DNA from: Leucobacter chromiiresistens
Lineage (GTDB): Bacteria; Actinomycetota; Actinomycetes; Actinomycetales; Microbacteriaceae
Assembly: GCF_900102345.1 (NCBI RefSeq)
Contig: NZ_FNKB01000001.1
Span: 558,001-622,000, forward strand
Direction: 5' to 3'
DNA: 64,000 nt
Shown here: one piece after another, positions 1-64,000 of the stretch
How positions within the stretch are numbered: position 1 is the first letter of the stretch
How the letters are laid out: every line of letters begins with the position of its first letter
Made by a program: the position numbers and the translations under genes
The notes under the pieces: model-generated
The model's input: only the letters and a program-made list of their open reading frames with translations
What the model was told of the DNA's origin: nothing
Database searches by the model: none

Positions 1-36
1 GTGCACGCGGCCTTCCGCGTCGCCTGCAAATCTACC

Positions 37-1404
37 TCAGGCGGGCGAGGCGCCGGCCCGCAGGTCGTAGAGGCGCTTGAGCTTGCCCTCCGAGCGCGGC
101 AGCGATCCCGTCGGCGCGAGTTCGGCTGCGATCGTCGCCCCGATGCGATCCTTCACGCACTTCTGCAGGCGTCGCAGCGCGGCGTCGGCGCCCGCGGGGT
201 CCGCGTCGGGATCGGCCTCGATCCTGATCGTGAGGTGATCGAGCGCGGCCCGCTTCGTGAGTTCGAGCACGAAGTGGCTCGTCAGCCCCTCGACCTCGCA
301 CGCGATCTCCTCGATCTGAGTGGGGAAGAGGTTGACGCCGCGCAGAATGATCATGTCGTCGTTGCGTCCCGTGATCTTCGCGATGCGCCGGTGCGCGGGC
401 CGGCCGGTGCCGGGGTGGAGCGAGGTGAGGTCGCGCGTGCGGTAGCGGATCATGGGGAACGCCTCCTTCGAGAGCGTGGTGAAGACGAGCTCCCCGGTCT
501 GGCCGTCGGGCACCTGCTGCAACCGCTCGTCGATGATCTCGGGCAGGAAGTGATCCTCCCAGATGTGCGGGCCGTCCTGCGTCTCGACGCACTCGCTGCC
601 CACGCCGGGGCCCATCATCTCCGAGAGGCCGTAGATGTCGACGGCGCGGATGCCCATCCGCTCCTCGAGCTCGCGCCGCATCGCCTCGGTCCAGGGCTCC
701 GCGCCGCAGATCGCGACCTTGAGGCTCGTGCCGCGGGGGTCGAGGCCGGCCCGCTCGAACGCGTCGGCGATGGTGAGCAGGTAGCTGGGGGTGCACATGA
801 TCGCGTCGGGCTCGAAGTCGCGGATCAGCTGCACCTGCTTCTCGGTCTGCCCGCCCGACATGGGGATCACCACGCAGCCGAGCCGCTCGATGCCGGCGTG
901 CGCGCCGAGCCCGCCGGTGAACAGGCCGTACCCGTAAGCGTTGTGGACGCGCCAGCCGGGGCGCACCCCTGCGGCGTAGAGCGATCGGGCGATGAGATCG
1001 GCCCAGGTGTCGAGGTCGCGCTCCGTGTAGCCGACGACGGTGAGCCTGCCGGTGGTGCCGGATGAGGCGTGCACGCGGCGCACCTCGTCCATGGGCACGG
1101 CGAAGAGCCCGAAGGGGTAGTGGTCGCGCAGGTCGCTCTTCGTGGTGAAGGGCAGCTTCTCGATGTCGGCGAGCGCGCGGATGTCGTCGGGGTGCACGCC
1201 CGCCGCGGCGAACCTCTCGCGGTAGAACGGCACGTTCTCGTACGCGTGGCGCACCGTCCACTGCAGGCGCTCGAGCTGGAGCGCCTCGAGCTCGGCGCGG
1301 GTCAGCCGCTCCGCGGCGTGGAGGGCGTCGGGCTGCCCTCCGCCCGAAGCGGGCGCGGGTGCGACGGCGGCGGGGGCGACGGGATCGTGGGTCTCGGTGA
1401 TCAT
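37..1404 (-). CDS. paaK: phenylacetate-CoA ligase
   Basis: This 455-residue protein activates phenylacetate with ATP and CoA, the entry step of aerobic phenylacetate breakdown in the cytoplasm. It carries the adenylate-forming signature HASSGTTGR near residue 90, the IYGLSE motif in the middle, the YRTRDL segment before the C-terminal lid, and a lysine-containing GKLKRLYDL tail where the adenylation lysine of this family lies. Its length matches the PaaK family. The ATG at 1404 was chosen because the predicted protein then begins just before the ordered domain. It is read after paaI with a 53-nt gap, opposite to paaABCDE, so both arms of the pathway probably share one divergent control region. 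Confidence 0.95.
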   Translation of the reverse strand: MITETHDPVAPAAVAPAPASGGGQPDALHAAERLTRAELEALQLERLQWTVRHAYENVPFYRERFAAAGVHPDDIRALADIEKLPFTTKSDLRDHYPFGLFAVPMDEVRRVHASSGTTGRLTVVGYTERDLDTWADLIARSLYAAGVRPGWRVHNAYGYGLFTGGLGAHAGIERLGCVVIPMSGGQTEKQVQLIRDFEPDAIMCTPSYLLTIADAFERAGLDPRGTSLKVAICGAEPWTEAMRRELEERMGIRAVDIYGLSEMMGPGVGSECVETQDGPHIWEDHFLPEIIDERLQQVPDGQTGELVFTTLSKEAFPMIRYRTRDLTSLHPGTGRPAHRRIAKITGRNDDMIILRGVNLFPTQIEEIACEVEGLTSHFVLELTKRAALDHLTIRIEADPDADPAGADAALRRLQKCVKDRIGATIAAELAPTGSLPRSEGKLKRLYDLRAGASPA

Positions 1405-1457
1405 GGATTCGCTCTTTCGTCTTCGAAGGCTCAGGGGCGGGCAGGCTGGGGGGCAAG

Positions 1458-1934
1458 CTAGGGGTCGGTCAGGGGCGGGAGGGGCCGGTCGGTGGCGAAC
1501 GACCGGCCCCGGAACTCGGCGATCGTGTCGCCGCGCTGGTCGCGCACGGTGATGTCGTAGAGCCCGTTGCGCCCCGACACCCATCGCCGCTCGGCGACGG
1601 CGGTGAGCGTGTCGCCGGCGCGGCTGGCGCGGGTGAAGGTGATGTCGACGCCGGAGGCGACGACGGCGTGCTCGCCCTCGTTGCACGCGTAGGCGAAGGC
1701 CGTGTCGGCGAGGGTGAAGACCATGCCGCCGTGCGTGATGCCGAAGCCGTTGACCATGTCGTCGCGCACGGTCATGGCGAGCTCGGCTCGGCCGCGCTCG
1801 AGTGCGCGGAGGCGGATGCCGAACGCGGTCTTCGCGGTGTCGGCCTGCAGCATGGCGGTGGCGGCCCAGCTCGGGTCGAAGGCGATGCGATCCTCGATGC
1901 CGTCCTGCGGCATCACGTCTGCGGGTGTACTCAT
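1458..1934 (-). CDS. paaI: hydroxyphenylacetyl-CoA thioesterase PaaI
   Basis: A 158-residue single hotdog-fold thioesterase. The GITHGGMVFTLADTAFAYA segment around residues 70-88 holds the HGG turn and the catalytic aspartate typical of PaaI. In this pathway PaaI clears dead-end ring-hydroxylated CoA thioesters and recovers CoA. The start at 1934 is preceded by a GGAG ribosome site six bases upstream; reading could extend further upstream but into the operator. It is the first gene of the paaI-paaK transcript and faces paaA. Confidence 0.92.
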   Translation of the reverse strand: MSTPADVMPQDGIEDRIAFDPSWAATAMLQADTAKTAFGIRLRALERGRAELAMTVRDDMVNGFGITHGGMVFTLADTAFAYACNEGEHAVVASGVDITFTRASRAGDTLTAVAERRWVSGRNGLYDITVRDQRGDTIAEFRGRSFATDRPLPPLTDP

Positions 1935-1977
1935 GTGGCGCTCCATTGCGTCGGTGGGAACGGTGCGCCTCTCCCCT

Positions 1978-2006
1978 TTGCGGTGCCGCGGGGGGAGGCG
2001 TATACT
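1978..2006 (+). promoter_or_regulatory. predicted paaA promoter
   Basis: TTGCGG at 1978-1983 and TATACT at 2001-2006 are separated by exactly 17 bases, a good sigma70-type match in such GC-rich DNA. Transcription would begin near 2013, giving a leader of roughly 115 bases before paaA. The -10 overlaps the PaaR-like operator. Confidence 0.6.
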
Positions 2007-2027
2007 GACTGAATGGTCGGTCAGTAA
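1999..2027 (-). promoter_or_regulatory. predicted paaI-paaK promoter
   Basis: On the minus strand TTACTG (2022-2027) and TATACG (1999-2004) are 17 bases apart. The two hexamers bracket the operator, so a repressor bound there would block this promoter and the facing paaA promoter together. Confidence 0.55.
2004..2025. promoter_or_regulatory. PaaR-like operator
   Basis: The 22-bp imperfect inverted repeat reads ACTGACTGAAT followed by GGTCGGTCAGT. Its ACTGAC half-sites resemble the ACTNACCG operators of TetR-family PaaR repressors in actinobacteria, which are released by phenylacetyl-CoA. No paaR gene lies in the window, so the regulator must be encoded elsewhere. Confidence 0.7.
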
Positions 2028-2128
2028 TTCCGTTGACGACTCTACCACCAGTGTTCCGCCCGTGGCGAGACTTCACGAGCATTCGCACCGGCCGATCCCG
2101 AACCCGCACCCAGACACGGAGGCATCAG

Positions 2129-3094
2129 ATGACATCGACGACCGATGAACTCGCCGAAGTCGCCGAGCAGCAGCGCTTCGACGCCCTGATCGCAGACGAG
2201 CAGCGCATCGAGCCCCGGGACTGGATGCCCGAGGCGTACCGCCGCACCCTCATCCGGCAGATCTCGCAGCACGCGCACTCCGAGATCATCGGCATGCAGC
2301 CCGAGGCGAACTGGATCACGCGCGCCCCGAGCCTCAAGCGCAAGTCCATCCTCATCGCGAAGGTGCAGGACGAGGCGGGCCACGGGCTCTACCTCTACTC
2401 GGCCGCGCAGACCCTCGGCATCACCCGCGAGGAGATGACCGACGCGCTCATCGAGGGCCGCGCCCGCTACTCGTCGATCTTCAACTACCACACGCCGACC
2501 TGGGCCGACATGGGCGCCATCGGCTGGCTCGTCGACGGCGCCGCGATCTGCAATCAGGTGCCGCTCTGCCGCGCCTCCTACGGCCCCTACGGCCGCGCGA
2601 TGGTGCGCATCTGCAAAGAGGAGTCCTTCCACCAGCGCCAGGGGTTCGAGATTCTGTACGAGCTCTCCCACGGCACCGCCGAGCAGAAGCGCATGGCGCA
2701 AGACGCGGTCGACCGCTGGTACTGGCCCTCGCTCATGATGTTCGGCCCGAGCGACGACGCATCGCCCAACTCGGCGCAGTCGATGGCCTGGAAGATCAAG
2801 CGGTTCTCGAACGACGAGCTGCGCCAGCGCTTCGTCGGCATGTGCGTGCCGCAGTTCGAGGCGCTCGGCCTCGAGTGCCCCGACCGCGACCTGCGCTACG
2901 ACGAGGAGACGGGCCGGTGGATCATGGGCGAGATCGACTGGAACGAGTTCTCCGAGGTGCTCGCCGGCCGCGGCCCCGCCAACGCCGAGCGCCTCCGCCA
3001 CCGGCGCGAGGCCCACGACGACGGCGCCTGGGTGCGCGAGGCCGCCGCCGCCTACGCGCAGAAGATGCAGGATCGCCGCCGCTTCGCGGCCTGA
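2129..3094 (+). CDS. paaA: phenylacetyl-CoA epoxidase subunit A
   Basis: The 321-residue catalytic di-iron subunit of the ring-1,2-epoxidase that turns phenylacetyl-CoA into the epoxide. Iron-ligand helices are visible as DEAGHG near residue 80 and the EESFHQRQG segment near residue 165, both with the E-x-x-H pattern of bacterial multicomponent monooxygenases. The start at 2129 has a GGAGG site at 2118-2122 with six-base spacing. It opens the paaABCDE operon and needs PaaC for folding and PaaE for electrons. Confidence 0.96.
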
Positions 3095-3108
3095 CGCCCG
3101 CCGAGCGG

Positions 3109-3163
3109 CGAACCCCGCGCACCGAGCGCTGAGCCCCGCGCCCGGCACCGAACCCCGCGCACC
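3109..3163. repeat. 15-bp direct repeat between paaA and paaB
   Basis: CGAACCCCGCGCACC occurs at 3109-3123 and again at 3149-3163, exactly 40 bp apart, within the 113-base gap between paaA and paaB. The rest of the gap is C-rich and has no recognisable gene. Confidence 0.5.
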
Positions 3164-3207
3164 CCGCCCGCCGGGGCGGCGCACGCAGCAGATACGAGGA
3201 GACGAAG

Positions 3208-3513
3208 ATGTCGACACCCGGAGAGACGGGCACCGAGGCCTGGCCCCTGTGGGAGGTGTTCATACGCGCGAACCGCGGACTGAGCCACGTGCACGCGGGA
3301 TCCCTGCACGCTCCCGATGAGGCGATGGCCCTCCGCAACGCCCGCGACCTCTACACGCGGCGCCACGAGGGCGTCTCGATCTGGGTCGTGCCGGCGGCGG
3401 CGATCACCACCAGCGACCCGGATTCGAAGGGCGTGTTCTTCGAGTCGCCCGCGGGCAAGAACTTCCGCCACGCCGTCTACTACGCCCGCGCCGAAGGGGT
3501 GAAGCACCTGTGA
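3208..3513 (+). CDS. paaB: phenylacetyl-CoA epoxidase subunit B
   Basis: A 101-residue small subunit matching the PaaB family in length and sequence, including the opening WPLWEVFIRANRGLSHVHAGS and a conserved HAVYYARAEGVKHL ending. It bridges PaaAC heterodimers in the epoxidase and has no known active site. An AGGAGA ribosome site precedes the ATG. It overlaps paaC by four bases (GTGA), indicating translational coupling. Confidence 0.95.
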   Translation: MSTPGETGTEAWPLWEVFIRANRGLSHVHAGSLHAPDEAMALRNARDLYTRRHEGVSIWVVPAAAITTSDPDSKGVFFESPAGKNFRHAVYYARAEGVKHL

Positions 3514-4391
3514 GCGCGCAGACGAAGCCGGAGGCTGCCACGGCGCAGACGGCGACGGCGCGCCCGGACGCGGCCGACCCGCACGGCGACGTCAGCGTCG
3601 ACGACCTCGAACTCGCCGACGAGCTGACCGGAGCCGGCGCCGGCGCCTCGGCGACGCCCGACACGGCCGAGTACGCGCTGCGACTCGGAGACGACGCCCT
3701 GATCCTCGCCCAGCAACTCGGCTGGTGGGTGTCGCGCGGGCCCGAGCTCGAGGAGGATCTCGCGCTGAGCAACATCGCGCTCGACCTGCTCGGGCACGCG
3801 CGCTCCCTGCTGCACTACGCGGGCAGCGCGACCGGGCGCAGCGAAGACGACCTGGCGTTCTGGCGCGACGAGCCCGAGTTCCGCAACTGCTGGCTGGTCG
3901 AGCAGCCGAACGGCCACTACGGCGACACGATCGCCCGCCAGTTCCTCTTCTCGGCGTACCAGGCCGAACTGTACCGCGAGCTGCTCGGCAGCAGTGATGC
4001 GACCCTCAGCGCCATCGCCGGGAAGGCCGAGCGGGAGGTGCGCTACCACCTCGACCACTCGGCCCAGTGGATGCTGCGGCTCGCGCTCGGCACCGACGCA
4101 TCGCGCACCCGCATCACCGCGTCGCTGCGCGACCTGTGGCCGTACGTCGACGAGCTCTTCGCCGACGACGAACTCGCCGAGCGCCTCGCCGGCGTCGCCC
4201 CGCGCCCGAGCGCGCTGCGCGCCGGCTTCGATCGCACGGTGGGCGCGGTGCTCGCCGAGGCCGAGCTCGACGCCCCCGACGTGCAGCCGGCGCTCGCGCG
4301 CGGGCGTCGCGGCTTGCACAGCACGCGGCTCGGCTACCTGCTCGCCGAGATGCAGTGGCTCCCCCGACGGCATCCCGGAGCATCGTGGTGA
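3510..4391 (+). CDS. paaC: phenylacetyl-CoA epoxidase subunit C
   Basis: A 293-residue structural partner of PaaA with the same four-helix fold. The YALRLGDDALILAQQLGWWVSRGPELEEDLALSNIALDLLGHAR region is the family's hallmark (seen about residues 50-95). The GTG at 3510 overlaps the paaB stop. About 45 N-terminal residues are rich in Ala, Thr and Asp and look disordered, longer than in the E. coli protein. Confidence 0.94.
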   Translation: MSAQTKPEAATAQTATARPDAADPHGDVSVDDLELADELTGAGAGASATPDTAEYALRLGDDALILAQQLGWWVSRGPELEEDLALSNIALDLLGHARSLLHYAGSATGRSEDDLAFWRDEPEFRNCWLVEQPNGHYGDTIARQFLFSAYQAELYRELLGSSDATLSAIAGKAEREVRYHLDHSAQWMLRLALGTDASRTRITASLRDLWPYVDELFADDELAERLAGVAPRPSALRAGFDRTVGAVLAEAELDAPDVQPALARGRRGLHSTRLGYLLAEMQWLPRRHPGASW

Positions 4392-4894
4392 CCGCGGGGC
4401 GCCCCGCCGAACCCGAGGCGGCGCGGGTCTGGGACATCGCGGCGGAGGTGCCGGATCCCGAGGTGCCCGTGCTCACCATCGCAGACCTGGGCGTGCTCCG
4501 CACCGTCTCCACCGCCGCCGACGAGGTGCGCGTCGTGCTGACGCCCACCTATTCGGGGTGCCCCGCCATCGACCAGATGCGCGACGACGTCGCCCAGCGG
4601 CTGCGCGCCGCCGGCTATGCGCGCGTGCGCGTCGACACCACGCTCAGCCCGGCGTGGACGACCGACTGGATGAGCGAGGCGGGCAAGCGCAAGCTCGCCG
4701 CGTACGGCATCGCGCCCCCCGACTTCCGGTCGGCGGCGCGCTCGGGGCCGATCCCCGTCGCCCTCGCGGTCAAGTGCCCGCGCTGCCACTCGACCCGCAC
4801 CCGCGAGATCGCCCGGTTCGGCTCGACCTCGTGCAAAGCCCTGTACGAGTGCCGCGAGTGCCTCGAGCCGTTCGACTACTTCAAGGTCCACTAG
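4388..4894 (+). CDS. paaD: epoxidase maturation protein PaaD
   Basis: A 168-residue protein with a MIP18/SufT-type domain (about residues 10-95) followed by a cysteine-rich tail, CPRC then CKALYECREC near residues 130-160, that would bind zinc or an iron-sulfur cluster. PaaD is needed for the epoxidase, probably in cluster assembly for PaaE. The GTG at 4388 overlaps the paaC stop; a second in-frame GTG at 4385 is equally possible. A GGAG lies at 4377-4380. Confidence 0.92.
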   Translation: MTAGRPAEPEAARVWDIAAEVPDPEVPVLTIADLGVLRTVSTAADEVRVVLTPTYSGCPAIDQMRDDVAQRLRAAGYARVRVDTTLSPAWTTDWMSEAGKRKLAAYGIAPPDFRSAARSGPIPVALAVKCPRCHSTRTREIARFGSTSCKALYECRECLEPFDYFKVH

Positions 4895-4901
4895 GAGCAT
4901 C

Positions 4902-6005
4902 ATGGCCGCCATCAACCTGGGCGCGCGGCAGCGCGCGACGTTCCACGAACTCCGGGTCGCCGAGGTGCGCCCGCTGACCGAATCGAGCGTCGAGGTGACG
5001 TTCGAGGTTCCCGATCGGCTCGCACCCGACTTCGCCTACCTCGCCGGGCAGTACCTCGCCCTGCGCGCCACGGTCGACGGCGAGGATCTGCGCCGCTCGT
5101 ACTCGATCTGCCGCCCCCCGACGCCGGGCCGCATCTCCGTCGCCGTCAAGCGAGACCTCGGCGGCCGCTTCTCCACCTGGGCGAACGACTCGCTGCGACC
5201 CGGCGACACCCTGCAGGTGATGACGCCGCAGGGCGCCTTCACCTCGAACCTCGACGAGCTCGACGGCCGCCACGTCGTCGGCGTCGCCGCCGGCTCCGGC
5301 ATCACCCCGATCATCACGATGGCGCACCGGGTGCTCACGCACAGCGAGACGAGCCGCTTCGATCTCCTCTTCACGAACCGGTCGTCGCTCGACGTCATGT
5401 TCGTCGAGGAGCTCGCCGACCTCAAGGACCGGTATCCGCAGCGCTTCGCCATCCACCACGTGCTCTCCCGCGAGCAGCGGTCGGCGCCGGTGATGTCTGG
5501 GCGACTCGACGAGGATCGCCTGCGCACCATCCTGGGCACCGTGATCCCGGTCGATCAGACCGACGAATGGGTGCTCTGCGGCCCCTTCGAGCTCGTGCAG
5601 CTGTGCCGCGACCTGCTGGCCGAGCTCGGCGTCGACCCGGCGCACGTGCGCTTCGAGCTGTTCTCGACCGGCGAGCCCGCCCCCACCCGGGCGCGCCCCG
5701 TCGAAGTGCGCGCCGGCGAGCGCACGATCGCGATCGACTTCACCCTCGACGGCACCTCCGCGAGCGTCGAGAGCCCCGTCAGCGCGCACGAGACCATTCT
5801 GAACGCCGCCCTGCGCGTGCGCAGCGACGTGCCGTTCGCCTGCGCCGGCGGCGTCTGCGGCACCTGCCGCGCTCGGGTGGTCGAGGGATCGGTGTCCATG
5901 ACCGAGAACTACGCCCTCGAAGCCGACGAGATCGAGCGCGGCTACGTGCTCACCTGCCAGTCCCACCCGCAATCAGACCGCGTCGTCGTCGACTACGACG
6001 CGTGA
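4902..6005 (+). CDS. paaE: phenylacetyl-CoA epoxidase reductase PaaE
   Basis: A 367-residue NAD(P)H reductase that feeds electrons to PaaA. FAD binding is marked by RRSYSICRPP near residue 65, NAD binding by VGVAAGSGITPI near residue 130, and a C-terminal plant-type 2Fe-2S ferredoxin domain by cysteines at about 314, 319, 322 and 352 (C-x4-C-x2-C-x29-C). It follows paaD by seven bases and completes paaABCDE. Confidence 0.95.
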   Translation: MAAINLGARQRATFHELRVAEVRPLTESSVEVTFEVPDRLAPDFAYLAGQYLALRATVDGEDLRRSYSICRPPTPGRISVAVKRDLGGRFSTWANDSLRPGDTLQVMTPQGAFTSNLDELDGRHVVGVAAGSGITPIITMAHRVLTHSETSRFDLLFTNRSSLDVMFVEELADLKDRYPQRFAIHHVLSREQRSAPVMSGRLDEDRLRTILGTVIPVDQTDEWVLCGPFELVQLCRDLLAELGVDPAHVRFELFSTGEPAPTRARPVEVRAGERTIAIDFTLDGTSASVESPVSAHETILNAALRVRSDVPFACAGGVCGTCRARVVEGSVSMTENYALEADEIERGYVLTCQSHPQSDRVVVDYDA

Positions 6006-6021
6006 CCGAACCGGAGCCCGC

Positions 6022-6825
6022 ATGATCACTCTGACCATCGCCGACGACGTCGCGGAGATCACCCTCGACGCGCCCGAGCGCCTGAACGCGCTCGGCCCCG
6101 ACGACCTCCGCGAGCTCTCGGAGGCATACGCGCGCGCCGAGCAGCAGCGGGTGCGCGCACTCGTGCTGCGCGGGGAGGGGCTCGCGTTCTGCGCGGGGCG
6201 CGACATCTCGGGCGTCGACCCGCGCACCGACGACGTACACGGCTATCTCGGCGAGCTCGTGCAGCCGCTGCTCGAGCGCATGAGCCGCTTCCCCGCCCCC
6301 ACGTTCGCCGCCGCGCACGGCGCGTGCCTCGGCGTCGGGCTCGGACTGCTCATCGCGACCGACGTGGTCTACGTCGCCGAGACCGCGAAGATCGGGAGCC
6401 CCTTCGCGAACCTCGGCGCGACCCTCGACTCGGGCGGGCACGCCCTGTTCTTCGAGCGGCTCGGCGCTCACCGCACCCTCGACCTCATCTACTCGGGCCG
6501 CCTCATGTCGGGCGCCGAGGCCGTGGCCTCGGGCCTCTTCTCGCGGTCGTTCCCCGACGCCGAGGTGCTCGACGCGACCCGTGCGGCTGCGGCGAGCGCG
6601 GCGCGCGGCGCGACCGAGGCGTTCCTCGCGTCGAAGGCGCTCGTCGCCGAGCTGCGCGATGAGCGCCTCGGGCTGTGGCGGTCGATGGCGCACGAGAACC
6701 GCGTGCAGGCCGCGCTCTGCGGCACCGACGACTACCGGGAGGGGTTCGCGGCGTTCCAGCAGAAGCGGCGGCCCGAGTTCACCGGCGGCTCCCGCTCCCA
6801 GCGCTCCTCCGAGGTGCAGGCGTGA
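6022..6825 (+). CDS. enoyl-CoA hydratase/isomerase (PaaF/PaaG-like)
   Basis: A 267-residue crotonase-fold enzyme. The oxyanion-hole loops are seen as AFCAGRDISG near residue 57 and HGACLGVGLGLLIATD near residue 100. By position directly after paaE it most likely handles a pathway intermediate, either isomerising the ring epoxide (PaaG role) or hydrating dehydroadipyl-CoA (PaaF role); the sequence alone does not separate these. The stop overlaps the next start by four bases, and the last 15 residues are Ser/Gln-rich and variable. Confidence 0.85.
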   Translation: MITLTIADDVAEITLDAPERLNALGPDDLRELSEAYARAEQQRVRALVLRGEGLAFCAGRDISGVDPRTDDVHGYLGELVQPLLERMSRFPAPTFAAAHGACLGVGLGLLIATDVVYVAETAKIGSPFANLGATLDSGGHALFFERLGAHRTLDLIYSGRLMSGAEAVASGLFSRSFPDAEVLDATRAAAASAARGATEAFLASKALVAELRDERLGLWRSMAHENRVQAALCGTDDYREGFAAFQQKRRPEFTGGSRSQRSSEVQA

Positions 6826-7322
6826 ACGCGGGTGCGGGCGTGAGCGCGGGTGCGAGTGCGAGCGCGGGCGCGGGTGCAGGCGTGAGCGCGGGCAACTACG
6901 TCGCCGAGCACGGCGCCGGCGAGCTGGCCGACGCGATGGGCATCGAGTTCCTCGAGTACACCGTCGAGCGCACGGTCGCCCGCATGCCGGTGCGGGGCAA
7001 TCGGCAGACCGTCGGGTTCCTCCACGGCGGCGCCTACGTGGTGCTCGGCGAGACGCTCGGGTCGCTCGCGGCGAACCTCCACGCCGGGCCGGGTCGCCTC
7101 GCCGTGGGCATCGACATCAACGCGACGCACACGCACTCGGCCACCGCGGGCTTCGTGACCGCGGTCTGCACGCCCGTGCATCTCGGGCGCAGTCTCACCG
7201 TGCACGAGATCGTGGTCACCGACGAGGGGGGCCACCGGTGCTGCACGATGCGCATGAGCAACCTCGTCAAGGCGATGCCCTATCACGCGCGCACCGACGC
7301 GCTGCCCCGATCCGCGCCCTGA
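6822..7322 (+). CDS. hotdog-fold thioesterase
   Basis: A 166-residue hotdog thioesterase with the HGGAYVVLGETLGS active-site helix near residue 68. It belongs to the PaaI/YdiI class that hydrolyses aryl- or acyl-CoA esters; its place at the end of the paa operon suggests CoA recycling. The GTG at 6822 overlaps the upstream stop. The first 24 residues are a Gly/Ala/Ser repeat containing further in-frame GTG codons at 6840 and 6882, so the true start could be any of these. Its 3' end overlaps the facing MocR gene by 40 bases. Confidence 0.82.
   Translation: MNAGAGVSAGASASAGAGAGVSAGNYVAEHGAGELADAMGIEFLEYTVERTVARMPVRGNRQTVGFLHGGAYVVLGETLGSLAANLHAGPGRLAVGIDINATHTHSATAGFVTAVCTPVHLGRSLTVHEIVVTDEGGHRCCTMRMSNLVKAMPYHARTDALPRSAP
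6826..6892 (+). repeat. GTGAGCGCGGGTGC-type low-complexity repeat
   Basis: Degenerate copies of GTGAGCGCGGG and GCGGGTGC are strung together at the beginning of the thioesterase gene and encode alternating Gly, Ala and Ser. Several in-frame GTG codons inside it make the start ambiguous. Confidence 0.55.
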
Positions 7323-8818
7323 ACTGCGCCCCGGTCCTCGCCCCGATCCTCGCACCGATCCTCGTTCCGAGCCCCCGCCAGCACCTCGGTGATGTGCTGC
7401 AGCGCCCCGTGCAGCTGCACGTCGCTCGCCGCCCCGTAGCCGAGCACCAGGCCGTGCGGGGCGCTCGCGGGGTCGTCGTAGTACTCGTGCAGCGGGGTCG
7501 TGGCCACCCCCCGCGCCGCGAGCTCGCGCACCGCCGCGGCGGCCGTCGGCCCCGGCTCCCAGGTCAGCGTCGCGTGCAGCCCGGCCTCGACCGCGTGCAC
7601 GCGCACCCCAGGCGCACCCGCGAACGCGTCGATCACGAGCGTGCGGCGATGCGCGTACGCGCGCCCCACCCGCGCGAGGTGACGCCGCAGCCCGCCGCTC
7701 TCCAAGAACTCCGCGAGGGCGTGCTGCACCGTTCCCGAGAGCGGCAGCCCGAGATCGGCGCGCGCCGCGAGCGCCCGTTCGCGCACATCGGGGTGCCGCA
7801 CCACCACGTACCCGCACCGCAGCCACGGCGAGAGCGTCTTCGAGTAGCTGCCGACGAGGGCGACGCGGCGCTCGTCGTCGAGCGACGCGATCGCCGGCAG
7901 CGCGGGGGCGCCGTGGCGGAACTCGCTGTCGTAGTCGTCCTCGATCACGAGGGCGTCGCGCTCGCGCGCCCAGTCGAGCACGGCGAGGCGGCCTGCGACG
8001 GGCATGCGGCCGCCGAGCGGGTACTGGTGGCTCGGCGTGAGCAGCACGCCGGCGAACGGCCCCTCCTGCGCGCGCAGCGCCTCGACGTCGATGCCGCCGC
8101 CGCGCACGGGAACGCCGACGGAGTGCCCGCCCAGGCGCCGGATCACCCGGCGCGATGCGGGGTACCCCGGCTCCTCGGTCGCGATCCGCGCACCCACCGG
8201 CCCCTCCGCGCGGAGCGCGTGCATCAGCAGCGCGATCCCGTCGTTCGTGCCCGCGGTCAGCAGCACGTCGTCGCGGTCGCACCGCACGCCGCGGGCCTGC
8301 AGCAGATGGTCGGCGATCAGCTCCCGCAGGCGCGCGTCGCCCGCCGGCGGGGGCGGCACGGAGGGCAGGTCGCGGCGCAGCGCTCGGCGCCAGGCGGTCT
8401 GCCACTCGCGCGTGCCGCCGAACTGCGTGGAGGGGCTCCCGGGCGACAGGTGATGGGCGCTGCGCCCCGGGGCGCCGCTCCGGGCGCCGGGCGCGGGCGG
8501 ATCCCGATCGGGCCGCGCCGGGCGCGGCGTCGGCCGTCGCCCGGCGACGATGCTCAGATCCGCCGCGACGAAGGTGCCCGACCCCGGCACCGAGACGCAG
8601 TAGCCCTCGCCGATGAGCTCCTCGAACGCGGCGATGACGGTGCCGCGGGAGCAGCCCGTCGCGGCCGCGAGCGACCGGGAGGAGGGGAGCTGGGCGCCCG
8701 CCGCGATCTGCCCCGCGAGCACCGCTTCCCGCAGCTGCTCGACGAGGTGCTCCCGAGCCGTCGCCCCGGGCGCCGCGGTCGTGTCGAGCACGAGGTCGAC
8801 CGGGATCCGATGTCGCAT
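7283..8818 (-). CDS. MocR/PdxR-type GntR regulator
   Basis: A 511-residue fusion of an N-terminal GntR winged helix (about 20-85, with LPSSRSLAAATGCSRGTVIAAFEEL split across its helices) and a class I aminotransferase-like domain holding the PLP lysine in SYSKTLSP near residue 315. Such MocR proteins sense PLP or an amine and control a neighbouring gene. The adjoining divergent DapA-like gene is the obvious candidate target. The ATG at 8818 follows an AAAGG site. The last 25 residues are an Asp/Arg/Gly repeat and cross the end of the facing thioesterase gene. Confidence 0.88.
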   Translation of the reverse strand: MRHRIPVDLVLDTTAAPGATAREHLVEQLREAVLAGQIAAGAQLPSSRSLAAATGCSRGTVIAAFEELIGEGYCVSVPGSGTFVAADLSIVAGRRPTPRPARPDRDPPAPGARSGAPGRSAHHLSPGSPSTQFGGTREWQTAWRRALRRDLPSVPPPPAGDARLRELIADHLLQARGVRCDRDDVLLTAGTNDGIALLMHALRAEGPVGARIATEEPGYPASRRVIRRLGGHSVGVPVRGGGIDVEALRAQEGPFAGVLLTPSHQYPLGGRMPVAGRLAVLDWARERDALVIEDDYDSEFRHGAPALPAIASLDDERRVALVGSYSKTLSPWLRCGYVVVRHPDVRERALAARADLGLPLSGTVQHALAEFLESGGLRRHLARVGRAYAHRRTLVIDAFAGAPGVRVHAVEAGLHATLTWEPGPTAAAAVRELAARGVATTPLHEYYDDPASAPHGLVLGYGAASDVQLHGALQHITEVLAGARNEDRCEDRGEDRGAVQGADRGSASVRA

Positions 8819-9006
8819 CGCCGCCTTTCCGGTCCACTGAACATGAATGATTCCGGAGTAACGGTACAACCAGTCGGCGCGGCACGATAGTGCTCAGGCC
8901 GTTCGCGTCGATCGGAGACGCGCACGGCCGATCGCCCCGGGCGGCCCGATCCGCCCCCGATCCGCCCCCGATCCGCCCCCTCAGCACGTTCAGGAATGGA
9001 GCTCCC

Positions 9007-9903
9007 GTGTTCACCGGTCTCAGCGCGTTTCCCCTCACCCCCTTCGTCGACGACGCCGTCGACGAAACCGCCTACGCCAGCCTCGTCGAGCGGCTCGCCG
9101 CCACCGAGGTCGACTCGATCACCGCCCTCGGATCGACGGGCTCGTACGCGTACCTGAGCCCCGAGGAGCGCTCGCGCGTCGCCCGCCTCGCCGTCGCGCA
9201 CGCGGGCGCGACCCCCGTGCACGTCGGAGTCGGCGCGCTCCGCACCTCGCACGTGCTCGACAACGTGCGGAGCGCCGAGGCCGCCGGAGCCTCGGGGGTG
9301 CTGCTCGCGCCGATGACCTACCAGCCGCTCACCGACGACGACGTCTTCGAGCTGTTCGCCGCCGTCGCGGGGGCCACGCAGCTGCCCATCATCGTCTACG
9401 ACAACCCCGGCACGACGCATTTCGCGTTCACCACCGAGCTCTACGGCCGCATCGCGCAGCTGCCCGGCATCGCGTCGGTCAAGATTCCCGCCCTGCCCGC
9501 CGACGCGACGGCCGCCGCGGATCGCATGGCCCGGATCCGGGCGGTGCTCCCCGAGCACGTCACCGTCGGCATCTCGGGCGACGCGTTCGCCGCCGCGGGC
9601 CTCGCGGCGGGGTGCGACGCCTGGTACTCGGTGACCGCCGGCACGCTGCCGCAGACCGCGCTGCGCATCCTCCGCGCGGCGCGGTCGGGCGATCCGGGCG
9701 CCGGGATCCGGGAATCGGAGGCGCTGCACCCCCTCTGGCGCCTCTTCAGTACGATGAGCGGCAGCCTGCGCGTCGTCGCCGCGATCGCCGAGCACCTCGG
9801 GCTCGTGCGCCGCGGATCCCTCCCCCTCCCGATCCTCGGCCTCACCGAGGCGCAGCGCGCCGAAGTCGCACAGGTCGCAGATGACCTCGGCCTCGTCAGC
9901 TGA
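9007..9903 (+). CDS. DapA/NAL-family lyase or synthase
   Basis: A 298-residue TIM-barrel enzyme of the dihydrodipicolinate synthase/N-acetylneuraminate lyase family. The GSTGSYAYLS loop near residue 38 stands for the GTTGE motif, YDNPGTT near residue 130 carries the catalytic tyrosine, and VKIPA near residue 158 the Schiff-base lysine. The usual DapA glutamate after GSTG is replaced, so a 2-keto acid aldolase role is more likely than lysine synthesis. The GTG start at 9007 has GGAG six bases upstream. The 188 bases to the MocR gene must hold both promoters. Confidence 0.82.
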   Translation: MFTGLSAFPLTPFVDDAVDETAYASLVERLAATEVDSITALGSTGSYAYLSPEERSRVARLAVAHAGATPVHVGVGALRTSHVLDNVRSAEAAGASGVLLAPMTYQPLTDDDVFELFAAVAGATQLPIIVYDNPGTTHFAFTTELYGRIAQLPGIASVKIPALPADATAAADRMARIRAVLPEHVTVGISGDAFAAAGLAAGCDAWYSVTAGTLPQTALRILRAARSGDPGAGIRESEALHPLWRLFSTMSGSLRVVAAIAEHLGLVRRGSLPLPILGLTEAQRAEVAQVADDLGLVS

Positions 9904-11194
9904 CGCGATGCCGCGCGGCGGGGGCGCGGATGCGGCTGCGGATGCGGCTGCGGATGCGGCTGCGGCTGCTGATGCAGCTGCGGATGCGGCAGCGCGGAGC
10001 GGCGAGGTCGAGCGGCCGCGCGGCGGGCTCGCGCGCTACGTCTTCGCCGCGACGCTCGTGCGGAGCGCCGACGGCGGCGCGGTCGTCGCGATCGTGCTGC
10101 TCGCGCAGCACGCGGGGCTCCCCGCCTGGGTGTCGGGCCTGCTGGGCGCGTCGATCACCGCACCGCACCTGCTCGGCCCATTCATCTCGCGCAGACTCGA
10201 CACGGCCCGCGACGGGCGCATCGTCATCGCCGCCGCCGCCCTCGTGCACGGCGCACTGCTCGGCATCGCCGCGCTCCTCCTGCCCCACACCTGGGCCGTG
10301 GTGCCCGCACTCCTCCTCGGCGTCTCGGGCCTCTTCGGCCCGATGCTCACCGGCGGCATCAGCAGCCGACTGCCCGCGATCGCGGGCCCCGCGCAGCGGC
10401 ATCAGCGGCGGGCGCAGAGCTGGGACGTGGCGAGCTACGGCGTCAGCGGCACCCTCGGCCCCGCGTCGGTGGCGTGGATCGCGGCGGGCCCCGGGCCCCT
10501 GACGGCGGCGCTCGTGCTCGCGGGCGCCGCGATCTTCGGGGCGGCCGCGGTGCTGGCGCTCCCCCGGCAGACCGCCGCCGCCGACGCCGCGGCGGTGCCG
10601 TCGCCGGTGCAGACGCTGCGGCGCATCTGGGGCTCCGGGCCGCTGCGGCGCACGCTCGCCCTCACCGTCACGGTCGCGTTCTCGGTCGCCGTGCTGCCGA
10701 TCTACGCGGTGGCGGTCGCTCCGCAGTTCGGCGGCGCCGCCCTCGCGGCCGCCCTGGTCGCCGGTTACGGGGTCGGCAATCTGGTCGGGTCGGCGATCCT
10801 CATGGCGAAGCCGTTGCCCGGCGACGCCGACCGACTCGTCGTGGCGCTGTGCTTCGCCGTCGCCGCAGCGCTCGCCGTGGTCGCCGCGATGCCGACCTTC
10901 GCGGCAGCGCTCATCGCGTGCGGCGCCGCGGGAGTCGCGAACGCCCTGTTCTTCGCCGCGACGCTCGCAGCCCGCAGCGAGTACGCGCCCGTCGAGGCCC
11001 GCGGCCAGGTCTTCATCTGGGTCGGCGCGCTGAAGATCGCCGCCGGATCCGCGGGAACGGCCACCGCGGGCGTGCTGCTCTTCGGCGCGGCGTGGATGCC
11101 GGTGGCGCTCGTCGCGGGGGTGTGCGTCGCGGCGGGGCTGCTGAGCGCGCGCTCGCGGTCGCGCTCCCCCGCCGAGCACGAGGGTTCCGCCTGA
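9881..11194 (+). CDS. MFS transporter
   Basis: A 437-residue major facilitator protein with about twelve hydrophobic helices between residues 45 and 425. The substrate is unknown. The ATG at 9881 overlaps the preceding gene by 23 bases; an in-frame ATG at 9908 would avoid the overlap. The first 40 residues are an Asp-Ala repeat. The last dozen residues (RSRSRSPAEHEGSA) are encoded by the first unit of the palindromic repeat cluster, which also supplies the stop codon. Confidence 0.82.
   Translation: MTSASSADAMPRGGGADAAADAAADAAAAADAAADAAARSGEVERPRGGLARYVFAATLVRSADGGAVVAIVLLAQHAGLPAWVSGLLGASITAPHLLGPFISRRLDTARDGRIVIAAAALVHGALLGIAALLLPHTWAVVPALLLGVSGLFGPMLTGGISSRLPAIAGPAQRHQRRAQSWDVASYGVSGTLGPASVAWIAAGPGPLTAALVLAGAAIFGAAAVLALPRQTAAADAAAVPSPVQTLRRIWGSGPLRRTLALTVTVAFSVAVLPIYAVAVAPQFGGAALAAALVAGYGVGNLVGSAILMAKPLPGDADRLVVALCFAVAAALAVVAAMPTFAAALIACGAAGVANALFFAATLAARSEYAPVEARGQVFIWVGALKIAAGSAGTATAGVLLFGAAWMPVALVAGVCVAAGLLSARSRSRSPAEHEGSA
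9926..9995 (+). repeat. 12-bp tandem repeat GCGGATGCGGCT
   Basis: About three exact and several degenerate copies of GCGGATGCGGCT encode the Asp-Ala-Ala N-terminus of the MFS protein. Slippage here would change protein length by multiples of two or four residues without a frameshift. Confidence 0.6.
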
Positions 11195-11322
11195 GCAGGC
11201 TCCCCGCCGAAAGTGAGGGTTCCGCCTGAGCAGGCTCCCCCGCCGAGAGTGAGGGTTCCGCCTGAGCACGACGGAATAGCGCCGCGCGAAACCCTCACAC
11301 TCGGCGCACACCCTCGTGCTCG
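11162..11322. repeat. palindromic repeat cluster, copy 1
   Basis: Three 35-36-bp direct units of the form CTCCCCCGCCGAGNNNGAGGG plus TTCCGCCTGAG are followed by an inverted copy, AAACCCTCACACTCGGCG at 11289-11306, and then CACCCTCGTGCTCGC. The arms pair into long hairpins. The cluster sits between the convergent MFS and YhgE genes, and its first unit encodes the MFS C-terminus. Confidence 0.8.
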
Positions 11323-11379
11323 CAGGTGTGAGGCCGGCAGCGCCGCCTGCCGCACCCCCTACCGCGCGCTCGCGCTCGC

Positions 11380-11505
11380 GCTCCCCCGCCGAGCACGAGG
11401 GTTCCGCGCGAGCCGGGTCGCCCGCCGAGCACGAGGGTTCCGCCTGAGCACGAGGGAATCGCGCCGCGCGAAACCCTCATTCTCGGCGTACACCCTCGTG
11501 CTCGC
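11380..11505. repeat. palindromic repeat cluster, copy 2
   Basis: Two direct units (around 11381-11412 and 11421-11449) and an inverted block, AAACCCTCATTCTCGGCG at 11471-11488 then CACCCTCGTGCTCGCCG, repeat copy 1 with the same order. The inverted blocks of the two copies lie 183 bp apart. The remaining bases to 11634 are extremely GC-rich and hold no gene I can support. Confidence 0.78.
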
Positions 11506-11634
11506 CGCGGGGAGGACGGCTGACGTCGCCAGGAGCGGCGGCGTGCGCCGGAGGCGGCGGCGCCGCAGGCGGCGGGGCGCAGGGGCGGCGCGGGCCCCAA
11601 CCGCCCACGCCGCCCCCACCGCCTCCGCCGCCCC

Positions 11635-13758
11635 CTACCGCGCCGCCGAGCGCCGCGCGCGGGCGACCGCGAACGCGGTCAGCAGCAGGCCCGCCGCCGC
11701 CCACAGGGCGAGCACCACGGCCGAGCCCCCGGCCGATCCCGAGCCGGTCGCGATGCCCAGGAAGCCGTCGAGCGCCGCCCCCAGCGGGCTCGCGTCGCCC
11801 ACCGCGGCGAGCGGTGCCGGCACGGTCGAGACGACGCCGACGGCGAAGGCGACGACCAGCAGTACGAAGGCGAGGAATCGTCCGGCGCCGCCGAGCAGCG
11901 CCGACATCCCCTGCACGAGCAGCGTGAAGGCGATGCCCGCGACCAGCGCGAAGCCGAGGAACCGCAGCCCCTGGGCGACGTCGTACCCGAGTGCGACGGG
12001 CAGCACGAGCCCGGCGGCGGCGCCCTGGATCGCGCCGAGCACGACCGCCGGGAGCGCGCTGCGCAGCGTGATGTACCCCACCCCGCGCGCCGCATCGCGG
12101 GTGCGCCGCCACAGCGGCGCCAGCACGAGGAACGCGGCCAGCGCGCCCGCCCAGAGCGCGATGCCCGCGAAGAGCGGGGCGCCCGAGGCGGTGAACAGCT
12201 CGTCACTGCCGCCCTCGGCCAGCACCGGCGTCACGGCGGTGCGCGCGAGCCGCTCCCGCTCGGCGTCGGTGGTGACCGGCACGCTCTCCGCCGCGGTCTC
12301 GAGACCGGTCGCGAGCTCCCCGGCCCCGCCGGCGAGCTGCTCGGTGCCGCCCACGAGTTCGCCGGTGCCGTCGGCGAGCTGCGTCGCACCGTCGGCGAGC
12401 TGCGGGGCGCTGGCGGCCAGTTCCCCCGTGCCGGCGCTGAGCGTCGCCGCGCCATCGGCGAGCTGCGCCGCACCCGCCGAGAGCTGCCCGCCCTCCGCCG
12501 CCAGTCGGTCGAGGCCCGAGCCGAACTCGGTCAGGCCGTCGGTGAGCTGCCCGAGCTGGGCGAGCTGCGCCGCGGGGTCGGCCCCGGCAGCCCCGCCGCC
12601 GATCTGCTGCTGCAGCGCGTCGGTGGCCTGCGCCACGCCGGCGGCGCCCGTGCCCGCGTCGGCGAGCCCGCCGCCGATCGCGCCGGCGTGGGCCTGCAGC
12701 CTGCCTGCGAGCCCCTCGCAGAAGGCGGGGTCGCTCCCGCTCGCGAAGCACTCGGCGACCAGCGGTTCGATGTCTGCGGCGAGCGCGGTCGCACCGGCGC
12801 CGGCGCTCGTCAGCCCCTGTTCGAGCTGCACCGACGGCGCCGCCGCACTCGCCTGCAGCTGCTGCAGCGCCCCCGCGAGGCTCTGCAGCTGCTGCACGGC
12901 GGCCGTCGCGCCGGCTGCGAGCGAGGGGTACGCATCGGCGAGCTGCTGCGTGCCCGCGACGTAGGCGCCGACTCCCGTCGCGAGGTCGCCCGATCCGGTC
13001 GCGAGTGCGCCGGCGCCGCTCGCGAGCTGCTGGGTGCCGTCGGCGAGCTGCCGGGTGCCGTCGGCGAGCTGCGTCACGCCGTCGTCGAGCTGCGCGGCTC
13101 CCGCTGACAGGTCGGAGGCGCCGTCCGCGAGCCCGGCGGCCCCGTCTGCGGCGTCGCCCACCCCCGCGCCGAGCTCGTTGAAGCCGACGTAGACGCCGTC
13201 GACGAATTGCTCGCCGAGCTGCTCGTTCAGCACCCGCGTCGCGGTCTGCGTCACGATGCCCGAGAGCGCGGTGTCGATGAGTCGGCCGCGGTCGCTCTCG
13301 GTCACGTCGATCCTCGCCTGCGTCGCATCGCTCGGGTCGCCCGACAGCGAGGTCGCGTCTCGCGAGAAGCTCTTCGGAATCGTCACGACGGTCGCGTACC
13401 GGCCGTCGGCGACGCCCGCGGCTGCGTCGTCGGCGTCGGTGAGCACCCACGTGAAATTCGTCGTGCCGCCGTCGGCGGATATCGCGCCCGCTCCGGTATC
13501 GCGGCCCGGATCAGCGGCGCCCGGATCGCCGATGAGCTCGCCCGCGAGCACGCGCCCGAGGGGCACGACCTGCCCGTCGACCTCGGCCCCCTCGTCGAGG
13601 TTGACCACGGCGGCGGTCACGCGCTCGAGGCGCTCGTTCGGGTTCCAGAGCCCCCAGAGCAGCACGCCCGCGATCGTCAGCGGCACGAGCATGATGCCGA
13701 CGACCGTGGTCCATCGCACGGGTCGGGTGCTCTTCAGTCGAGTCAGTGCTGCGCTCAT
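11635..13758 (-). CDS. YhgE/Pip family membrane protein
   Basis: A 707-residue protein with one N-terminal membrane helix (about 17-37), a large extracytoplasmic region and five or six C-terminal helices (from about residue 510). The middle, residues 230-480, is a long array of QLADG-type pseudo-heptads characteristic of the YhgE/Pip (phage infection protein) family. Family members accompany MMPL or ABC exporters; their exact function is unsettled. It overlaps the MMPL gene by four bases (ATGA) and has its own AGGGAG ribosome site. Confidence 0.88.
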   Translation of the reverse strand: MSAALTRLKSTRPVRWTTVVGIMLVPLTIAGVLLWGLWNPNERLERVTAAVVNLDEGAEVDGQVVPLGRVLAGELIGDPGAADPGRDTGAGAISADGGTTNFTWVLTDADDAAAGVADGRYATVVTIPKSFSRDATSLSGDPSDATQARIDVTESDRGRLIDTALSGIVTQTATRVLNEQLGEQFVDGVYVGFNELGAGVGDAADGAAGLADGASDLSAGAAQLDDGVTQLADGTRQLADGTQQLASGAGALATGSGDLATGVGAYVAGTQQLADAYPSLAAGATAAVQQLQSLAGALQQLQASAAAPSVQLEQGLTSAGAGATALAADIEPLVAECFASGSDPAFCEGLAGRLQAHAGAIGGGLADAGTGAAGVAQATDALQQQIGGGAAGADPAAQLAQLGQLTDGLTEFGSGLDRLAAEGGQLSAGAAQLADGAATLSAGTGELAASAPQLADGATQLADGTGELVGGTEQLAGGAGELATGLETAAESVPVTTDAERERLARTAVTPVLAEGGSDELFTASGAPLFAGIALWAGALAAFLVLAPLWRRTRDAARGVGYITLRSALPAVVLGAIQGAAAGLVLPVALGYDVAQGLRFLGFALVAGIAFTLLVQGMSALLGGAGRFLAFVLLVVAFAVGVVSTVPAPLAAVGDASPLGAALDGFLGIATGSGSAGGSAVVLALWAAAGLLLTAFAVARARRSAAR

Positions 13759-16625
13759 CGTGCGCTCCCTTCGTGGTCGCGGGATTGCGACGCCGCGTGC
13801 GGTTCTGCGGGGCGGGTGCCCGTCTCGGGGGCGCCCACCGCAGGAACGCCCTCCCCGGAAGCGCCCACCGCGGAAGCGCCCACCCCGTGAGCACTCGCCG
13901 GGGCGACGAGCTCCGTGTCGGCGGGCAGCAGGCGCCGCGCGGCTTCGGCGCCGCCGAGCACGAGGAAGGTGCACTCGGGTGCCGCTCCGCGCGCGCCGTC
14001 GACGGCGTGCGCCGCGAGGGCGGATCGCGCGTCGTCGACCGCCGGGGCCGCGTCGTCGACCGCCCCCGGGTCGGCGTCGGCGCCCGAGCGCCCGCGCAGG
14101 TCGAGCACGAGCACTGCGGGGCGGTCGCGCAGGGCGGCGCGCAGCGTCTCCGCGGTCGCCCAGGCGGAGCGCGTGCGCAGGGAGGCGGCGCGCTCGGGGA
14201 GCAGCAGTCCTGCCACCTTCGCGGTGCCCCCGGCGATGGGCCGTCGACCGGTCAGCGCCTCGGCGAGCGGAGCCGCGTCGGCGAGCTCGTGCGGGTCGAG
14301 CACGAGCGCCTGGCCCGCTGCGACGCGCACCGTCGGCGACACGGCGCCCGGGCGCAGCGCGAGGGCGTCCGCCGCCACCCGGGCGTCGGGCAGGTCGGCG
14401 GGCCAGGCGGCGTGCGCGAGCTCGCGGGCGAGGCCCTCGCCCTCGACGTCGAAGACGGGCAGCATGCGGCTGAGCCGGCGCGGCATGCTCCAGGCGCGGT
14501 CGCCGAGGAGCGCGAGCACCGCCGGCACGAGCGTCATGCGCACGATGAACGCGTCGACGAAGACGCCGACGGCGAGCCCGAGCGCGATCACCTTGATGCT
14601 CGGGTCGCCCTCGGGCACGAAGGCGGCGAACACGGCGAACATGATGAGCGCGGCGGCGGTCACCACCTTCGCGCTGCCGACGAATCCGCGGCGGATCGCG
14701 GTCTGCGCGTCGGCGCCGTGCACGTACTCCTCGCGGATGCGCGAGACGAGGAAGACCTCGTAGTCCATGGCGAGGCCGAAGAGCACGCCCATGAGGATGA
14801 TGGGCATGAAGCTCAGCACGGGGCCGGTCGCGTGCACGTGGAGGGCGTCGCCGAACCAGCCCCACTGGAAGACGGCGACGACCGCTCCGAAGGCGACGCC
14901 GACGGAGAGCAGGTAGCCGAGCGTCGCCTTGATGGGCACCCACACCGAGCGGAAGACCATGGCGAGCAGGATCAGCGAGAGCCCGACCACGAGCACGCCG
15001 AAGGGCAGCAGCGCCTCGCCGAGCAGGTGCGACACGTCGATGCCCACTGCGGTGAATCCGGTCACCGCCAGGCTGACGCCGTACTCGTCGAGCCAGGCGT
15101 CGTGGTGCGCGCGGAGCTCGGCGACGAGCTCGGATGTGCTCTCGGCCTGCGGGCCCTCCTCGGGCACGACCTGGATGATGCCGGTGTCGGCGTTCTGGTT
15201 CGGTGTGGCGAGCGGCACGTCGTGCACGCCGGGGATGCCGCGCACCTCGTCGGCAAGATCCTCCATCAGCCCGACTGGGTCGTCGCTGGTGATGATCGAT
15301 CCGGTGAGCAGGAGCGGCCCGTTGGCGCCCTCGCCGAAGTGCTCGCCGGTGAGCTCGTAGGTGATGCGGGCGGGGTCGGTCGCCTCGAGGGTCTCGGCTC
15401 CGGGGAGCGCGAGTCGGAGCTGCGTCATCGGGATGGCCGCGACGCCGAGCACCACCAGCACGGCGAGGATCGTGGCGACGGGTTTCGCGGTGACGGCGCG
15501 CACCCATCCGCCGAAGAAGCGGTCGGCGCGGCTCGTCGCCCGCGCGGGCGCGCTCGCGGGCGCTTCGACGGCGTCGCCCGCGGCGAGCGCGGCGCGCTGG
15601 CGCCGGGGCAGAATCTTGAGCCCGGCCATGGCGAGGATGGCGGGGGTGAGCGTGACGCCGATGAGCACGGCGACCGCGACGCCGGCTGCTGCGGCGACGC
15701 CGAGCGCGGTGAGGAACGGGATGCCCGCGACGGCGAGGCCGAGCAGGGCGATGATCACCGTGAGCCCGGCGAAGACGACGGCCGATCCGCTCGTCGCGGT
15801 GGCGCGGGCGATCGATTCGGTGATGCCGAGGCCCGATCGCAGCTGCTCCTGGTGCCGGCTCACGATGAAGAGGGTGTAGTCGATGCCGACGGCGAGCCCG
15901 AGCATGAGGGCGAGCATGGGGGTGGTCGAGGTCATCTCGGCGAACGCGGTGGTGACGAACAGCCCGGCGATCGTGACGCCGACCCCGATGATCGCGATGA
16001 CGAGCGGCATGCCGGCGGCGGCGAGGGAGCCGAGCGTGAAGAGCAGCACGATGAAGGCGATGAGCACGCCGATCGCCTCGGTCGCGGTGAAGCCGGGGAT
16101 CGACACGGAGAACACGTCGCCGCCGTAGGAGACCTGGGTGCCCTGGGGCAGGCGATCCTGGAGGCGCTCGGTCGTCTCGATGATGCCGTCGGTCGTCGCC
16201 TCGGGCACGTCGCTCTGGGAATCGGTGATCTGGATCGTGAGGAGCGCGGCCCGCCCGTCGTCGCTGAGGTCGCTCGCCCCCTGCTCGGCGAAGGGGGATG
16301 CGACGGCGCTCACGTGGTCGAGCTGCTCGAGTTCGTCGACGGCTGCTGCAACGGCCTGCCGGGTGCGCGGCTCGTCGGCGCGGGCGCCCTCGGGGGCCAC
16401 GACGATAATGGTGGCGCTCGTGCCGCTCACCTCGGGGAAGGTACGGCCGAGTGTGTCGATCGCCTCCTGCGATTCCGTGCCGGGGATGGTGATCGGCGCG
16501 TTCGCGCCCTGCGAGAACAGGCCGGCTGCGATGCCGAGCACGGCGAGGATCGCGATCCACATCGCGAGCACCAGCCATCTCGCGCGCGTCGCCCAGAGTC
16601 CGATCGCGTGGAGCAGAGTCGACAT
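13755..16625 (-). CDS. MMPL family transporter
   Basis: A 956-residue RND-superfamily exporter with two MMPL repeats, each with one helix, an extracytoplasmic loop and five helices (about 1-370 and 400-735). MMPL proteins export lipids or hydrophobic compounds by proton motive force. Beyond the last helix a soluble cytosolic extension of roughly 200 residues, Ala/Asp-rich, has no recognised fold. The start at 16625 is preceded by GAGAGG. It heads the MMPL-YhgE operon and faces a TetR gene. Confidence 0.92.
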   Translation of the reverse strand: MSTLLHAIGLWATRARWLVLAMWIAILAVLGIAAGLFSQGANAPITIPGTESQEAIDTLGRTFPEVSGTSATIIVVAPEGARADEPRTRQAVAAAVDELEQLDHVSAVASPFAEQGASDLSDDGRAALLTIQITDSQSDVPEATTDGIIETTERLQDRLPQGTQVSYGGDVFSVSIPGFTATEAIGVLIAFIVLLFTLGSLAAAGMPLVIAIIGVGVTIAGLFVTTAFAEMTSTTPMLALMLGLAVGIDYTLFIVSRHQEQLRSGLGITESIARATATSGSAVVFAGLTVIIALLGLAVAGIPFLTALGVAAAAGVAVAVLIGVTLTPAILAMAGLKILPRRQRAALAAGDAVEAPASAPARATSRADRFFGGWVRAVTAKPVATILAVLVVLGVAAIPMTQLRLALPGAETLEATDPARITYELTGEHFGEGANGPLLLTGSIITSDDPVGLMEDLADEVRGIPGVHDVPLATPNQNADTGIIQVVPEEGPQAESTSELVAELRAHHDAWLDEYGVSLAVTGFTAVGIDVSHLLGEALLPFGVLVVGLSLILLAMVFRSVWVPIKATLGYLLSVGVAFGAVVAVFQWGWFGDALHVHATGPVLSFMPIILMGVLFGLAMDYEVFLVSRIREEYVHGADAQTAIRRGFVGSAKVVTAAALIMFAVFAAFVPEGDPSIKVIALGLAVGVFVDAFIVRMTLVPAVLALLGDRAWSMPRRLSRMLPVFDVEGEGLARELAHAAWPADLPDARVAADALALRPGAVSPTVRVAAGQALVLDPHELADAAPLAEALTGRRPIAGGTAKVAGLLLPERAASLRTRSAWATAETLRAALRDRPAVLVLDLRGRSGADADPGAVDDAAPAVDDARSALAAHAVDGARGAAPECTFLVLGGAEAARRLLPADTELVAPASAHGVGASAVGASGEGVPAVGAPETGTRPAEPHAASQSRDHEGSAR

Positions 16626-16692
16626 GGGGTGGAGCCTCTCGGTCGGGGCGGAGCGGGGAGCGGGCGGAGCGGGGAGCCGGCGGAGCGGGTTC

Positions 16693-16752
16693 GATGCACG
16701 AGTGCATCCGTTCCGATGCACGAGTGTATCCGATTCGGTACACTCCTGTATC
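16693..16752. promoter_or_regulatory. three phased TetR-type operators
   Basis: Three 16-bp palindromes begin at 16693 (GATGCACGAGTGCATC, perfect), 16715 (GATGCACGAGTGTATC) and 16737 (GGTACACTCCTGTATC, same motif inverted). The spacing is exactly 22 bp, about two helical turns, so bound dimers would lie on one face of the DNA. They lie between the divergent MMPL and TetR genes. Confidence 0.75.
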
Positions 16753-16809
16753 GGGAGCCGCTCAGGCTAGGCTCTCCCTGCTGGCCGCAGACCGGAGAGG
16801 AGGCCCGCG

Positions 16810-17535
16810 ATGACGAGCACCGCGCACCAGGATCCGCCGACGGCGCGCCGCCGAGAGACACGCAGCCGCCTGCTCGACGCCGCCACGGAGGTCTTCGCCG
16901 AGGCCGGGGTGCAGAGCGCCTCAGTGGAGCAGGTGTGCGCCCGCGCCGGCTACTCCCGCGGCGCGTTCTACTCGAACTTCACCTCCAAGGAGCAGCTGTT
17001 CCTCGCACTGCTCGAGCGCGAATTCGACCGGCGCATCGACGACGTCGAAGCCACCATCGCCGAGCTCACGCCCACGCTGCAGCAGCACCACGGCAGCATC
17101 GACGCCGAGCAGGCCGCCGCCTACATCGCCCGGTTCATCGCCGCGGAGCAGGGCGGCGCCCACTGGATCATCCTCGAGCACGAGTTCGCGCTGCTCGCGA
17201 TGCGCGACCCCGAGATCGCACCGGGCTACCTCGCACTCCTCGAACGCGCGACCGCCGGCCTCGCCGCACTCGTCGAGACCGCGATCGCCGCGGCCGGCCG
17301 CCGCTTCACCCTCCCCACCGATCGCACCACCGAGCTCATCAACGACATGTGCGAGCGCGCGGCGCGCGTCTCGGCCCTGCAAGGCGCGCCCGGGGGCGAG
17401 GATCACCCGCGCGGCATCGCCGCGCTCCCCCGCGAGATCGGCGAGCTGCTCTTCGCGGTGACCGAGCCGGTCGAGCCGATCGAGCCGGGCGAAGCGGCCC
17501 GGCACGTCGCGACGCCGCCCGTCACCCCGCGCTGA
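16810..17535 (+). CDS. TetR family regulator
   Basis: A 241-residue regulator with a typical TetR helix-turn-helix at about residues 20-70 (RLLDAATEVFAEAGVQ followed by VCARAGYSRGAFYSNF) and a variable ligand domain. It faces the MMPL-YhgE operon and very probably binds the three operators between them, controlling export and itself. GGAGAGGAGG precedes the ATG. Its stop overlaps the convergent azoreductase gene by 14 bases. Confidence 0.92.
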   Translation: MTSTAHQDPPTARRRETRSRLLDAATEVFAEAGVQSASVEQVCARAGYSRGAFYSNFTSKEQLFLALLEREFDRRIDDVEATIAELTPTLQQHHGSIDAEQAAAYIARFIAAEQGGAHWIILEHEFALLAMRDPEIAPGYLALLERATAGLAALVETAIAAAGRRFTLPTDRTTELINDMCERAARVSALQGAPGGEDHPRGIAALPREIGELLFAVTEPVEPIEPGEAARHVATPPVTPR

Positions 17536-18148
17536 TCGTACGACCCAGCTCGGCGGCCTCCGCCTCCGCACGCCGCAGGTCCGCCGCAGCCCACTCCGCC
17601 CCGAGCTCCGGCAGCATCTCCGCGAGCGTGCGGCTCGTGCCCACCACGTGCACCTCCATGCCGAACCCCGCCGCGAAGAGATGCGCGAGCGGCGCCGTCA
17701 CGAAATCCTGCACCTCCGGCTCGAGCGGCCCGCCCTGCGCGGTGACGATCACCGCGGGCCGTCCCGCCAGCGGGCGCTCCGAACCCGCCCACGACGCCGT
17801 GACGCCGGGCACGTGCACGAGATCGATCCACGCCTTCAGCGTCGACGGCATGGCATAGTTGTACATCGGCGCACCCACCACCAGGGCATCGGCGTCGAGC
17901 AGCTCGGCGATCAGCCGATCCTGCATGCGCCGCGTCGACGCCTCGAGCGGGTCGCCGCCGCGCAGCGCCTCCGGCCAGTGCTGCGCGCGCTCGCGCAGGT
18001 GCGGCGGCTGGTCGTCGTGCAGGTCCCGCTGCACCACCGTGAACGCATCGCCCCGACCCATCCAGGCCTCCGCGACCGCGTTCGTGAGCACGCGCGTGCG
18101 CGAGGCGCGATCGGCAACGGCTCCGTCGATCTGCAGCAGTGTCGGCAC
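17522..18148 (-). CDS. azoR: FMN-dependent NADH-azoreductase
   Basis: A 208-residue flavodoxin-fold quinone/azo reductase. The PMYNYAMPSTLKAWIDLV segment near residue 95 and the TAQGG turn near 140 are the FMN-binding marks of the AzoR family. It reduces azo dyes and quinones by two electrons. The GTG start at 18148 follows AAGGGGATCTC. Confidence 0.88.
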   Translation of the reverse strand: MPTLLQIDGAVADRASRTRVLTNAVAEAWMGRGDAFTVVQRDLHDDQPPHLRERAQHWPEALRGGDPLEASTRRMQDRLIAELLDADALVVGAPMYNYAMPSTLKAWIDLVHVPGVTASWAGSERPLAGRPAVIVTAQGGPLEPEVQDFVTAPLAHLFAAGFGMEVHVVGTSRTLAEMLPELGAEWAAADLRRAEAEAAELGRTISAG

Positions 18149-18193
18149 GAGATCCCCTTCCCCGCTCTCGAGACGAGGATACCCCCGCTCCCG

Positions 18194-18199
18194 TAGAAT
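18194..18199 (+). promoter_or_regulatory. -10 of a leaderless dcd promoter
   Basis: TAGAAT ends six bases before the GTG at 18206, and no ribosome site lies between. Transcription would begin at or next to the start codon. The -35 is not clear. Confidence 0.55.
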
Positions 18200-18205
18200 C
18201 GAGCC

Positions 18206-18811
18206 GTGCTGCTCTCAGATCGCGACATCAAGGCCGAACTCGAATCGGGACGCATCGGGCTCGCCCCGAGCGAAGCCTCGATGGTGCAGCCCTCGAGCGT
18301 CGACGTGCGGCTCGACCGGTACTTCCGCCTGTTCGACAACCACAAGTACGCGGTGATCGACCCCGCCGAGGAGCAGCCGGAGCTGACGCGCCTCATCGAG
18401 GTCGACCCCGAGGAGGGCTTCATTCTGCACCCCGGCGAGTTCGTGCTCGGATCGACGTTCGAGCAGGTCTCGCTGCCCGACGACATCGCCGCGCGACTCG
18501 AGGGCAAGAGCTCGCTCGGGCGGCTCGGCCTGCTCACCCACTCGACCGCCGGCTTCATCGATCCGGGCTTCTCGGGTCACGTCACCCTCGAGCTCTCCAA
18601 CGTCGCGACGCTGCCGATCCGCCTCTGGCCCGGCATGAAGATCGGCCAGCTCTGCTTCTTCAAACTCACCTCGCCCGCCGAGCGCCCCTACGGCTCGGGC
18701 GCGACGTTCTCGCGCTACCTCGGCCAGCGCGGCCCGACGGCCTCGCGCTCGCACCTCAACTTCCACCGCGCCGACGTGACCGCCACCTCTGCCGGAGCGC
18801 TCGGGGCCTGA
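18206..18811 (+). CDS. dcd: dCTP deaminase, probably dUMP-forming
   Basis: A 201-residue enzyme of pyrimidine deoxynucleotide metabolism. [21 protein letters not shown] near residue 93 holds the catalytic region; the HSTAG form matches the actinobacterial two-function enzymes that deaminate dCTP and remove pyrophosphate to give dUMP. The [12 protein letters not shown] segment follows. The C-terminal 15 residues are variable. It probably uses a leaderless transcript. Confidence 0.95.
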
Positions 18812-18881
18812 TACCCGGCGGGCGGATCGGCGGGCCGCTGCTCGCGCTGCGCCCCGCCCGTGCGCGGCGCGTACCGCGCGC

Positions 18882-19220
18882 CTAGTGCTGCGCGCCCAGC
18901 TCGACGAGCAGCACGCCGGCGCCGATCAGCGCGATGCCCGCGCCCATCACCCACGTCAGCGGCTCCTTGAAGAGCACGCGGCTCATCACGGCGGTGAGCG
19001 CGACGCCGATCGCCGCCCAGATGCCGTACGCGACGCCCAGCGCCATGCCGAGCGACAGCGTCACCGACAGCATCACGAACGCCGTCAGATACCCGACCGC
19101 CACAGCGACGAACCAGAGCCGGCTCGGGCGCTTTCCGGGCGTCGCCGTCGTCGCGACACGCAGTGAGAGCGACGCCGACACCTCGGTGACGATCGCGATG
19201 GCCAGGGTGACGAACATCAT
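18882..19220 (-). CDS. SMR family transporter, subunit A
   Basis: A 112-residue four-helix small multidrug resistance protein. The membrane-embedded glutamate is in IVTEVSAS at residue 14, and the LGMALGVAYGIWAAIGVALTA helix is typical. It overlaps the preceding SMR gene by four bases (ATGA), a paired arrangement seen in heteromeric SMR pumps such as EbrAB or YkkCD. The substrate cannot be told from sequence. Confidence 0.92.
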   Translation of the reverse strand: MMFVTLAIAIVTEVSASLSLRVATTATPGKRPSRLWFVAVAVGYLTAFVMLSVTLSLGMALGVAYGIWAAIGVALTAVMSRVLFKEPLTWVMGAGIALIGAGVLLVELGAQH

Positions 19221-19591
19221 GCGCCGGCCGTCTCCGACGCTCGCGGCGCTGCGCGCGCTGCACGGCGCTGCGCCGCCTGCGATCCCAGCTCGACGAGCAG
19301 CACGCCCCCGATGATCAGCACGATCCCGGCGCCCATGAGCGCGGTGAACGGCTCGCGGAAGACGACCGTCGACAGCCCGGCGGTGAGCGCGACCCCGGTC
19401 GCTCCCCAGATGCCGTACGCGACGCCGAGCGGCATGCCGAGCGACAGCACCTTGCCGAGGCAGACGAACGAGCCGACGTACCCGACGGCGACCGCCGCGT
19501 ACAGCGCCGGGGCGTCCAGCGCGCCCTTCAGGCTCATCGATCCGGCGACCTCCAGCAGAATCGCGGCGGCCAGATAGATCCAGGCCCTCAC
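19217..19591 (-). CDS. SMR family transporter, subunit B
   Basis: A 124-residue paralogue of its downstream partner, with the glutamate in AILLEVAGSMSLK at residue 13 and LGMPLGVAYGIWGATGVALTA in helix three. A positively charged C-terminal tail of about 20 residues is absent from the partner, which could fix opposite membrane topology. The GTG at 19591 overlaps the preceding stop. Confidence 0.92.
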   Translation of the reverse strand: MRAWIYLAAAILLEVAGSMSLKGALDAPALYAAVAVGYVGSFVCLGKVLSLGMPLGVAYGIWGATGVALTAGLSTVVFREPFTALMGAGIVLIIGGVLLVELGSQAAQRRAARAAPRASETAGA

Positions 19592-19896
19592 GTCTCGCCG
19601 CGCGCGCGGCGCGCCTCCGACTCGGCGACGATCCGCTGCTGCTGCTTCGCCTGGCGGGTGAGCACCGTCGACAGCACGAGGCCGCCGACCAGGGCGACCC
19701 CGATCAGCAGGTACAGCCCGAGATCCGGATCGATCACGCGCGCGACGTACATGAGCACGATGAGGATCGCGAGCACCGCGCCCTCGGTCAGCGCGAACCG
19801 CAGGAAGAACCGCATGCGCGAGCGGGACAGCGCGTCGAACTCGCGCTGGCCCACGGCGTCGAGTGCGGGCAGGCCGTGCGAGGCGGGGTGCGTCAT
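19588..19896 (-). CDS. small membrane protein of unknown function
   Basis: A 102-residue protein with two membrane helices (about 35-52 and 60-78), a short cytosolic N-terminus and a basic tail. I do not recognise a family with certainty. It is coupled by GTGA overlap to the SMR pair, so it may assist that pump or simply share its transcript. Confidence 0.75.
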   Translation of the reverse strand: MTHPASHGLPALDAVGQREFDALSRSRMRFFLRFALTEGAVLAILIVLMYVARVIDPDLGLYLLIGVALVGGLVLSTVLTRQAKQQQRIVAESEARRARGET

Positions 19897-19902
19897 GCCT
19901 CG

Positions 19903-19908
19903 AGGCTA
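19903..19908 (-). promoter_or_regulatory. -10 of a leaderless SMR-operon promoter
   Basis: TAGCCT on the minus strand ends six bases before the ATG at 19896, with no ribosome site between, pointing to a leaderless transcript for the three-gene operon. Confidence 0.5.
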
Positions 19909-19975
19909 GCAACCCGGGGGCGTGCGCCGACGCCGCCGCACCGCACGAGCGCGCGTCGGGGCCGCTCGGTGCGCG

Positions 19976-21976
19976 TCAGCGCCGCGGCGCAGAGCGCTGC
20001 GCGTCGCGCCGGGCCTGCTGCGCGAGCATCTCGTTGTAGGCCTCCAGCTCGGCGCCGCCCGAGCGGTCGTCTGCGCGATCTTTGCGCTTCTGCTCCTTCT
20101 CGTCGCTCCGCGACCACTGGATGGCGACGATCAACGCCAGCGCGAGCGTCGGCAGCTCGCCGATGCCCCAGGCGATGCCGCCGCCGGTCGACTGATCCTC
20201 CAGCGGCGGCGCCCCCCACGTGCGACCCATCGCCCCGTACCAGTCGGAGAGCAGCAGGCCGTCGCCCGTCATGATGGTGACGCCGAAGAACGCGTGCGAC
20301 GCCATCGTCGCGAACAGGGTGACGATGCGCAGCGGGTACGGGAAGCGGTACGGCACCGGATCGACGCCGATCATCGACAGGTTGAACAGGTAGCCCGAGA
20401 TCAGGAAGTGGATGATCATCCACTGGTGCCCGAGATGCTCCTCCGCCGCCCACCGGGCGATCGGCGTGAAGTAGAACACCCACAGCGATCCCGAGAACAT
20501 GACGGCGGCGAAGGCGGGGTGCGTGACCAGCTTCGAGAAGGGCGTCTGCACCCCCCACAGAATCCACTCGCGGCCGCCCCACGAGCCGTCGCCGCGCTTG
20601 TGCGTGGCCCGCAGCGCGAGCGTGACGGGCGCGCCGAGCACGAGGCAGAGCGGGATCAGCATGGCGAACATCATGTGGCCGAGCATGTGCACGCTGAAGA
20701 GGTACTGCTCGTACGCGTTGAGCGCGCCGTTCGTCGTGTACGCGAGCAGCAGGATGCCGAGCACCCACGCCGTCGTGCGCCCCGCCGACCACCGGTCGCC
20801 GCGTCGGGCCAGTCGCACCACGGCGGCCAGGTACATCGCGATCGCGAAGACGCACACCAGCACCCAGAGCAGATCGAACTTCCACTCCGTGAGATACCGC
20901 ATCGGGGTGAGCTCGGGCGGCAGCGGATCGCCCGTGAGCCACTCGGCCGGTCCGATGCCGCCCGGCTGATCGCGCACGGGTTCCAGGGCCACAGGCGTGG
21001 CGGTGCGGCCGAGCGCCCCGGCGATCCCGCTCGCAATGCCCATCACCGCGAGCTCGGTGACCACGAACCAGGCGAACGGCCGGGTGCCGCTCGCCGACTC
21101 CGCGATGCGCGGGATGAGCCGCACCCGCTGCATCGCGCCGAAGGCGCCGAGCACCACGAGCGATCCCGTCTTGAGCAGCACCAGCTGGCCGTAGCCGGTG
21201 CCGAGCAGCGCATCCCACGAGCCGACGCGCAGCCAGGCGCTCACGACGCCCGAGGCAGCGACGCCGATGAACGCGAGCAGCGCGATCGACGAGTAGCGGG
21301 CGGTGTACGCCGAGAGGCGCTGATGGTCGATCGTGCGCGCGACGCAGATCAGCGTGAGCAGGCCCCCGAGCCACACCGCGGCGCCCACGATGTGCACGAG
21401 CAGCGCGTTCACGGCGGCGCCGTGCCCCGAGGCCCCCGCCGCGTGCCCCTGCTGGGCGAGCGGAAGCGCCGTCGCGAGCGCTGCGACCAGCACCACCAGC
21501 GTAAGCTTCCTGCCGCGAATGGCGAACGCGAGCACCGTGGTCACCGCGGCGAGCAGCAGTTCGAGCAGCCAGAACTGGCCGAGCTCGATCTCGGTCAAGA
21601 ACTGCGCGAGACCCGCTCCGAACGAGGCGTCGCCCGAGAACGGCTGGCTCGACACGTCCAGGTAGGTGAGCAGCGTCGCCGCGGCGCTCGCCACGGTGAG
21701 CACCGCAGAGGATCCCGCCGCGAAGTCCATGGCGAGCCGCGTCTCCGGCCGGTCGTTGGCGAACACCCAGACCGCCATCACGACCGAGCCGATGAGGCCC
21801 GCCATCGCGACGTTCACGATCGTGCGCGTCAGCGGCAGCCCGAAGCGCACGAACGCGCCCGGATCGGCGATCGAGCGCTCGGCGGCGGCACCGCCGATGC
21901 CGAGGCCGAGCCAGAGCGCCAGCAGCGTAGCGGCGAGCAGCACGGCAGGGGCGAGAACGCGGACGAAACGGGGCAC
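19976..21976 (-). CDS. CopD-CtaG fusion, copper transport/oxidase assembly
   Basis: A 666-residue polytopic protein with about 16 helices. The first half (about 130-330) resembles the CopD copper-resistance domain, including an HIVGAAVWLGGLL helix; the second half (about 370-620) is a caa3-type CtaG domain with the histidine-bearing FSVHMLGHMMFAM and EEHLGHQWMIIHFLISGYLFN segments. Such fusions deliver copper to cytochrome oxidase in actinobacteria. A charged cytosolic tail of about 45 residues ends it. Confidence 0.9.
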   Translation of the reverse strand: MPRFVRVLAPAVLLAATLLALWLGLGIGGAAAERSIADPGAFVRFGLPLTRTIVNVAMAGLIGSVVMAVWVFANDRPETRLAMDFAAGSSAVLTVASAAATLLTYLDVSSQPFSGDASFGAGLAQFLTEIELGQFWLLELLLAAVTTVLAFAIRGRKLTLVVLVAALATALPLAQQGHAAGASGHGAAVNALLVHIVGAAVWLGGLLTLICVARTIDHQRLSAYTARYSSIALLAFIGVAASGVVSAWLRVGSWDALLGTGYGQLVLLKTGSLVVLGAFGAMQRVRLIPRIAESASGTRPFAWFVVTELAVMGIASGIAGALGRTATPVALEPVRDQPGGIGPAEWLTGDPLPPELTPMRYLTEWKFDLLWVLVCVFAIAMYLAAVVRLARRGDRWSAGRTTAWVLGILLLAYTTNGALNAYEQYLFSVHMLGHMMFAMLIPLCLVLGAPVTLALRATHKRGDGSWGGREWILWGVQTPFSKLVTHPAFAAVMFSGSLWVFYFTPIARWAAEEHLGHQWMIIHFLISGYLFNLSMIGVDPVPYRFPYPLRIVTLFATMASHAFFGVTIMTGDGLLLSDWYGAMGRTWGAPPLEDQSTGGGIAWGIGELPTLALALIVAIQWSRSDEKEQKRKDRADDRSGGAELEAYNEMLAQQARRDAQRSAPRR

Positions 21977-21982
21977 CCGACT

Positions 21983-21988
21983 AGCCTA
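21983..21988 (-). promoter_or_regulatory. -10 of a leaderless copD-ctaG promoter
   Basis: TAGGCT on the minus strand lies six bases upstream of the GTG at 21976. No Shine-Dalgarno sequence is present, consistent with a leaderless message. Confidence 0.5.
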
Positions 21989-22100
21989 CGCGCACCGCGG
22001 TGTGAGCTCGGTCGGCACCCATGCGGAGGCGCGGGGGCGCGGGGGCGGGGCTGCGCGGCTGCGCGGCGACGCGACGCGGACGCGAGACGTGTTGGAACGA

Positions 22101-22138
22101 CGAAACCCCCGAACCGCTTCGCGGTCCGAGGGTTTCGA
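22101..22138 (-). terminator. terminator after the HU gene
   Basis: CGAAACCCCCGAACCGC and CGGTCCGAGGGTTTCG pair around a short TTCG-type loop, 11 bases beyond the HU stop. It forms a strong stem without an obvious long U tract. Confidence 0.75.
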
Positions 22139-22149
22139 GGAAGACGGAG

Positions 22150-22428
22150 TTACTTGACAGCAGCCTTGAGCTTGCTGCCGACCGACACCTTGACGCGCTT
22201 GCCGGCGGGGATGTCGATGGACTCGCCCGTGCGGGGGTTGCGGCCGGTGCGAGCAGCGGTGGTCGCGGTCTCGAAGGAGATCCAGCCGGGGATCGACACC
22301 TTGTCGCCCGAAGCGACGGTGTCGGAGACAGCGGAGAACAGCCCGTCGATCACGCTGGAGACGGCGGCCTGGCTCTGGCCGGTCTCGGCGGCGATCTTCG
22401 CGACAAGCTCGGTCTTGTTGAGTGCCAT
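22150..22428 (-). CDS. hup: HU-family DNA-binding protein
   Basis: A 92-residue nucleoid protein. The family signature is at residues 46-65 (GWISFETATTAARTGRNPRT), which forms the DNA-gripping arm. It lacks the long lysine/alanine-rich tail of mycobacterial HU and is of the short type. GGAAGGA precedes the ATG at 22428. A small CCCTCC-GGGT-GGAGGG stem lies in its leader at 22491-22506. Confidence 0.95.
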   Translation of the reverse strand: MALNKTELVAKIAAETGQSQAAVSSVIDGLFSAVSDTVASGDKVSIPGWISFETATTAARTGRNPRTGESIDIPAGKRVKVSVGSKLKAAVK

Positions 22429-22646
22429 GTTGTGTCCTTCCAAGGCGATGCGCCGCAACCGGGCATGCCCCTAGATCTGGGTTCAGGGTTCCCTCCGGGT
22501 GGAGGGTCCGATCGATTGATCGGTACGAATCTACCCCAATTCGGCGGAATGATGCCGAACTTCAGCCGGGGATTCCCCAGACTTAGGTATCGGGAAGCGA
22601 TATTGCAGTGGTCTGAGAGCGTTTTTCAGTACCGTTCGCCGGAAAT

Positions 22647-22684
22647 GCGAAAAGGCGCGGACCCGAAGGATCCGCGCCTTTCGC
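22647..22684 (-). terminator. terminator after rpsN
   Basis: GCGAAAGGCGCGGAT and a matching GTCCGCGCCTTTTCGC arm pair around CCTTCGG, 26 bases past the rpsN stop, ending the rpmB-rpmG-rpsN transcript. Between this and HU only the HU promoter region remains. Confidence 0.85.
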
Positions 22685-22709
22685 GTTGCGGCTGTCGCCG
22701 GCTCGAGCG

Positions 22710-23015
22710 TTACCAGCTCGACTTGGTGATGCCGGGCAGCTCGCCCCGGTGCGCCATGTCGCGGAAACGCACACGCGAGACGCCGTACTTCGTCAGCACG
22801 CCGCGGGGGCGGCCGTCGATGACGTCGCGGCTGCGCACGCGCACCGGCGAAGCGTTGCGGGGCAGCTTCTGCAGCCCGACGCGTGCCGCCTCGCGGCTCT
22901 CGTCGGTGCCGTTCGGATCGACGAGGGCCTTCTTCAGCTCGAGGCGCTTCGCCGCGTAACGCGCAACGATCGCCTGACGCTGCTTGTTCTTCGCAATCAT
23001 GCTCTTCTTCGCCAT
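22710..23015 (-). CDS. rpsN: ribosomal protein S14, zinc-free type
   Basis: A 101-residue S14 of the long form that lacks the CxxC zinc ribbon; no cysteine is present. [22 protein letters not shown] and the [19 protein letters not shown] ending are conserved. In several actinobacteria such cysteine-free copies replace zinc-binding ones when zinc is scarce. It follows rpmG by two bases. Confidence 0.96.
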
Positions 23016-23017
23016 GA

Positions 23018-23185
23018 TTAACGCTCCTCTCGGAAGTCGACGTGCTTGCGGATGACCGGGTCGTACTTCTTCAGCACGAGACGATCGGGGGTGTTGCGAC
23101 GGTTCTTCTTGGTCACATAGGTGAACCCGGTGCCTGCCGTCGAACGGAGCTTGATGATCGGACGTACGTCCTTGTCCTTAGCCAT
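23018..23185 (-). CDS. rpmG: ribosomal protein L33, zinc-free type
   Basis: A 55-residue protein reading [20 protein letters not shown] then [16 protein letters not shown] and ending VDFREER. There are no cysteines, so it is the non-zinc form. The ATG at 23185 shares one base with the rpmB stop (TAATG), giving tight coupling. Confidence 0.96.
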
Positions 23186-23421
23186 TAGAGCTTCACCCCG
23201 CGCTTCTGCAGATCAGCGACTACCGACTCGATGCCGCGTGCATCGATCATCTTGATGCCCTTGACCGAGAGGGTCAGGGTCACCTTGCGACCGAGCGAGG
23301 GCACGTAGTAGGTCTTCTTCTGGATGTTCGGATCGAACCGACGCTTCGTGCGACGGTGCGAGTGCGAAATGTTGTGTCCGAAGCCGGGAACGGCGCCGGT
23401 CACCTGGCACACTGCTGCCAT
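23185..23421 (-). CDS. rpmB: ribosomal protein L28
   Basis: A 78-residue L28 with the conserved opening [20 protein letters not shown] and the [11 protein letters not shown] core. It has a single cysteine rather than two CxxC pairs, like the E. coli form. It is the first gene of rpmB-rpmG-rpsN. The chosen ATG gives the standard family length. Confidence 0.96.
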
Positions 23422-23561
23422 GATGTTTCCTCTCATACCGTGAGACCGGACGGCCTCACCCAAGATTTCTTGTCTGCGCGAGTCTGCGACGGCGCCGGTC
23501 TCGGCTCGCTGCGATCGATTCACGCGGTCTGTGCACTGGGACGGCGCACAGCCAAAGATCG

Positions 23562-23590
23562 AGCATACGTCATTACGGCGCTTCGGGCAA
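23562..23590 (-). promoter_or_regulatory. predicted rpmB operon promoter
   Basis: TTGCCC (23585-23590) and TATGCT (23562-23567) on the minus strand are 17 bases apart. The transcript would carry a leader of roughly 135 bases. I see no Zur-type TGA-AT-TCA palindrome here. Confidence 0.6.
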
Positions 23591-23614
23591 GTGGAACGGC
23601 GGCGAGCGGGCGCT

Positions 23615-24247
23615 TCAGGCGTCGTGCTCGCGCTTCACCTGCGCAAGGCGCGTCTCCGCCTGCGCGTAGGCGAGTGATTCCTGCTCGAGCACGTACTCGA
23701 GGTCTCCGATGTTGGTGCGCAGGATCTTCACCACGTCGTCGAGTTCGGCGCGCGCCCCGATCTGCTCGCTGATCCGCGCCTCGGCTTCGCGTATCCGCGC
23801 CTGCTCGGAGTCGAGGGCCGCCTTCGCCCGGGCGAGGTTCTGCCGCGCGATCTCGACTTCGGATTCGACGCGGGCCTTGTCGCGCACGACGTCGCGCAGC
23901 TCCTCCTCCGCCTCGAGGCGGGCGCGGCGCAGGCGCTCCGCCTCTTTGGCCGCGAGGCGGCGCTCCCACTCGGAGAGCGACGCGCCGCCATCGGCATGGG
24001 GTGCTGCACGCCGCTCCGAAGGGGCGTGCGGGGGCGCGGGGTCGTGCGCCTCGCGAACGGGAGCGCTGTTGCGCGCGATCCAGTCGGCGAGCATGGGGGT
24101 GATGTTCGCGTGCTCGGCGACCCTGCCCCGGAGCTCGGGGAACTTCGCGGCGATCTCCGCGAGTTCGGCGGCCGCGGTCGTGGGCGCGGCGAGCAGCTCG
24201 CGGGCGGCGTCGAGCGTCAGGCGTGCAGGCGCGGACTCCCGGTTCAC
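23615..24247 (-). CDS. LRV-domain coiled-coil protein, short
   Basis: A 210-residue protein. Residues 8-58 form a small helical domain ([20 protein letters not shown] then DWIARNS) like the variant leucine-rich repeat found in many actinobacterial proteins; the last 115 residues are a continuous charged coiled coil. The domain is clearly homologous to that of the next gene upstream. The GTG at 24247 overlaps its stop. No enzyme motif is present; a structural or scaffolding role is inferred from the operon. Confidence 0.8.
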
Positions 24248-25737
24248 GATTCGTCGAGGGAGCGCTGCGCGGCGCCCATCAGCGCCAGGCGTTCTTCGAG
24301 TTCGACGCGCAGCAGCCGCTCGCGCCGCTCGCGCTCCTCCGCTGCGGAGCGGCCGTCGCTCTCGGCGTCGAGCCGCGCTTCGAGGGCGAGCCGCGACTGG
24401 GTCTCGTCGAAGATGGTCTGCTCGAGCTGGCGCGCGCGCGAGCGCTCGTCCGTGAGCAGCGCCTCGAGTTCGGTCACGCGCAGCTCCAGCTCGGCTTCGG
24501 CGGCGACGTTCTCGACGGTGCGCTGCTCGGCCTGACGCTCCATCTCGGATCGGAACACGTCGAGTTCGTTCTGCAGCGAGAGCAGTTGCTCGTTCAGGTC
24601 GGCGACCTGCGCCTCGGCGCTCTTCCGTGCGCTGCGCTCGACCGATACCTGGGCCTCCAGTTCGGTGCGCATGAGCGATTCGTTGCGCGCGCGGGCCTCG
24701 GCCTCGGATCGGGTGTCGGCCTCGGCGGTGAGCAGTGCCTCGGTCTCGAAGGCGAGCTGCGAGACGACGGCGAGCCGTTCGTCGAGCGTCGCCCGCTCCT
24801 CCGCCAGCTGCGTGAGGCGCTCGCCCGCCTGCTCGAGCTCGGCTTCGGTTGCGGCGCGCTGCTGCTGCTCCTCCTCGTGCTGCGCCGTCAGCTCCTCGAT
24901 CTCGCGGCGCAGCTCGACGAGTTGGGTTTCGAGGCTTCGCCGCACCTCGGCCTCGCTCCTCGCGAGGGCTTCGGCTCGCTCGCGCGCCTCCTCCTCGAGT
25001 CTGCTCTGCGCTTCGGCCGAGGCGCGCGCGCGGGCTTCGGCGAGCGTCTCCTCCTGCGATCGGTCCCTCGCTTCGAAGGCGAGCTGCACCCGCGCCTCCG
25101 CTTCGAGGCGTGCTTTCACCTCGGCGTCGAGCTGCGCGCGCATGTCGCGCAGCCGGGTGTCGGAGTACTCCCGCAGCTCCGTGTCGCGGTCGGTGGCACC
25201 GCGCGGGGTCTTCGGCTCCTCGAACGCGGCGGCGTAGCGGGCGCGGAGCTTCTCGATGGAGGCCTGCGTCGCGGTCGGCTGCGGCCGCTCCGCGACCGAC
25301 TGCGGTCGCGGCGCGGTCGCCGTGTCGACGCGCGCCTCCGGCGCGGGCCGCGGCTTCGGCTCGCTGATGCGCGTCGCCCGATCGAGCCCCGGGCGCTTCT
25401 CGGCGCCGGCCCCGGCCTCCGGCCCGTCCGCTGCCGCGCGCGCCCCCGCGTTCGCGGCGTGCGGGCGTCGCGGCGGCACCGCTGCCGGTTTCGCACCGGT
25501 GTCGCTCGGCCCCTGGTATTCGGGCACGCTGGGCTCCGATTCGGCGTCGTCTCCGCTCGTCTCCCGTCTCGCGACCTCGTCCATCCAGTCGATGAGATCC
25601 GGGTAGACGTTCGGGTGCTGGCGGATCCGGTCGCGCAGCGGGGCGTGCTGCGCCGCGATCTCGGCGAGAATGCGTGCGGACGTGCTCTGATCGGCAACGA
25701 GGATCTCTGCCGTTTGATCGCTGATCTGCAGTTTCAT
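24244..25737 (-). CDS. LRV-domain coiled-coil protein, long
   Basis: A 497-residue protein. Residues 1-55 are the same helical LRV-like domain (LAEIAAQHAPLRDRIRQHPN then LIDWMDEV); 60-165 is a Pro/Ala/Arg linker; 185-497 is one unbroken coiled coil rich in Glu, Ala, Arg and Leu heptads. It resembles intermediate-filament-like proteins of actinobacteria in layout only. No membrane segment is seen. It overlaps the short paralogue and lies 15 bases after a DivIVA-like gene. Confidence 0.82.
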   Translation of the reverse strand: MKLQISDQTAEILVADQSTSARILAEIAAQHAPLRDRIRQHPNVYPDLIDWMDEVARRETSGDDAESEPSVPEYQGPSDTGAKPAAVPPRRPHAANAGARAAADGPEAGAGAEKRPGLDRATRISEPKPRPAPEARVDTATAPRPQSVAERPQPTATQASIEKLRARYAAAFEEPKTPRGATDRDTELREYSDTRLRDMRAQLDAEVKARLEAEARVQLAFEARDRSQEETLAEARARASAEAQSRLEEEARERAEALARSEAEVRRSLETQLVELRREIEELTAQHEEEQQQRAATEAELEQAGERLTQLAEERATLDERLAVVSQLAFETEALLTAEADTRSEAEARARNESLMRTELEAQVSVERSARKSAEAQVADLNEQLLSLQNELDVFRSEMERQAEQRTVENVAAEAELELRVTELEALLTDERSRARQLEQTIFDETQSRLALEARLDAESDGRSAAEERERRERLLRVELEERLALMGAAQRSLDES

Positions 25738-25752
25738 GTCGGCTCTCCTCCA

Positions 25753-26835
25753 CTATCCGTTGTGCCGGTCGGCGCTCGCCTGCCGCAGATGCTCTTCGAT
25801 CTGCGCGATGACGGTTTCGGTCTTGCGCGAGACGCGGTGGTCGTCGATGAACGTGCGGATGAACTCCGCCTCGTCGTTGAGCGCTTCGAGTCGGGCCTGC
25901 GCGCGGGCGTGCACCTTGTCGGAGAACATCTCGACCTGGTTCACCAGGTTGTTGGAGTACAGCTGCGCCTGCTCGATCAGGTCGGAGGCGTGCTTGCGCG
26001 CCTCCGCATGCTGCCGCTGCACCTCCTGCCGCAGGCGCTCGTGGAGGGCTTCGCTCTCCTGCCCGACCGCATAGGCGCGCTCGTTGATCTCGGCCGCCTT
26101 CAGGTTCGCCTGGTCCAGGATGGCCGCCGAGCGCTCCGTGGCCTCCGACAGCGCCCGGTCGCACTGGGCCTCGACCTCCGCCTGGCGCTCCAGCAGCATG
26201 CGCTCGACCTCGATCGCATGGTGCTCGGTCTCCTCGCGGAGCCGGTGGATCTCCTCGCGCTGCTGATCGATGTGCGCCTGGGCCTCCTGGCGGGCCTGCA
26301 TGATCTCGCCCTCGGCGACGGCGCGGATGTTCGCCGCGTCGCGTTTGGCCTGCGTGACGGCTTCGCTCGCCTCTCCGAGCCGGGCGTTGGCGATCGCGGC
26401 GACCTCGACGGCGGCCGTCTCGCCTTGGAGCGCCGCATCCTTGGCTCGGCGCTGCGCCTCGTTGAGGATGTGCTCCGCCTGCTCCTCGCTGCTGCGGAGC
26501 AGGCGCTGCGCCGCCGCTTCGGCTTCGACGGTGATCGATTCCGAGCGCCGCTTCGCCTCGTCGAGCATGTGCTCGGCCTGCACCTCGGCGGTGCGGAGCA
26601 CCTCCTCGAACTTCGAGCCGAGCCCCGCGAAGGTGGGCTTCTGCGACTGCGCCTTGCTGAGGTTCTTGTTGGCGATCTCGAGCTCGGTCTCGATCGCCCG
26701 CATCCGCTCGGTGAGCGCACCGCGTTCGGCTTGGAGTTCGTCGATCGTGGAGTCGAGGTTGCGCAGCAATCGGTCGACTTCGTGGCGCGAGTATCCCTTC
26801 CGCTCCGGGGAGATCGCGTACGTGTGCATGCTCAT
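25753..26835 (-). CDS. DivIVA-like coiled-coil protein
   Basis: A 360-residue almost wholly helical protein. The opening YAISPERKGYSRHEVDRLLRN (split across residues 6-26) looks like the membrane-binding N-terminus of DivIVA/Wag31 proteins, followed by coiled coil to the end. DivIVA relatives mark curved membrane at poles and septa and steer wall growth. The ATG at 26835 overlaps the previous stop (ATGA); an ATG at 26829 is the alternative. It is not the canonical divIVA, which sits near ftsZ. Confidence 0.75.
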   Translation of the reverse strand: MSMHTYAISPERKGYSRHEVDRLLRNLDSTIDELQAERGALTERMRAIETELEIANKNLSKAQSQKPTFAGLGSKFEEVLRTAEVQAEHMLDEAKRRSESITVEAEAAAQRLLRSSEEQAEHILNEAQRRAKDAALQGETAAVEVAAIANARLGEASEAVTQAKRDAANIRAVAEGEIMQARQEAQAHIDQQREEIHRLREETEHHAIEVERMLLERQAEVEAQCDRALSEATERSAAILDQANLKAAEINERAYAVGQESEALHERLRQEVQRQHAEARKHASDLIEQAQLYSNNLVNQVEMFSDKVHARAQARLEALNDEAEFIRTFIDDHRVSRKTETVIAQIEEHLRQASADRHNG

Positions 26836-28421
26836 GGGGTCGGTGTCTTTCTCGTGGGTGCCGGGCGTTCCGCCGCGATCGTGATCTGGTTGCGGTCGCG
26901 GGAGCGGGCCGGTGGCCCTGCGGCACTGCGACGGAGGGGCAGGGGCGTCGCGAGCAGCCCGGCGGACGTCCATCCCGCGACGGTGTCTTCCAGGTGCGGC
27001 CAGGCGAATATCGCGAACCCGGCTGCGAGCAGTGCGATGATCAGCACGGCGAGCATGAGGTCGACGGCGCCCCAGCCCCGCTTGCCGCTCGGCTCCTCGC
27101 CGGTCGCGGCGGTCGCGGCGTCGAGCTTCTCGGGCTGCTTCTCGGATCCGCTGCGTTTCGCCTTCACCGCGTCGCGCATCTGCTGCTTGCGCGCCTTCGC
27201 CCGGCGCTTCTCCTCGCGCTGCTCCTGCTGCAGGTATCGACGCGCCTCGCGGTCGGCCTTCTTCCGCTCCTTCTTGGTGCGCTCGTCGAACGCGTCGACC
27301 GGAACGAAGCCGGTTCTTCTCCGAGCCGGGTGATCGGGACCGTGAGGATCCTCCGGCGCGTCGCCCTCCGCCGCGCCCGCGGCGGCGGCGCCGTTCTGCA
27401 CGGCACCGCCGTCGGCGCCCGCCGCCGCATCGGTGCTGGCCACCGCATCGGTGCTGGTCGCCGCATCGGTGCTGGCCGGCTCCGGCGCGGATGCGCGCTG
27501 CTCGGCGGGCGCCGGTGCTGCGGGCTCCGCTTCGGCAGGCTCCGCTTCGGCAGGCGCCGCTGCGCGGGGCTCCGGTGCTGCGAGCTCTGCCGCGGCGGCG
27601 ATCGCGGGTGCCGGTGCCGACTGGGCGGGCGCCCGCGCAGCGAGCACCGGCTCCGTATCCGCCTCGGACTCCGGTGCGGCTGCGCCCGGGGCCGCGGCCC
27701 CCGTCGTCGCTTCCGCCGTCGGCTCCATCGACGCGGGCTCCATCGACGCGGGCTCCGTCGACGCGGGCTCCGTCGCCGTCGGCTCCATCGCCGCCGAGTC
27801 CGTGGTCTCCGGCTTCGCGGGTTCCGCCGCTCGGTCGACGTCGGTCGACGCCGCATCGGCCCGCAGCGCATCCTGCGCCGGTGGAACGTGCGCTGCACCT
27901 GCGGTTCTCGACGGGGCGATTCTCGGCGAAGCCGCCGCCGCAGTGCCCGTCGCGATCGACGGGGCCGTTTCCGCTGAGCTCGCACCCGCGGCGGGGAGCG
28001 CCGATCGCACCGTCCCGGGCGGCGTCACCGCACCGCGGCGCTCCCCGGTGGCGATCTCGCCGGTGTCGATCAGCGCCGCGGTGCGCGTCGCATCGGCCCG
28101 GCTCTTGCGCAGGAGCGCGACATTCGATTCGAGCTTGGCCTGCTGGGCGCGCAGCTGCTCGAGGGTCGTGCGCACGCGCTCGAGCGACATCGCCTCCTCG
28201 GCCTGGCGCTGCTCGACGACGTGACGCTTCTGCGCGGCGCGCTGCACGGAGCGCTGCACCTCGACGAGCTCGTCACGGAGTCGGAGCAGCGTCACCTCCG
28301 CCGCGGCCTTCTCGCGCAGCACCCGAACGAGTTCGCCGTCGATGCGGGCGCGAGAGCGATCATCGCGGAGGGGCCGCTGGGCGGCGGCGCGCCAGTGCAG
28401 CCCGGTGCCGGTCTCCCCCAT
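26832..28421 (-). CDS. coiled-coil membrane protein with repeat linker
   Basis: A 529-residue protein with four parts: an N-terminal coiled coil (about 30-105), a long Ala/Pro/Glu/Thr linker with pentapeptide repeats such as EPASM (about 110-390), a very basic helix (about 405-445), and one membrane helix near 453-475 followed by a Pro/Arg-rich tail. No family was recognised. GGGAGA precedes the ATG. As first gene of the operon it may anchor the filament-forming partners to the membrane. Confidence 0.72.
   Translation of the reverse strand: MGETGTGLHWRAAAQRPLRDDRSRARIDGELVRVLREKAAAEVTLLRLRDELVEVQRSVQRAAQKRHVVEQRQAEEAMSLERVRTTLEQLRAQQAKLESNVALLRKSRADATRTAALIDTGEIATGERRGAVTPPGTVRSALPAAGASSAETAPSIATGTAAAASPRIAPSRTAGAAHVPPAQDALRADAASTDVDRAAEPAKPETTDSAAMEPTATEPASTEPASMEPASMEPTAEATTGAAAPGAAAPESEADTEPVLAARAPAQSAPAPAIAAAAELAAPEPRAAAPAEAEPAEAEPAAPAPAEQRASAPEPASTDAATSTDAVASTDAAAGADGGAVQNGAAAAGAAEGDAPEDPHGPDHPARRRTGFVPVDAFDERTKKERKKADREARRYLQQEQREEKRRAKARKQQMRDAVKAKRSGSEKQPEKLDAATAATGEEPSGKRGWGAVDLMLAVLIIALLAAGFAIFAWPHLEDTVAGWTSAGLLATPLPLRRSAAGPPARSRDRNQITIAAERPAPTRKTPTP
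27425..27478. repeat. 3 x 18-bp tandem repeat
   Basis: Three consecutive units of CCGCATCGGTGCTGGNCN inside the coiled-coil membrane gene, encoding ASTDA-type linker repeats. Confidence 0.7.
27721..27795. repeat. 5 x 15-bp tandem repeat
   Basis: Five units of GGCTCCATCGACGCG with a few substitutions, encoding EPASM/EPAST pentapeptides in the same linker. Confidence 0.75.
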
Positions 28422-28739
28422 AGTCGTCTCCCACTTCTCCGCCTGCTGTCGCCGCACCCGATCGCCGACCGCGCTCGCGGCCCCTGCGCGCGGCTCGCGG
28501 CGCGGCTGCCGGATCGCCGGCCGGGGCCGGAGGCGGGAGGGCGGTCACCGCTGTGCGGCGCTCACACATTTGGGTAAACGTACTGTCGCCGAAGCCGTTG
28601 CGCGGAGAAATCGCAGCACTTTGGGTAGTGAAACGCGATGTTTACGTATTCGGCAGCCCGTTCTCCGCGCACTTCCGGCGGGTTTTACGCATTCGGGCGA
28701 CGGGAAAGTGCGTATCGGGAACAGGCGTAGGCTGAGGCC
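28422..28739. promoter_or_regulatory. divergent control region, AT-richer with direct repeats
   Basis: This 318-base gap separates the coiled-coil operon from the SGNH hydrolase. It is lower in GC than its surroundings between 28560 and 28730. TTTGGGTA occurs at 28569-28576 and 28620-28627, and GTTTACGTATTCGG (28640-28653) recurs as GTTTTACGCATTCGG (28682-28696). No gene is present. I could not place a convincing promoter for the coiled-coil operon. Confidence 0.5.
28728..28733 (+). promoter_or_regulatory. -10 of a leaderless SGNH-hydrolase promoter
   Basis: TAGGCT lies six bases before the GTG at 28740. The GAGG in between is too close to act as a ribosome site. Confidence 0.5.
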
Positions 28740-29549
28740 GTGATCGAGTCGCACGAAGCCACCGAACCCGCCCCGATCCGATACGTCGCGATCGGCGACA
28801 GTTTCACGGAGGGGGTCGGCGACGAGCGACCCGACGGCTCCGTGCGCGGGTGGGCGGATCTCGTCGCGCAGGGGCTCGCCGATGCGACGGGTGCGCCCGT
28901 CGAGTACGCGAATCTCGCCATCCGGGGCCGACTGCTCGCGCCGATCATCTCCGAGCAGCTGGAGCCGGCGCTCGCGCTGCGCCCCACCGTCGTGACGTTC
29001 AACGGCGGCGGCAACGACATGCTCCGGCCGCGCACGAACATCTCCTGGATCGCGGCCCAGACCGAGCGCGCCCTCCTGCGGATCCGCGACGCCGGCGCCG
29101 AGCCGGTGCTGCTCGCGGGTGCGAACCCGACCGCCGGTCTGCCCGGCGGCGTGCGCGTGCGGGCGAAGGGCGACGAGCTGGTGCGCGCCGCGCGCGCCAT
29201 CGCCGAGCGCCTGGAGGTGCGCTTCGCCGACAACTGGAGCGACCCCGAGCTCGCCGGCGGGCAGTACTGGTCGCCCGACCGGCTCCATCTCGCCCCCGTC
29301 GGCCACCATCGCGTGGCTGCGAACGTGCTGCGGGCGATGGGGTACGCGCCCCCGGTCGATTGGGAGGTGCAGGCCGGGCCGATCCCGCGTCCGACCCGCA
29401 GGGATCAGCTGCGCTACACCCGCGAGCACGTGGTGCCGTGGGTGCAGCGCCGACTGACCGGACGCTCCAGCGGAGACGGCCGCACGGCGAAGTACGCGGA
29501 GTGGACGCGGATCGAGCCCCGCGAGCGCGACTCCGCCCCCTCCGCATGA
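28740..29549 (+). CDS. SGNH/GDSL hydrolase
   Basis: A 269-residue esterase-type protein. Block I GDSFTEG (residues 19-25) holds the serine, NLAIRGR gives the oxyanion glycine, FNGGGND the asparagine, and SPDRLHLAPVGH the Asp-His pair. No signal peptide is present, so it is cytosolic. The GTG start is probably leaderless. Its stop overlaps the next start by four bases. Confidence 0.9.
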   Translation: MIESHEATEPAPIRYVAIGDSFTEGVGDERPDGSVRGWADLVAQGLADATGAPVEYANLAIRGRLLAPIISEQLEPALALRPTVVTFNGGGNDMLRPRTNISWIAAQTERALLRIRDAGAEPVLLAGANPTAGLPGGVRVRAKGDELVRAARAIAERLEVRFADNWSDPELAGGQYWSPDRLHLAPVGHHRVAANVLRAMGYAPPVDWEVQAGPIPRPTRRDQLRYTREHVVPWVQRRLTGRSSGDGRTAKYAEWTRIEPRERDSAPSA

Positions 29550-30772
29550 CCGCGCCCTCCGAATCGAGCGGCCGCCGCCCTCGGGCGCTCGCGGGCGCGC
29601 TGGCGCTCACCGGGCTGCTGCTCGTCGCGGGCAACCTGCGTGCGAGCCTCACCTCGGTCGGCCCGATCCTCGACCGTCTGCAGTCGGAGCTCGGGCTGAG
29701 CTCGCTCGCCGCCTCGATGCTCATCAGCCTGCCGCTGCTCGCGTTCGCCGGGGTGTCGCCGATCGTGCCGTCCGTGGCGGCGCGCCTCGGGCTCGAACGG
29801 CTGCTCGGCGGCAGCCTCGCGATGCTCGCCGCGGGAATCGCGCTGCGCTCCGTCGGCGGCGCGTGGCTCTGGGTGGGCACGATCGTGCTCGGCGTCGCGA
29901 TCGCGTCGCTCAACGTGTCGCTGCCCGCACTCGTGAAGCGCGACTACCCGAGGCGCATCGGGCAGGTGACGGGCGCGTACTCGGTGGTGCAGTCGGTGTT
30001 CGCCGCGATCGCGGCGGGCGTCTCCGTGCCCCTCGCCGACGCGACGAGCCTCGGGTGGCGACTGTCGCTCGGCCTGTGGGCCGGGTTCGCGCTCCTCGCG
30101 CTCGCCGCCCTCGTTCCGCGGATTCTGCGCAGCGGCTCGCCGCGCGACAGCGCGCCCAGCGAGGTCATCGCGCTGCCCGGCGGCGGCACCTCGCGCGACC
30201 GGTTCTCGCCCTGGAGGTCGGCCCTCGCCTGGCAGCTCACCGCGTTCATGGGCGTGCAGTCGGTCGCCTACTACATCCTCATCCTCTGGCTGCCCTCGAT
30301 CGAGGTCGCATCGGGCATCTCGCCCTCCGCCGCCGGGCTCCACCTGCTCATTCTGAACGCCGTCGCGATCATCGGCAGCACCGTGTGCTCGGCGCTCATT
30401 CCGCGGTTCCGCGACCAGCGCGGGCTGGGCGCGGTCTCGGGCCTCTTCTTCGTGGTGGCCGCCGTCGGGCTCGCGTTCGCCCCCCAGTGGGGCGCCGTCT
30501 GGGCCGGGTGCGGGGGCCTGTCGGGCGGCATCTCGATCGTGCTGGCGCTCTCGTTCTTCGGGCTGCGCACCCACCACCACCGCCACGCCGCCGCCGTCTC
30601 CGGCATGGCGCAGGCCGTCGGGTACCTGTGCGCCGCCGCCGGGCCGCCCGCGATCGGGCTGCTCCACGACGCGACCGGATCATGGGCGCCAGCGCTGTGG
30701 ACGATCGGCGGCATCGGCGTGCTGCTGATGGGGCTCGGGGTGCTCGCGGGCCGCGACCGCTACGTGCGGTAG
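29546..30772 (+). CDS. CynX/NimT-type MFS transporter
   Basis: A 408-residue twelve-helix transporter. The opening LLLVAGNLRASLTSVGP and the middle QSVAYYILILWLPSIEV are typical of the CynX/NimT branch of the major facilitators. These proteins move cyanate, nitroimidazoles or other small compounds; the substrate here is unknown. It is coupled to the SGNH hydrolase by an ATGA overlap, so the two may act on one ester or its product. Confidence 0.88.
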   Translation: MTAPSESSGRRPRALAGALALTGLLLVAGNLRASLTSVGPILDRLQSELGLSSLAASMLISLPLLAFAGVSPIVPSVAARLGLERLLGGSLAMLAAGIALRSVGGAWLWVGTIVLGVAIASLNVSLPALVKRDYPRRIGQVTGAYSVVQSVFAAIAAGVSVPLADATSLGWRLSLGLWAGFALLALAALVPRILRSGSPRDSAPSEVIALPGGGTSRDRFSPWRSALAWQLTAFMGVQSVAYYILILWLPSIEVASGISPSAAGLHLLILNAVAIIGSTVCSALIPRFRDQRGLGAVSGLFFVVAAVGLAFAPQWGAVWAGCGGLSGGISIVLALSFFGLRTHHHRHAAAVSGMAQAVGYLCAAAGPPAIGLLHDATGSWAPALWTIGGIGVLLMGLGVLAGRDRYVR

Positions 30773-30837
30773 CGGGCCTCCGGCGTGCCCGACGCCGGCC
30801 CCGCCGCCGCCTGTAGGGGCCCTTCCGGCTTCCCCGA

Positions 30838-30855
30838 ATCATCCCTCGGGATGAT
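30838..30855. repeat. perfect 18-bp palindrome
   Basis: ATCATCCCTCGGGATGAT pairs 8+2+8. It lies in the 267-base gap before the RND gene and could be an operator or a terminator stem of the CynX operon; no U tract follows. The rest of the gap is GC-rich and without a clear promoter. Confidence 0.55.
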
Positions 30856-31039
30856 CCGAAATGGTACCGCGGGCCGATGCCCGCGCTCGCCGGAGCCGAC
30901 AAGCTGAGAGGGTCGATCACGCCGCCCGGCTCGCGCCCGGCTGCGTCTCCCGTCTCGTCTCACCGGACGCACGGCGGCCGACGCATCCCCGGGTGCGCCG
31001 GCCGCCGTCGCGCCGCCCGACGCCCAGCCGAAAGCGTTC

Positions 31040-34000
31040 ATGTCGTTCCTCACGCGCACCAGTCTCAAGAACCGACTCATCGTCGGCCTCACCACCCTCG
31101 CGATCGCCGTGATCGGCGTCGTCTCGATGGGATCGCTGAAGCAGGAGCTGATGCCCTCGATGCAGGTGCCCATGGCGTTCGTCATGGCGCAGTCGCAGGG
31201 CCTCGCCCCCGAGGAGATGGCGAGCACCGTCACCGAGCCCGTAGAGCAGGCGCTGCTCGCCGTGCCCGGAGTCACGAGCGTCACCTCGACCACCTCCAGC
31301 GGCGATGCGCAGATCATCGCCGAGTGGAGGTTCGGGGAGGACGACGACGAGACCCTGCGCGCCATCCGCAGCGCCGCCGAGGCGCTGCGCCCGTCGTTCC
31401 CGTCGGGCAGCGAGCTGCAGGTCATGTCGGGCGGCGCCGACGACATGCCCGCGATGATGCTGAGCGCCGGCACGTCGGGCGATCAGGAGGCCTTCGGCGA
31501 CGCGCTCGCCCAGACCGTGGTGCCCGCACTGCAGAACATCCCCGGCGTGCGCACCGTGGATCTCGCCGGGCAGCAGGAGCACCGCATCACGATCGCCCTG
31601 CGGGCGGCCGACGTCACGCGGCTCGAGGTCGACCCCGCGAGCCTGCAGCCGATCCTGCAGTCGCACGGCGCGGCGCTCCCCGCCGGGCAGGCCGAGTCGG
31701 CCGAAGGGCCCATCTCGGTGACGGTCGGCACTCCCCTCGCCTCCCTCGAGGACATCGCCGCACTGCCCGTGCCCACCGCCGACGGCGCCGTGCGCATCTC
31801 GGACTTCGCCGATGTCGAGCTGGAGGCGGTGCCCGCCCAGAACCTGTCGCGCGTCAACGGCAACCCGTCGCTCACCCTGCAGATCACGCCGGCGCAGGGA
31901 GCGAACGTCGTCGACATCTCGCACGCGGTGCACGCCGAGCTCGATCGCCTCGCGCCCACCCTCGACGCCGAGTTCATCACCATCTTCGACCAGGCGCCCT
32001 TCATCGAGCAGTCGATCCACGATCTCTCGGTCGAGGGCGGGCTCGGGCTGCTCTTCGCGGTACTCGTGATCCTGGCGTTCCTCTGGTCGTGGCGATCGAC
32101 CGTCATCGCGGCCGTCTCGATCCCGCTCTCCCTGCTCATCACCCTCATCGGGCTCTGGACGAGCGGCAACACCCTCAACATCTTGACGCTGGGCGCACTC
32201 ACCATCGCCATCGGCCGCGTCGTCGACGACTCGATCGTCGTCATCGAGAACATCAGCCGCCGCAGGGGCGACGGCCCGCTGACCGTCGAGGGCGTCGTCG
32301 CCTCCGTGCGGCAGGTGGCCGGCGCGATCACCGCGTCGACGCTCACGACCGTCGCGGTGTTCCTGCCCATCGCGTTCGTGTCGGGCATCGCGGGGCAGCT
32401 CTTCCGGCCGTTCGCCGTCACCGTGTCGATCGCCCTCATCGCCTCCCTCGTAGTCGCGCTCACCATCGTTCCCGTGCTGGCCTACTGGTTCCTGCGGCAC
32501 GCCCCCGCGCACCGGGGAGCGGCAGCCTCCGCGGCCGACGGCGCAGCCGACGCCGACCGTGCGGGCCGGGCCGTGCAGGATCACGAGCGCGCGCCCGAAC
32601 CCGCCGCCTTCGGGGCCGGCAGCGCCGACGCCCCGCGATCCCTCCCCGCCGAGCCGTCGGAGCTCGACGAGATCCAAACCGCGCCGGATCGGCTGCAGCG
32701 CACCTTCATGCCCGCGCTGAACGCCACCCGCCGGCACCCGGCCATCACACTCGTCGTGTCGGGACTGCTGCTCGTCGCCACCCTCGGCATGACCGCGTTC
32801 ATCAAGACCGACTTCCTCGGCTCGTCGGGCCAGGAGAGCCTGCAGCTCACGCAGGCTCCCCCGCAGGAGGCCGGCGACGACCTCGTGGCCGCCGCCGAGC
32901 CGGTCGAAGCCGCACTCGGCAGGATTCCGGGCATCGCCGACGTGATGACGTCGATCCCCATGCCCACCCCCGGCACGCCGAGCACCATCAGCTACGACCT
33001 GCAGCTCGACGACGGCGCCGATGTCGAGACGGTCGAGGCGGCGGTCCAGGATGCCGTCGACGCGCTGCCCGACGCGGGCGAGATCTCGCTCGCCTCGCAG
33101 GATGCGTTCGTGGCCGGCGCCGCCGGAGAGGGCATCGCGCTGCAGATCTCGGGCAACGACGGGCAGGCGCTGCGGGAGGCCAGCGACCTGCTCGAAGCGC
33201 AGCTCGCCGATGCCGACGGGGTGCGCTCCGTCACGAGCGAGCTCTCGGGCGAGCAGCCCGTGCTGCGCGTCGTCGTCGACGAGCTGGAGGCGACCCGCCT
33301 CGGCTTCGACCGCACCACCATCGCGACCGCCGTGCAGGAGGCCCTCTCGGGCTCGACCGTCGGCACCCTCATGCTCGGCGGCCAGGAGCGCGACATCATC
33401 GTGCGCACCCCGGGCACGGAGCGCGCCGCCGACCAGCTCGGCGAGGTGCTGCTGCCCGTCACCGCGCAGCAGACCGCGGAGGCGCAGAAGGCCGCCGGCA
33501 AGGTGCTCGAGGACAAGGCCAAGGCCGAGGCCGAAGCCGCCCGCATCGAGGCGGCGAACGAGCTGGACGCCCAGATCGCCGACGCCGCGAACCAGCGCGC
33601 CGAACTCGTGTCGCAGATCGGAGCGCTGAACGAGCAGCTCGCGCAGCTCTCGGCCGCACCCGTCGTACCCGAGGCGCCGCGCACCCCCGACGAGGATGCG
33701 CTGGTGCGCGCCCAGGAGGAGCGCGCCGAGCAGCTCGCAGGCCTGCAGGGCGCGCTCGAGAGCGCGCAGGCGGGCATCACCGGAATGGACGAGCAGATCG
33801 CCGCACTGCGCCAGGCGCAGACCGACGCGGCGACGCGGCAGGCGGAGGCCGAGGCCGCCGAGGCCGAGCAGCGCGAAGCGGCCGAGGTCACGGGCGACGC
33901 CATCCCCCTCTCGGCGGTCGCTACGATCGAGCAGGAGCTCACGGCGCCCACGATCACCCGTGCCGACGGCGAGCGCCAGGTGTCGCTGACCGTGATCCCC

Positions 34001-34996
34001 CGCGACGGCGAGCTCGCGACCGCGAGCCTCTCGATCGACACCGCCATCGCCGAGACGAAGCTGCCGGCCGGCGTGCAGTTCGAACAGGGCGGGGCCGCCG
34101 AGCAGCAGGACGAGGCGTTCGGGCAGCTCGGCCTCGCGATGCTCGCGGCGATCATGCTCGTGCTGCTCGTGATGGTCGCCACCTTCCGCAGCTTCCGCGG
34201 TCCGCTGGTGCTGCTCATCTCCATCCCGTTCGCGGCGACCGGCGCCATCATCGGCCTGCTCGTCACGCAGACCGCTCTCGGGCTGCCGGCCCTGATCGGC
34301 CTGCTCATGCTCATCGGCATCGTCGTGACGAACGCCATCGTGCTGATGGACCTCGTGAACCGGCTCCGCGAGGCGGGGGCGACCCTCGACGAGGCCGTGG
34401 AGCACGGCACCCGCCTGCGCCTGCGCCCGATCCTCATGACGGCTGCGGCCACGGTGTTCGCGCTGATCCCGATGTCGCTGGGGCTCACCGGGGGCGGCGT
34501 GTTCATCTCGAAGCCCCTCGCCATCGTCGTGATCGGCGGACTCGTCTCGTCGACGCTGCTCACGCTCATCCTCGTGCCGATCCTCTACACGCTCGTGGAG
34601 CGCCGCCGAGAGCGCAGGCTCGTGAAGCGCGCCGCCCGGCGAGAGCGGAGGCTCGCCCTGCGAGCGGACGGTGCGAGCGCTCCCACCGAGGCGCGCGACG
34701 CCCAGCGCGAATTCGCCGCCGAGCAGCGCACGGCGAAGCAGGAGGCCCGCGAGGCGAAGCAGGCGGCGCGGGCGGCGCAGCGGGCGGCGAAGCGGGAAGG
34801 GCGCGAGGCGAAGCGCGCGGCGCGGGCGAACCGTTCGACGGCGCGTTCGGCGGGGTCGGCGGGGTCGGCGGGCGGCCGCTCGCCCGAGGCCGACGCGGCG
34901 GGCGAGGACGGAACGGCCGGCGGCGGCGAGCCGGCCGGCGGTGTCGAGCCGAGCGGCGGCGGCGAGCCGGGCGCTGCCGGCGAGGCCCGCGCGTAG
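31040..34996 (+). CDS. RND efflux permease with coiled-coil insertion
   Basis: A 1318-residue AcrB/HAE1-like pump. Helix 1 is near residues 12-32, the first helical bundle spans about 335-495 with the proton-relay VDDSIVVIEN motif near 395, and the second spans about 1035-1195. Two soluble domains lie between. Unusually, the second soluble domain contains a coiled-coil insertion of about 150 residues (roughly 815-955, Glu/Ala/Gln-rich), and the C-terminus adds an 110-residue Lys/Arg/Ala then Gly-rich cytosolic tail. No membrane-fusion partner gene is adjacent. Confidence 0.9.
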   Translation: MSFLTRTSLKNRLIVGLTTLAIAVIGVVSMGSLKQELMPSMQVPMAFVMAQSQGLAPEEMASTVTEPVEQALLAVPGVTSVTSTTSSGDAQIIAEWRFGEDDDETLRAIRSAAEALRPSFPSGSELQVMSGGADDMPAMMLSAGTSGDQEAFGDALAQTVVPALQNIPGVRTVDLAGQQEHRITIALRAADVTRLEVDPASLQPILQSHGAALPAGQAESAEGPISVTVGTPLASLEDIAALPVPTADGAVRISDFADVELEAVPAQNLSRVNGNPSLTLQITPAQGANVVDISHAVHAELDRLAPTLDAEFITIFDQAPFIEQSIHDLSVEGGLGLLFAVLVILAFLWSWRSTVIAAVSIPLSLLITLIGLWTSGNTLNILTLGALTIAIGRVVDDSIVVIENISRRRGDGPLTVEGVVASVRQVAGAITASTLTTVAVFLPIAFVSGIAGQLFRPFAVTVSIALIASLVVALTIVPVLAYWFLRHAPAHRGAAASAADGAADADRAGRAVQDHERAPEPAAFGAGSADAPRSLPAEPSELDEIQTAPDRLQRTFMPALNATRRHPAITLVVSGLLLVATLGMTAFIKTDFLGSSGQESLQLTQAPPQEAGDDLVAAAEPVEAALGRIPGIADVMTSIPMPTPGTPSTISYDLQLDDGADVETVEAAVQDAVDALPDAGEISLASQDAFVAGAAGEGIALQISGNDGQALREASDLLEAQLADADGVRSVTSELSGEQPVLRVVVDELEATRLGFDRTTIATAVQEALSGSTVGTLMLGGQERDIIVRTPGTERAADQLGEVLLPVTAQQTAEAQKAAGKVLEDKAKAEAEAARIEAANELDAQIADAANQRAELVSQIGALNEQLAQLSAAPVVPEAPRTPDEDALVRAQEERAEQLAGLQGALESAQAGITGMDEQIAALRQAQTDAATRQAEAEAAEAEQREAAEVTGDAIPLSAVATIEQELTAPTITRADGERQVSLTVIPRDGELATASLSIDTAIAETKLPAGVQFEQGGAAEQQDEAFGQLGLAMLAAIMLVLLVMVATFRSFRGPLVLLISIPFAATGAIIGLLVTQTALGLPALIGLLMLIGIVVTNAIVLMDLVNRLREAGATLDEAVEHGTRLRLRPILMTAAATVFALIPMSLGLTGGGVFISKPLAIVVIGGLVSSTLLTLILVPILYTLVERRRERRLVKRAARRERRLALRADGASAPTEARDAQREFAAEQRTAKQEAREAKQAARAAQRAAKREGREAKRAARANRSTARSAGSAGSAGGRSPEADAAGEDGTAGGGEPAGGVEPSGGGEPGAAGEARA

Positions 34997-35050
34997 GGGC
35001 GCTTCGCAGCCCTCCGCAGCCCCTCCGCAGCCCTCCGGAGCCCCTCTATC

Positions 35051-35137
35051 CCCGCCGAGACGGAGGCCATGCGCCGAGACCGAGGGTTCCGCAAGCCGAG
35101 AAACCCTCGGTCTCAGCGAAAACCCTCGGTCTCAGCG
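35051..35137. repeat. palindromic repeat element (35 kb copy)
   Basis: GCGCCGAGACCGAGGGTT at 35071-35088 faces two successive inverted arms, AACCCTCGGTCTCAGCG at 35102-35118 and again at 35121-35137. It lies between the convergent RND and threonine-synthase-like genes. It is the same family as at 11.2 kb, with CC in place of the variable bases. Confidence 0.8.
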
Positions 35138-35195
35138 GGGGGGTCGGGGCGGGGGGCGGCACCACCGCGCCACCGCACCGCCGCACCGCACCGCT

Positions 35196-36317
35196 TCAGG
35201 CGGGCGGCGGCGCCTTGAGCCCCGAGCCGGTGAGCAGCACGACGGTCGTGTCGGAGGGCAGGATCGCGCGGCGCTCGACCAGCACTCCGAGCGCCGCGGC
35301 CGCGGTCGCGCTCGTCGGCTCGGCGAAGAGCCCGCGCGCCGCGAGCTGCGCGTGCGCCGCCCGGATGCCGTCCTCGGGGATCGCGACCGTGCCGCCGCCG
35401 CTCTCCCGGAGTGCGTCGAGCATCGGTTCGAGGCGGAGCGGCCGGGCGATGGACGCGCCCTCCGCGATCGTCGGGAGCACCGCTCGCGCTCGGGCAGCGT
35501 CGCCCCGTTTCACGTGGAACGCCGCGTCCACGGGCGAGCAGTGCAGGGGCTGCGCGGCGTAGAGCCTCGGCAGCCGGTCGATCTCGCCGGCACGCAGCAG
35601 CTCGCGGAACCCGAGGGCGCACCCGAGCAGGCTGCTGCCCGCCCCGACCGGCATCACCACGGCGTCGGGGGCGACGAACCCGAGATCCTCCCAGATCTCG
35701 TAGGCCAGGGTCTTCGTCCCCTCCAGGAAGAACGGGTGCCAGTTGTGGCTGGCGTACCAGCCCAACCCGCGCTCCGCGGCGGCGATCGCGGCATCCTGGG
35801 CGGCCACCCTGGGCCCCTCGACCAGTTCGATGCGCGCCCCGTACGCCCGCGCTTGCACGAGCTTGCCGGGCGATGTGCTCGCCGGGGCGAACACGGAGAC
35901 GTCGAGGCCCGCCGCAGCGCCGTAGGCGGCGACCGAGGCCCCGCCGTTGCCCGAGCTGTCTTCGATCACCGCCCGGGCGCCCTGCTGCCGCAGCAGGGAG
36001 AGCATCACGCTCGACCCGCGATCCTTGAAGCTGCCGGTGGGCGAGCACCACTCGAGCTTCCAGAGCGGCCGCGCACCGCCCCACTCCCCCGCCACGAGCG
36101 GCGTGCGCCCCTCGCCGAGCACCACCGGCGCGGCGATCTCGCCGGCGAATGCCGCGCGATAGCGCCACAGACCGGGAGCGTCGGGCTCGATCTCCGCTCG
36201 GGTGATCCCGCGCCCCGGCTCCAGGAGCATCGGGCCGCCCGTGCCCGAGCGCCAACGCCCCGGTTCGAGCGGGATCCGCTCCCCCGAGGCGGGGTCGACG
36301 TACTGCCGCTCGGGCAC
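35196..36317 (-). CDS. threonine-synthase-like PLP enzyme
   Basis: A roughly 373-residue fold-type II PLP enzyme. TGSFKDRGSS near residue 97 holds the PLP lysine, SSGNGGASVAAYGAAAGL near 125 binds phosphate, and LTGSGLKAP ends the protein as in threonine synthase. It could make threonine or a related amino acid. The start is uncertain: GTG at 36317 is used, but reading could begin further upstream, even at a CTG overlapping the gluD stop. It follows the glu transporter genes on the same strand. Confidence 0.82.
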   Translation of the reverse strand: MPERQYVDPASGERIPLEPGRWRSGTGGPMLLEPGRGITRAEIEPDAPGLWRYRAAFAGEIAAPVVLGEGRTPLVAGEWGGARPLWKLEWCSPTGSFKDRGSSVMLSLLRQQGARAVIEDSSGNGGASVAAYGAAAGLDVSVFAPASTSPGKLVQARAYGARIELVEGPRVAAQDAAIAAAERGLGWYASHNWHPFFLEGTKTLAYEIWEDLGFVAPDAVVMPVGAGSSLLGCALGFRELLRAGEIDRLPRLYAAQPLHCSPVDAAFHVKRGDAARARAVLPTIAEGASIARPLRLEPMLDALRESGGGTVAIPEDGIRAAHAQLAARGLFAEPTSATAAAALGVLVERRAILPSDTTVVLLTGSGLKAPPPA

Positions 36318-36343
36318 GCGCGGAGCGACCGGCCGCCGGGCCG

Positions 36344-37309
36344 TCAGCGCGACCGCCCGCCCGAACCGGGGCCGTGCGCTCCGCCGCCGGAGCCGAGATC
36401 GCCCTCCCCGGCGGCGAGCCCGGTGCCCACCTCGCCGCCGATCGCGGCCGCCACCGCGGGCGCCTTCGCCGCCGAGAGCGGCTTGCCGCTGCGCATCGCG
36501 GCCAGGCGGCCGGCCCGGCGGCCGAGCCACGAGACCGACAGGTTGATGGCCAGGTAGATGACGACGGCGACGACCCAGAAGGTGAAGAGATACCGGTTGC
36601 CGTAGAACGTCGAGGCCTGCTTCACGGTCGACGCGAGCTCGGAGTACGCGACGATGTAGCCGAGCGACGTGTCCTTCAGCAGCACGACGAGCTGGGCGAT
36701 GATGATGGGCAGCATCTGCGTGAACGCCTGCGGGAACTCGATGAGCAGTCGCGTGCGCACCGGGGTGAGCCCGATCGAGAGACCGGCTTCGCGCTGCCCC
36801 TTGTTCAGGGCGACGATGCCCGCTCGCAGCGCCTCGCCGATGATGGCGCCGTTGTAGACGATGAGCGCGATGACGACCGCGCCGAAGGCGCCGGTCGATG
36901 CGACGAGCAGGATGAAGAGCATCATGAGCAGCACGGGCATGCCGCGGAAGAACTCGAGCAGCACGGTCGTCGGGATGCGGATGAAGGGATTCGTCGCGAG
37001 CCGGCCGAACGCGAAGACCATGCCGAGCAGCACCGCGCCGACCATCGCGACCGCCGCGGCGCGCAGCGTGTTCAGCACGCCCCGCCCGATGAACTGCCAC
37101 ACCTCGCCGTACGCCAGCACGTCCCAGCGCGACGGATCGAACATGCCGGGGTTCTCGTTGCCGTTGACGGAGATCTGCGGCTGCGCCAGACGCCAGACGA
37201 CCCAGCCGAGCAGTGCGGCGAGCGCGATCACGCCGACGATCGAGATGATGCGGGAGCGCCGTCGCGCCCGGGGGCCCGGGGCGTCGTAGAGAACCGTCGC
37301 CGTGCTCAT
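36344..37309 (-). CDS. gluD: amino acid ABC permease GluD-like
   Basis: A 321-residue HisM/GlnP-type permease with about five to six helices from residue 20 to 255 and the EALRAGIVALNKGQREAGLSIGL coupling segment near residue 160 that meets the ATPase. The long tail after residue 265 is Gly/Ala-rich. It overlaps gluC by four bases. Together with GluC it forms the membrane channel of a glutamate-type uptake system. Confidence 0.9.
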   Translation of the reverse strand: MSTATVLYDAPGPRARRRSRIISIVGVIALAALLGWVVWRLAQPQISVNGNENPGMFDPSRWDVLAYGEVWQFIGRGVLNTLRAAAVAMVGAVLLGMVFAFGRLATNPFIRIPTTVLLEFFRGMPVLLMMLFILLVASTGAFGAVVIALIVYNGAIIGEALRAGIVALNKGQREAGLSIGLTPVRTRLLIEFPQAFTQMLPIIIAQLVVLLKDTSLGYIVAYSELASTVKQASTFYGNRYLFTFWVVAVVIYLAINLSVSWLGRRAGRLAAMRSGKPLSAAKAPAVAAAIGGEVGTGLAAGEGDLGSGGGAHGPGSGGRSR

Positions 37310-37956
37310 CGCAGCACCCGCACCTTCTTCTCGATCTGCCCGGCGATGAGGCCGAGCGGAATGGTAATCAAGAGGTAGAAGCAGGCCACGCCGATGAGGA
37401 TCGGGATCACCGCCTGCCCGTTGTTGTTCGTGAGCTGGCGCGCCGTGGCGAAGAGCTCCACCACGAAGAAGCCGCCCGCCACGGAGGTGTTCTTCGTCAG
37501 CGCGATGAAGACGTTGATGAGCGGCGGCACGACCATGCGCAGCGCCTGTGGCAGCACGATCAGCGACAGCGTCTGGCCGAAGCCGAGGCCGATGGAGCGG
37601 GCCGCCTCGGCCTGCCCGACGGGCACGCCGTTGATGCCGCTGCGCAGCGCCTCGGCGACGAACGGCGAGGTGTAAACGGCGAGGCCGATGGAGGCGAGCA
37701 CGACGTAGGGCGGCTTGTCGGGCACGATCAGCGGGAGCACGAACACCATGAAGAGCAGCAGCAGCGTGAGCGGGATGTTGCGGATCAGCTCGGTGTACGC
37801 CGTCGCGAATCCGCGGAGCGACGCGACGGGGCAGATGCGCATCACGGCGACCAGGAGGCCGATCAGGAGCGCGCCGACTCCGCCGAACAGCAGCAGCTGC
37901 AGCGTCGTCAGGAAGCCGGCGAGAATGTCGTCGGCGTTCGCGAGTAGGACATCCAC
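37306..37956 (-). CDS. gluC: amino acid ABC permease GluC-like
   Basis: A 216-residue permease with the same family signature, EALRSGINGVPVGQAEAARSIGLGF near residue 110. It pairs with GluD. The GTG start at 37956 follows a stable hairpin that separates it from the binding-protein gene. Confidence 0.9.
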   Translation of the reverse strand: MDVLLANADDILAGFLTTLQLLLFGGVGALLIGLLVAVMRICPVASLRGFATAYTELIRNIPLTLLLLFMVFVLPLIVPDKPPYVVLASIGLAVYTSPFVAEALRSGINGVPVGQAEAARSIGLGFGQTLSLIVLPQALRMVVPPLINVFIALTKNTSVAGGFFVVELFATARQLTNNNGQAVIPILIGVACFYLLITIPLGLIAGQIEKKVRVLR

Positions 37957-37984
37957 GAACGGGATCCCTTCTTCGGGGCGGATC

Positions 37985-38010
37985 CCTGAGGCGGCGTGCG
38001 CCGCCTCAGG
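37985..38010 (-). promoter_or_regulatory. intercistronic hairpin gluB-gluC
   Basis: CCTGAGGCGGCGT pairs with GCGCCGCCTCAGG (one central mismatch). Such stems after binding-protein genes usually stabilise the upstream message or reduce read-through so that the binding protein exceeds the permeases. Confidence 0.65.
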
Positions 38011-38058
38011 ATCAGCTCGATGGCAACGTGCGGGTGGTGCGGCGGGAGCCGCGGCCGA

Positions 38059-38940
38059 TCAGTAGCGATCGACGGTGGGGGGCTCCGGGGTCTCCAGCAC
38101 CTTGCCGGCGGTCTTCTCCCAGGCGGCCGCCCAGTCGCCGTTGTCGAACGACTCCTCGAGCGTGTCGTTGACGAAGGAGCGGAAGTCGTCGTCGCCCTTC
38201 ATGAGGCCGATGCCGTAGGGCTCCTCCGTGAACGGGTTCTCGACGACCTCGAACTCCCCCTCGTTCTGGTCGGCGAGGCCGGCGAGGATCACGTTGTCGG
38301 TCGAGACGGCGACCACCTCGCCCGAGCGCAGCGGCTCGAGGCAGTTCGAGTAGGTGTCGGTGGCGAGCACGTCGACGCCGGCCTCCTTCAGGTTCTCCTC
38401 CGAGGTCGACCCGGTGACCGAGCAGACCTTCTGACCCTTGACGTCGTCGATGCCCGTGATGCCGTCGGGGTTGCCCGAGAGCACGAGGAGATCCTGACCG
38501 GCGATGTAATAGGGGCCGCCGAAGTCGATGACCTGCTTGCGGTCGTCGTTAATGGTGTAGGTGGCGATCACGAGGTCGACCTCGTTGTTCTCGATGAAGG
38601 GCTCACGGTTCGCCGAGACCGCCTCCTTCCACTCGATCTGGTCTTCGGTGAGGCCGAGCTTCGCCGCGATGATCTTGCCGATCTCGACGTCGAAGCCCTC
38701 GGGCGAGTTCGTGGTCGGGTTCATCAGGCCGAAGAGCGGCTGATCGTACTTCGTGCCGATGGTGATCTTGCCGGCTTCGTTGAGCTTGGCCATCGTCGTG
38801 CCCTCGTCGAACGTCACGTCCTCGGCGGGCGCGGGAGCCGACGACTCTTCGCCGGCGTCGTTGGGCGAGCCCGATGCGCATGCGGTGAGGGCGAGGAGTC
38901 CGGTTGCGGCGAGCACGGCTGCGTACTGTGCGATTCGCAT
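38059..38940 (-). CDS. gluB: glutamate-type ABC binding lipoprotein
   Basis: A 293-residue solute-binding protein. A lipoprotein signal ends in LLALTACAS at Cys21. The family 3 core includes TIGTKYDQPLFG, GFDVEIGK and VDLVIATYTINDDRKQVIDF, all typical of glutamate/aspartate binders of the GluB/GlnH type. It is the second gene of gluABCD, anchored outside the membrane. Confidence 0.93.
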   Translation of the reverse strand: MRIAQYAAVLAATGLLALTACASGSPNDAGEESSAPAPAEDVTFDEGTTMAKLNEAGKITIGTKYDQPLFGLMNPTTNSPEGFDVEIGKIIAAKLGLTEDQIEWKEAVSANREPFIENNEVDLVIATYTINDDRKQVIDFGGPYYIAGQDLLVLSGNPDGITGIDDVKGQKVCSVTGSTSEENLKEAGVDVLATDTYSNCLEPLRSGEVVAVSTDNVILAGLADQNEGEFEVVENPFTEEPYGIGLMKGDDDFRSFVNDTLEESFDNGDWAAAWEKTAGKVLETPEPPTVDRY

Positions 38941-39025
38941 GGTGTCTGCTTTCTCTTCGGTGAGTGGGGTGGGCCCGGGGCGGATGGTTGCGCCGAGGCC
39001 CGGTCGACCGGAGTGGTGGTCGGGG

Positions 39026-39802
39026 TCAGTGGCCCAGGATCTTCGACAGGAAGTCCTGGGAGCGGGAGGTCTGCGGGTCGGTGAAGAACTGCTCGGGCGT
39101 CGCCTCTTCGACGATCTGGCCATCGGCCATGAAGATGATGCGATCGGCGGCGCGCCGTGCGAACCCCATCTCGTGCGTCACCACGACCATCGTCATGCCG
39201 TCGTTCGCGAGCCCGATCATGACGTCGAGCACCTCGTTGATCATCTCGGGATCGAGCGCCGAGGTGGGTTCGTCGAGCAGGATCAGCTTCGGGTCCATCG
39301 CGAGGGAGCGCGCGATGGCGACGCGCTGCTGCTGCCCGCCCGAGAGCTGCGAGGGAAGCTTGTGCGCCTGGTTCGCGATGCCGACGCGGTCGAGCAGCGC
39401 CATCGCCTTCTCCTCCGCCTCCTTCCGCGAGAGGCCGCGCACCTTCATCGGCCCGAGCGTGACGTTCTGCAGGATCGTCTTGTGGGCGAACAGGTTGAAC
39501 TGCTGGAAGACCATCCCGACGTCCGCACGGAGCGTCGCGAGGCCCTTCCCCTCCTCGGGGAGCGGCTGCCCGTCGATCGAGATCGTGCCCGAGTCGATGG
39601 TCTCCAGACGGTTGATCGCCCGGCAGAGCGTCGACTTGCCCGATCCCGACGGCCCGAGCACCACGACGACTTCGCCGCGCCCGACCTGCGTGTTGATGTC
39701 GTTCAGCACGTGCAGGTCGCCGTAGTGCTTGTTCACCGCATCGATGATGACGAGTGGCTCTCGATCGTCGCGGACCACTCTGACCGCTGTCGTGTCTCCC
39801 AT
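39026..39802 (-). CDS. gluA: amino acid ABC ATPase GluA-like
   Basis: A 258-residue ATPase with Walker A GPSGSGKST, signature LSGGQQQR, Walker B LILLDEPTSALDP and the switch histidine in VVVTHEMGFA. MVFQQFNLFAHKTILQNV is typical of polar amino-acid importers. The ATG at 39802 sits six bases after TACGAT, so the message seems leaderless. It leads the gluABCD operon. Confidence 0.94.
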   Translation of the reverse strand: MGDTTAVRVVRDDREPLVIIDAVNKHYGDLHVLNDINTQVGRGEVVVVLGPSGSGKSTLCRAINRLETIDSGTISIDGQPLPEEGKGLATLRADVGMVFQQFNLFAHKTILQNVTLGPMKVRGLSRKEAEEKAMALLDRVGIANQAHKLPSQLSGGQQQRVAIARSLAMDPKLILLDEPTSALDPEMINEVLDVMIGLANDGMTMVVVTHEMGFARRAADRIIFMADGQIVEEATPEQFFTDPQTSRSQDFLSKILGH

Positions 39803-39808
39803 GCTGCG

Positions 39809-39814
39809 ATCGTA
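39809..39814 (-). promoter_or_regulatory. -10 of a leaderless gluA promoter
   Basis: TACGAT on the minus strand ends six bases before the gluA ATG. Further upstream, TTGTG and CACAA (39843-39859) form a small inverted repeat that could bind a regulator. Confidence 0.5.
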
Positions 39815-39966
39815 CAAACACCGGGGCGCCGCGTGCGAGGACTTGTGCAGCTTCCACAAAGCTGGCTAGGGTGTCTCAAAACTCCTGATCGCCCGCGAGA
39901 ACGTCTCGAGCAGCGCACGGAAGCGCCGAGCGTCGCATCCGCATGCCCGGGCGCGGGCGTGAATCG

Positions 39967-40761
39967 TTACCGAGCTGACACCTTGCGCGGCCGGAAGAGG
40001 GCGCAGATGAGGAAGATCGCGGTGAGCACGAGCCCCACCGCGCCGCCGGCCGCGAACGAGAACTCGCGCGACGCCCACAGCCCGATGAGGCCCCCGGCGA
40101 TGCCGATCGCGGCGGAGATCACCGGAATCCACTCGAGACGCCGCGTGAGCACGCGGGCGGCCGCGGCCGGCGCGATGAGCACGGCGACGCCGAGGATCGC
40201 GCCCACCGCGGGCATCGCGACCACCACCGAGGCGGCGATGATCCCGGTCACGACGAGCTCGATCGGCCAGGTGCGGAACCCGGCGGCCGCGAACCCGACC
40301 GGGTCGAAGGTGTGGAAGATGATGCGCCGGCCGAATATCGCGGCGAGCGCCAGCGCGACGACGAGCACCGCCGCGGTGGCGGCCACGTCGGCTGCGCTCA
40401 CCCCGAGCGGCGACCCGACGAGCAGCGCCTCCACGGGAACGCCGAGACCGGGGTTCAGGGCGGCGAGCAGCGTGCCGAGGGCGAACCCGAACGAGAGCAC
40501 GACGCCGCTCGTCACCTGCCGCCCCTGGCCGGGGATGCGCGAGAGCAGCGTCATCGCGAGCACGAGCACCACGGCGAAGAGCGCCTGCCCGATGAGCAGG
40601 TTCCAGCCGAGGAGGGCGAACACGACGCCGCCGGGGAACGTGGCGTGGCTGAGGGCCACGGCGAAGAACGAGCGCCGGCGCAGCACGATGAGGGTGCCGG
40701 CGACGCCCGAGAGCGCGCCGAGCAGCGCGAGTTCGAGGGCGGCGAGGGCGAAGTAGCTCAT
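39967..40761 (-). CDS. znuB: zinc ABC permease, second subunit
   Basis: A 264-residue ABC-3 family permease with about eight helices; RRSFFAVALSHATFPGGV near residue 30 is the family's first conserved segment. It follows another permease by a four-base overlap. Two permease genes in one metal operon suggest a heteromeric channel rather than the homodimer of E. coli ZnuB. Confidence 0.88.
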   Translation of the reverse strand: MSYFALAALELALLGALSGVAGTLIVLRRRSFFAVALSHATFPGGVVFALLGWNLLIGQALFAVVLVLAMTLLSRIPGQGRQVTSGVVLSFGFALGTLLAALNPGLGVPVEALLVGSPLGVSAADVAATAAVLVVALALAAIFGRRIIFHTFDPVGFAAAGFRTWPIELVVTGIIAASVVVAMPAVGAILGVAVLIAPAAAARVLTRRLEWIPVISAAIGIAGGLIGLWASREFSFAAGGAVGLVLTAIFLICALFRPRKVSAR

Positions 40762-41756
40762 GCGGCGCCCTGCTCGAGCCCGTCGGAGCGCCCGCTCCCC
40801 GCCGAGCGCCCGCTCCCCGCCGAGCGCCCGCTCCCCGCCGCGCGCCCGCGCCGGAGGGCGCGCCCCCGCTGCCGCCGCACCGCCGTCGCGGCCACGCGCA
40901 GGAGCGCGGCGATCACGTATCCGCCGACGAGCAGCAGGACGACGACCGCACCGGGCGACACGGTCGCGCCGAGCGACGTCGACCAGGCGAACGAGATCCA
41001 CAGCCCGGCGATGCCCGCGGCGAGGGGCAGCAGCACCGCGACGGGGATGAGCAGCGCGAAGCCTCGCGTGAGCAGTCGTGACGCGGCCATGGGCACGGTG
41101 AGCAGCGCGATCACCATGAGCACGCCGAGCGCCTGCACGCCCGCGACGACGAGCAGGGCCACCGCGATCGCGAGGGCGAGGTCTGCGCGCAGCACGCGGA
41201 AGCCGGCGGCCGCCGCGCCTGCGGCGTCGAAGGAGCGGAAGAGCTGCGCCCGCCAGGTGCAGCCCACGATCGCGATCGCGACGACGGCGACGAGCAGGAT
41301 CTGCCAGAGCTGCGTCTCGGTCACCGTCAGCAGGCGCCCGAAGAGCAGCTCGGTGAGCTCGGACACGTAGCCCTCCTGCCGCGACACGAGCACCACTCCC
41401 AGGCTGAAGAGCCCGGTGAGCACGACCGCGATGGCGGCGTCCGCTTCGACGCCGCCGCGGTGCTCGATGACGGTGAAGAGCACGGCGGCGAGGATCGCCG
41501 CGACGAGCGCCCCCGGCAGCAGGCCCGCGGATCCGCCGATCAGGGAGCCGGCGACGAGGCCGGGGAACACGGAGTGCACGAGCCCGTCGCTCACGAACTC
41601 GAGCTCGCGGAAGCTGATGAACAGGCCGACCACGCCGGCCGCGACGGCGAGGATCGCGACGGTGAGCAGCGCGCGCCACATGAACGGCAGCGCGAAGATC
41701 TCGAGCGGGCCCGCCTGCATCAGGTGGAGCGCGGGCATGAGCGCCGCCGGCGTCAC
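40758..41756 (-). CDS. znuB: zinc ABC permease, first subunit
   Basis: A 332-residue ABC-3 permease with the SFRELEFVSDGLVHSVFPGL segment near residue 45 and about nine helices. The GTG at 41756 overlaps the ATPase stop. The last 40 residues are an Arg/Gly/Ser repeat of the form RSAGSG, written in DNA as CCGCTCCCCGCCGAGCG units at 40785-40850. Confidence 0.88.
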   Translation of the reverse strand: MTPAALMPALHLMQAGPLEIFALPFMWRALLTVAILAVAAGVVGLFISFRELEFVSDGLVHSVFPGLVAGSLIGGSAGLLPGALVAAILAAVLFTVIEHRGGVEADAAIAVVLTGLFSLGVVLVSRQEGYVSELTELLFGRLLTVTETQLWQILLVAVVAIAIVGCTWRAQLFRSFDAAGAAAAGFRVLRADLALAIAVALLVVAGVQALGVLMVIALLTVPMAASRLLTRGFALLIPVAVLLPLAAGIAGLWISFAWSTSLGATVSPGAVVVLLLVGGYVIAALLRVAATAVRRQRGRALRRGRAAGSGRSAGSGRSAGSGRSDGLEQGAA

Positions 41757-42655
41757 TCCGTCTCCCGCGTCGTGGTCACCGTGTGGTGGTCGAGCTCGAC
41801 CGTCGTGTCCTGGAAGGCGTGCTGCACCGCGTCGAGCGTGAGCGCGGCGTCGACGGAGCCGAACGCCGCCGGGTGCCCGGGCTGCTGCGGGTGGTGGCCG
41901 CTCGCGAGCAGGAGGGCGTGCGAGCACGCCTCCTGCGCGATCTCGAGGTCGTGGGTCGAGACGATGATGGTGCGGCCCTCGGCGCGCAGCTCGCGCACGA
42001 GGCGCAGCAGCACATCGCGGTTCTCGCGGTCGAGGCCGTTGAACGGCTCGTCGAGGAGGAGGAGCTGCGGATCGGAGACGAGGGCCCGCGCGAGGATGCC
42101 TCGCTGTTGCTGCCCGCCCGAGAGCTCGCCGAAGCGGCGGGAGGCCCACCCCGACAGGCCGACCCGTTCGAGCGCCTGCCCGACGGCCTCGCGGCCGTGC
42201 CGCCCGATGGGGCGCAGCGCCCCGCGCGAGCGGTAGAGCCCCATGGTCACCACCTGGCGGAGGGTGATGGGCAGCTCGGCGTCGCGGGTGTCGGCCTGCG
42301 GCAGTGAGCCGATGCGGCGACGTGCGCGATCCGGCGTCTCCCCGAGCACCCGGATCGAGCCGGCCGTGAGTTCGGCGAGGCCGAGGATGCCGCGCAGGAG
42401 CGTCGACTTGCCCGACCCGTTCGGCCCGATCAGCGCGACCGCGGCGCCGGCGGGCACCGTCAGCGACAGGTGCTCGACGCGGGCGGTGCCGTCGTACCCG
42501 AAGGCCGCGTCGTCGAGCACGAGAGCGGCGTCATCGGCGTCGATGCCGAGCGCGGAGCCCCCGGGCGCGGTGCCCGGGAGCTGCATCGCGCTCGGGGCGG
42601 CGCACTGCTGCGCGTCGCCGGCGTCGGGTGCTGCTGCGTCGCGTGCGGCGGTCAT
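41753..42655 (-). CDS. znuC: zinc ABC ATPase
   Basis: A 300-residue ATPase with Walker A GPNGSGKST near residue 77, signature LSGGQQQR near 180 and Walker B LLLLDEPFNGLD. An extra 50-residue N-terminus is Ala-rich. It overlaps both neighbours by four bases, so the whole operon is translationally coupled. Confidence 0.92.
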   Translation of the reverse strand: MTAARDAAAPDAGDAQQCAAPSAMQLPGTAPGGSALGIDADDAALVLDDAAFGYDGTARVEHLSLTVPAGAAVALIGPNGSGKSTLLRGILGLAELTAGSIRVLGETPDRARRRIGSLPQADTRDAELPITLRQVVTMGLYRSRGALRPIGRHGREAVGQALERVGLSGWASRRFGELSGGQQQRGILARALVSDPQLLLLDEPFNGLDRENRDVLLRLVRELRAEGRTIIVSTHDLEIAQEACSHALLLASGHHPQQPGHPAAFGSVDAALTLDAVQHAFQDTTVELDHHTVTTTRETE

Positions 42656-43761
42656 CCCTGCAGACTATCGGGCACCGCGTCGACCTGCGCGCCCCAGGCG
42701 TCGAGAATGAGCGCGGTGTTGTGCACCGTCGCGCCGATGTAGGTGGCGCCGTCGCTGTCGGGGGCGCCGAGCGAATCGGCGTAGAGGTTCTCGGAGTCGA
42801 CGACCTCGACGCCCGCCTCGTCGGCGATGGTCTGCGCGAGCTTGGGGCTCATCGACGATTCGACGAACACCGCCTTCACACCGCGCTCCCGGATCGCGGC
42901 GACCAGCGCGTCGATGTCGGCGGCGCTCGGCTCCGCGTTGTCCTCGAAGCTGGGCAGGATCGACCCGACGAACTCGATTCCGTATTCGTGCAGGTAGTAC
43001 CGCAGCGAATCGTGGCCGCTCACGAGCACGCGCTCCTCGGCAGGCACGCGCTCGAACTGCGCCGCGACCCAGGCGTCGAGCTGCTGCAGGCGCTCGGTGT
43101 AGTCGCCGGCGCGCTGCTCGTAGCCGTCCGCGTGCTCGGCGTCCGCGGCCGCGAGGCCGTCGGCGATCTCCGCGACCATGCCGATGGCGTTCTTCGGCGA
43201 CGTCCAGATGTGCGGGTTCAGGTCGCCGTGATCGTGATCGTGCTCGGCGTGCGCGTCCTCCGCGTGCTCGTGGTCGTGCTCGTGGTCGTGCTCGGACTCG
43301 TCGGCGTGCTCCTCGTCGGCGTGCTCGTGGTCGTGGCTCTCGGTCTCTCCGCCCTCGGCGGTGATGTGCTTCGCCTCGTCGAGGTCGATGCCGTCGGCCG
43401 CCGTGATGATGGTGCCGTCGAAGCCGGAGGCGTCGACGGCGTCGTCGACGAAGGTCTCGAGGTTGGCGCCGTTGACGATCAGCACGTCGGCCTCGCCGAG
43501 CGCCAGCAGGTCGGCGGGGCTCGGGTCGAAGTGGTGCGCCGAGGCGTTCGGCGACAGGAGCCCGGTGAGCTCGATGTCGTCGCCGCCGACCTCGCTCGCG
43601 AAGTCGGTGAGCTGCGTCGTGGTCGCCACGACCTTGAGGCCGCCTGCGCCCCCGCCCTGGTCTGCGGATGCTCCGCCGCTGCACGCGGTGAGCGCGAGCA
43701 GTGACGCGAGGGCGGCGCCGGCGAGGACGGCGGGTTTCAGGGCGCGGGGGTGAGGAGTCAT
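42652..43761 (-). CDS. znuA: zinc-binding ABC lipoprotein
   Basis: A 369-residue cluster A-I metal-binding protein. The lipoprotein signal ends in LLALTACSG. Metal-ligand positions are visible in ASAHHFDPSPADL, DLNPHIWTSP, SGHDSLRYYLHEYGIEFVG and VFVESSMSP. A histidine/aspartate/glutamate loop of about 45 residues (around 145-190) is the feature that marks zinc rather than manganese importers. The ATG at 43761 lies just beyond a Zur-like site. Confidence 0.93.
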   Translation of the reverse strand: MTPHPRALKPAVLAGAALASLLALTACSGGASADQGGGAGGLKVVATTTQLTDFASEVGGDDIELTGLLSPNASAHHFDPSPADLLALGEADVLIVNGANLETFVDDAVDASGFDGTIITAADGIDLDEAKHITAEGGETESHDHEHADEEHADESEHDHEHDHEHAEDAHAEHDHDHGDLNPHIWTSPKNAIGMVAEIADGLAAADAEHADGYEQRAGDYTERLQQLDAWVAAQFERVPAEERVLVSGHDSLRYYLHEYGIEFVGSILPSFEDNAEPSAADIDALVAAIRERGVKAVFVESSMSPKLAQTIADEAGVEVVDSENLYADSLGAPDSDGATYIGATVHNTALILDAWGAQVDAVPDSLQG

Positions 43762-43775
43762 GACACACTTTCTAA

Positions 43776-43790
43776 TGAGAACGAGTATCA
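43776..43790 (-). promoter_or_regulatory. Zur-like operator of the znu operon
   Basis: TGAGAACGAGTATCA matches the TGA-N9-TCA layout of Zur sites, 15 bases before znuA. TATAGT (minus strand, 43790-43795) next to it is a possible -10, giving a leader of about 22 bases. The facing amidase promoter lies within 30 bases. Confidence 0.55.
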
Positions 43791-43816
43791 CTATACACCT
43801 GCGCCCGGGGCGCTCG

Positions 43817-43822
43817 TAAGCT
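43817..43822 (+). promoter_or_regulatory. -10 of a leaderless amidase promoter
   Basis: TAAGCT ends six bases before the ATG at 43829; the GGAG between is only two bases from the start, too near for a ribosome site. Confidence 0.5.
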
Positions 43823-43828
43823 GGAGCG

Positions 43829-45232
43829 ATGACAGCAGCGGGCGCGCCCGAGACCGCGATCGCGTGGCGCGACGCGCTGCGGCGCGGAGAGATCTCGGCT
43901 CGCGAGGCCGTCGCGCACTTCCTCGCCCGCATCGAGGATCGCGCCGAGCTCGGAGCATTCCTCACCGTCACGGCCGAGCACGCCCGCGCCGCCGCCGCGG
44001 CTGCCGACGCGCGATTCGCCGCCACGCCCCGATCCGAGCGCGGGGGCCTGCCCCGGCTCCACGGCCTCCCGACCGCAGTCAAGGACCTCGTAGAGGTGGC
44101 CGGGGCCGCGACGACCCGCGGCAGCGCGGCCCTGCGCCACCCCGTCGCCGCGAGCGACGCGCCCGGCGTCGCCGTGCTCCGAGCCGCGGGCGCGATCCCC
44201 CTCGGCAAGACCCAGGTGCCCGAACTGGGCCTCACGGGGTACTCGGAGAACGCGATCGCTCCGCCCGCCCGCAACCCGCTCGACCCGACCCGCACCCCGG
44301 GCGGCTCATCCGGCGGCAGCGCGGCCGCGATCGCCGCCGACCTGATTCCCGTGGGGCCGGGAACGGACGGCGGCGGATCGATCCGCATCCCCGCCCTCGC
44401 GTGCGGCCTGGTCGGGCTGAAGCCGGGCCTCGGGGCGGTTCCCGGCGACTTCGGGAGCGCCGCAGCGCCCTCCGTGCACGACGAGTTCGGCGCGCCGCGC
44501 CTCACCGTGAGCGGCCCCCTCGCGAGGAGCGCGGCCGATGCCGCGATGCTCTACGACGCGCAGCGCGGGGCCGCCGCCGAGCCGGCGCTGGCGGCGGTGC
44601 GCGCCGCCGACTCCCTCACCGGGCTGCGCATCGCCTGCACCGAGGCGTCGCCGTTCGCCTCCGCGTACCCGATCGCGATCGGCCCCGAGGCGCGCCGCGC
44701 CGCGGAGACGGCGCGCGACCGCCTCGCCCGGCGCGGCCACCGCCTCGAGGCGGCCGACTTCGTCTACGACCCGGGCTACCCCGACGCCTTCACCACCTCG
44801 TGGACGGCCGGGCTGTCGCGCCTCCCCCTCGCCGCGAGCGCCGAGGAGCGGCTCATGCCGCTCACGCGCGCCTTCCGCACCCGCGCCGTCGCGCGGAGCG
44901 ATGCCGCGCACGCCCGCGCGGGCGCCCGCCTCCGCGAGTTCGCCGCCGACGTGCGCGAGCAGTGGGGCGCCTACGACGCCGTGCTCACGCCCGGGCTCAC
45001 GATGCTGCCGCCCCGCATCGGCGCCTTCACGTCGCTCGACGCCGATGACGACTACCGGCTGCAGTGCGAGTGGGCGCCGTTCACCTCGATGGTGAACGTC
45101 TCGGGGCTGCCGGCGATCGCGGTGCCCGTGCTGCGTCTGCCGACAGGACACGCGATGGGGGTGCAGATCATCGGCCGGGTGGGCGGGGAGCACCGCCTGC
45201 TGCAGCTCGCCGCACAGCTCGCCGCGGAGTGA
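43829..45232 (+). CDS. amidase signature family hydrolase
   Basis: A 467-residue amidase. The Ser-cisSer-Lys triad is seen as AVKDLVEVAG near residue 80 (lysine), PGGSSGGSAAA near 155 (cis-serine) and TDGGGSIRIPA near 180 (nucleophile). It resembles both GatA and stand-alone amidases, but the lack of gatB and gatC nearby favours a stand-alone enzyme of unknown amide substrate. Confidence 0.88.
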   Translation: MTAAGAPETAIAWRDALRRGEISAREAVAHFLARIEDRAELGAFLTVTAEHARAAAAAADARFAATPRSERGGLPRLHGLPTAVKDLVEVAGAATTRGSAALRHPVAASDAPGVAVLRAAGAIPLGKTQVPELGLTGYSENAIAPPARNPLDPTRTPGGSSGGSAAAIAADLIPVGPGTDGGGSIRIPALACGLVGLKPGLGAVPGDFGSAAAPSVHDEFGAPRLTVSGPLARSAADAAMLYDAQRGAAAEPALAAVRAADSLTGLRIACTEASPFASAYPIAIGPEARRAAETARDRLARRGHRLEAADFVYDPGYPDAFTTSWTAGLSRLPLAASAEERLMPLTRAFRTRAVARSDAAHARAGARLREFAADVREQWGAYDAVLTPGLTMLPPRIGAFTSLDADDDYRLQCEWAPFTSMVNVSGLPAIAVPVLRLPTGHAMGVQIIGRVGGEHRLLQLAAQLAAE

Positions 45233-45253
45233 GCTCGGGCCCGGGCCGCCCGC

Positions 45254-45310
45254 GGTCTCAGGTCTCAGGTCTCGGCTCGCAGGTCGCAGCTCGCAGCTCG
45301 CAGCTCGCAG
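45254..45310. repeat. heptamer tandem repeats before hsp20
   Basis: CAGGTCT-type then CTCGCAG heptamers are repeated, the last four being exact or nearly so. They lie 30 bases upstream of the CIRCE element. Confidence 0.6.
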
Positions 45311-45339
45311 GGATCCCAGAGTTCTCGCAGCTTTTTTCA

Positions 45340-45366
45340 TTAGCACTCTCAGGTACCGAGTGCTAA
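45340..45366. promoter_or_regulatory. CIRCE element (HrcA operator)
   Basis: TTAGCACTC-N9-GAGTGCTAA is a perfect match to the CIRCE consensus bound by the heat-shock repressor HrcA. It stands 57 bases before the Hsp20 start. Confidence 0.95.
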
Positions 45367-45422
45367 TCTACCAGCACATTGAGTGACCTCCACTCAAGTT
45401 TCACTGGAAGGAGATAACCATC

Positions 45423-45890
45423 ATGGCAATGACGTTCGATCCCTTCAGCGAGATGGACCGATGGGCGGCCACCGCGCTGCAGCAGGCCCGCTCCGGCCCC
45501 CGGCAGATGCCCGTCGACCTCCAGCGCGACCACGAGCGGTACGTGCTGAACGCCGACCTGCCGGGCGTCGATCCCGGCTCGATCGATATCGATGTCGACG
45601 GCCAGCTCCTCACCATCCGGGCCCAGCGCACGGCCGACGTGGCCGAGGGCTCCAAGTGGCTGACGCGCGAGCGCCCCTCCGGCACCTACCTGCGTCAGTT
45701 CAGCGTGGGCCAGGGCGTCGACATCGCGGGCATCTCGGCGTCGTACGACAACGGCGTGCTCAGCGTGGTCATCCCGGTCAGCGAGCAGGCGAAGCCGCGC
45801 AAGATCGCGGTCGAGGGCCAGGCCGCGCACCTCGACTCCGCCGATCCGAGCTCCGAGCGCCGCGACGCCCAGAAGTCCCTCACGCACTAG
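45423..45890 (+). CDS. hsp20: Hsp20 small heat-shock protein
   Basis: A 155-residue alpha-crystallin family chaperone. The domain spans about residues 30-125, with YVLNADLPGVDPGSIDIDVD and the ISASYDNGVLSVVIPV strand containing the A-x-x-x-N-G-V-L motif. It binds unfolding proteins without ATP. AAGGAG precedes the ATG. HrcA control is indicated by the upstream CIRCE, unusual for this gene since actinobacterial hsp20 is more often under HspR. Confidence 0.94.
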   Translation: MAMTFDPFSEMDRWAATALQQARSGPRQMPVDLQRDHERYVLNADLPGVDPGSIDIDVDGQLLTIRAQRTADVAEGSKWLTRERPSGTYLRQFSVGQGVDIAGISASYDNGVLSVVIPVSEQAKPRKIAVEGQAAHLDSADPSSERRDAQKSLTH

Positions 45891-45949
45891 CCGACCGCCG
45901 CGGCCGCCCGCACGTGCACGAGTCGGCGGCCGCACGAACAATGCGCACC

Positions 45950-45984
45950 GCGCGGGCGGGGGACGCGAGCACCCCCGCCCGCGC
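45950..45984. terminator. shared terminator hsp20 / Gfo-Idh gene
   Basis: GCGCGGGCGGGGG and CCCCCGCCCGCGC pair perfectly around nine bases between the convergent genes. It can serve both directions. Confidence 0.7.
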
Positions 45985-47030
45985 TATGCGCGCGACGTCG
46001 AGAGCCGCCCCGGACGCGGCGGGAGACCCGCCCGCGCGTAGACCGCGTCGATGAGCGCCATCGTGCGCCGCGAGCGCTCGAACCCCGCCGCGGAGCGCTC
46101 CCCCGAGCGCACCGCCTCCCGCACGCGACGCAGCTGATACGCGTACGACGCGGCGGATCCGACGTCTTCGACCCGCTCCTCCGCTCCCGCTCCGGTCGTC
46201 GTGCGCACGATCAGGCGGCCCTCCTCCTGCGGCTTCACGAAGTTCGGCAGCACCGTCTCCCCCAGGGAGCCCGAGACGCGCAACCCGAAGTTCCACTCCG
46301 GGCTCACCATGCTCGTGTGCACCCGCACCGGCACCCCGCCGAGATCCAGCTCCGCGACGACCTCTGCGTCGACGCGGTCGTCATGCACCCACCGTCGCGC
46401 CCGCGCCGACAGCAGCTCGGGGGCCGCAAGGGCGGGCAGCGCCGACCCCGCGAGCGCATCGCCGAGCAGCAGCAGGGCGTGCAGCGCATAGCAGCCGAGA
46501 TCCATGAGCGCCCCGCCCGCCAGCTCGAAGCTCCACCGCGGATCGTCCGCGCCCGGCGCGGGCATGTCCACGTGCACATCGACGCCCCGCAGCTCCCCGA
46601 TCCCGCCCGCGCGCACCACGTCGACGAGTCGATGCAGCGCGGGATGATCGGCGTAGTGGAACGCCTCCCACGCCCACCCCGGCGCGCGCTCCATCGCGGC
46701 GGCGACCCCGTCGAACTCCGCGAGATTCGCCGCGAACGGCTTCTCGACGAGCACATTGCGACCGGCCGCGAGCGCGCGCACCGCCCATTCCGCGTGCAGG
46801 GCGTTCGGCAGCCCGATGTAGACGAGATCGAGCGAGTCATCGGCGACGAGCGCCGCGTAGCTCTCCGCCGCAGACGCGAACCCTCGGTCGGCGGCGTACC
46901 GCAGCGCCCGATCGGGATCCCGAGCCGCCACCGAGGCGCGCACATCGCCGGTCTCGCGCGTCGCGGCCACGATCGCCGCATCGGCGATGCGCGACGCGCC
47001 CAGCACGCCGATGCGCAGCGGAGCGCTCAT
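45984..47030 (-). CDS. Gfo/Idh/MocA oxidoreductase (A)
   Basis: A 348-residue NAD(P)-dependent dehydrogenase of the Gfo/Idh/MocA family: Rossmann opening GVLGASRIADAA, VEKPFAAN with the catalytic lysine near residue 95, and a C-terminal substrate domain. It overlaps the IolE-like gene by four bases and is the last gene of that operon. The sugar or polyol is unknown. Confidence 0.88.
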   Translation of the reverse strand: MSAPLRIGVLGASRIADAAIVAATRETGDVRASVAARDPDRALRYAADRGFASAAESYAALVADDSLDLVYIGLPNALHAEWAVRALAAGRNVLVEKPFAANLAEFDGVAAAMERAPGWAWEAFHYADHPALHRLVDVVRAGGIGELRGVDVHVDMPAPGADDPRWSFELAGGALMDLGCYALHALLLLGDALAGSALPALAAPELLSARARRWVHDDRVDAEVVAELDLGGVPVRVHTSMVSPEWNFGLRVSGSLGETVLPNFVKPQEEGRLIVRTTTGAGAEERVEDVGSAASYAYQLRRVREAVRSGERSAAGFERSRRTMALIDAVYARAGLPPRPGRLSTSRA

Positions 47031-47920
47031 GCCGCCTCCCCCTCGCGCTCGCCGAGCATCTCGCGCAGATGCGCGACGCTGCGGCGGGCGTGCTCGAGCG
47101 CAGCGTCGGCGTCGGCGTCGCGCTCGATCACCGCGTCCTGCTCGAGCACGTACCAGCCCGCGTACCCGGCATCGCGCAGCGCGGCGACGATCTCGCCGAT
47201 GCGGGCGTCGCCCGAGCCGAGCGGCCGGTACATGCCCTGCCGCACCCCCTCGCGGTAGTCGATCTCACCCGCCCGCACCCGCGCGGCGACGGCGACGCTC
47301 ACATCCTTCATATGGGCGTGCACGATGCGGCGCGCGTGCCGCCGCACGAACGCGACCGGATCGCCGCCGCCGAGCGTGTAGTGCCCCGTATCGAGGCAGA
47401 CGCCGATGCGCGATCCCGCGAGCACCCGCTCCACGGCCTCCGGAGTCTCCACGACGGTGCCGAGATGCGGGTGCAGCGTCGCCACCACCCCCGCCGCCTC
47501 CGCCGCGACGAGCGCGCGATCGAGATTCGCGAGCAGCGTCGCCCACTCCGCATCGCTCAGCTCGACCGCCCCGTCGTAGCCCGCGTCGCCGGTGACCGCC
47601 GAGAGCACCAGGGTCGTCGCGCCCCCGGCCGCGTACGCCTCGAGTTCGCGCTCGATCGCAGGCAGCGGATCCTGCCCGTCGCGGTGCAGCACGACCGGGA
47701 AGAACCCGCCGACCGCGTCGAGCCCCGCCGCTGCGAGCGCCGATGCGCGCTCGGCGGGCGCATCGGGCAGAAACCCCTCGGGCCCGAACTCCGTCGCCGC
47801 GATCCCGAGCGACGCCATCTCGGCGAGCACGCGCTCGCGATCGAGCTGCACCCCCCAGTCGGGAACTTCGATGACGCCCCAGCTGATGGGGGCTGCGGCG
47901 ATGCGCGCGGTGCGTGCCAT
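47027..47920 (-). CDS. inosose dehydratase-like TIM-barrel protein
   Basis: A 297-residue AP-endonuclease-2 type barrel. The opening AAAPISWGVIEVPDWG and the middle VCLDTGHYTLGGGDP are features of IolE (2-keto-myo-inositol dehydratase). Metal ligands would be a Glu near 145-175, the Asp-His of LDTGH, the HAHMKD histidine and a late Glu in VLEQD. AAGGAG precedes the ATG. Placement with dehydrogenases supports an inositol or keto-sugar route. Confidence 0.82.
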   Translation of the reverse strand: MARTARIAAAPISWGVIEVPDWGVQLDRERVLAEMASLGIAATEFGPEGFLPDAPAERASALAAAGLDAVGGFFPVVLHRDGQDPLPAIERELEAYAAGGATTLVLSAVTGDAGYDGAVELSDAEWATLLANLDRALVAAEAAGVVATLHPHLGTVVETPEAVERVLAGSRIGVCLDTGHYTLGGGDPVAFVRRHARRIVHAHMKDVSVAVAARVRAGEIDYREGVRQGMYRPLGSGDARIGEIVAALRDAGYAGWYVLEQDAVIERDADADAALEHARRSVAHLREMLGEREGEAA

Positions 47921-47940
47921 GTGCGACTCCTTCGTCAGTC

Positions 47941-48016
47941 GTGCGGGGTGAGCGGTGGGGCGGTGTTGCGCGGGGGCGGTGGTGCGGGTGAGCGGTGGTG
48001 CGGTGGGAGGGGTGCG
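47941..48016. repeat. GTGAGCGGTGGTGCG minisatellite
   Basis: Degenerate repeats of GGTGAGCGGTGGTGCGG fill the 111-base gap between the IolE-like and next Gfo/Idh genes. A shorter CCACCGCACC array occurs at 35158-35190. Confidence 0.55.
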
Positions 48017-48031
48017 CGGCGGGATCCGCGT

Positions 48032-49252
48032 TCAGGCGCCGGCCGCCGTCGTCCCGTCTACCGGGGCGCTCGGCTGCCAGGTGCGCGTCTCGGCCGAGCG
48101 CTCGGCGGCGCCCACCACCTGCGCCGCAGAGAGCGCGTCCTGGATGTTCGCGTTCAGCGCCTCGCGGCCGAGCACCGCCTGCACGAACTTCTTGGCCTCG
48201 ACGACCTTGAGATCGTCGTACCCCATCGACGTGCCGGCGCCGGGCTGGAATCGGGCGAAGTCGCCCATGCCCGGCCGCGCCATGACCCGCGTGTACCCCT
48301 GATTCTCGGCGCCGAGACCGCCCGAGAGGTGCAGCTCGTTCATCCGCTCGAAATCCCAGTGCGCCGACCCGTGCGTGCCGTACACCTCGATGCCGTAACT
48401 CGCGCGCGGCCCCACCGAGACGCGCGAGGCCTCCAGCGCGCCGACCGCGTGCGCCCCCGGGGCGCCCTCCGCGATGCGCACCAGCATCCCCGCGTAGTCC
48501 TCGTTCTCGACCGGCTTCGTGTCGCCGTTCTCGATCACGGCGAAGTGCGTGCCCGTGCCCATCGGCAGCTCGGGGCGCTCGGTGTACACCGTCGACGTGA
48601 CCGCGCTGACCTCCGCGATCGGCCCGAGCGTGTACTGCACCAGGTCGACCAGGTGCCCCATGAGATCGCCGAGCACGCCCGTGCCCGCGTGCTCCCGCAC
48701 GAAGCGCCACGAGAGCGCGCCGCGGGGGTCCGCCGAGTAGTCGGCGAACATCTGGCCGCGCACGTTCGTGATGCGGCCGAGCCGGCCGTCGAGCACGAGC
48801 TCGCGCAGGTACTCGATCGCCGGGGCGTGGCGGTAGTTGAACCCGATCGAGCTCACCACCCCGGCCTCCGCCGCCGCTTCGGCGACCGCCCGGGTCTCGT
48901 GCTCGCCGCGGCCGACGGGCTTCTCGATCCAGAAGTGCTTCCCGGCGCGCGCGGCGGCGATGCCGATCTCGGCGTGGAGGAAGTTGGGGGCGCAGATGGA
49001 GACGACGTCGACTTCGGGATCGCGCAGCACGTCGTGGTAGTCGGCCGAAGCGCGCTCGTACCCGAGCACCTCCACGGCCTCGTCGGCGCGCCCCGGCGCC
49101 GGATCGGCCGCGTGCACGAGGCGCAGGCGCAGGCCGAGGTCGGGGTACGCGTAGCGCAGGTTCGCGTAGGCCCGGCTGTGCAGTCGCCCCATCCAGCCGA
49201 CGCTGATGAGCCCCACCCCGATCTCGACGGTCCCGTCTTCCCGTTTCCGCAT
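48032..49252 (-). CDS. Gfo/Idh/MocA oxidoreductase (B)
   Basis: A 406-residue dehydrogenase. Rossmann motif GLISVGWMGRLHS, catalytic IEKPVGRG near residue 105, and GDLMGHLVDLVQYTLG near 190 are visible. The NYRHAPA loop follows the lysine. It begins the operon that continues with the IolE-like and Gfo-A genes and is transcribed from a strong upstream promoter. Confidence 0.88.
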   Translation of the reverse strand: MRKREDGTVEIGVGLISVGWMGRLHSRAYANLRYAYPDLGLRLRLVHAADPAPGRADEAVEVLGYERASADYHDVLRDPEVDVVSICAPNFLHAEIGIAAARAGKHFWIEKPVGRGEHETRAVAEAAAEAGVVSSIGFNYRHAPAIEYLRELVLDGRLGRITNVRGQMFADYSADPRGALSWRFVREHAGTGVLGDLMGHLVDLVQYTLGPIAEVSAVTSTVYTERPELPMGTGTHFAVIENGDTKPVENEDYAGMLVRIAEGAPGAHAVGALEASRVSVGPRASYGIEVYGTHGSAHWDFERMNELHLSGGLGAENQGYTRVMARPGMGDFARFQPGAGTSMGYDDLKVVEAKKFVQAVLGREALNANIQDALSAAQVVGAAERSAETRTWQPSAPVDGTTAAGA

Positions 49253-49354
49253 GAGCGCCCGCCTTCGTGTTCGTGGTGCTGCGCACCGATCGTCATCGTG
49301 GAGGCCCGAACGGCGGCGAGGTGCACTGGAGCGCCGCGGGGTGGACCGGTCCAA

Positions 49355-49384
49355 ATTGTATGAACAAAGTCGTCGCGCTGTCAA
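49355..49384 (-). promoter_or_regulatory. promoter and operator of the Gfo-B operon
   Basis: TTGACA (49379-49384) and TACAAT (49355-49360) on the minus strand are 18 bases apart, a near-consensus promoter. TTGTTCATACAA (49356-49367) covers the -10 and has the TGT-N4-ACA layout shared with three other promoters of this region. Confidence 0.7.
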
Positions 49385-49536
49385 CGGCACTGCTCGCGCG
49401 CCCCTGGGCTCCCCGCCCCGCGCCCGCCCCGCGCCCGCCCCGCGTCCGCGCCCGCCGTCCGGCGCCCGCGCGCCTCCGCGCCCGCGCCCGTCCCGCGCGC
49501 CTCCGCGCCCGTCGTCCAGCGCCTCCCCCCCCTCCT
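49385..49536. other. GC-rich spacer
   Basis: Between the Gfo-B promoter and the palindromic element the sequence is CGCGCCCG-rich low complexity. I see no gene or site in it. Confidence 0.5.
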
Positions 49537-49622
49537 GCGCCGAGACCGAGGGTTCGCGCCGAGACCGAGGGAGTTCGCGCGTGCGATTCGCTCGTGGTCG
49601 GCGCAAACCCTCGGTCTCGGCG
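49537..49622. repeat. palindromic repeat element (49.6 kb copy)
   Basis: Two direct arms, GCGCCGAGACCGAGGGTT at 49537-49554 and a second beginning near 49557, face AAACCCTCGGTCTCGGCG at 49605-49622. It lies after the sugar ABC transporter genes. Confidence 0.8.
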
Positions 49623-49728
49623 AGGTTGAGCGCGGCGCGGGGCCCCGGGCGGCGCGGCGCGGGGCCCCGGGCAGCGCGGGGGCCGGCGCGCACCGGGCGC
49701 ATCGCGGCCCGCTGCGCGCCCCTCGCGC

Positions 49729-50688
49729 TCAGCGGCGCGACCGCCCGCGGACGCCGCCTTCGGGCTCGTCCTCGTCGTCGGCGTACTCGCCCGGGATGAC
49801 GGTGACCGACTCGGTCACCTCGACCCGGCCCACGCCTGCGGCGGTGTCGCCCTGGATCTCGTCGCGGATCGTGCGCACCGCATCGGTGCTCGTGCCGACA
49901 TCGCGGAGCTCGTGCACGAGCTGCTCCAGCTCGGCGCCGCCGGCCATGAGGCCCGTCAGCTCCTCGAGCGAGATCGCCGACTTCTCGTGGTAGCCGATGC
50001 TCTGGCCGCGCTTGAGCAGCAGGAAGCGGTCGCCCACGGGGTAGGCGTGGTGCGGGTTGTGCGTGATGAAGATCACGCCGAGGCCCCGATCCCGCGCCTG
50101 GATGATGTAGCGCAGCACCACGCCCGACTGCTTGACGCCGAGCGCCGCGGTCGGCTCGTCGAGAATGAGCACCTTCGCCCCGAAGTACACCGCCCGGGCG
50201 ATCGCGACGCACTGCCGCTCACCACCCGACAAGGTGCCGATCGGCTGATCCACGTCGCGCAGGTCGATGCCCATGTCGAGCAGCTCCTGCTTCGCCGTCT
50301 GGCGCATGAAGTCGACGTCGAGGCGCTGGAACGGACCCCACCCCTTCGTCTGCTCGGAGCCGAGGAAGAAGTTGCGCCAGACCGGCATGAGCGGAGCGAC
50401 GGCGAGATCCTGATACACCGTCGCGATGCCCCGGTTCAGCGCCTCGCGCGGCGAATCGAACCGCACGGGCTCCCCCTCGACGAGGTACTCGCCCGCGGTG
50501 TGCTGATGGAGGCCGGCGATGATCTTGATGAGCGTCGACTTGCCGGCGCCGTTGTCGCCGAGCACGCACATCACCTCGCCGGCCGAGACCTTCAGGCTGA
50601 CGTCGCGGAGCGCGATGATGTTGCCGTACCGCTTCTCGGCCTCGCGCAGCTCGACGAGCGGCGCAGCGGCGGTCGCTGTGGCGTTCAC
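49729..50688 (-). CDS. sugar ABC ATPase, single-domain
   Basis: A 319-residue ATPase with Walker [10 protein letters not shown], signature LSGGERQ, and Walker [13 protein letters not shown]. Unlike RbsA it has a single nucleotide-binding domain, as in FrcA-type transporters; residues 250-319 form an acidic tail ending in basic residues. The GTG at 50688 overlaps the permease stop. Confidence 0.9.
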
Positions 50689-51731
50689 TTCTTCCCTCCC
50701 CGCGCCGCGCGGCGCTGCAGCGTGAAGTTCAGCACGGTCGCGCCGAGCAGCATGGCGCCGAGGAAGAACTTCAGCCAGTCCGGATTCCATTCGGCGTAGA
50801 CGACGCCCTTGAGCGCCATGCCGTAGATCAGGGCGCCGATCGCGCCGCCGATCGCCGAGCCGTATCCGCCGGTCATGAGGCAGCCGCCCACGACGGCCGC
50901 GATGATGTAGAGGAACTCGTTGCCGATGCCCTCGCCCGACTGCACCGTCTTGAACGCGAAGAGCTGATGCATGCCGAGCAGCCAGGCGCAGAAGCTCACG
51001 CCCATGTAGAGGCCGATCTTCGTCTTCACGACGGGCACGCCCACGGCGCGAGCCGCGTCGGGGGCGCCGCCCGACGAGAAGATCCAGTTGCCGATCTTGG
51101 TGCGCTGCAGAATCCAGGTCGCGATGAGCACCAGGATGATCCAGTAGAACACCGTGATCTTGACGTTGACGCCGAAGACGGGGATGTCGGCGGCGAACAC
51201 GGCCTCCGCCGAGGCGAACCCCGGCCACTGGGCGATGGACGGGGCGGCGACGCCGCCGGTGAGTGCGCGGGTGACGCCCAGGTTGAGGCCCGTCAGCATG
51301 AAGAAGGTCGCGAGCGTGATGATGAAGCTCGAGAGCTTCGTCTTCGTCAGCAGCCAGCCGTTGAGCAGCCCGATCAGGAGCGAGAAGACCAGCCCGACGG
51401 TCGCTCCGACCCAGACGTTCCCCCCGAACCAGTACATGAAGAGGGACGAGGAGAGCGCCGCCGAGATGACGCCGACGCCGGCCGACAGGTCGACCTCGCC
51501 GCCGATCATCAGCAGTGAGACGCCCACCGCCATGATGCCGACCGTCGACGCGCCGTACAGGATCGTCGCGATGGAGTTCGGCTGGGTGAACTGGGGGGCG
51601 ACCACGGCGAACATGATCGCGAGCACCAGTGCGGCCGCGGTGGCGCCCGCTTCGGGCTTCGTGAAGAACCTGGTGAAGAGGTTGCCGGAGGCGACGCGCT
51701 CGTCGAGCTTCGGAGCTGTTGCTGTACTCAT
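50685..51731 (-). CDS. sugar ABC permease
   Basis: A 348-residue RbsC/FrcC-type permease with about ten helices; [20 protein letters not shown] near residue 78 and the [21 protein letters not shown] helix are family hallmarks. It follows the binding-protein gene by 27 bases. Confidence 0.92.
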
Positions 51732-51758
51732 GGATTCGACCTTCCGGTGCGACCCTTC

Positions 51759-52772
<1,014 letters not shown>

Positions 52773-52799
52773 AGCTGCACTCCATCGTGTAATTGAACT

Positions 52800-52811
52800 A
52801 ATGTCGTTACA
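52800..52811. promoter_or_regulatory. LacI-type operator of the sugar ABC operon
   Basis: AATGTCGTTACA is identical to the core of the site between the sugar porter and TauE genes at 62120-62131. It lies 28 bases before the binding-protein start. From here to 53140 (about 330 bases) I see no other gene or site. Confidence 0.65.
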
Positions 52812-53140
52812 AAGCTTGCGCTCTGGGTTCACAGTACCGTAACTTTCACGAACAAGCATCTCCTCCGATAAAGGTTGGGTAACGACCGCGCGGCGCTGCA
52901 TTCACGGCTCGACTGCGCACGGCTGCGGGCGGTCGGGCGCCTTCGAGCGCCGTCGGGATCACCGCTCGCCGTCAGGCTCCTTCGGGCGCAGGTGGTTCCG
53001 GCCGGCGCCGTCGGAGCCTCTTGCAGCGTACCGCTCCCGGCGGGCCCGCTCCGTGCTGGGCGGTCGCGCCGGGTGCGCCCGCGGCGGCGAGCGCGCCCCG
53101 TGCACGGCGGGTGCGCCCTGTCGGCGCCCTCCGCAGCTCG

Positions 53141-54301
53141 TCACGCCGAGGCGCGCACCACGAGCGTCGGCGGGATCAGCACCTCGCCGCTCGACCGATC
53201 CCCCGCGCCCATTGACCCCGCGCCCGCCCGATCCGCACTCATTGACTCCGCGCCGGCCCGGTCCGCACCCTGCCGCCACGGTGCCGCGACCCCCGGCGCC
53301 GCGAAACCCGGCGCCGCGAGCAGCGCCTCCGCGGCCTCCCGGCCGATGCGCCGATTGTCGGGGTCGACGGTCGTCAGGGAGATGCGCGGGATCGCGGCGA
53401 GGGTCGTGCCGTCGTACCCCACGACGCGGCACCCGCGCGGCACCCCGACGCCTGCGGACTCGAGCGCCGTGATGACGCCCACCGCGGTCACGTCGTTCAC
53501 GGCGACGATGGCCTGGGGCAGACGATCCTCCGCGAGCAGCCGCGCCACCGCGCGGCGCGCAGCCACCGCGGCGTCGCGAGCGCCCGCATCCGAGGAGTCG
53601 GCGCGCTCGACCCACGCGCGCGCGCCGAAACCCCGCCGCTCGGCCGCCGCGACGAACGCGCGCTCCCGCGCCGCCGCCACCGTGCCGCCGTCGCCGCCCA
53701 CGAACGCGACGCGCTCGACGCCCTGGGCGGCGAGGTGCGCGACCACGAGGTCGAGCCCCGCCGCATCGTCGGTGCGCACCGCGGCGACGACGTCGGGCGT
53801 CGCATCGATCGCGCTCGCCACCACCGTCGGAATCGCGGCCGTCAGCTCAGCCAGCTCCGCGAACTCCGGAATCGTGCCGACCGCGATGAGCCCCGACGGG
53901 CGCAGATCGCGCAGCACGTCGATGTTGTCGCGATCCAGCACCGCGCCGCCCGCCCCGTCGTCGACCTGCGCGCTCAGAATCATGGTGCGCCGGCCCGCCT
54001 CGGCCAGACGCGCCTTCGCCGCCCCGACGATCTCGGCGAACAACGGGTTGTGCAGGTTCGAGACGAGGATCGCGACGATGTCGCGGCGCCCCGCCGACAA
54101 CGACTGCGCGACCAGGTTCGGGCGGTACCCGAGCTGCTCGGCCGCGTGCAGCACGCGCAGTCGGCGCTCCTCGCTCACCGTGCCGCCTCCGGTGAACACG
54201 AGCGACACCAGCGACTTCGAGACCCCGGCGACCCGGGCGACATCGCGGATCGTGGGCGAGCGCACGGGCCCTCCCGGCGTTGCGCTCGTGTCGTGCACCA
54301 T
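53141..54301 (-). CDS. LacI family regulator (1)
   Basis: A 386-residue repressor with the LacI helix-turn-helix at residues 17-63 (TIRDVARVAGVSKSLVSLVF) and a ligand domain to about 330. A 40-residue insertion near the C-terminus carries repeats of DRAGAGSM. GAGGAGAG precedes the ATG. It lies next to the sugar ABC operon and IolG-like gene and is the leading candidate to bind the TGT-N4-ACA sites. Confidence 0.9.
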   Translation of the reverse strand: MVHDTSATPGGPVRSPTIRDVARVAGVSKSLVSLVFTGGGTVSEERRLRVLHAAEQLGYRPNLVAQSLSAGRRDIVAILVSNLHNPLFAEIVGAAKARLAEAGRRTMILSAQVDDGAGGAVLDRDNIDVLRDLRPSGLIAVGTIPEFAELAELTAAIPTVVASAIDATPDVVAAVRTDDAAGLDLVVAHLAAQGVERVAFVGGDGGTVAAARERAFVAAAERRGFGARAWVERADSSDAGARDAAVAARRAVARLLAEDRLPQAIVAVNDVTAVGVITALESAGVGVPRGCRVVGYDGTTLAAIPRISLTTVDPDNRRIGREAAEALLAAPGFAAPGVAAPWRQGADRAGAESMSADRAGAGSMGAGDRSSGEVLIPPTLVVRASA

Positions 54302-54402
54302 CGTCTCTCCTCGCGTCCCGTTCATCATAGGGGCGGCGCCGGCGCGATCCGGGCGTTCGCCCGATCACGGCGTTCGCGCGATGCGGGCGTCTGCGCGATC
54401 CG

Positions 54403-55416
54403 CTAGAGCTCGACGCCGACGGTCGCGCCGGTCTCGGCGGATCGCTGCGCGGCATCGGCCAGAATCAGCGCCGCCCGCCCGTCGTCGAACGTCGGGCTCG
54501 TGGACGGCTCGCCGCGCACCAGCCGCACGAATTCGCCGAGCTCCGCGGCGTACGCCGTCGCGTAGCGCTCGAGGAAGAACTCGGGGTACGGCGGCCGCGC
54601 CTCGACCGCGTCGCCGTTCGAGAGCACGACGGTGTTCTGCTGCGGATTGCCCACCTGCAGCATGCCGGTCGCGCCGAACGCCTCCATGCGCTGGTCGTAG
54701 CCGATGGCGCTGTGGCGCGAGTTCACGATCGTGACGATCGCACCCGACTCCGTCTGGAGCGTCACGACGGCGGTGTCGAAGTCGCCGTGCTCGCGCGCGC
54801 CGGCGTCGAAGGTGCGCGCGCCGGTGGCGCTGACGGCGACGATGCGGTCGTCGCTCGTGAAGAAGCGCGCCATGTCGAAGTCGTGGATCGTCATGTCGCG
54901 GAAGATGCCTCCCGACACCCCGATGTACTCCGCCGGAGGCGCTGCCGGGTCGCGGCTGATGATGATCAGCTGCTCGAGCGCGCCGATCTCCCCCGCGCGC
55001 ACCCGGGCGCGGGCGGAGGCGTGATTCGGGTCGAAGCGCCGGTTGAATCCGAGCGCGACCGGCACGCCGCTCGCCGCGATCAGCGGGCGCAGGGCGTCGA
55101 CGCGGGCGATGTCGAGGTCGATCGGCTTCTCGCACAGCACGGGCAGGCCGGCGCGCACGGAGGCCTCGATGAGGTCGACGTGGGTGGGGGTCGGTGAGGC
55201 GATGAGGATCGCATCGACCTCGCCCGACGCGATGAGCTGCTCGGCGGATTCGGTGGCGATCGCCCCGTACCGCTCGGCGACCGCGCTCGCGCCCGCGATG
55301 AAGGGGTCGGCCACCCACGAGAGCACCGCCTCGGGAGAGGCGGCGATGCTCGCGGCGTGCACCTGGCCGATGCGGCCGGTTCCGATGAGTCCGATGCGTA
55401 CGGGTTGCTGCGTCAT
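54403..55416 (-). CDS. iolG: inositol 2-dehydrogenase-like (IolG)
   Basis: A 337-residue Gfo/Idh/MocA member with LIGTGRIGQVHA, CEKPIDLD (catalytic lysine near 96), GFNRRFDPNH and GGIFRDMTIHDFDMARF near residue 165, the combination typical of myo-inositol 2-dehydrogenase. It would oxidise an inositol to the 2-keto form, the substrate of IolE. AAGGGA precedes the ATG. Confidence 0.85.
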   Translation of the reverse strand: MTQQPVRIGLIGTGRIGQVHAASIAASPEAVLSWVADPFIAGASAVAERYGAIATESAEQLIASGEVDAILIASPTPTHVDLIEASVRAGLPVLCEKPIDLDIARVDALRPLIAASGVPVALGFNRRFDPNHASARARVRAGEIGALEQLIIISRDPAAPPAEYIGVSGGIFRDMTIHDFDMARFFTSDDRIVAVSATGARTFDAGAREHGDFDTAVVTLQTESGAIVTIVNSRHSAIGYDQRMEAFGATGMLQVGNPQQNTVVLSNGDAVEARPPYPEFFLERYATAYAAELGEFVRLVRGEPSTSPTFDDGRAALILADAAQRSAETGATVGVEL

Positions 55417-55518
55417 TGCGGTTCCCTTGGGTCTCGTGCGGTTCGGTAGCGGTTCTGCGGCGCTGCGAAGGCCGGGGGGCTCGGACGCGGTGCGGGCCGC
55501 ATGCCCGCGCGAACGAAA

Positions 55519-55528
55519 TGTTCGTACA
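55519..55528. promoter_or_regulatory. LacI-type site before iolG
   Basis: TGTTCGTACA within AAATGTTCGTACAAA has the TGT-N4-ACA form. TACAAT (minus strand, 55536-55541) just upstream could be the -10, with the site at the transcription start. Confidence 0.5.
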
Positions 55529-55614
55529 AACTCTGATTGTAGGGCGCGGCGGGGTCGGTGCGCCACCTGCGCCCTGCCGGGCGTGGGGCCGGGGGCGGGG
55601 CGGGGGTGCCCCGG

Positions 55615-55741
55615 GGTGAGCAGTTCTTGCGACGCATACCTGCGTACGAGTACCGCAACTGCTCACCCTCGCTCGTCTCCTCTCGGGCGGTGAGCGCTTT
55701 CTGCGACCGCAAGCCGGGTTCGAATGCAGCAACTACTCACC
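55615..55741. repeat. two 53-bp palindromic elements
   Basis: Element 1 (55615-55667) has arms GGTGAGCAGTT and AACTGCTCACC; element 2 (55689-55741) has GGTGAGCGCTT and AACTACTCACC. Both are exactly 53 bp, 74 bp apart, and share TGCGAC and GCAACT inner blocks. They fill the gap between LacI (2) and iolG. The rest of 55417-55840 holds no gene. Confidence 0.75.
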
Positions 55742-55840
55742 CGGGGGAGGGCGCCACCCGGAAAGGGGGGCGACGATCACGAGCGGATGCCGACGCTCGG
55801 GCAGGCGAACGGGACCGCGGGGCGGGCGAGGAACGGCGCG

Positions 55841-56989
55841 CTACACGGGGCGGGGCGATGGCGCGCAGGGCGCCGTGGACCCGCGGACGACGAGGCGCGG
55901 GGCGAAGGTGCGCGATCCCACGGGCGAACCCGTGACCTCGTCAGCAGAACGCCCGCACGCGCGTTCGACCCCCGCGTCGTCTTCCGCGACGGCCCCCGCG
56001 TCGCCCCCACTGGTCGCGGGGCCCCGGCTCCCGTCGGCGAGCAGCGCGAGCAGCGCCTCCCCCGCGCGCTCGCCGAGCTCCCGCGGATCTCCGCTGATCG
56101 TCGTCAGCGAGACGATGCCGTAGGCGGCGAGCGGGGAGTCGTCGTAGCCGACGACCGACACTCGGGACGGCACCGCGAGCCCCGCAGCGCGGGCCGCTGC
56201 GATCGCCCCGACCGCCATGGGGTCGTTCACCGCGAACACCGCAGTGGGCGCCTCGCGGAACCCCGCGCGCGGCAGCGCCTCACCCGACCCCGACCCCGAC
56301 CCAACCCCGAACAGCGCCGAGGCCGCCGCTCGGGCAGCGCGCTCCTCGTTGACGTCGGCGTGCACGATCGAGGGCGCGAGCCCGGCGTCCGCCATCGCCT
56401 CGCGGTACCCGGTTTCGCGCGCCGCCGCACTCGCCCCGGGGCCCGAGATGCAGGCGATGGTGCGATGTCCGAGTTCCACGAGGTGGCGAGTGGCGATCCG
56501 GCCCCCCGCCACCTCGTCGCTCGCGATGACCGGAACGTCGGCCGCGCCGACGGCTCGGATGCCGAGCACGACGGCAGGCACGCCCGCGCGCTGAACGGCG
56601 TCACCGCTCGCCTCGCCGGCGAGCACGAGACCGTCGACCCGGAGTGCGCGGAAGGCGTCGATCGGGTCGACGCCCAGGTGCGCGTTGAGGTGCGCATCCG
56701 CGACGCTGAGCGCGTAGCCCTCCCGTCCGAGCGACGCGCGCAGCCCCGCCAGGGCGTCGACGAACCAGAGGTTCGAGAAGTCGTCGATCACCACGCCGAC
56801 GCTGCGGGTGCGGGTTCCGGCGAGTCCGGCGGCGAGCCTGCTCGGGGTGTAGTCGAGTTCGGAGATGGCGGCGAGCACCGCCTCCCGCTTCTCGGCGCTC
56901 ACCTTCGGCGAGTCGCGCAGCACCAGCGAGACGAGCGACTTGGAGACGCCGGCGCGCTCCGCCACGTCGTAAATGGTCGGTCGTCGCAT
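55841..56989 (-). CDS. LacI family regulator (2)
   Basis: A 382-residue repressor with the DNA-binding domain at residues 1-55 (TIYDVAERAGVSKSLVSLVL), the hinge YTPSRLAAGLAG, and a periplasmic-binding-like ligand domain. The C-terminus has an acidic insertion before the final strand. GAAAGGA precedes the ATG. It faces the Gfo-C/TIM operon and likely controls it. Confidence 0.9.
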   Translation of the reverse strand: MRRPTIYDVAERAGVSKSLVSLVLRDSPKVSAEKREAVLAAISELDYTPSRLAAGLAGTRTRSVGVVIDDFSNLWFVDALAGLRASLGREGYALSVADAHLNAHLGVDPIDAFRALRVDGLVLAGEASGDAVQRAGVPAVVLGIRAVGAADVPVIASDEVAGGRIATRHLVELGHRTIACISGPGASAAARETGYREAMADAGLAPSIVHADVNEERAARAAASALFGVGSGSGSGEALPRAGFREAPTAVFAVNDPMAVGAIAAARAAGLAVPSRVSVVGYDDSPLAAYGIVSLTTISGDPRELGERAGEALLALLADGSRGPATSGGDAGAVAEDDAGVERACGRSADEVTGSPVGSRTFAPRLVVRGSTAPCAPSPRPV

Positions 56990-57051
56990 CGCAGTCCTTT
57001 CACGGGGCCCGCTTCAGGTTACGGGAACGGCGCCCCGTTTCGCGCGAACGA

Positions 57052-57080
57052 TTGACAGGCCCGACGTCTGCGGCTAGCGT
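57052..57080 (+). promoter_or_regulatory. promoter of the Gfo-C/TIM operon
   Basis: TTGACA at 57052-57057 and TAGCGT at 57075-57080 with a 17-base spacer. Transcription would start near 57087, directly ahead of the palindromic operator. Confidence 0.7.
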
Positions 57081-57088
57081 GACTAGCA

Positions 57089-57102
57089 TTGGAGCGCTCC
57101 AA
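57089..57102. promoter_or_regulatory. LacI-type palindromic operator
   Basis: TTGGAGCGCTCCAA is a perfect palindrome close to the GAGCGCTC operators of actinobacterial sugar repressors such as CebR. Its place at the start of transcription suits repression by LacI (2). Confidence 0.75.
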
Positions 57103-57151
57103 CGCGTGCCACGACGCGAATTCGAGCAACGCAGCATCCGAAGGGAACATC

Positions 57152-58342
57152 ATGAACGCATCCATCGGCGTCGCCGTGATCGGCGCGGGCATGGCCGGCA
57201 AGGCCCACGCCGCCGCATACCGGGCGGCCACCACCCTCTACACGCCCGCGCTCCCCGACATCCGGCTCGTCGCCATCGGCGATGTCTTCGAGCCGCTCGG
57301 AACGGAGACCGCGCAGCGATTCGGCTTCGAGCGCCACGTCGCAGACTGGCGCGACATCGCAGCGTCCGACGACATCGACGTCGTCAGCGTCGTGGTCGCC
57401 AATCCGCTCCACCGCGAGATCGTCGAAGGGCTCCTCGCGGCGGGCAAGCACGTGCTGTGCGAGAAGCCGCTCAGCGACACCATCGAAGATGCACGATCCA
57501 TGGCCGAGGCCGCGCGCCGCGCCGCGGCGTCCGGCATCATCGCGCGCATCGGCTTCAGCTACCTGCGCGCACCGGGAATCGCCTTCATCCGGCAGCTCAT
57601 CGACGACGGCAGGCTCGGCGAAGTGCTCCACTTCTCAGGTCGCTACTGGACCGACTACGGTTGCCGCACCGACGCCCCCATCAGCTGGCGCTACCAGGGC
57701 CCTCCCGGCTCCGGAGCAATCGGCGACGTCGGCAGCCACCTCGGCTACATCGCCGAATACCTCTGCGGGCCGGCCCGCGAGGTCTCGGGCGGGCGATTCC
57801 ACACGGCCATCACCGAACGCCCGAAGCCGCTCGGCCAGGTCGTCGGGCACAGTCGCGGCGGGGTGAGCGACGAGACCGCCCCCGTGACGAACGACGACTA
57901 CGCCTCGTTCAGCGCGGAGTTCGCGCAGTGCGTCGGCAGCATCGAGGTATCGCGCGTCGCGGCCGGCCACCCGAACACCTGCACCATCGAGGTCTTCGGA
58001 TCGGGCGGAGCCGCGCGATGGTCGCAGACGAATCCCGCCCAGGTCGAGGTGATGCTGAACGACGAGCACACCGACGTGGCCGGGTTCCGCACCGTCGCGC
58101 TCGGGCCGGCGCACCCCCACTACGCGGGAGGATGGGCGATGGACGCCCCGGGCGTGGGCATCGGCCAGAACGACCTCTTCGTGCACCAGGCGCGCGCCTT
58201 CCTGGAGGAGGTGGCGGGACTCCCCGCCGCGCAGTCGCTGCCTCGATGCCGCACCTTCGACGACGGCGTGCACAACATGGAGGTGCTCGCAGCCGTCGCC
58301 GAATCCGCGCGCGCCGGCGGTGCCGCGGTCGCGGTGGGCTGA
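57152..58342 (+). CDS. Gfo/Idh/MocA oxidoreductase (C)
   Basis: A 396-residue dehydrogenase with VIGAGMAGKAHAAAY, LCEKPLSDT (lysine near 102) and GDVGSHLGYIAEYLCG near 200. AAGGGA precedes the ATG at 57152. It shares an operon with a TIM-barrel isomerase, a pairing seen in routes for keto-sugars and C- or O-glycosides. Confidence 0.88.
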   Translation: MNASIGVAVIGAGMAGKAHAAAYRAATTLYTPALPDIRLVAIGDVFEPLGTETAQRFGFERHVADWRDIAASDDIDVVSVVVANPLHREIVEGLLAAGKHVLCEKPLSDTIEDARSMAEAARRAAASGIIARIGFSYLRAPGIAFIRQLIDDGRLGEVLHFSGRYWTDYGCRTDAPISWRYQGPPGSGAIGDVGSHLGYIAEYLCGPAREVSGGRFHTAITERPKPLGQVVGHSRGGVSDETAPVTNDDYASFSAEFAQCVGSIEVSRVAAGHPNTCTIEVFGSGGAARWSQTNPAQVEVMLNDEHTDVAGFRTVALGPAHPHYAGGWAMDAPGVGIGQNDLFVHQARAFLEEVAGLPAAQSLPRCRTFDDGVHNMEVLAAVAESARAGGAAVAVG

Positions 58343-58389
58343 TCCGCCCCGCCCCGCACCCAGCCCTCCACCACGAAACGAGCACCAGC

Positions 58390-59397
58390 ATGAAACTCGG
58401 CGTCTACAACGCGATCCTGCACGACCGCAGCCTCCCCGAAGCGATCGCGGTCGTGCGCGACCTCGGCCTCACCGGGATCGAGCTGAACTCCGGCGGCTTC
58501 CTCCCGGCGACGCACATCCCGACCCTCGACGAGATCCTCGTCTCCGACGCGGCGCGCGACGACTTCCTCGGCGTATTCGCGGGCACCGGCGTCTCGATCG
58601 CCGGGCTCAATTGCAACGGCAACCCCCTGCACCCCGACCCCGTGATCGGCGACGCGCACGCAGGAGACGTGCGCCGGTCGATCCGGCTCGCCGAGCGGCT
58701 CGGGCAGGATCGGGTCGTCACGATGTCGGGCCTCCCCGGCGGCGAACCCGGGTCGACCGTCATCAACTGGGTCGTCAACGCCTGGAACTCGGCCGCACTC
58801 GACGTGCTCGACTACCAGTGGGATATCGCGACCGGATTCTGGCGGGAGATCGACCGCTTCGCGGCGGACCACGGTGTGAGCGTCGCCCTCGAGCTGCACC
58901 CGCAGAACCTGGTCTTCAACTCGGCCGACGTGCACAAGCTCATCGAGCTCACGCGCGCCACGCACCTCGGCGTCGAACTCGACGCGTCGCACCTCTTCTG
59001 GCAGCAGATGGATCCGGTCTCCGTAGTGCGGCACCTCGGCGAGCTCGTCCTCCACGCCGCCGCGAAAGACGTGCGCGTGAACCCGGAGTGGGCGCGGCTC
59101 AACGGGGTGCTCGACAACTCGTTCCGCCGCCTGGCGCCCGACGAACCCCGCACCCATCTCGGCGGAGACGAGTGGGCGAATGCGTGGCCGGAGCGCTCGG
59201 CCTGGGACTTCGTCGCGCTCGGCAGGGGCCACGACACCGCGTTCTGGACGGAGTTCTTGCGGGCGCTCCACGAGGTGGACCCCGAGATGTGGGTCAACAT
59301 CGAGCACGAGGACGTCTCGCTCGGCCGCCTCGAGGGGCTGCAGGTCGCGTCGGAGGTGCTGCTCGAGGCGGACGCCGCGCTGCGAGCCGGCCTGTAG
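58390..59397 (+). CDS. sugar phosphate isomerase/epimerase family protein (TIM barrel)
   Basis: A 335-residue AP-endonuclease-2 type barrel. Likely metal ligands are the Glu of VALELHPQN near residue 173, the Asp and His of LDASHLFWQQ near 200, the His of LVLHAAAKD, and the Glu of WVNIEHED near 302. The 335-residue length and long loops resemble enzymes acting on 3-keto-glycosides. The start has only a weak ribosome site. Confidence 0.8.
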   Translation: MKLGVYNAILHDRSLPEAIAVVRDLGLTGIELNSGGFLPATHIPTLDEILVSDAARDDFLGVFAGTGVSIAGLNCNGNPLHPDPVIGDAHAGDVRRSIRLAERLGQDRVVTMSGLPGGEPGSTVINWVVNAWNSAALDVLDYQWDIATGFWREIDRFAADHGVSVALELHPQNLVFNSADVHKLIELTRATHLGVELDASHLFWQQMDPVSVVRHLGELVLHAAAKDVRVNPEWARLNGVLDNSFRRLAPDEPRTHLGGDEWANAWPERSAWDFVALGRGHDTAFWTEFLRALHEVDPEMWVNIEHEDVSLGRLEGLQVASEVLLEADAALRAGL

Positions 59398-59460
59398 GTC
59401 GAGGGGCCTCGCGGGCCGCGGATCGCGTGGCCCGCGGCCCGCGGCCCGACGCCCGCCGCC

Positions 59461-59520
59461 CGCGAAAGCGCAGTCGGCGTCGTCCGCGCGAGCGGGCGCG
59501 ACCGGAACTGCGCTTTCGGC
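59461..59520. repeat. palindrome with CGAAAGCGCAGT arms
   Basis: GCGAAAGCGCAGT (59462-59474) and ACTGCGCTTTCG (59507-59518) pair between convergent genes. It may end both transcripts. It shares the CGC(C)GAAAG beginning with the 11.2-kb family. Confidence 0.7.
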
Positions 59521-59549
59521 GCGCGCTCGCCGGTCGGTGCCCTCGCCCC

Positions 59550-60572
59550 TCACACCGCCGCGCGCTCGCCCGTCAGCGCGCTCGCCCGCGCGGCGTCGAG
59601 CACCGCGACCGTGTGGAGCGCCTGCTCGAGGGTCACGTTCGGGGTCTCGCCCGCGACGATCGCGCGGTGCAGGTCGCGGTAGAACTCGGTGTAGTCGCCG
59701 CGCTGCGAGGGGACGCGGGTCGCGCCGGCGCTGGTCGTCAGCACGCCCCAGCGCTCCTCGGCCTCGACGCCCCAGACGTCCGCATCTGCGGCGGGCGTCA
59801 GCCCGGCGCGCAGCTGCTCGACCTGCACGTCGGACATGTGCGACTCGTAGTTGCCCTCGCGGCCGATGACGATCATGCGGCGGTCGTCGCGCCGCGCGCC
59901 CTTCGTCGACGACACCGCGCTGAAGACGCCCGACGCGTGGTGCAGTCCGAGGAAGAAGCCGACGTCGACGCGCTGCTCGCCCGTGCCGATCCAGTCGAGG
60001 TGGGCGTCGACGCGCTCCACGGGCCCGAAGAGCTGCGTGAGCTGGTCGACGACGTGCGCGCCGAGGTCTCGCAGCAGCCCCTCGTCGGGGCCCTGGTCGA
60101 GCACCGACCGGTCGTCCTGCTCGAGCGCGAAGTCGGCCCGCCACACGGGCCCGAGCTCGCCCGAGGCGAGCACCGATTGCAGCGTGACGAGGTCGGTGTC
60201 CCAGCGCCGGTTGTGGAACACGGTGAGCGTGCGCTGCGCCGCGCCCGCTGCGGCGATGAGCTCGCGGGCGGTTGCGGCGTCGGGCGCGAACGGCTTGTCG
60301 GCGACCACGTGCACGCCGCGTTCGAGGGCGCGCAGCACGAGTTCGCGCCGGGTCGCGGGCGGGGTGGTGATGACGACGGCGTCGACGCCCGCGTCGATGA
60401 GCGCATCGAGCGATGCGTAGGCGGGCACGCCCGGCGCGGCTGCGGCGAGCGCGGCGCGCGTGGTCTCGGATCGCGCGACCACGCCGACGAGCTCCCATTC
60501 GGCGGCGGCCTGCACGTACGGCAGATGGAACAGGCGTCCTCCGACGCCGAATCCGACGATTCCGATGCGCAT
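59550..60572 (-). CDS. IolW/YdgJ-like scyllo-inositol dehydrogenase
   Basis: A 340-residue Gfo/Idh/MocA enzyme. GIVGFGVGGRLFHLPYV, ADKPFAPD (lysine near 92) and the FHNRRWDTDLVTL segment near residue 120 are the pattern of the NADP-dependent IolW/YdgJ branch. YESHMSDVQVEQL and QRGDYTEFYRDL follow as in that branch. AAGGAG precedes the ATG. It trails the sugar porter by nine bases. Confidence 0.85.
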   Translation of the reverse strand: MRIGIVGFGVGGRLFHLPYVQAAAEWELVGVVARSETTRAALAAAAPGVPAYASLDALIDAGVDAVVITTPPATRRELVLRALERGVHVVADKPFAPDAATARELIAAAGAAQRTLTVFHNRRWDTDLVTLQSVLASGELGPVWRADFALEQDDRSVLDQGPDEGLLRDLGAHVVDQLTQLFGPVERVDAHLDWIGTGEQRVDVGFFLGLHHASGVFSAVSSTKGARRDDRRMIVIGREGNYESHMSDVQVEQLRAGLTPAADADVWGVEAEERWGVLTTSAGATRVPSQRGDYTEFYRDLHRAIVAGETPNVTLEQALHTVAVLDAARASALTGERAAV

Positions 60573-60581
60573 GTGCGCTCC

Positions 60582-62057
60582 TTACCTGCTTCGCGGCACG
60601 TAGATCGCGCCGGTGGTCACTTCTTCTTCGAGGGCCTCGAGCGTGCGCCCGCGCGTCTCGGGCACACTCTTCCAGACGAAGAGCAGCGCGAGCGCTCCCA
60701 CGGCGGCGAAGACGAAGAACGTGTTGGATATCCCGATCCCGTCGACGAGGGGGAGGAAGGACAGGGCGACGACGCCGTTCATGATCCAGAGGGCGAACAC
60801 CGAGATGCCCATGCCGATGCCGCGCATGTGGAGCGGGAAGATCTCCGAGAGGTAGACCCAGACGGCGACGTTCAGGAAGGTCTGCATGGACCCGACGAAG
60901 ATGACGACGAGGGCGAGGATCACCCAGGGCCGCACGGCGCTGCCTTCGGGGAGGGTGAGCGAGGCGGCGCCGATGAGGAGGTGGCTCACCGTCGTGAGCG
61001 TGAACCCGGTGATGAAGGTCTTGCGGCGGTCGAGCCGGTCCATCATCTGGAGGGCGATGATCGCGCCGATCACGGCGATCACGCCCGGTGCGACGTTCGC
61101 GATGAGGGCCGCGTTCTGGGAGAAGCCCGACTGCTCGAGCACCTGGCTGCCGAAGTACATGATCGAGTTGATGCCGGTGAGCTGCTGGGCGATGCCGAGC
61201 CCGATGCCGACGAGGATGATCTTGGTGAGGTTGCGGTTCGAGAGGATGGCGCGCCAGCCGATCTGGGACGCGCCGCGCTCCTCGTCGACGAGTGCGCGCA
61301 GCTCGCCGATCTCGGCGGCGGCGCGCTCGGGGGTGCGCACGGTGGCGAGCACGCGTTCGGCGCCGGCGTAGTCGCCGCGGCCCACGAGCCAGCGCGGCGA
61401 TTCGGGCATGCGCAGCATTCCGAAGAAGAGGGCGATCGCGGGCACCGCACAGACGGCGAACATGACGCGCCAGATGCCGTCGATGTGGCCCAACACGTTG
61501 CCGATGACGGCGTTGACGACGAAGGCGGCGAGCTGGCCGACGACGATCATGAGCTCGTTGCGGCCTGCGAGGGATCCGCGGATCTCGTAGGGCGCGAGCT
61601 CTGCGAGGAAGACGGGGACCACGGTCGAGGCGCCGCCGACGGCGAGCCCGAGCAGCACGCGGCCGAGGATGAGCGTGCCGAAGCCGAGCGGCGTGTGCGT
61701 GCCGGGGGTGTCGCCGCCGGGCGCGAAGACGACGAATGCGGTGCCGGCGAAGAAGAGCACGGCGAGCAGGATGATGGTCTTGCGCCGACCCCAGGCGTCG
61801 GAGAGGCGACCGCAGACCATTGCGCCGAGGGCGGCGGCGAAGACGAGCGAGCTGGTGAACCAGCCTTCGAGGAACGGGGTGAGGCCGAGCTCCTGCGACA
61901 TGGGGCTGAGAGCGCCGTTGACCACTCCGGTGTCGTACCCGAAGAGCAGGCCGCCGAAGGTGGCGATGAGCGCCACGAGTCCGAGGCGGCGCCGGTGGGG
62001 CCCGGTTCCGAGCGGGGGCAGCGATGTGCGACTCTCGCCCGCGGTTCCGACTGGCAT
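60582..62057 (-). CDS. sugar porter family MFS transporter (IolT-like)
   Basis: A 491-residue twelve-helix sugar/H+ symporter. Family signatures are GRLSDAWGRRKT after helix 2, PESPRWL between the halves, QQLTGINSIMYFG in helix 7 and the closing PETRGRTLEALEEE. Inositol transporters of the IolT type look like this. The ATG at 62057 follows AAGGAG; an upstream ATG at 62108 would run into the control region. Confidence 0.92.
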   Translation of the reverse strand: MPVGTAGESRTSLPPLGTGPHRRRLGLVALIATFGGLLFGYDTGVVNGALSPMSQELGLTPFLEGWFTSSLVFAAALGAMVCGRLSDAWGRRKTIILLAVLFFAGTAFVVFAPGGDTPGTHTPLGFGTLILGRVLLGLAVGGASTVVPVFLAELAPYEIRGSLAGRNELMIVVGQLAAFVVNAVIGNVLGHIDGIWRVMFAVCAVPAIALFFGMLRMPESPRWLVGRGDYAGAERVLATVRTPERAAAEIGELRALVDEERGASQIGWRAILSNRNLTKIILVGIGLGIAQQLTGINSIMYFGSQVLEQSGFSQNAALIANVAPGVIAVIGAIIALQMMDRLDRRKTFITGFTLTTVSHLLIGAASLTLPEGSAVRPWVILALVVIFVGSMQTFLNVAVWVYLSEIFPLHMRGIGMGISVFALWIMNGVVALSFLPLVDGIGISNTFFVFAAVGALALLFVWKSVPETRGRTLEALEEEVTTGAIYVPRSR

Positions 62058-62111
62058 TCTGTGACTCCTTCGTCGTGCACGCGACTCGCCGAGTAACGGT
62101 CGCTTCATCTG

Positions 62112-62140
62112 AGCCTAACAATGTCGTTACATTTGGACAA
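62112..62140 (-). promoter_or_regulatory. sugar porter promoter with operator in the spacer
   Basis: On the minus strand TTGTCC (62135-62140) and TAGGCT (62112-62117) are 17 bases apart, and AATGTAACGACATT (62120-62133) fills the spacer. The core is identical to the site before the sugar ABC operon. Confidence 0.7.
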
Positions 62141-62160
62141 ACTTTTCAACGCGCTACAGT
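62133..62160 (+). promoter_or_regulatory. leaderless tauE-like promoter
   Basis: TTGGAC at 62133-62138 and TACAGT at 62155-62160, 16 bases apart; the GTG at 62167 follows the -10 by six bases. It overlaps the sugar porter's promoter, so one bound repressor may affect both. Confidence 0.5.
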
Positions 62161-62166
62161 GGACCG

Positions 62167-62922
62167 GTGATGTCCGCGCTGCCCGAGCTCGCCCCGTTCG
62201 CCTGGCCGCTGCTCGCCCTCGCGGCGTGCATCGTCGGGTTCTCGAAGACGGCGCTCCCCGGCGCGAACACGGTCGCGATCGCGATCTTCGCCGCGATCCT
62301 GCCCGCGAAGCAGTCGACCGGGGCGCTGCTCGTGCTGCTCATCGTCGGCGACGTCTTCGCCGTGTGGGCCTACCGCAGGCACACCAGCTGGCAGACGATC
62401 CTGCGTCTCGCCCCCGCCGTCGTCGCGGGCCTCGCGCTGGGCGCGGCGTTCCTCGCGTTCGCCAGCGATGGCTGGGTGCGCCGCTTAATCGGCGGGATCC
62501 TGCTGCTCGTCGTCGCCTTCACGGTCTGGCGGCGCTACTTCTCCGTCGGGGCGTCGGCGGGGCCCGGGGGGCGCACCGGCAGCATCGTCTACGGCTCCCT
62601 GTCGGGCTTCACCACGATGGTCGCGAACGCCGGCGGGCCCGTCATGTCGATGTACTTCCTCGCCGCGAAGTTCCCCGTGCAGGCGTTCCTCGGCACCGCG
62701 GCCTGGTTCTTCGCGCTCATCAACCTCGCGAAGCTCCCGTTCTCGTTCGGGCTCGGCCTCATCGACGCCTCCAGCCTCGCGCTCGACCTACTGCTCGTAC
62801 CGGGCGTCGTCATCGGCGCGCTGATCGGGCGCTGGATCGCGGCGCGCATCTCGCAGCGCGTCTTCGAGAGCGCGGTGCTCGTCGTGACGATCCTCGCCGC
62901 GCTCTACCTCGTCGTCTTCTGA
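62167..62922 (+). CDS. TauE/SafE family transporter
   Basis: A 251-residue eight-helix membrane protein of the TauE/SafE (DUF81) group, linked to export of sulfite or organosulfonates. TMVANAGGPVMSMYFLAAKF near residue 155 is the family's second-repeat motif. GTG at 62167 or ATG at 62170 may start it. It faces the sugar porter, but its substrate need not be related. Confidence 0.88.
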   Translation: MMSALPELAPFAWPLLALAACIVGFSKTALPGANTVAIAIFAAILPAKQSTGALLVLLIVGDVFAVWAYRRHTSWQTILRLAPAVVAGLALGAAFLAFASDGWVRRLIGGILLLVVAFTVWRRYFSVGASAGPGGRTGSIVYGSLSGFTTMVANAGGPVMSMYFLAAKFPVQAFLGTAAWFFALINLAKLPFSFGLGLIDASSLALDLLLVPGVVIGALIGRWIAARISQRVFESAVLVVTILAALYLVVF

Positions 62923-62934
62923 GCCCCGCCCCCC

Positions 62935-63804
62935 TCAGCTCAGGCCGGCCAGTTCCCGAAGCTTCGCGAGCTGGAAGCGCGACACCTCGTCGGCCCGCTC
63001 GTCCTCGGCGAACACGTTCGACACGATGAGGGCGTCGTCGCGGTCGAGATACCCCGATGCGCGCAGGGCTCCGAAGAGCTCCTGCCAGTCGACGTCGCCG
63101 TCGCCGATCGCGAGGTGCTGGTGCACGCGCACCGCGTTGCCCGGCGGATTGGTGATGTAGCGCAGCGCGTGCGACCGGGTGTGGTCGAACGTGTCGGCGG
63201 CGTAGACGGCGCCGAGGCGATCACCGAGCTCCGGGATCAGGCTCGACGCCCGATCGCCCGAGTGGAAGGTGTGCGCCGCGACGTACACGAAGCCGACCCG
63301 ATCGGTGTTCAGCCCGCGGATGATGCGCCACGCCTCGAGGCCGTCCTCCACGAAGTCGTCGGGGTGGGGGTCGAAGTTGAGCGCGACCCCTTCCCGCTCG
63401 AGCACGGGGATGAGCTGCTCCATCGCGCGGTAGAAGGCGTACTCCGACTCCTCCTCGCGCTCGGGGCGACCTGAGAACTCGGTGTTCACGATGGGCGCCT
63501 CGAGCTCCGCGGCGATCTCGATGTAGCGGGTCGTGTTGAAGACGGCCGCTTCGACCTGGTGCGGTTCGGGCCCGCCGAAGCGCTGCACGGGCAGCACCGA
63601 GGTGATGGTCACTCCGGCGTCCTTCGCGCGCTTCTTCAGCTGCGCGATGAGCGCGCTGTCGACCTTCGGGTAGTGGAAGTGCCGCCCGAAGTCGGGGTTC
63701 GGCGTCAGCTGCAGGTACTCGTACCCGAGCCGCGCGACGACGTCGGGGAAGTCGAGCAGGTGGACGGAATCGTTGTACGGCGTGGGGTCGAGTGCGATGC
63801 GCAC
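62935..63804 (-). CDS. sugar phosphate isomerase/epimerase family protein (TIM barrel, 2)
   Basis: A 289-residue AP-endonuclease-2 barrel. VNTEFSGRPE, ALNFDPHPDDF near residue 143, VYVAAHTFHSG near 178 and VHQHLAIGDGDVDW near 230 carry candidate metal ligands; the usual Glu before the His-Pro is replaced by Asp. GAGGAGG precedes the GTG start. The substrate is unknown but fits the sugar cluster. Confidence 0.82.
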   Translation of the reverse strand: MRIALDPTPYNDSVHLLDFPDVVARLGYEYLQLTPNPDFGRHFHYPKVDSALIAQLKKRAKDAGVTITSVLPVQRFGGPEPHQVEAAVFNTTRYIEIAAELEAPIVNTEFSGRPEREEESEYAFYRAMEQLIPVLEREGVALNFDPHPDDFVEDGLEAWRIIRGLNTDRVGFVYVAAHTFHSGDRASSLIPELGDRLGAVYAADTFDHTRSHALRYITNPPGNAVRVHQHLAIGDGDVDWQELFGALRASGYLDRDDALIVSNVFAEDERADEVSRFQLAKLRELAGLS

Positions 63805-63849
63805 GCGGGGGCCTCCTCAGAATTCGCGGTGCTGCTGGTCATGGTGCTT

Positions 63850-63931
63850 CGGCTTCGGTGAGCGATTCGGCTTCGGTGAGAGCATTTCAGCAGATTTCGT
63901 CTCACGGAAGCCGCATCGCTCACGCTTCCGG
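63850..63931. repeat. long imperfect palindrome
   Basis: The left arm holds CTTCGGTGAGCGATTCGG and CTTCGGTGAGA; the right arm TCTCACGGAAGCCG and CATCGCTCACGCTTCCGG pairs with it over about 32 bases around GCATTTCAGCAGATTTCG. Confidence 0.75.
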
Positions 63932-63935
63932 AGCG

Positions 63936-63966
63936 CCCGGGTTCCCGAACGCCCGGGAACCCGGGG
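63936..63966 (-). terminator. terminator of the gene at the window edge
   Basis: CCCGGGTTCCCG and CGGGAACCCGGG pair just beyond the stop codon at 63968-63970. Confidence 0.6.
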
Positions 63967-63967
63967 C

Positions 63968-64000
63968 TCACGCGTAGAACGCGGGCCGCTCGGGCGCGTC
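63968..64000 (-). CDS. C-terminus of a truncated gene
   Basis: The minus strand reads ...DAPERPAFYA and then TGA. A hairpin follows directly, so this looks like the end of a real gene that continues beyond the window. Ten residues do not identify it. Confidence 0.45.
   Translation of the reverse strand, partial: DAPERPAFYA

Follow-up and report, generated by a model that had tools for sequence, protein, structure and literature searches.

Four neighbouring genes, here called A to D, which fill positions 23615-28421 of the window (the whole 64,000-nucleotide stretch of DNA that was analysed), probably encode an accessory scaffold of the FilP kind, intermediate-filament-like and tethered to the membrane, a reading held with moderate confidence. 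All four are open reading frames on the same strand (Table 1). As the earlier note had described, the genes are consecutive and mostly overlapping: the A/B and C/D junctions are overlaps of 4 nt (ATGA and GTGA, respectively), and a gap of 15 nt lies between B and C, with GGAGG preceding C. The spacer between A and the divergent gene for an SGNH hydrolase contained no sigma-70-type consensus promoter. By their dN/dS values against Leucobacter chromiiresistens NS354, the partner in all four comparisons, the frames are real genes and not high-GC artefacts. The ratio was 0.466 for A (494 codons, 8 gaps), 0.165 for C (490 codons) and 0.351 for D (172 codons, as a contig end cuts the gene), and reached 0.013 for B (360 codons), indicating very strong purifying selection; the neighbouring SGNH hydrolase, used as comparison gene, gave 0.101. 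The claim that no enzyme is present held, in that none of the four proteins has an enzyme or effector domain scoring over cut-off in Pfam or NCBIfam. Beyond DivIVA in B and LRV_2 in C and D, all domain matches stayed under their own cut-offs.

Table 1. Genes, protein segments and flanking spacers of the four-gene operon
Feature	Position	Strand	Remarks
Gene A	26832..28421	-	529 aa, ATG start at 28421
Gene A, N-terminal helix-prone part	residues about 20-112		
Gene A, acidic linker	residues 113-375		rich in Ala/Pro/Ser/Thr/Gly
Gene A, basic stretch	residues 376-450		
Gene A, transmembrane (TM) span	residues about 455-473		
Gene A, tail after TM span	about 55 residues		predicted outside by positive-inside rule
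Gene B	25753..26835	-	360 aa
Gene C	24244..25737	-	497 aa
Gene C, LRV_2 head	residues 13-59		
Gene D	23615..24247	-	210 aa, GTG start
Gene D, LRV_2 four-helix head	residues 12-60		
Spacer, D to rpmB	23422..23614		one flank of accessory insertion; rpmB is the first gene of the rpmB-rpmG-rpsN block
Divergent spacer, A to SGNH hydrolase	28422..28739		other flank of accessory insertion

The central component is B, which had been described as a DivIVA-like coiled coil and which its sequence features place more precisely in the FilP/Scy kind of DivIVA-like proteins. It matches Pfam DivIVA (PF05103) over cut-off at 5.7e-8 and carries a single motif in the chain, KGYSRHEVD at residues 13-21, which agrees with the conserved motif RGYDxxEVD defined for the FilP/Scy group in the accessible part of PMC9858780, with D replaced by S at the helix-capping position. 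Across 24 aligned rows the G of the motif is invariant and the Y occurs in at least 90%. A heptad coil follows directly after the motif (residues 18-63, period 3.50, p 0.002). In the AF2 model (mean pLDDT 82.9, pTM 0.25) a helix at 17-62 is followed by a break and a rod helix of 286 residues at 69-354, with the conserved junction PTFAGLGSKFEEVLRTAE between the two. The rod has a period of 3.62, which lies between heptad (3.50) and hendecad (3.667) and fits a 7+11+11 mix (29/8). Structure-profile matches included solved DivIVA 2wuj (4.3e-5), the GpsB head and the Wag31 head 6lfa, and designed helical bundles scored alike in the same search (4uos, 5.2e-5). B was rejected as a Wag31/DivIVA orthologue with 34.7 bits against the curated Wag31 cut-off of 260, and as a PolyDIV by its one motif, compared with 2 to 8 DivIVA-like domains per PolyDIV chain.

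Wag31, a long FilP-like protein of 1041 aa and a PolyDIV-like protein (L082, 8161-8763) each have a gene of their own in the same genome, and B is therefore an extra. In L083 the Wag31 gene has an FtsZ-like gene (named by eye) a few genes away. The long protein has the motif RGYNREEVD, a rod period of 3.66 and no Pfam DivIVA match; its label 'FilP-like' is based on the motif, the junction and its place in the tree. In that tree, which is rooted by midpoint only, a branch with 100/100 support parts two Wag31 rows from B and 30 other rows. These 31 non-Wag31 rows comprise 6 long FilP-like and 25 shorter proteins, one of which (L130_8900) groups with the long ones, and the long rows stand in for FilP, a named FilP sequence being absent from the direct comparisons with B.

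B resembles FilP of Streptomyces, an intermediate-filament-like actinobacterial protein that interacts with DivIVA at hyphal tips, in its DivIVA-like motif, heptad head and long helical rod of similar size; for FilP, filaments in vitro and a 37-nm rod are described in the accessible part of PMC6599971. B differs in being the second FilP-type protein of its genome beside the 1041-aa one, in its rod period of 3.62 and in sharing its operon with two LRV_2 proteins and a membrane protein. The operon would resemble the Scy-FilP-DivIVA polarisome of Streptomyces, in which several coiled-coil proteins likewise form one scaffold and some of the genes are adjacent (PMC4255298, accessible text). However, the accessible parts of PMC9858780, PMC4255298 and PMC11571769 mention no membrane-anchor or LRV_2 component in the polarisome, and Scy, with >1000 residues, is unlike the operon proteins. 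Wag31/DivIVA, PolyDIV, SepIVA and RsmP are likewise actinobacterial coiled-coil proteins of growth or division, the first three with DivIVA-like domains according to the source text available; B was set beside SepIVA and RsmP by description, not by sequence. A literature search, covering partial texts, found no description of the four-gene combination.

Gene A had been called a coiled-coil membrane protein, of which the membrane part stood and the coil did not fare as well. By its hydropathy A is a single-pass membrane protein, its one hydrophobic span (KD 2.87) being preceded by the basic stretch, and about 450 residues lie on the predicted cytoplasmic side of the span. Peak hydrophobicity (KD) in B, C and D was 0.73, 1.01 and 1.01, respectively. 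The coiled-coil signal in the N-terminal 92 residues of A was marginal (p 0.21 counting Ala, 0.03 without), and no Pfam or NCBIfam domain was found in A at E <= 0.1.

The products of C and D were expected to be two coiled coils sharing an N-terminal LRV-like domain. Both heads were recovered as Pfam LRV_2 (PF25591), with 46.2 bits (4.4e-12) in C and 43.3 bits (3.7e-11) in D against a cut-off of 27, and the coiled coils were borne out modestly in D and not significantly in C. The model of D shows a low-confidence linker (64-89) and then a single helix of 117 residues (93-209), with a period of 3.50 (p 0.045 counting Ala, 0.087 without). In C, a Pro/Ala-rich linker leads to a long region rich in Glu, Arg and Ala, which is helix-prone by composition only (coiled-coil p 0.55 counting Ala, 0.07 without). 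Other Leucobacter LRV_2 proteins carry the same small domain, mostly at the N-terminus, but C and D are unlike most of them in combining it with long helices or helix-prone sequence and no hydrophobic span: 19 of 22 LRV_2 frames in 18 Leucobacter stretches have at least one span, three of these 19 having many spans and LRV_2 at the C-terminus, and three frames have none (L138, L139 and L142). The original LRV proteins hold an iron-sulphur cluster, with a cysteine cluster before the repeats. C and D contain no cysteine and were rejected as proteins of that type.

Conserved synteny outside close relatives, whose absence the earlier note had named as refuting its reading, is largely lacking for the four-gene set. 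A, and D beyond its head, occur in 2 of 54 genomes of the genus, in a search that for A scored 27 candidate places per genome out of 47-182, and at the corresponding sites of relatives none of the four genes was present (20 of 20 sites examined). D homologues also occur in L. alluvii, Leucobacter sp. USHLN153 and one further assembly. On this distribution the four-gene set is lineage-restricted, and because it is confined to a few Leucobacter the operon cannot be generally required. The family of B, the short FilPs of Microbacteriaceae, recurs more widely; one profile found it in 42 of 398 genomes. Elsewhere, short FilPs include tandem duplicates whose neighbours are of housekeeping type, as judged by eye.

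The earlier idea of a membrane-anchored filament or scaffold is still the best reading, although only partly supported. B would most likely dimerise via its head coil and, by analogy with its family, assemble into a filament or mesh like that of Streptomyces FilP. Gene order and build suggest that A anchors the B mesh to the membrane, a shared transcript being presumed, and C and D may act as adaptors or cross-linkers whose helices bind B or A while the LRV_2 heads face a partner. As a counterpoint, A is fast-evolving, and B could bind the membrane or Wag31 directly, with A as a bystander. The module would be an optional addition to the ordinary set of Wag31, long FilP-like and PolyDIV-like proteins, and because of this its job is more likely specialised than one in basic cell growth; local stiffening or the placing of a surface structure would be examples.

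Alternatively, B may be a plain extra FilP paralogue that helps Wag31 and the long FilP-like protein to reinforce polar growth, with A, C and D as loose helpers that have no task of their own. We consider this rather unlikely. Lineage-specific DivIVA-like duplications are common (PMC9858780, accessible part), SepIVA is tip-located yet dispensable in S. venezuelae (PMC11571769, accessible part), and the tandem duplicates among short FilPs elsewhere, with their housekeeping-type neighbours, agree with such a role. However, the dN/dS of B, far below that of the neighbouring hydrolase, would be odd for a redundant copy, and the shared direction of the four genes, with two overlaps, points to a joint product.

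A second alternative, a special case of the scaffold reading with which its odds overlap, holds that Leucobacter short FilPs form a dedicated cytoplasmic platform, under the assembly site, that positions pili assembled by sortase or some other surface complex, the window operon acting on a pilus locus elsewhere in the genome; we regard it as unlikely. Its main basis is that all four other short-FilP loci of the genus with known surroundings (three genomes) have sortase and pilin tblastn matches within about 7 kb. None of 35 loci outside the genus and none of eight long-FilP loci did so, but the 35 are a weak control, coming mostly from small genomes of unchecked sortase-pilus content, with several cut by contig ends. 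Pfam identified sortase in L034, L035 and L038, and GramPos_pilinD1 and SpaA in L035, L036 and L038, of which only L038 has an LPXTG anchor over cut-off; for the sortase of L036 there are just a tblastn match and an open frame. Stretches resembling sequencing-adapter translations were also seen in L036.

As the two pilus linkages fall in different short-FilP subfamilies of the tree, the pairing probably arose twice; G025 and L. chironomi share a single orthologous locus. L. chironomi has a membrane protein built like A between the sortase and the B homologue, directly before the latter, but it has no detectable sequence similarity to A. The pilin match there is short (2.9e-9, about 47 codons). 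An ATA aligns with the ATG of B and no in-frame ATG, GTG or TTG lies upstream, although a GTG just ahead of the RGY motif could serve as start. The A-like gene of G025 falls into two frames, and both copies may be partly decayed. The window genome does contain a cluster of two pilins and a sortase (C1, about 329.5-334.4 kb). The operon itself was rejected as a sortase-pilus operon, since the whole window gave no match to four sortase and four pilin queries at 1e-6, and no sortase or pilin match adjoins the L. chromiiresistens operon on its 9.4-kb contig. Pilus placement is a tentative lead hinted at by gene neighbourhoods. It is doubtful, if conceivable, that FilP-type filaments were recruited at least twice as pilus platforms in Leucobacter, once with a neighbour-encoded membrane anchor, and that the window operon is an uncoupled, LRV_2-equipped form; if true, a cell-surface appendage would have an intermediate-filament-like cytoskeleton of its own.

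A membrane-signalling or defence-like complex instead of a cytoskeleton is very improbable. PADLOC matched B with ZorA (1.4e-3) and D with both LmuB (7.9e-4 and 2.0e-3) and PbeC (7.3e-3), but in helical stretches of B and D, which resemble coiled parts of ZorA, LmuB and PbeC. Enzyme and effector domains are missing as stated above, no PHROG matched at E <= 0.001, B had no match among 50,697 phage records, and neither B nor D had one among 72,556 plasmid records.

In the literature surveyed, filament proteins of the FilP kind have been studied mainly at Streptomyces tips. In the accessory operon described here, a FilP-type rod would be joined by a membrane protein and a pair of LRV_2 proteins, and small-genome Microbacteriaceae, with their short-FilP family, offer a compact set for filament evolution. 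With the operon and the pilus-adjacent loci, it becomes testable whether such filaments, beyond growth, also serve membrane or surface machinery as local scaffolds.

The four genes, A to D, share one strand, with A and B overlapping in ATGA, C and D in GTGA, and 15 nt separating B from C. In a comparison of the window with L. chromiiresistens NS354, dN/dS amounted to 0.466 for A, 0.013 for B, 0.165 for C and 0.351 for D, and to 0.101 for the adjacent SGNH hydrolase. By their dN/dS values all four behave like real genes, with very strong constraint on B. No enzyme family exceeded the cut-off in the four proteins in searches of Pfam and NCBIfam.

Coordinates of the features discussed (G numbers, genomes compared; L numbers, DNA stretches fetched from genomes)
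Feature	Sequence	Coordinates	Strand	Remark
Four-gene operon A-D	window	23615-28421	-	open frames
A	window	26832-28421	-	membrane protein, 529 aa
B	window	25753-26835	-	short FilP-type DivIVA-like protein, 360 aa
C	window	24244-25737	-	LRV_2 protein, 497 aa
D	window	23615-24247	-	LRV_2 protein, 210 aa
LRV_2 heads	window	24068-24247, 25558-25737		
LRV_2 head	L148	6581-6760		
rpsN, rpmG, rpmB	window	22710-23421		
rpmB-SGNH spacer	window	23422-28739		
Predicted tRNA-Ala	window	63494-63586		anticodon AGC
Locus with rod gene after sortase/pilin-type genes	L034	9285-12417		L. chironomi
Locus with rod gene after sortase/pilin-type genes	L035	3596-10771		G025
Locus with rod gene after sortase/pilin-type genes	L038	2264-10998		G028
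Short FilP start	L034	10340-10352	-	ATA
Short FilP start	L085	10000		same start comparison
A-like membrane-protein gene	L035	8510-9654		two frames
Adapter-like stretches	L036	6285-6350, about 9010-9330		G028:C8

Pfam DivIVA was matched in B (5.7e-8), and its KGYSRHEVD agrees with the motif RGYDxxEVD which, followed by a heptad coil, is given as the hallmark of DivIVA-like proteins (PMC9858780). Residues 18-63 showed a period of 3.50 (p 0.002) and the rod, residues 74-345, a period of 3.62 (p 0.002), intermediate between heptads and hendecads. The AF2 model (mean pLDDT 82.9, pTM 0.25) placed helices at 17-62 and 69-354 with a break between them. A PDB profile search with 24 rows of short FilPs, the family of B, matched the heads of DivIVA (2wuj, 4.3e-5), GpsB and Wag31 (6lfa); these matches support a DivIVA-like head in B, short of proof, because designed helical bundles score similarly. 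In a midpoint-rooted tree of 33 rows, two Wag31 rows were separated from the other 31 (B, other shorter proteins and six long FilP-like ones) by a branch with 100/100 support. In place of a named FilP, the tree used long proteins encoded close to thioredoxin-like and glgB-like genes (names by eye). The window genome also encodes Wag31, a PolyDIV-like protein and a 1041-aa long FilP-like protein in which Pfam DivIVA was not matched. B is thus additional to the other DivIVA-like and FilP-like proteins of this genome.

Protein A contains a basic stretch followed by a single transmembrane span, and a linker of 263 residues rich in Ala, Pro, Ser, Thr and Gly; periodicity in its N-terminal part was only marginal. 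The LRV_2 heads of C and D exceed the Pfam cut-off, and no further LRV_2 match was found in the window genome. These heads and one in L148 bear a weak likeness to the XPC-binding domain of Rad23. The model of D (mean pLDDT 84.5, pTM 0.38) showed a head of four helices joined by a linker of low confidence to a helix of 117 residues. Coiled-coil periodicity tested in C was not significant. A hydrophobic span was present in 19 of 22 LRV_2-bearing frames of other Leucobacter (18 fetched stretches).

With 27 candidates scored in each genome, gene A was found in two of the 54 genomes of the genus, counting that of the window, and D past its head in the same two. Any match to D at E <= 0.001 occurred in 13/54, those beyond the two covering the LRV_2 part only; in the L. 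chromiiresistens comparison genome D was divided between two contigs. The protein collection held further D homologues in L. alluvii (65%), Leucobacter sp. USHLN153 (52%) and one other assembly (62%), the last on a contig of 89,306 bases, equal in length to the one that bears a B homologue at 93%. An SGNH hydrolase with at least 68% identity was present in 53/54 genus genomes (in two pieces in G027), and G066 gave a match of only 43%. Upstream of this gene, tblastn detected none of A-D in any of the 20 relatives whose upstream side was fetched. The fetched stretch included rpmB in 15 of them, and in seven of these no gene was called in the rpmB-SGNH interval (L164, L165, L167, L170, L173, L174, L180), with different cargo in others. 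With A-D missing from these sites and the spacers empty or otherwise occupied, the operon counts as accessory and as inserted into a spacer of variable content. Across Leucobacter (L162-L181) this spacer varies and is empty in some; its cargo, named by eye, is acyltransferase-like in L162, transporter-like in L166, L168 and L169, and consists of small membrane-protein genes in L163 and L175. The flanking rpsN, rpmG and rpmB are presumably cysteine-poor, zinc-independent forms of these ribosomal proteins. Elsewhere in the window, a tRNA-Ala with an anticodon unusual in bacteria was predicted, which is probably a false call.

Among the first 60 genomes, the strongest relatives of B were in G022 (99%), G029 (46%) and G025 (45%), followed by two in G028 (29% and 26%). 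Matches at E <= 0.001 occurred in 27/60, own included, many of them in open frames about 1000 aa long, resembling long FilPs. Across 398 Microbacteriaceae genomes sampled, the B profile matched 223 at E <= 1e-15, short and long FilPs mixed, and a G028-type profile matched 42 at E <= 1e-30, of which 41 were 0.9-2.8 Mb in size. Short FilPs at 15 loci inspected gene by gene were single genes or tandem pairs, with neighbours mostly of housekeeping type by eye; tandem pairs were noted in small-genome Microbacteriaceae (L121, L122, L123, L126, L131).

G025 and L. chironomi shared a same-strand order of adhesin/pilin-type genes, sortase, membrane protein and B homologue, with an ileS-like gene after it. 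At two loci of G028, pilin and sortase came with a helix-rich frame, a short FilP belonging to a different subfamily and a regulator of ROS/MUCR type. FilP-like rod genes immediately after sortase/pilin-type genes were observed in L034, L035 and L038. Sortase and pilin were both matched by tblastn at 4/4 of these loci, whose context was known beforehand and two of which are orthologous; the L. chironomi pilin match was short (2.9e-9). Both were matched at 0/2 operon loci, 0/8 long-FilP loci and 0/35 short-FilP loci outside Leucobacter, whose host genomes may lack sortase pili altogether. The window genome has a cluster of two pilins plus sortase about 250 kb from the operon. The short FilP of L. 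chironomi has ATA where G025 and B have the ATG start, and reading upstream reaches the stop without passing an ATG, GTG or TTG; a shorter protein could begin at a GTG immediately ahead of the RGY motif. The A-like gene is a single open frame in L. chironomi and spread over two in G025, through a frameshift, two genes or a sequencing error. Two stretches of L036 have translations that resemble known sequencing-adapter artefacts, and at these points the G028:C8 assembly is questionable.

FilP and its group have been described before (PMC9858780, PMC6599971, PMC4255298, PMC3296230, PMC11571769). Titles and abstract openings among the matches listed held no report of an operon of this kind, no title listed for LRV_2 or variant-LRR recognisably concerned a bacterial LRV_2 domain, and a search pairing FilP with Microbacteriaceae returned nothing. 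We rate the four-gene combination as apparently new, as a variant of the known group. The sequence features, co-direction and constraint point to a membrane-tethered FilP-type scaffold as the most likely product of the operon. Rods of B would dimerise and build a filament, A would anchor the scaffold in the membrane, and C and D may serve as LRV_2-bearing adaptors. Read at its boldest, the evidence would allow such a scaffold a function in pilus placement.
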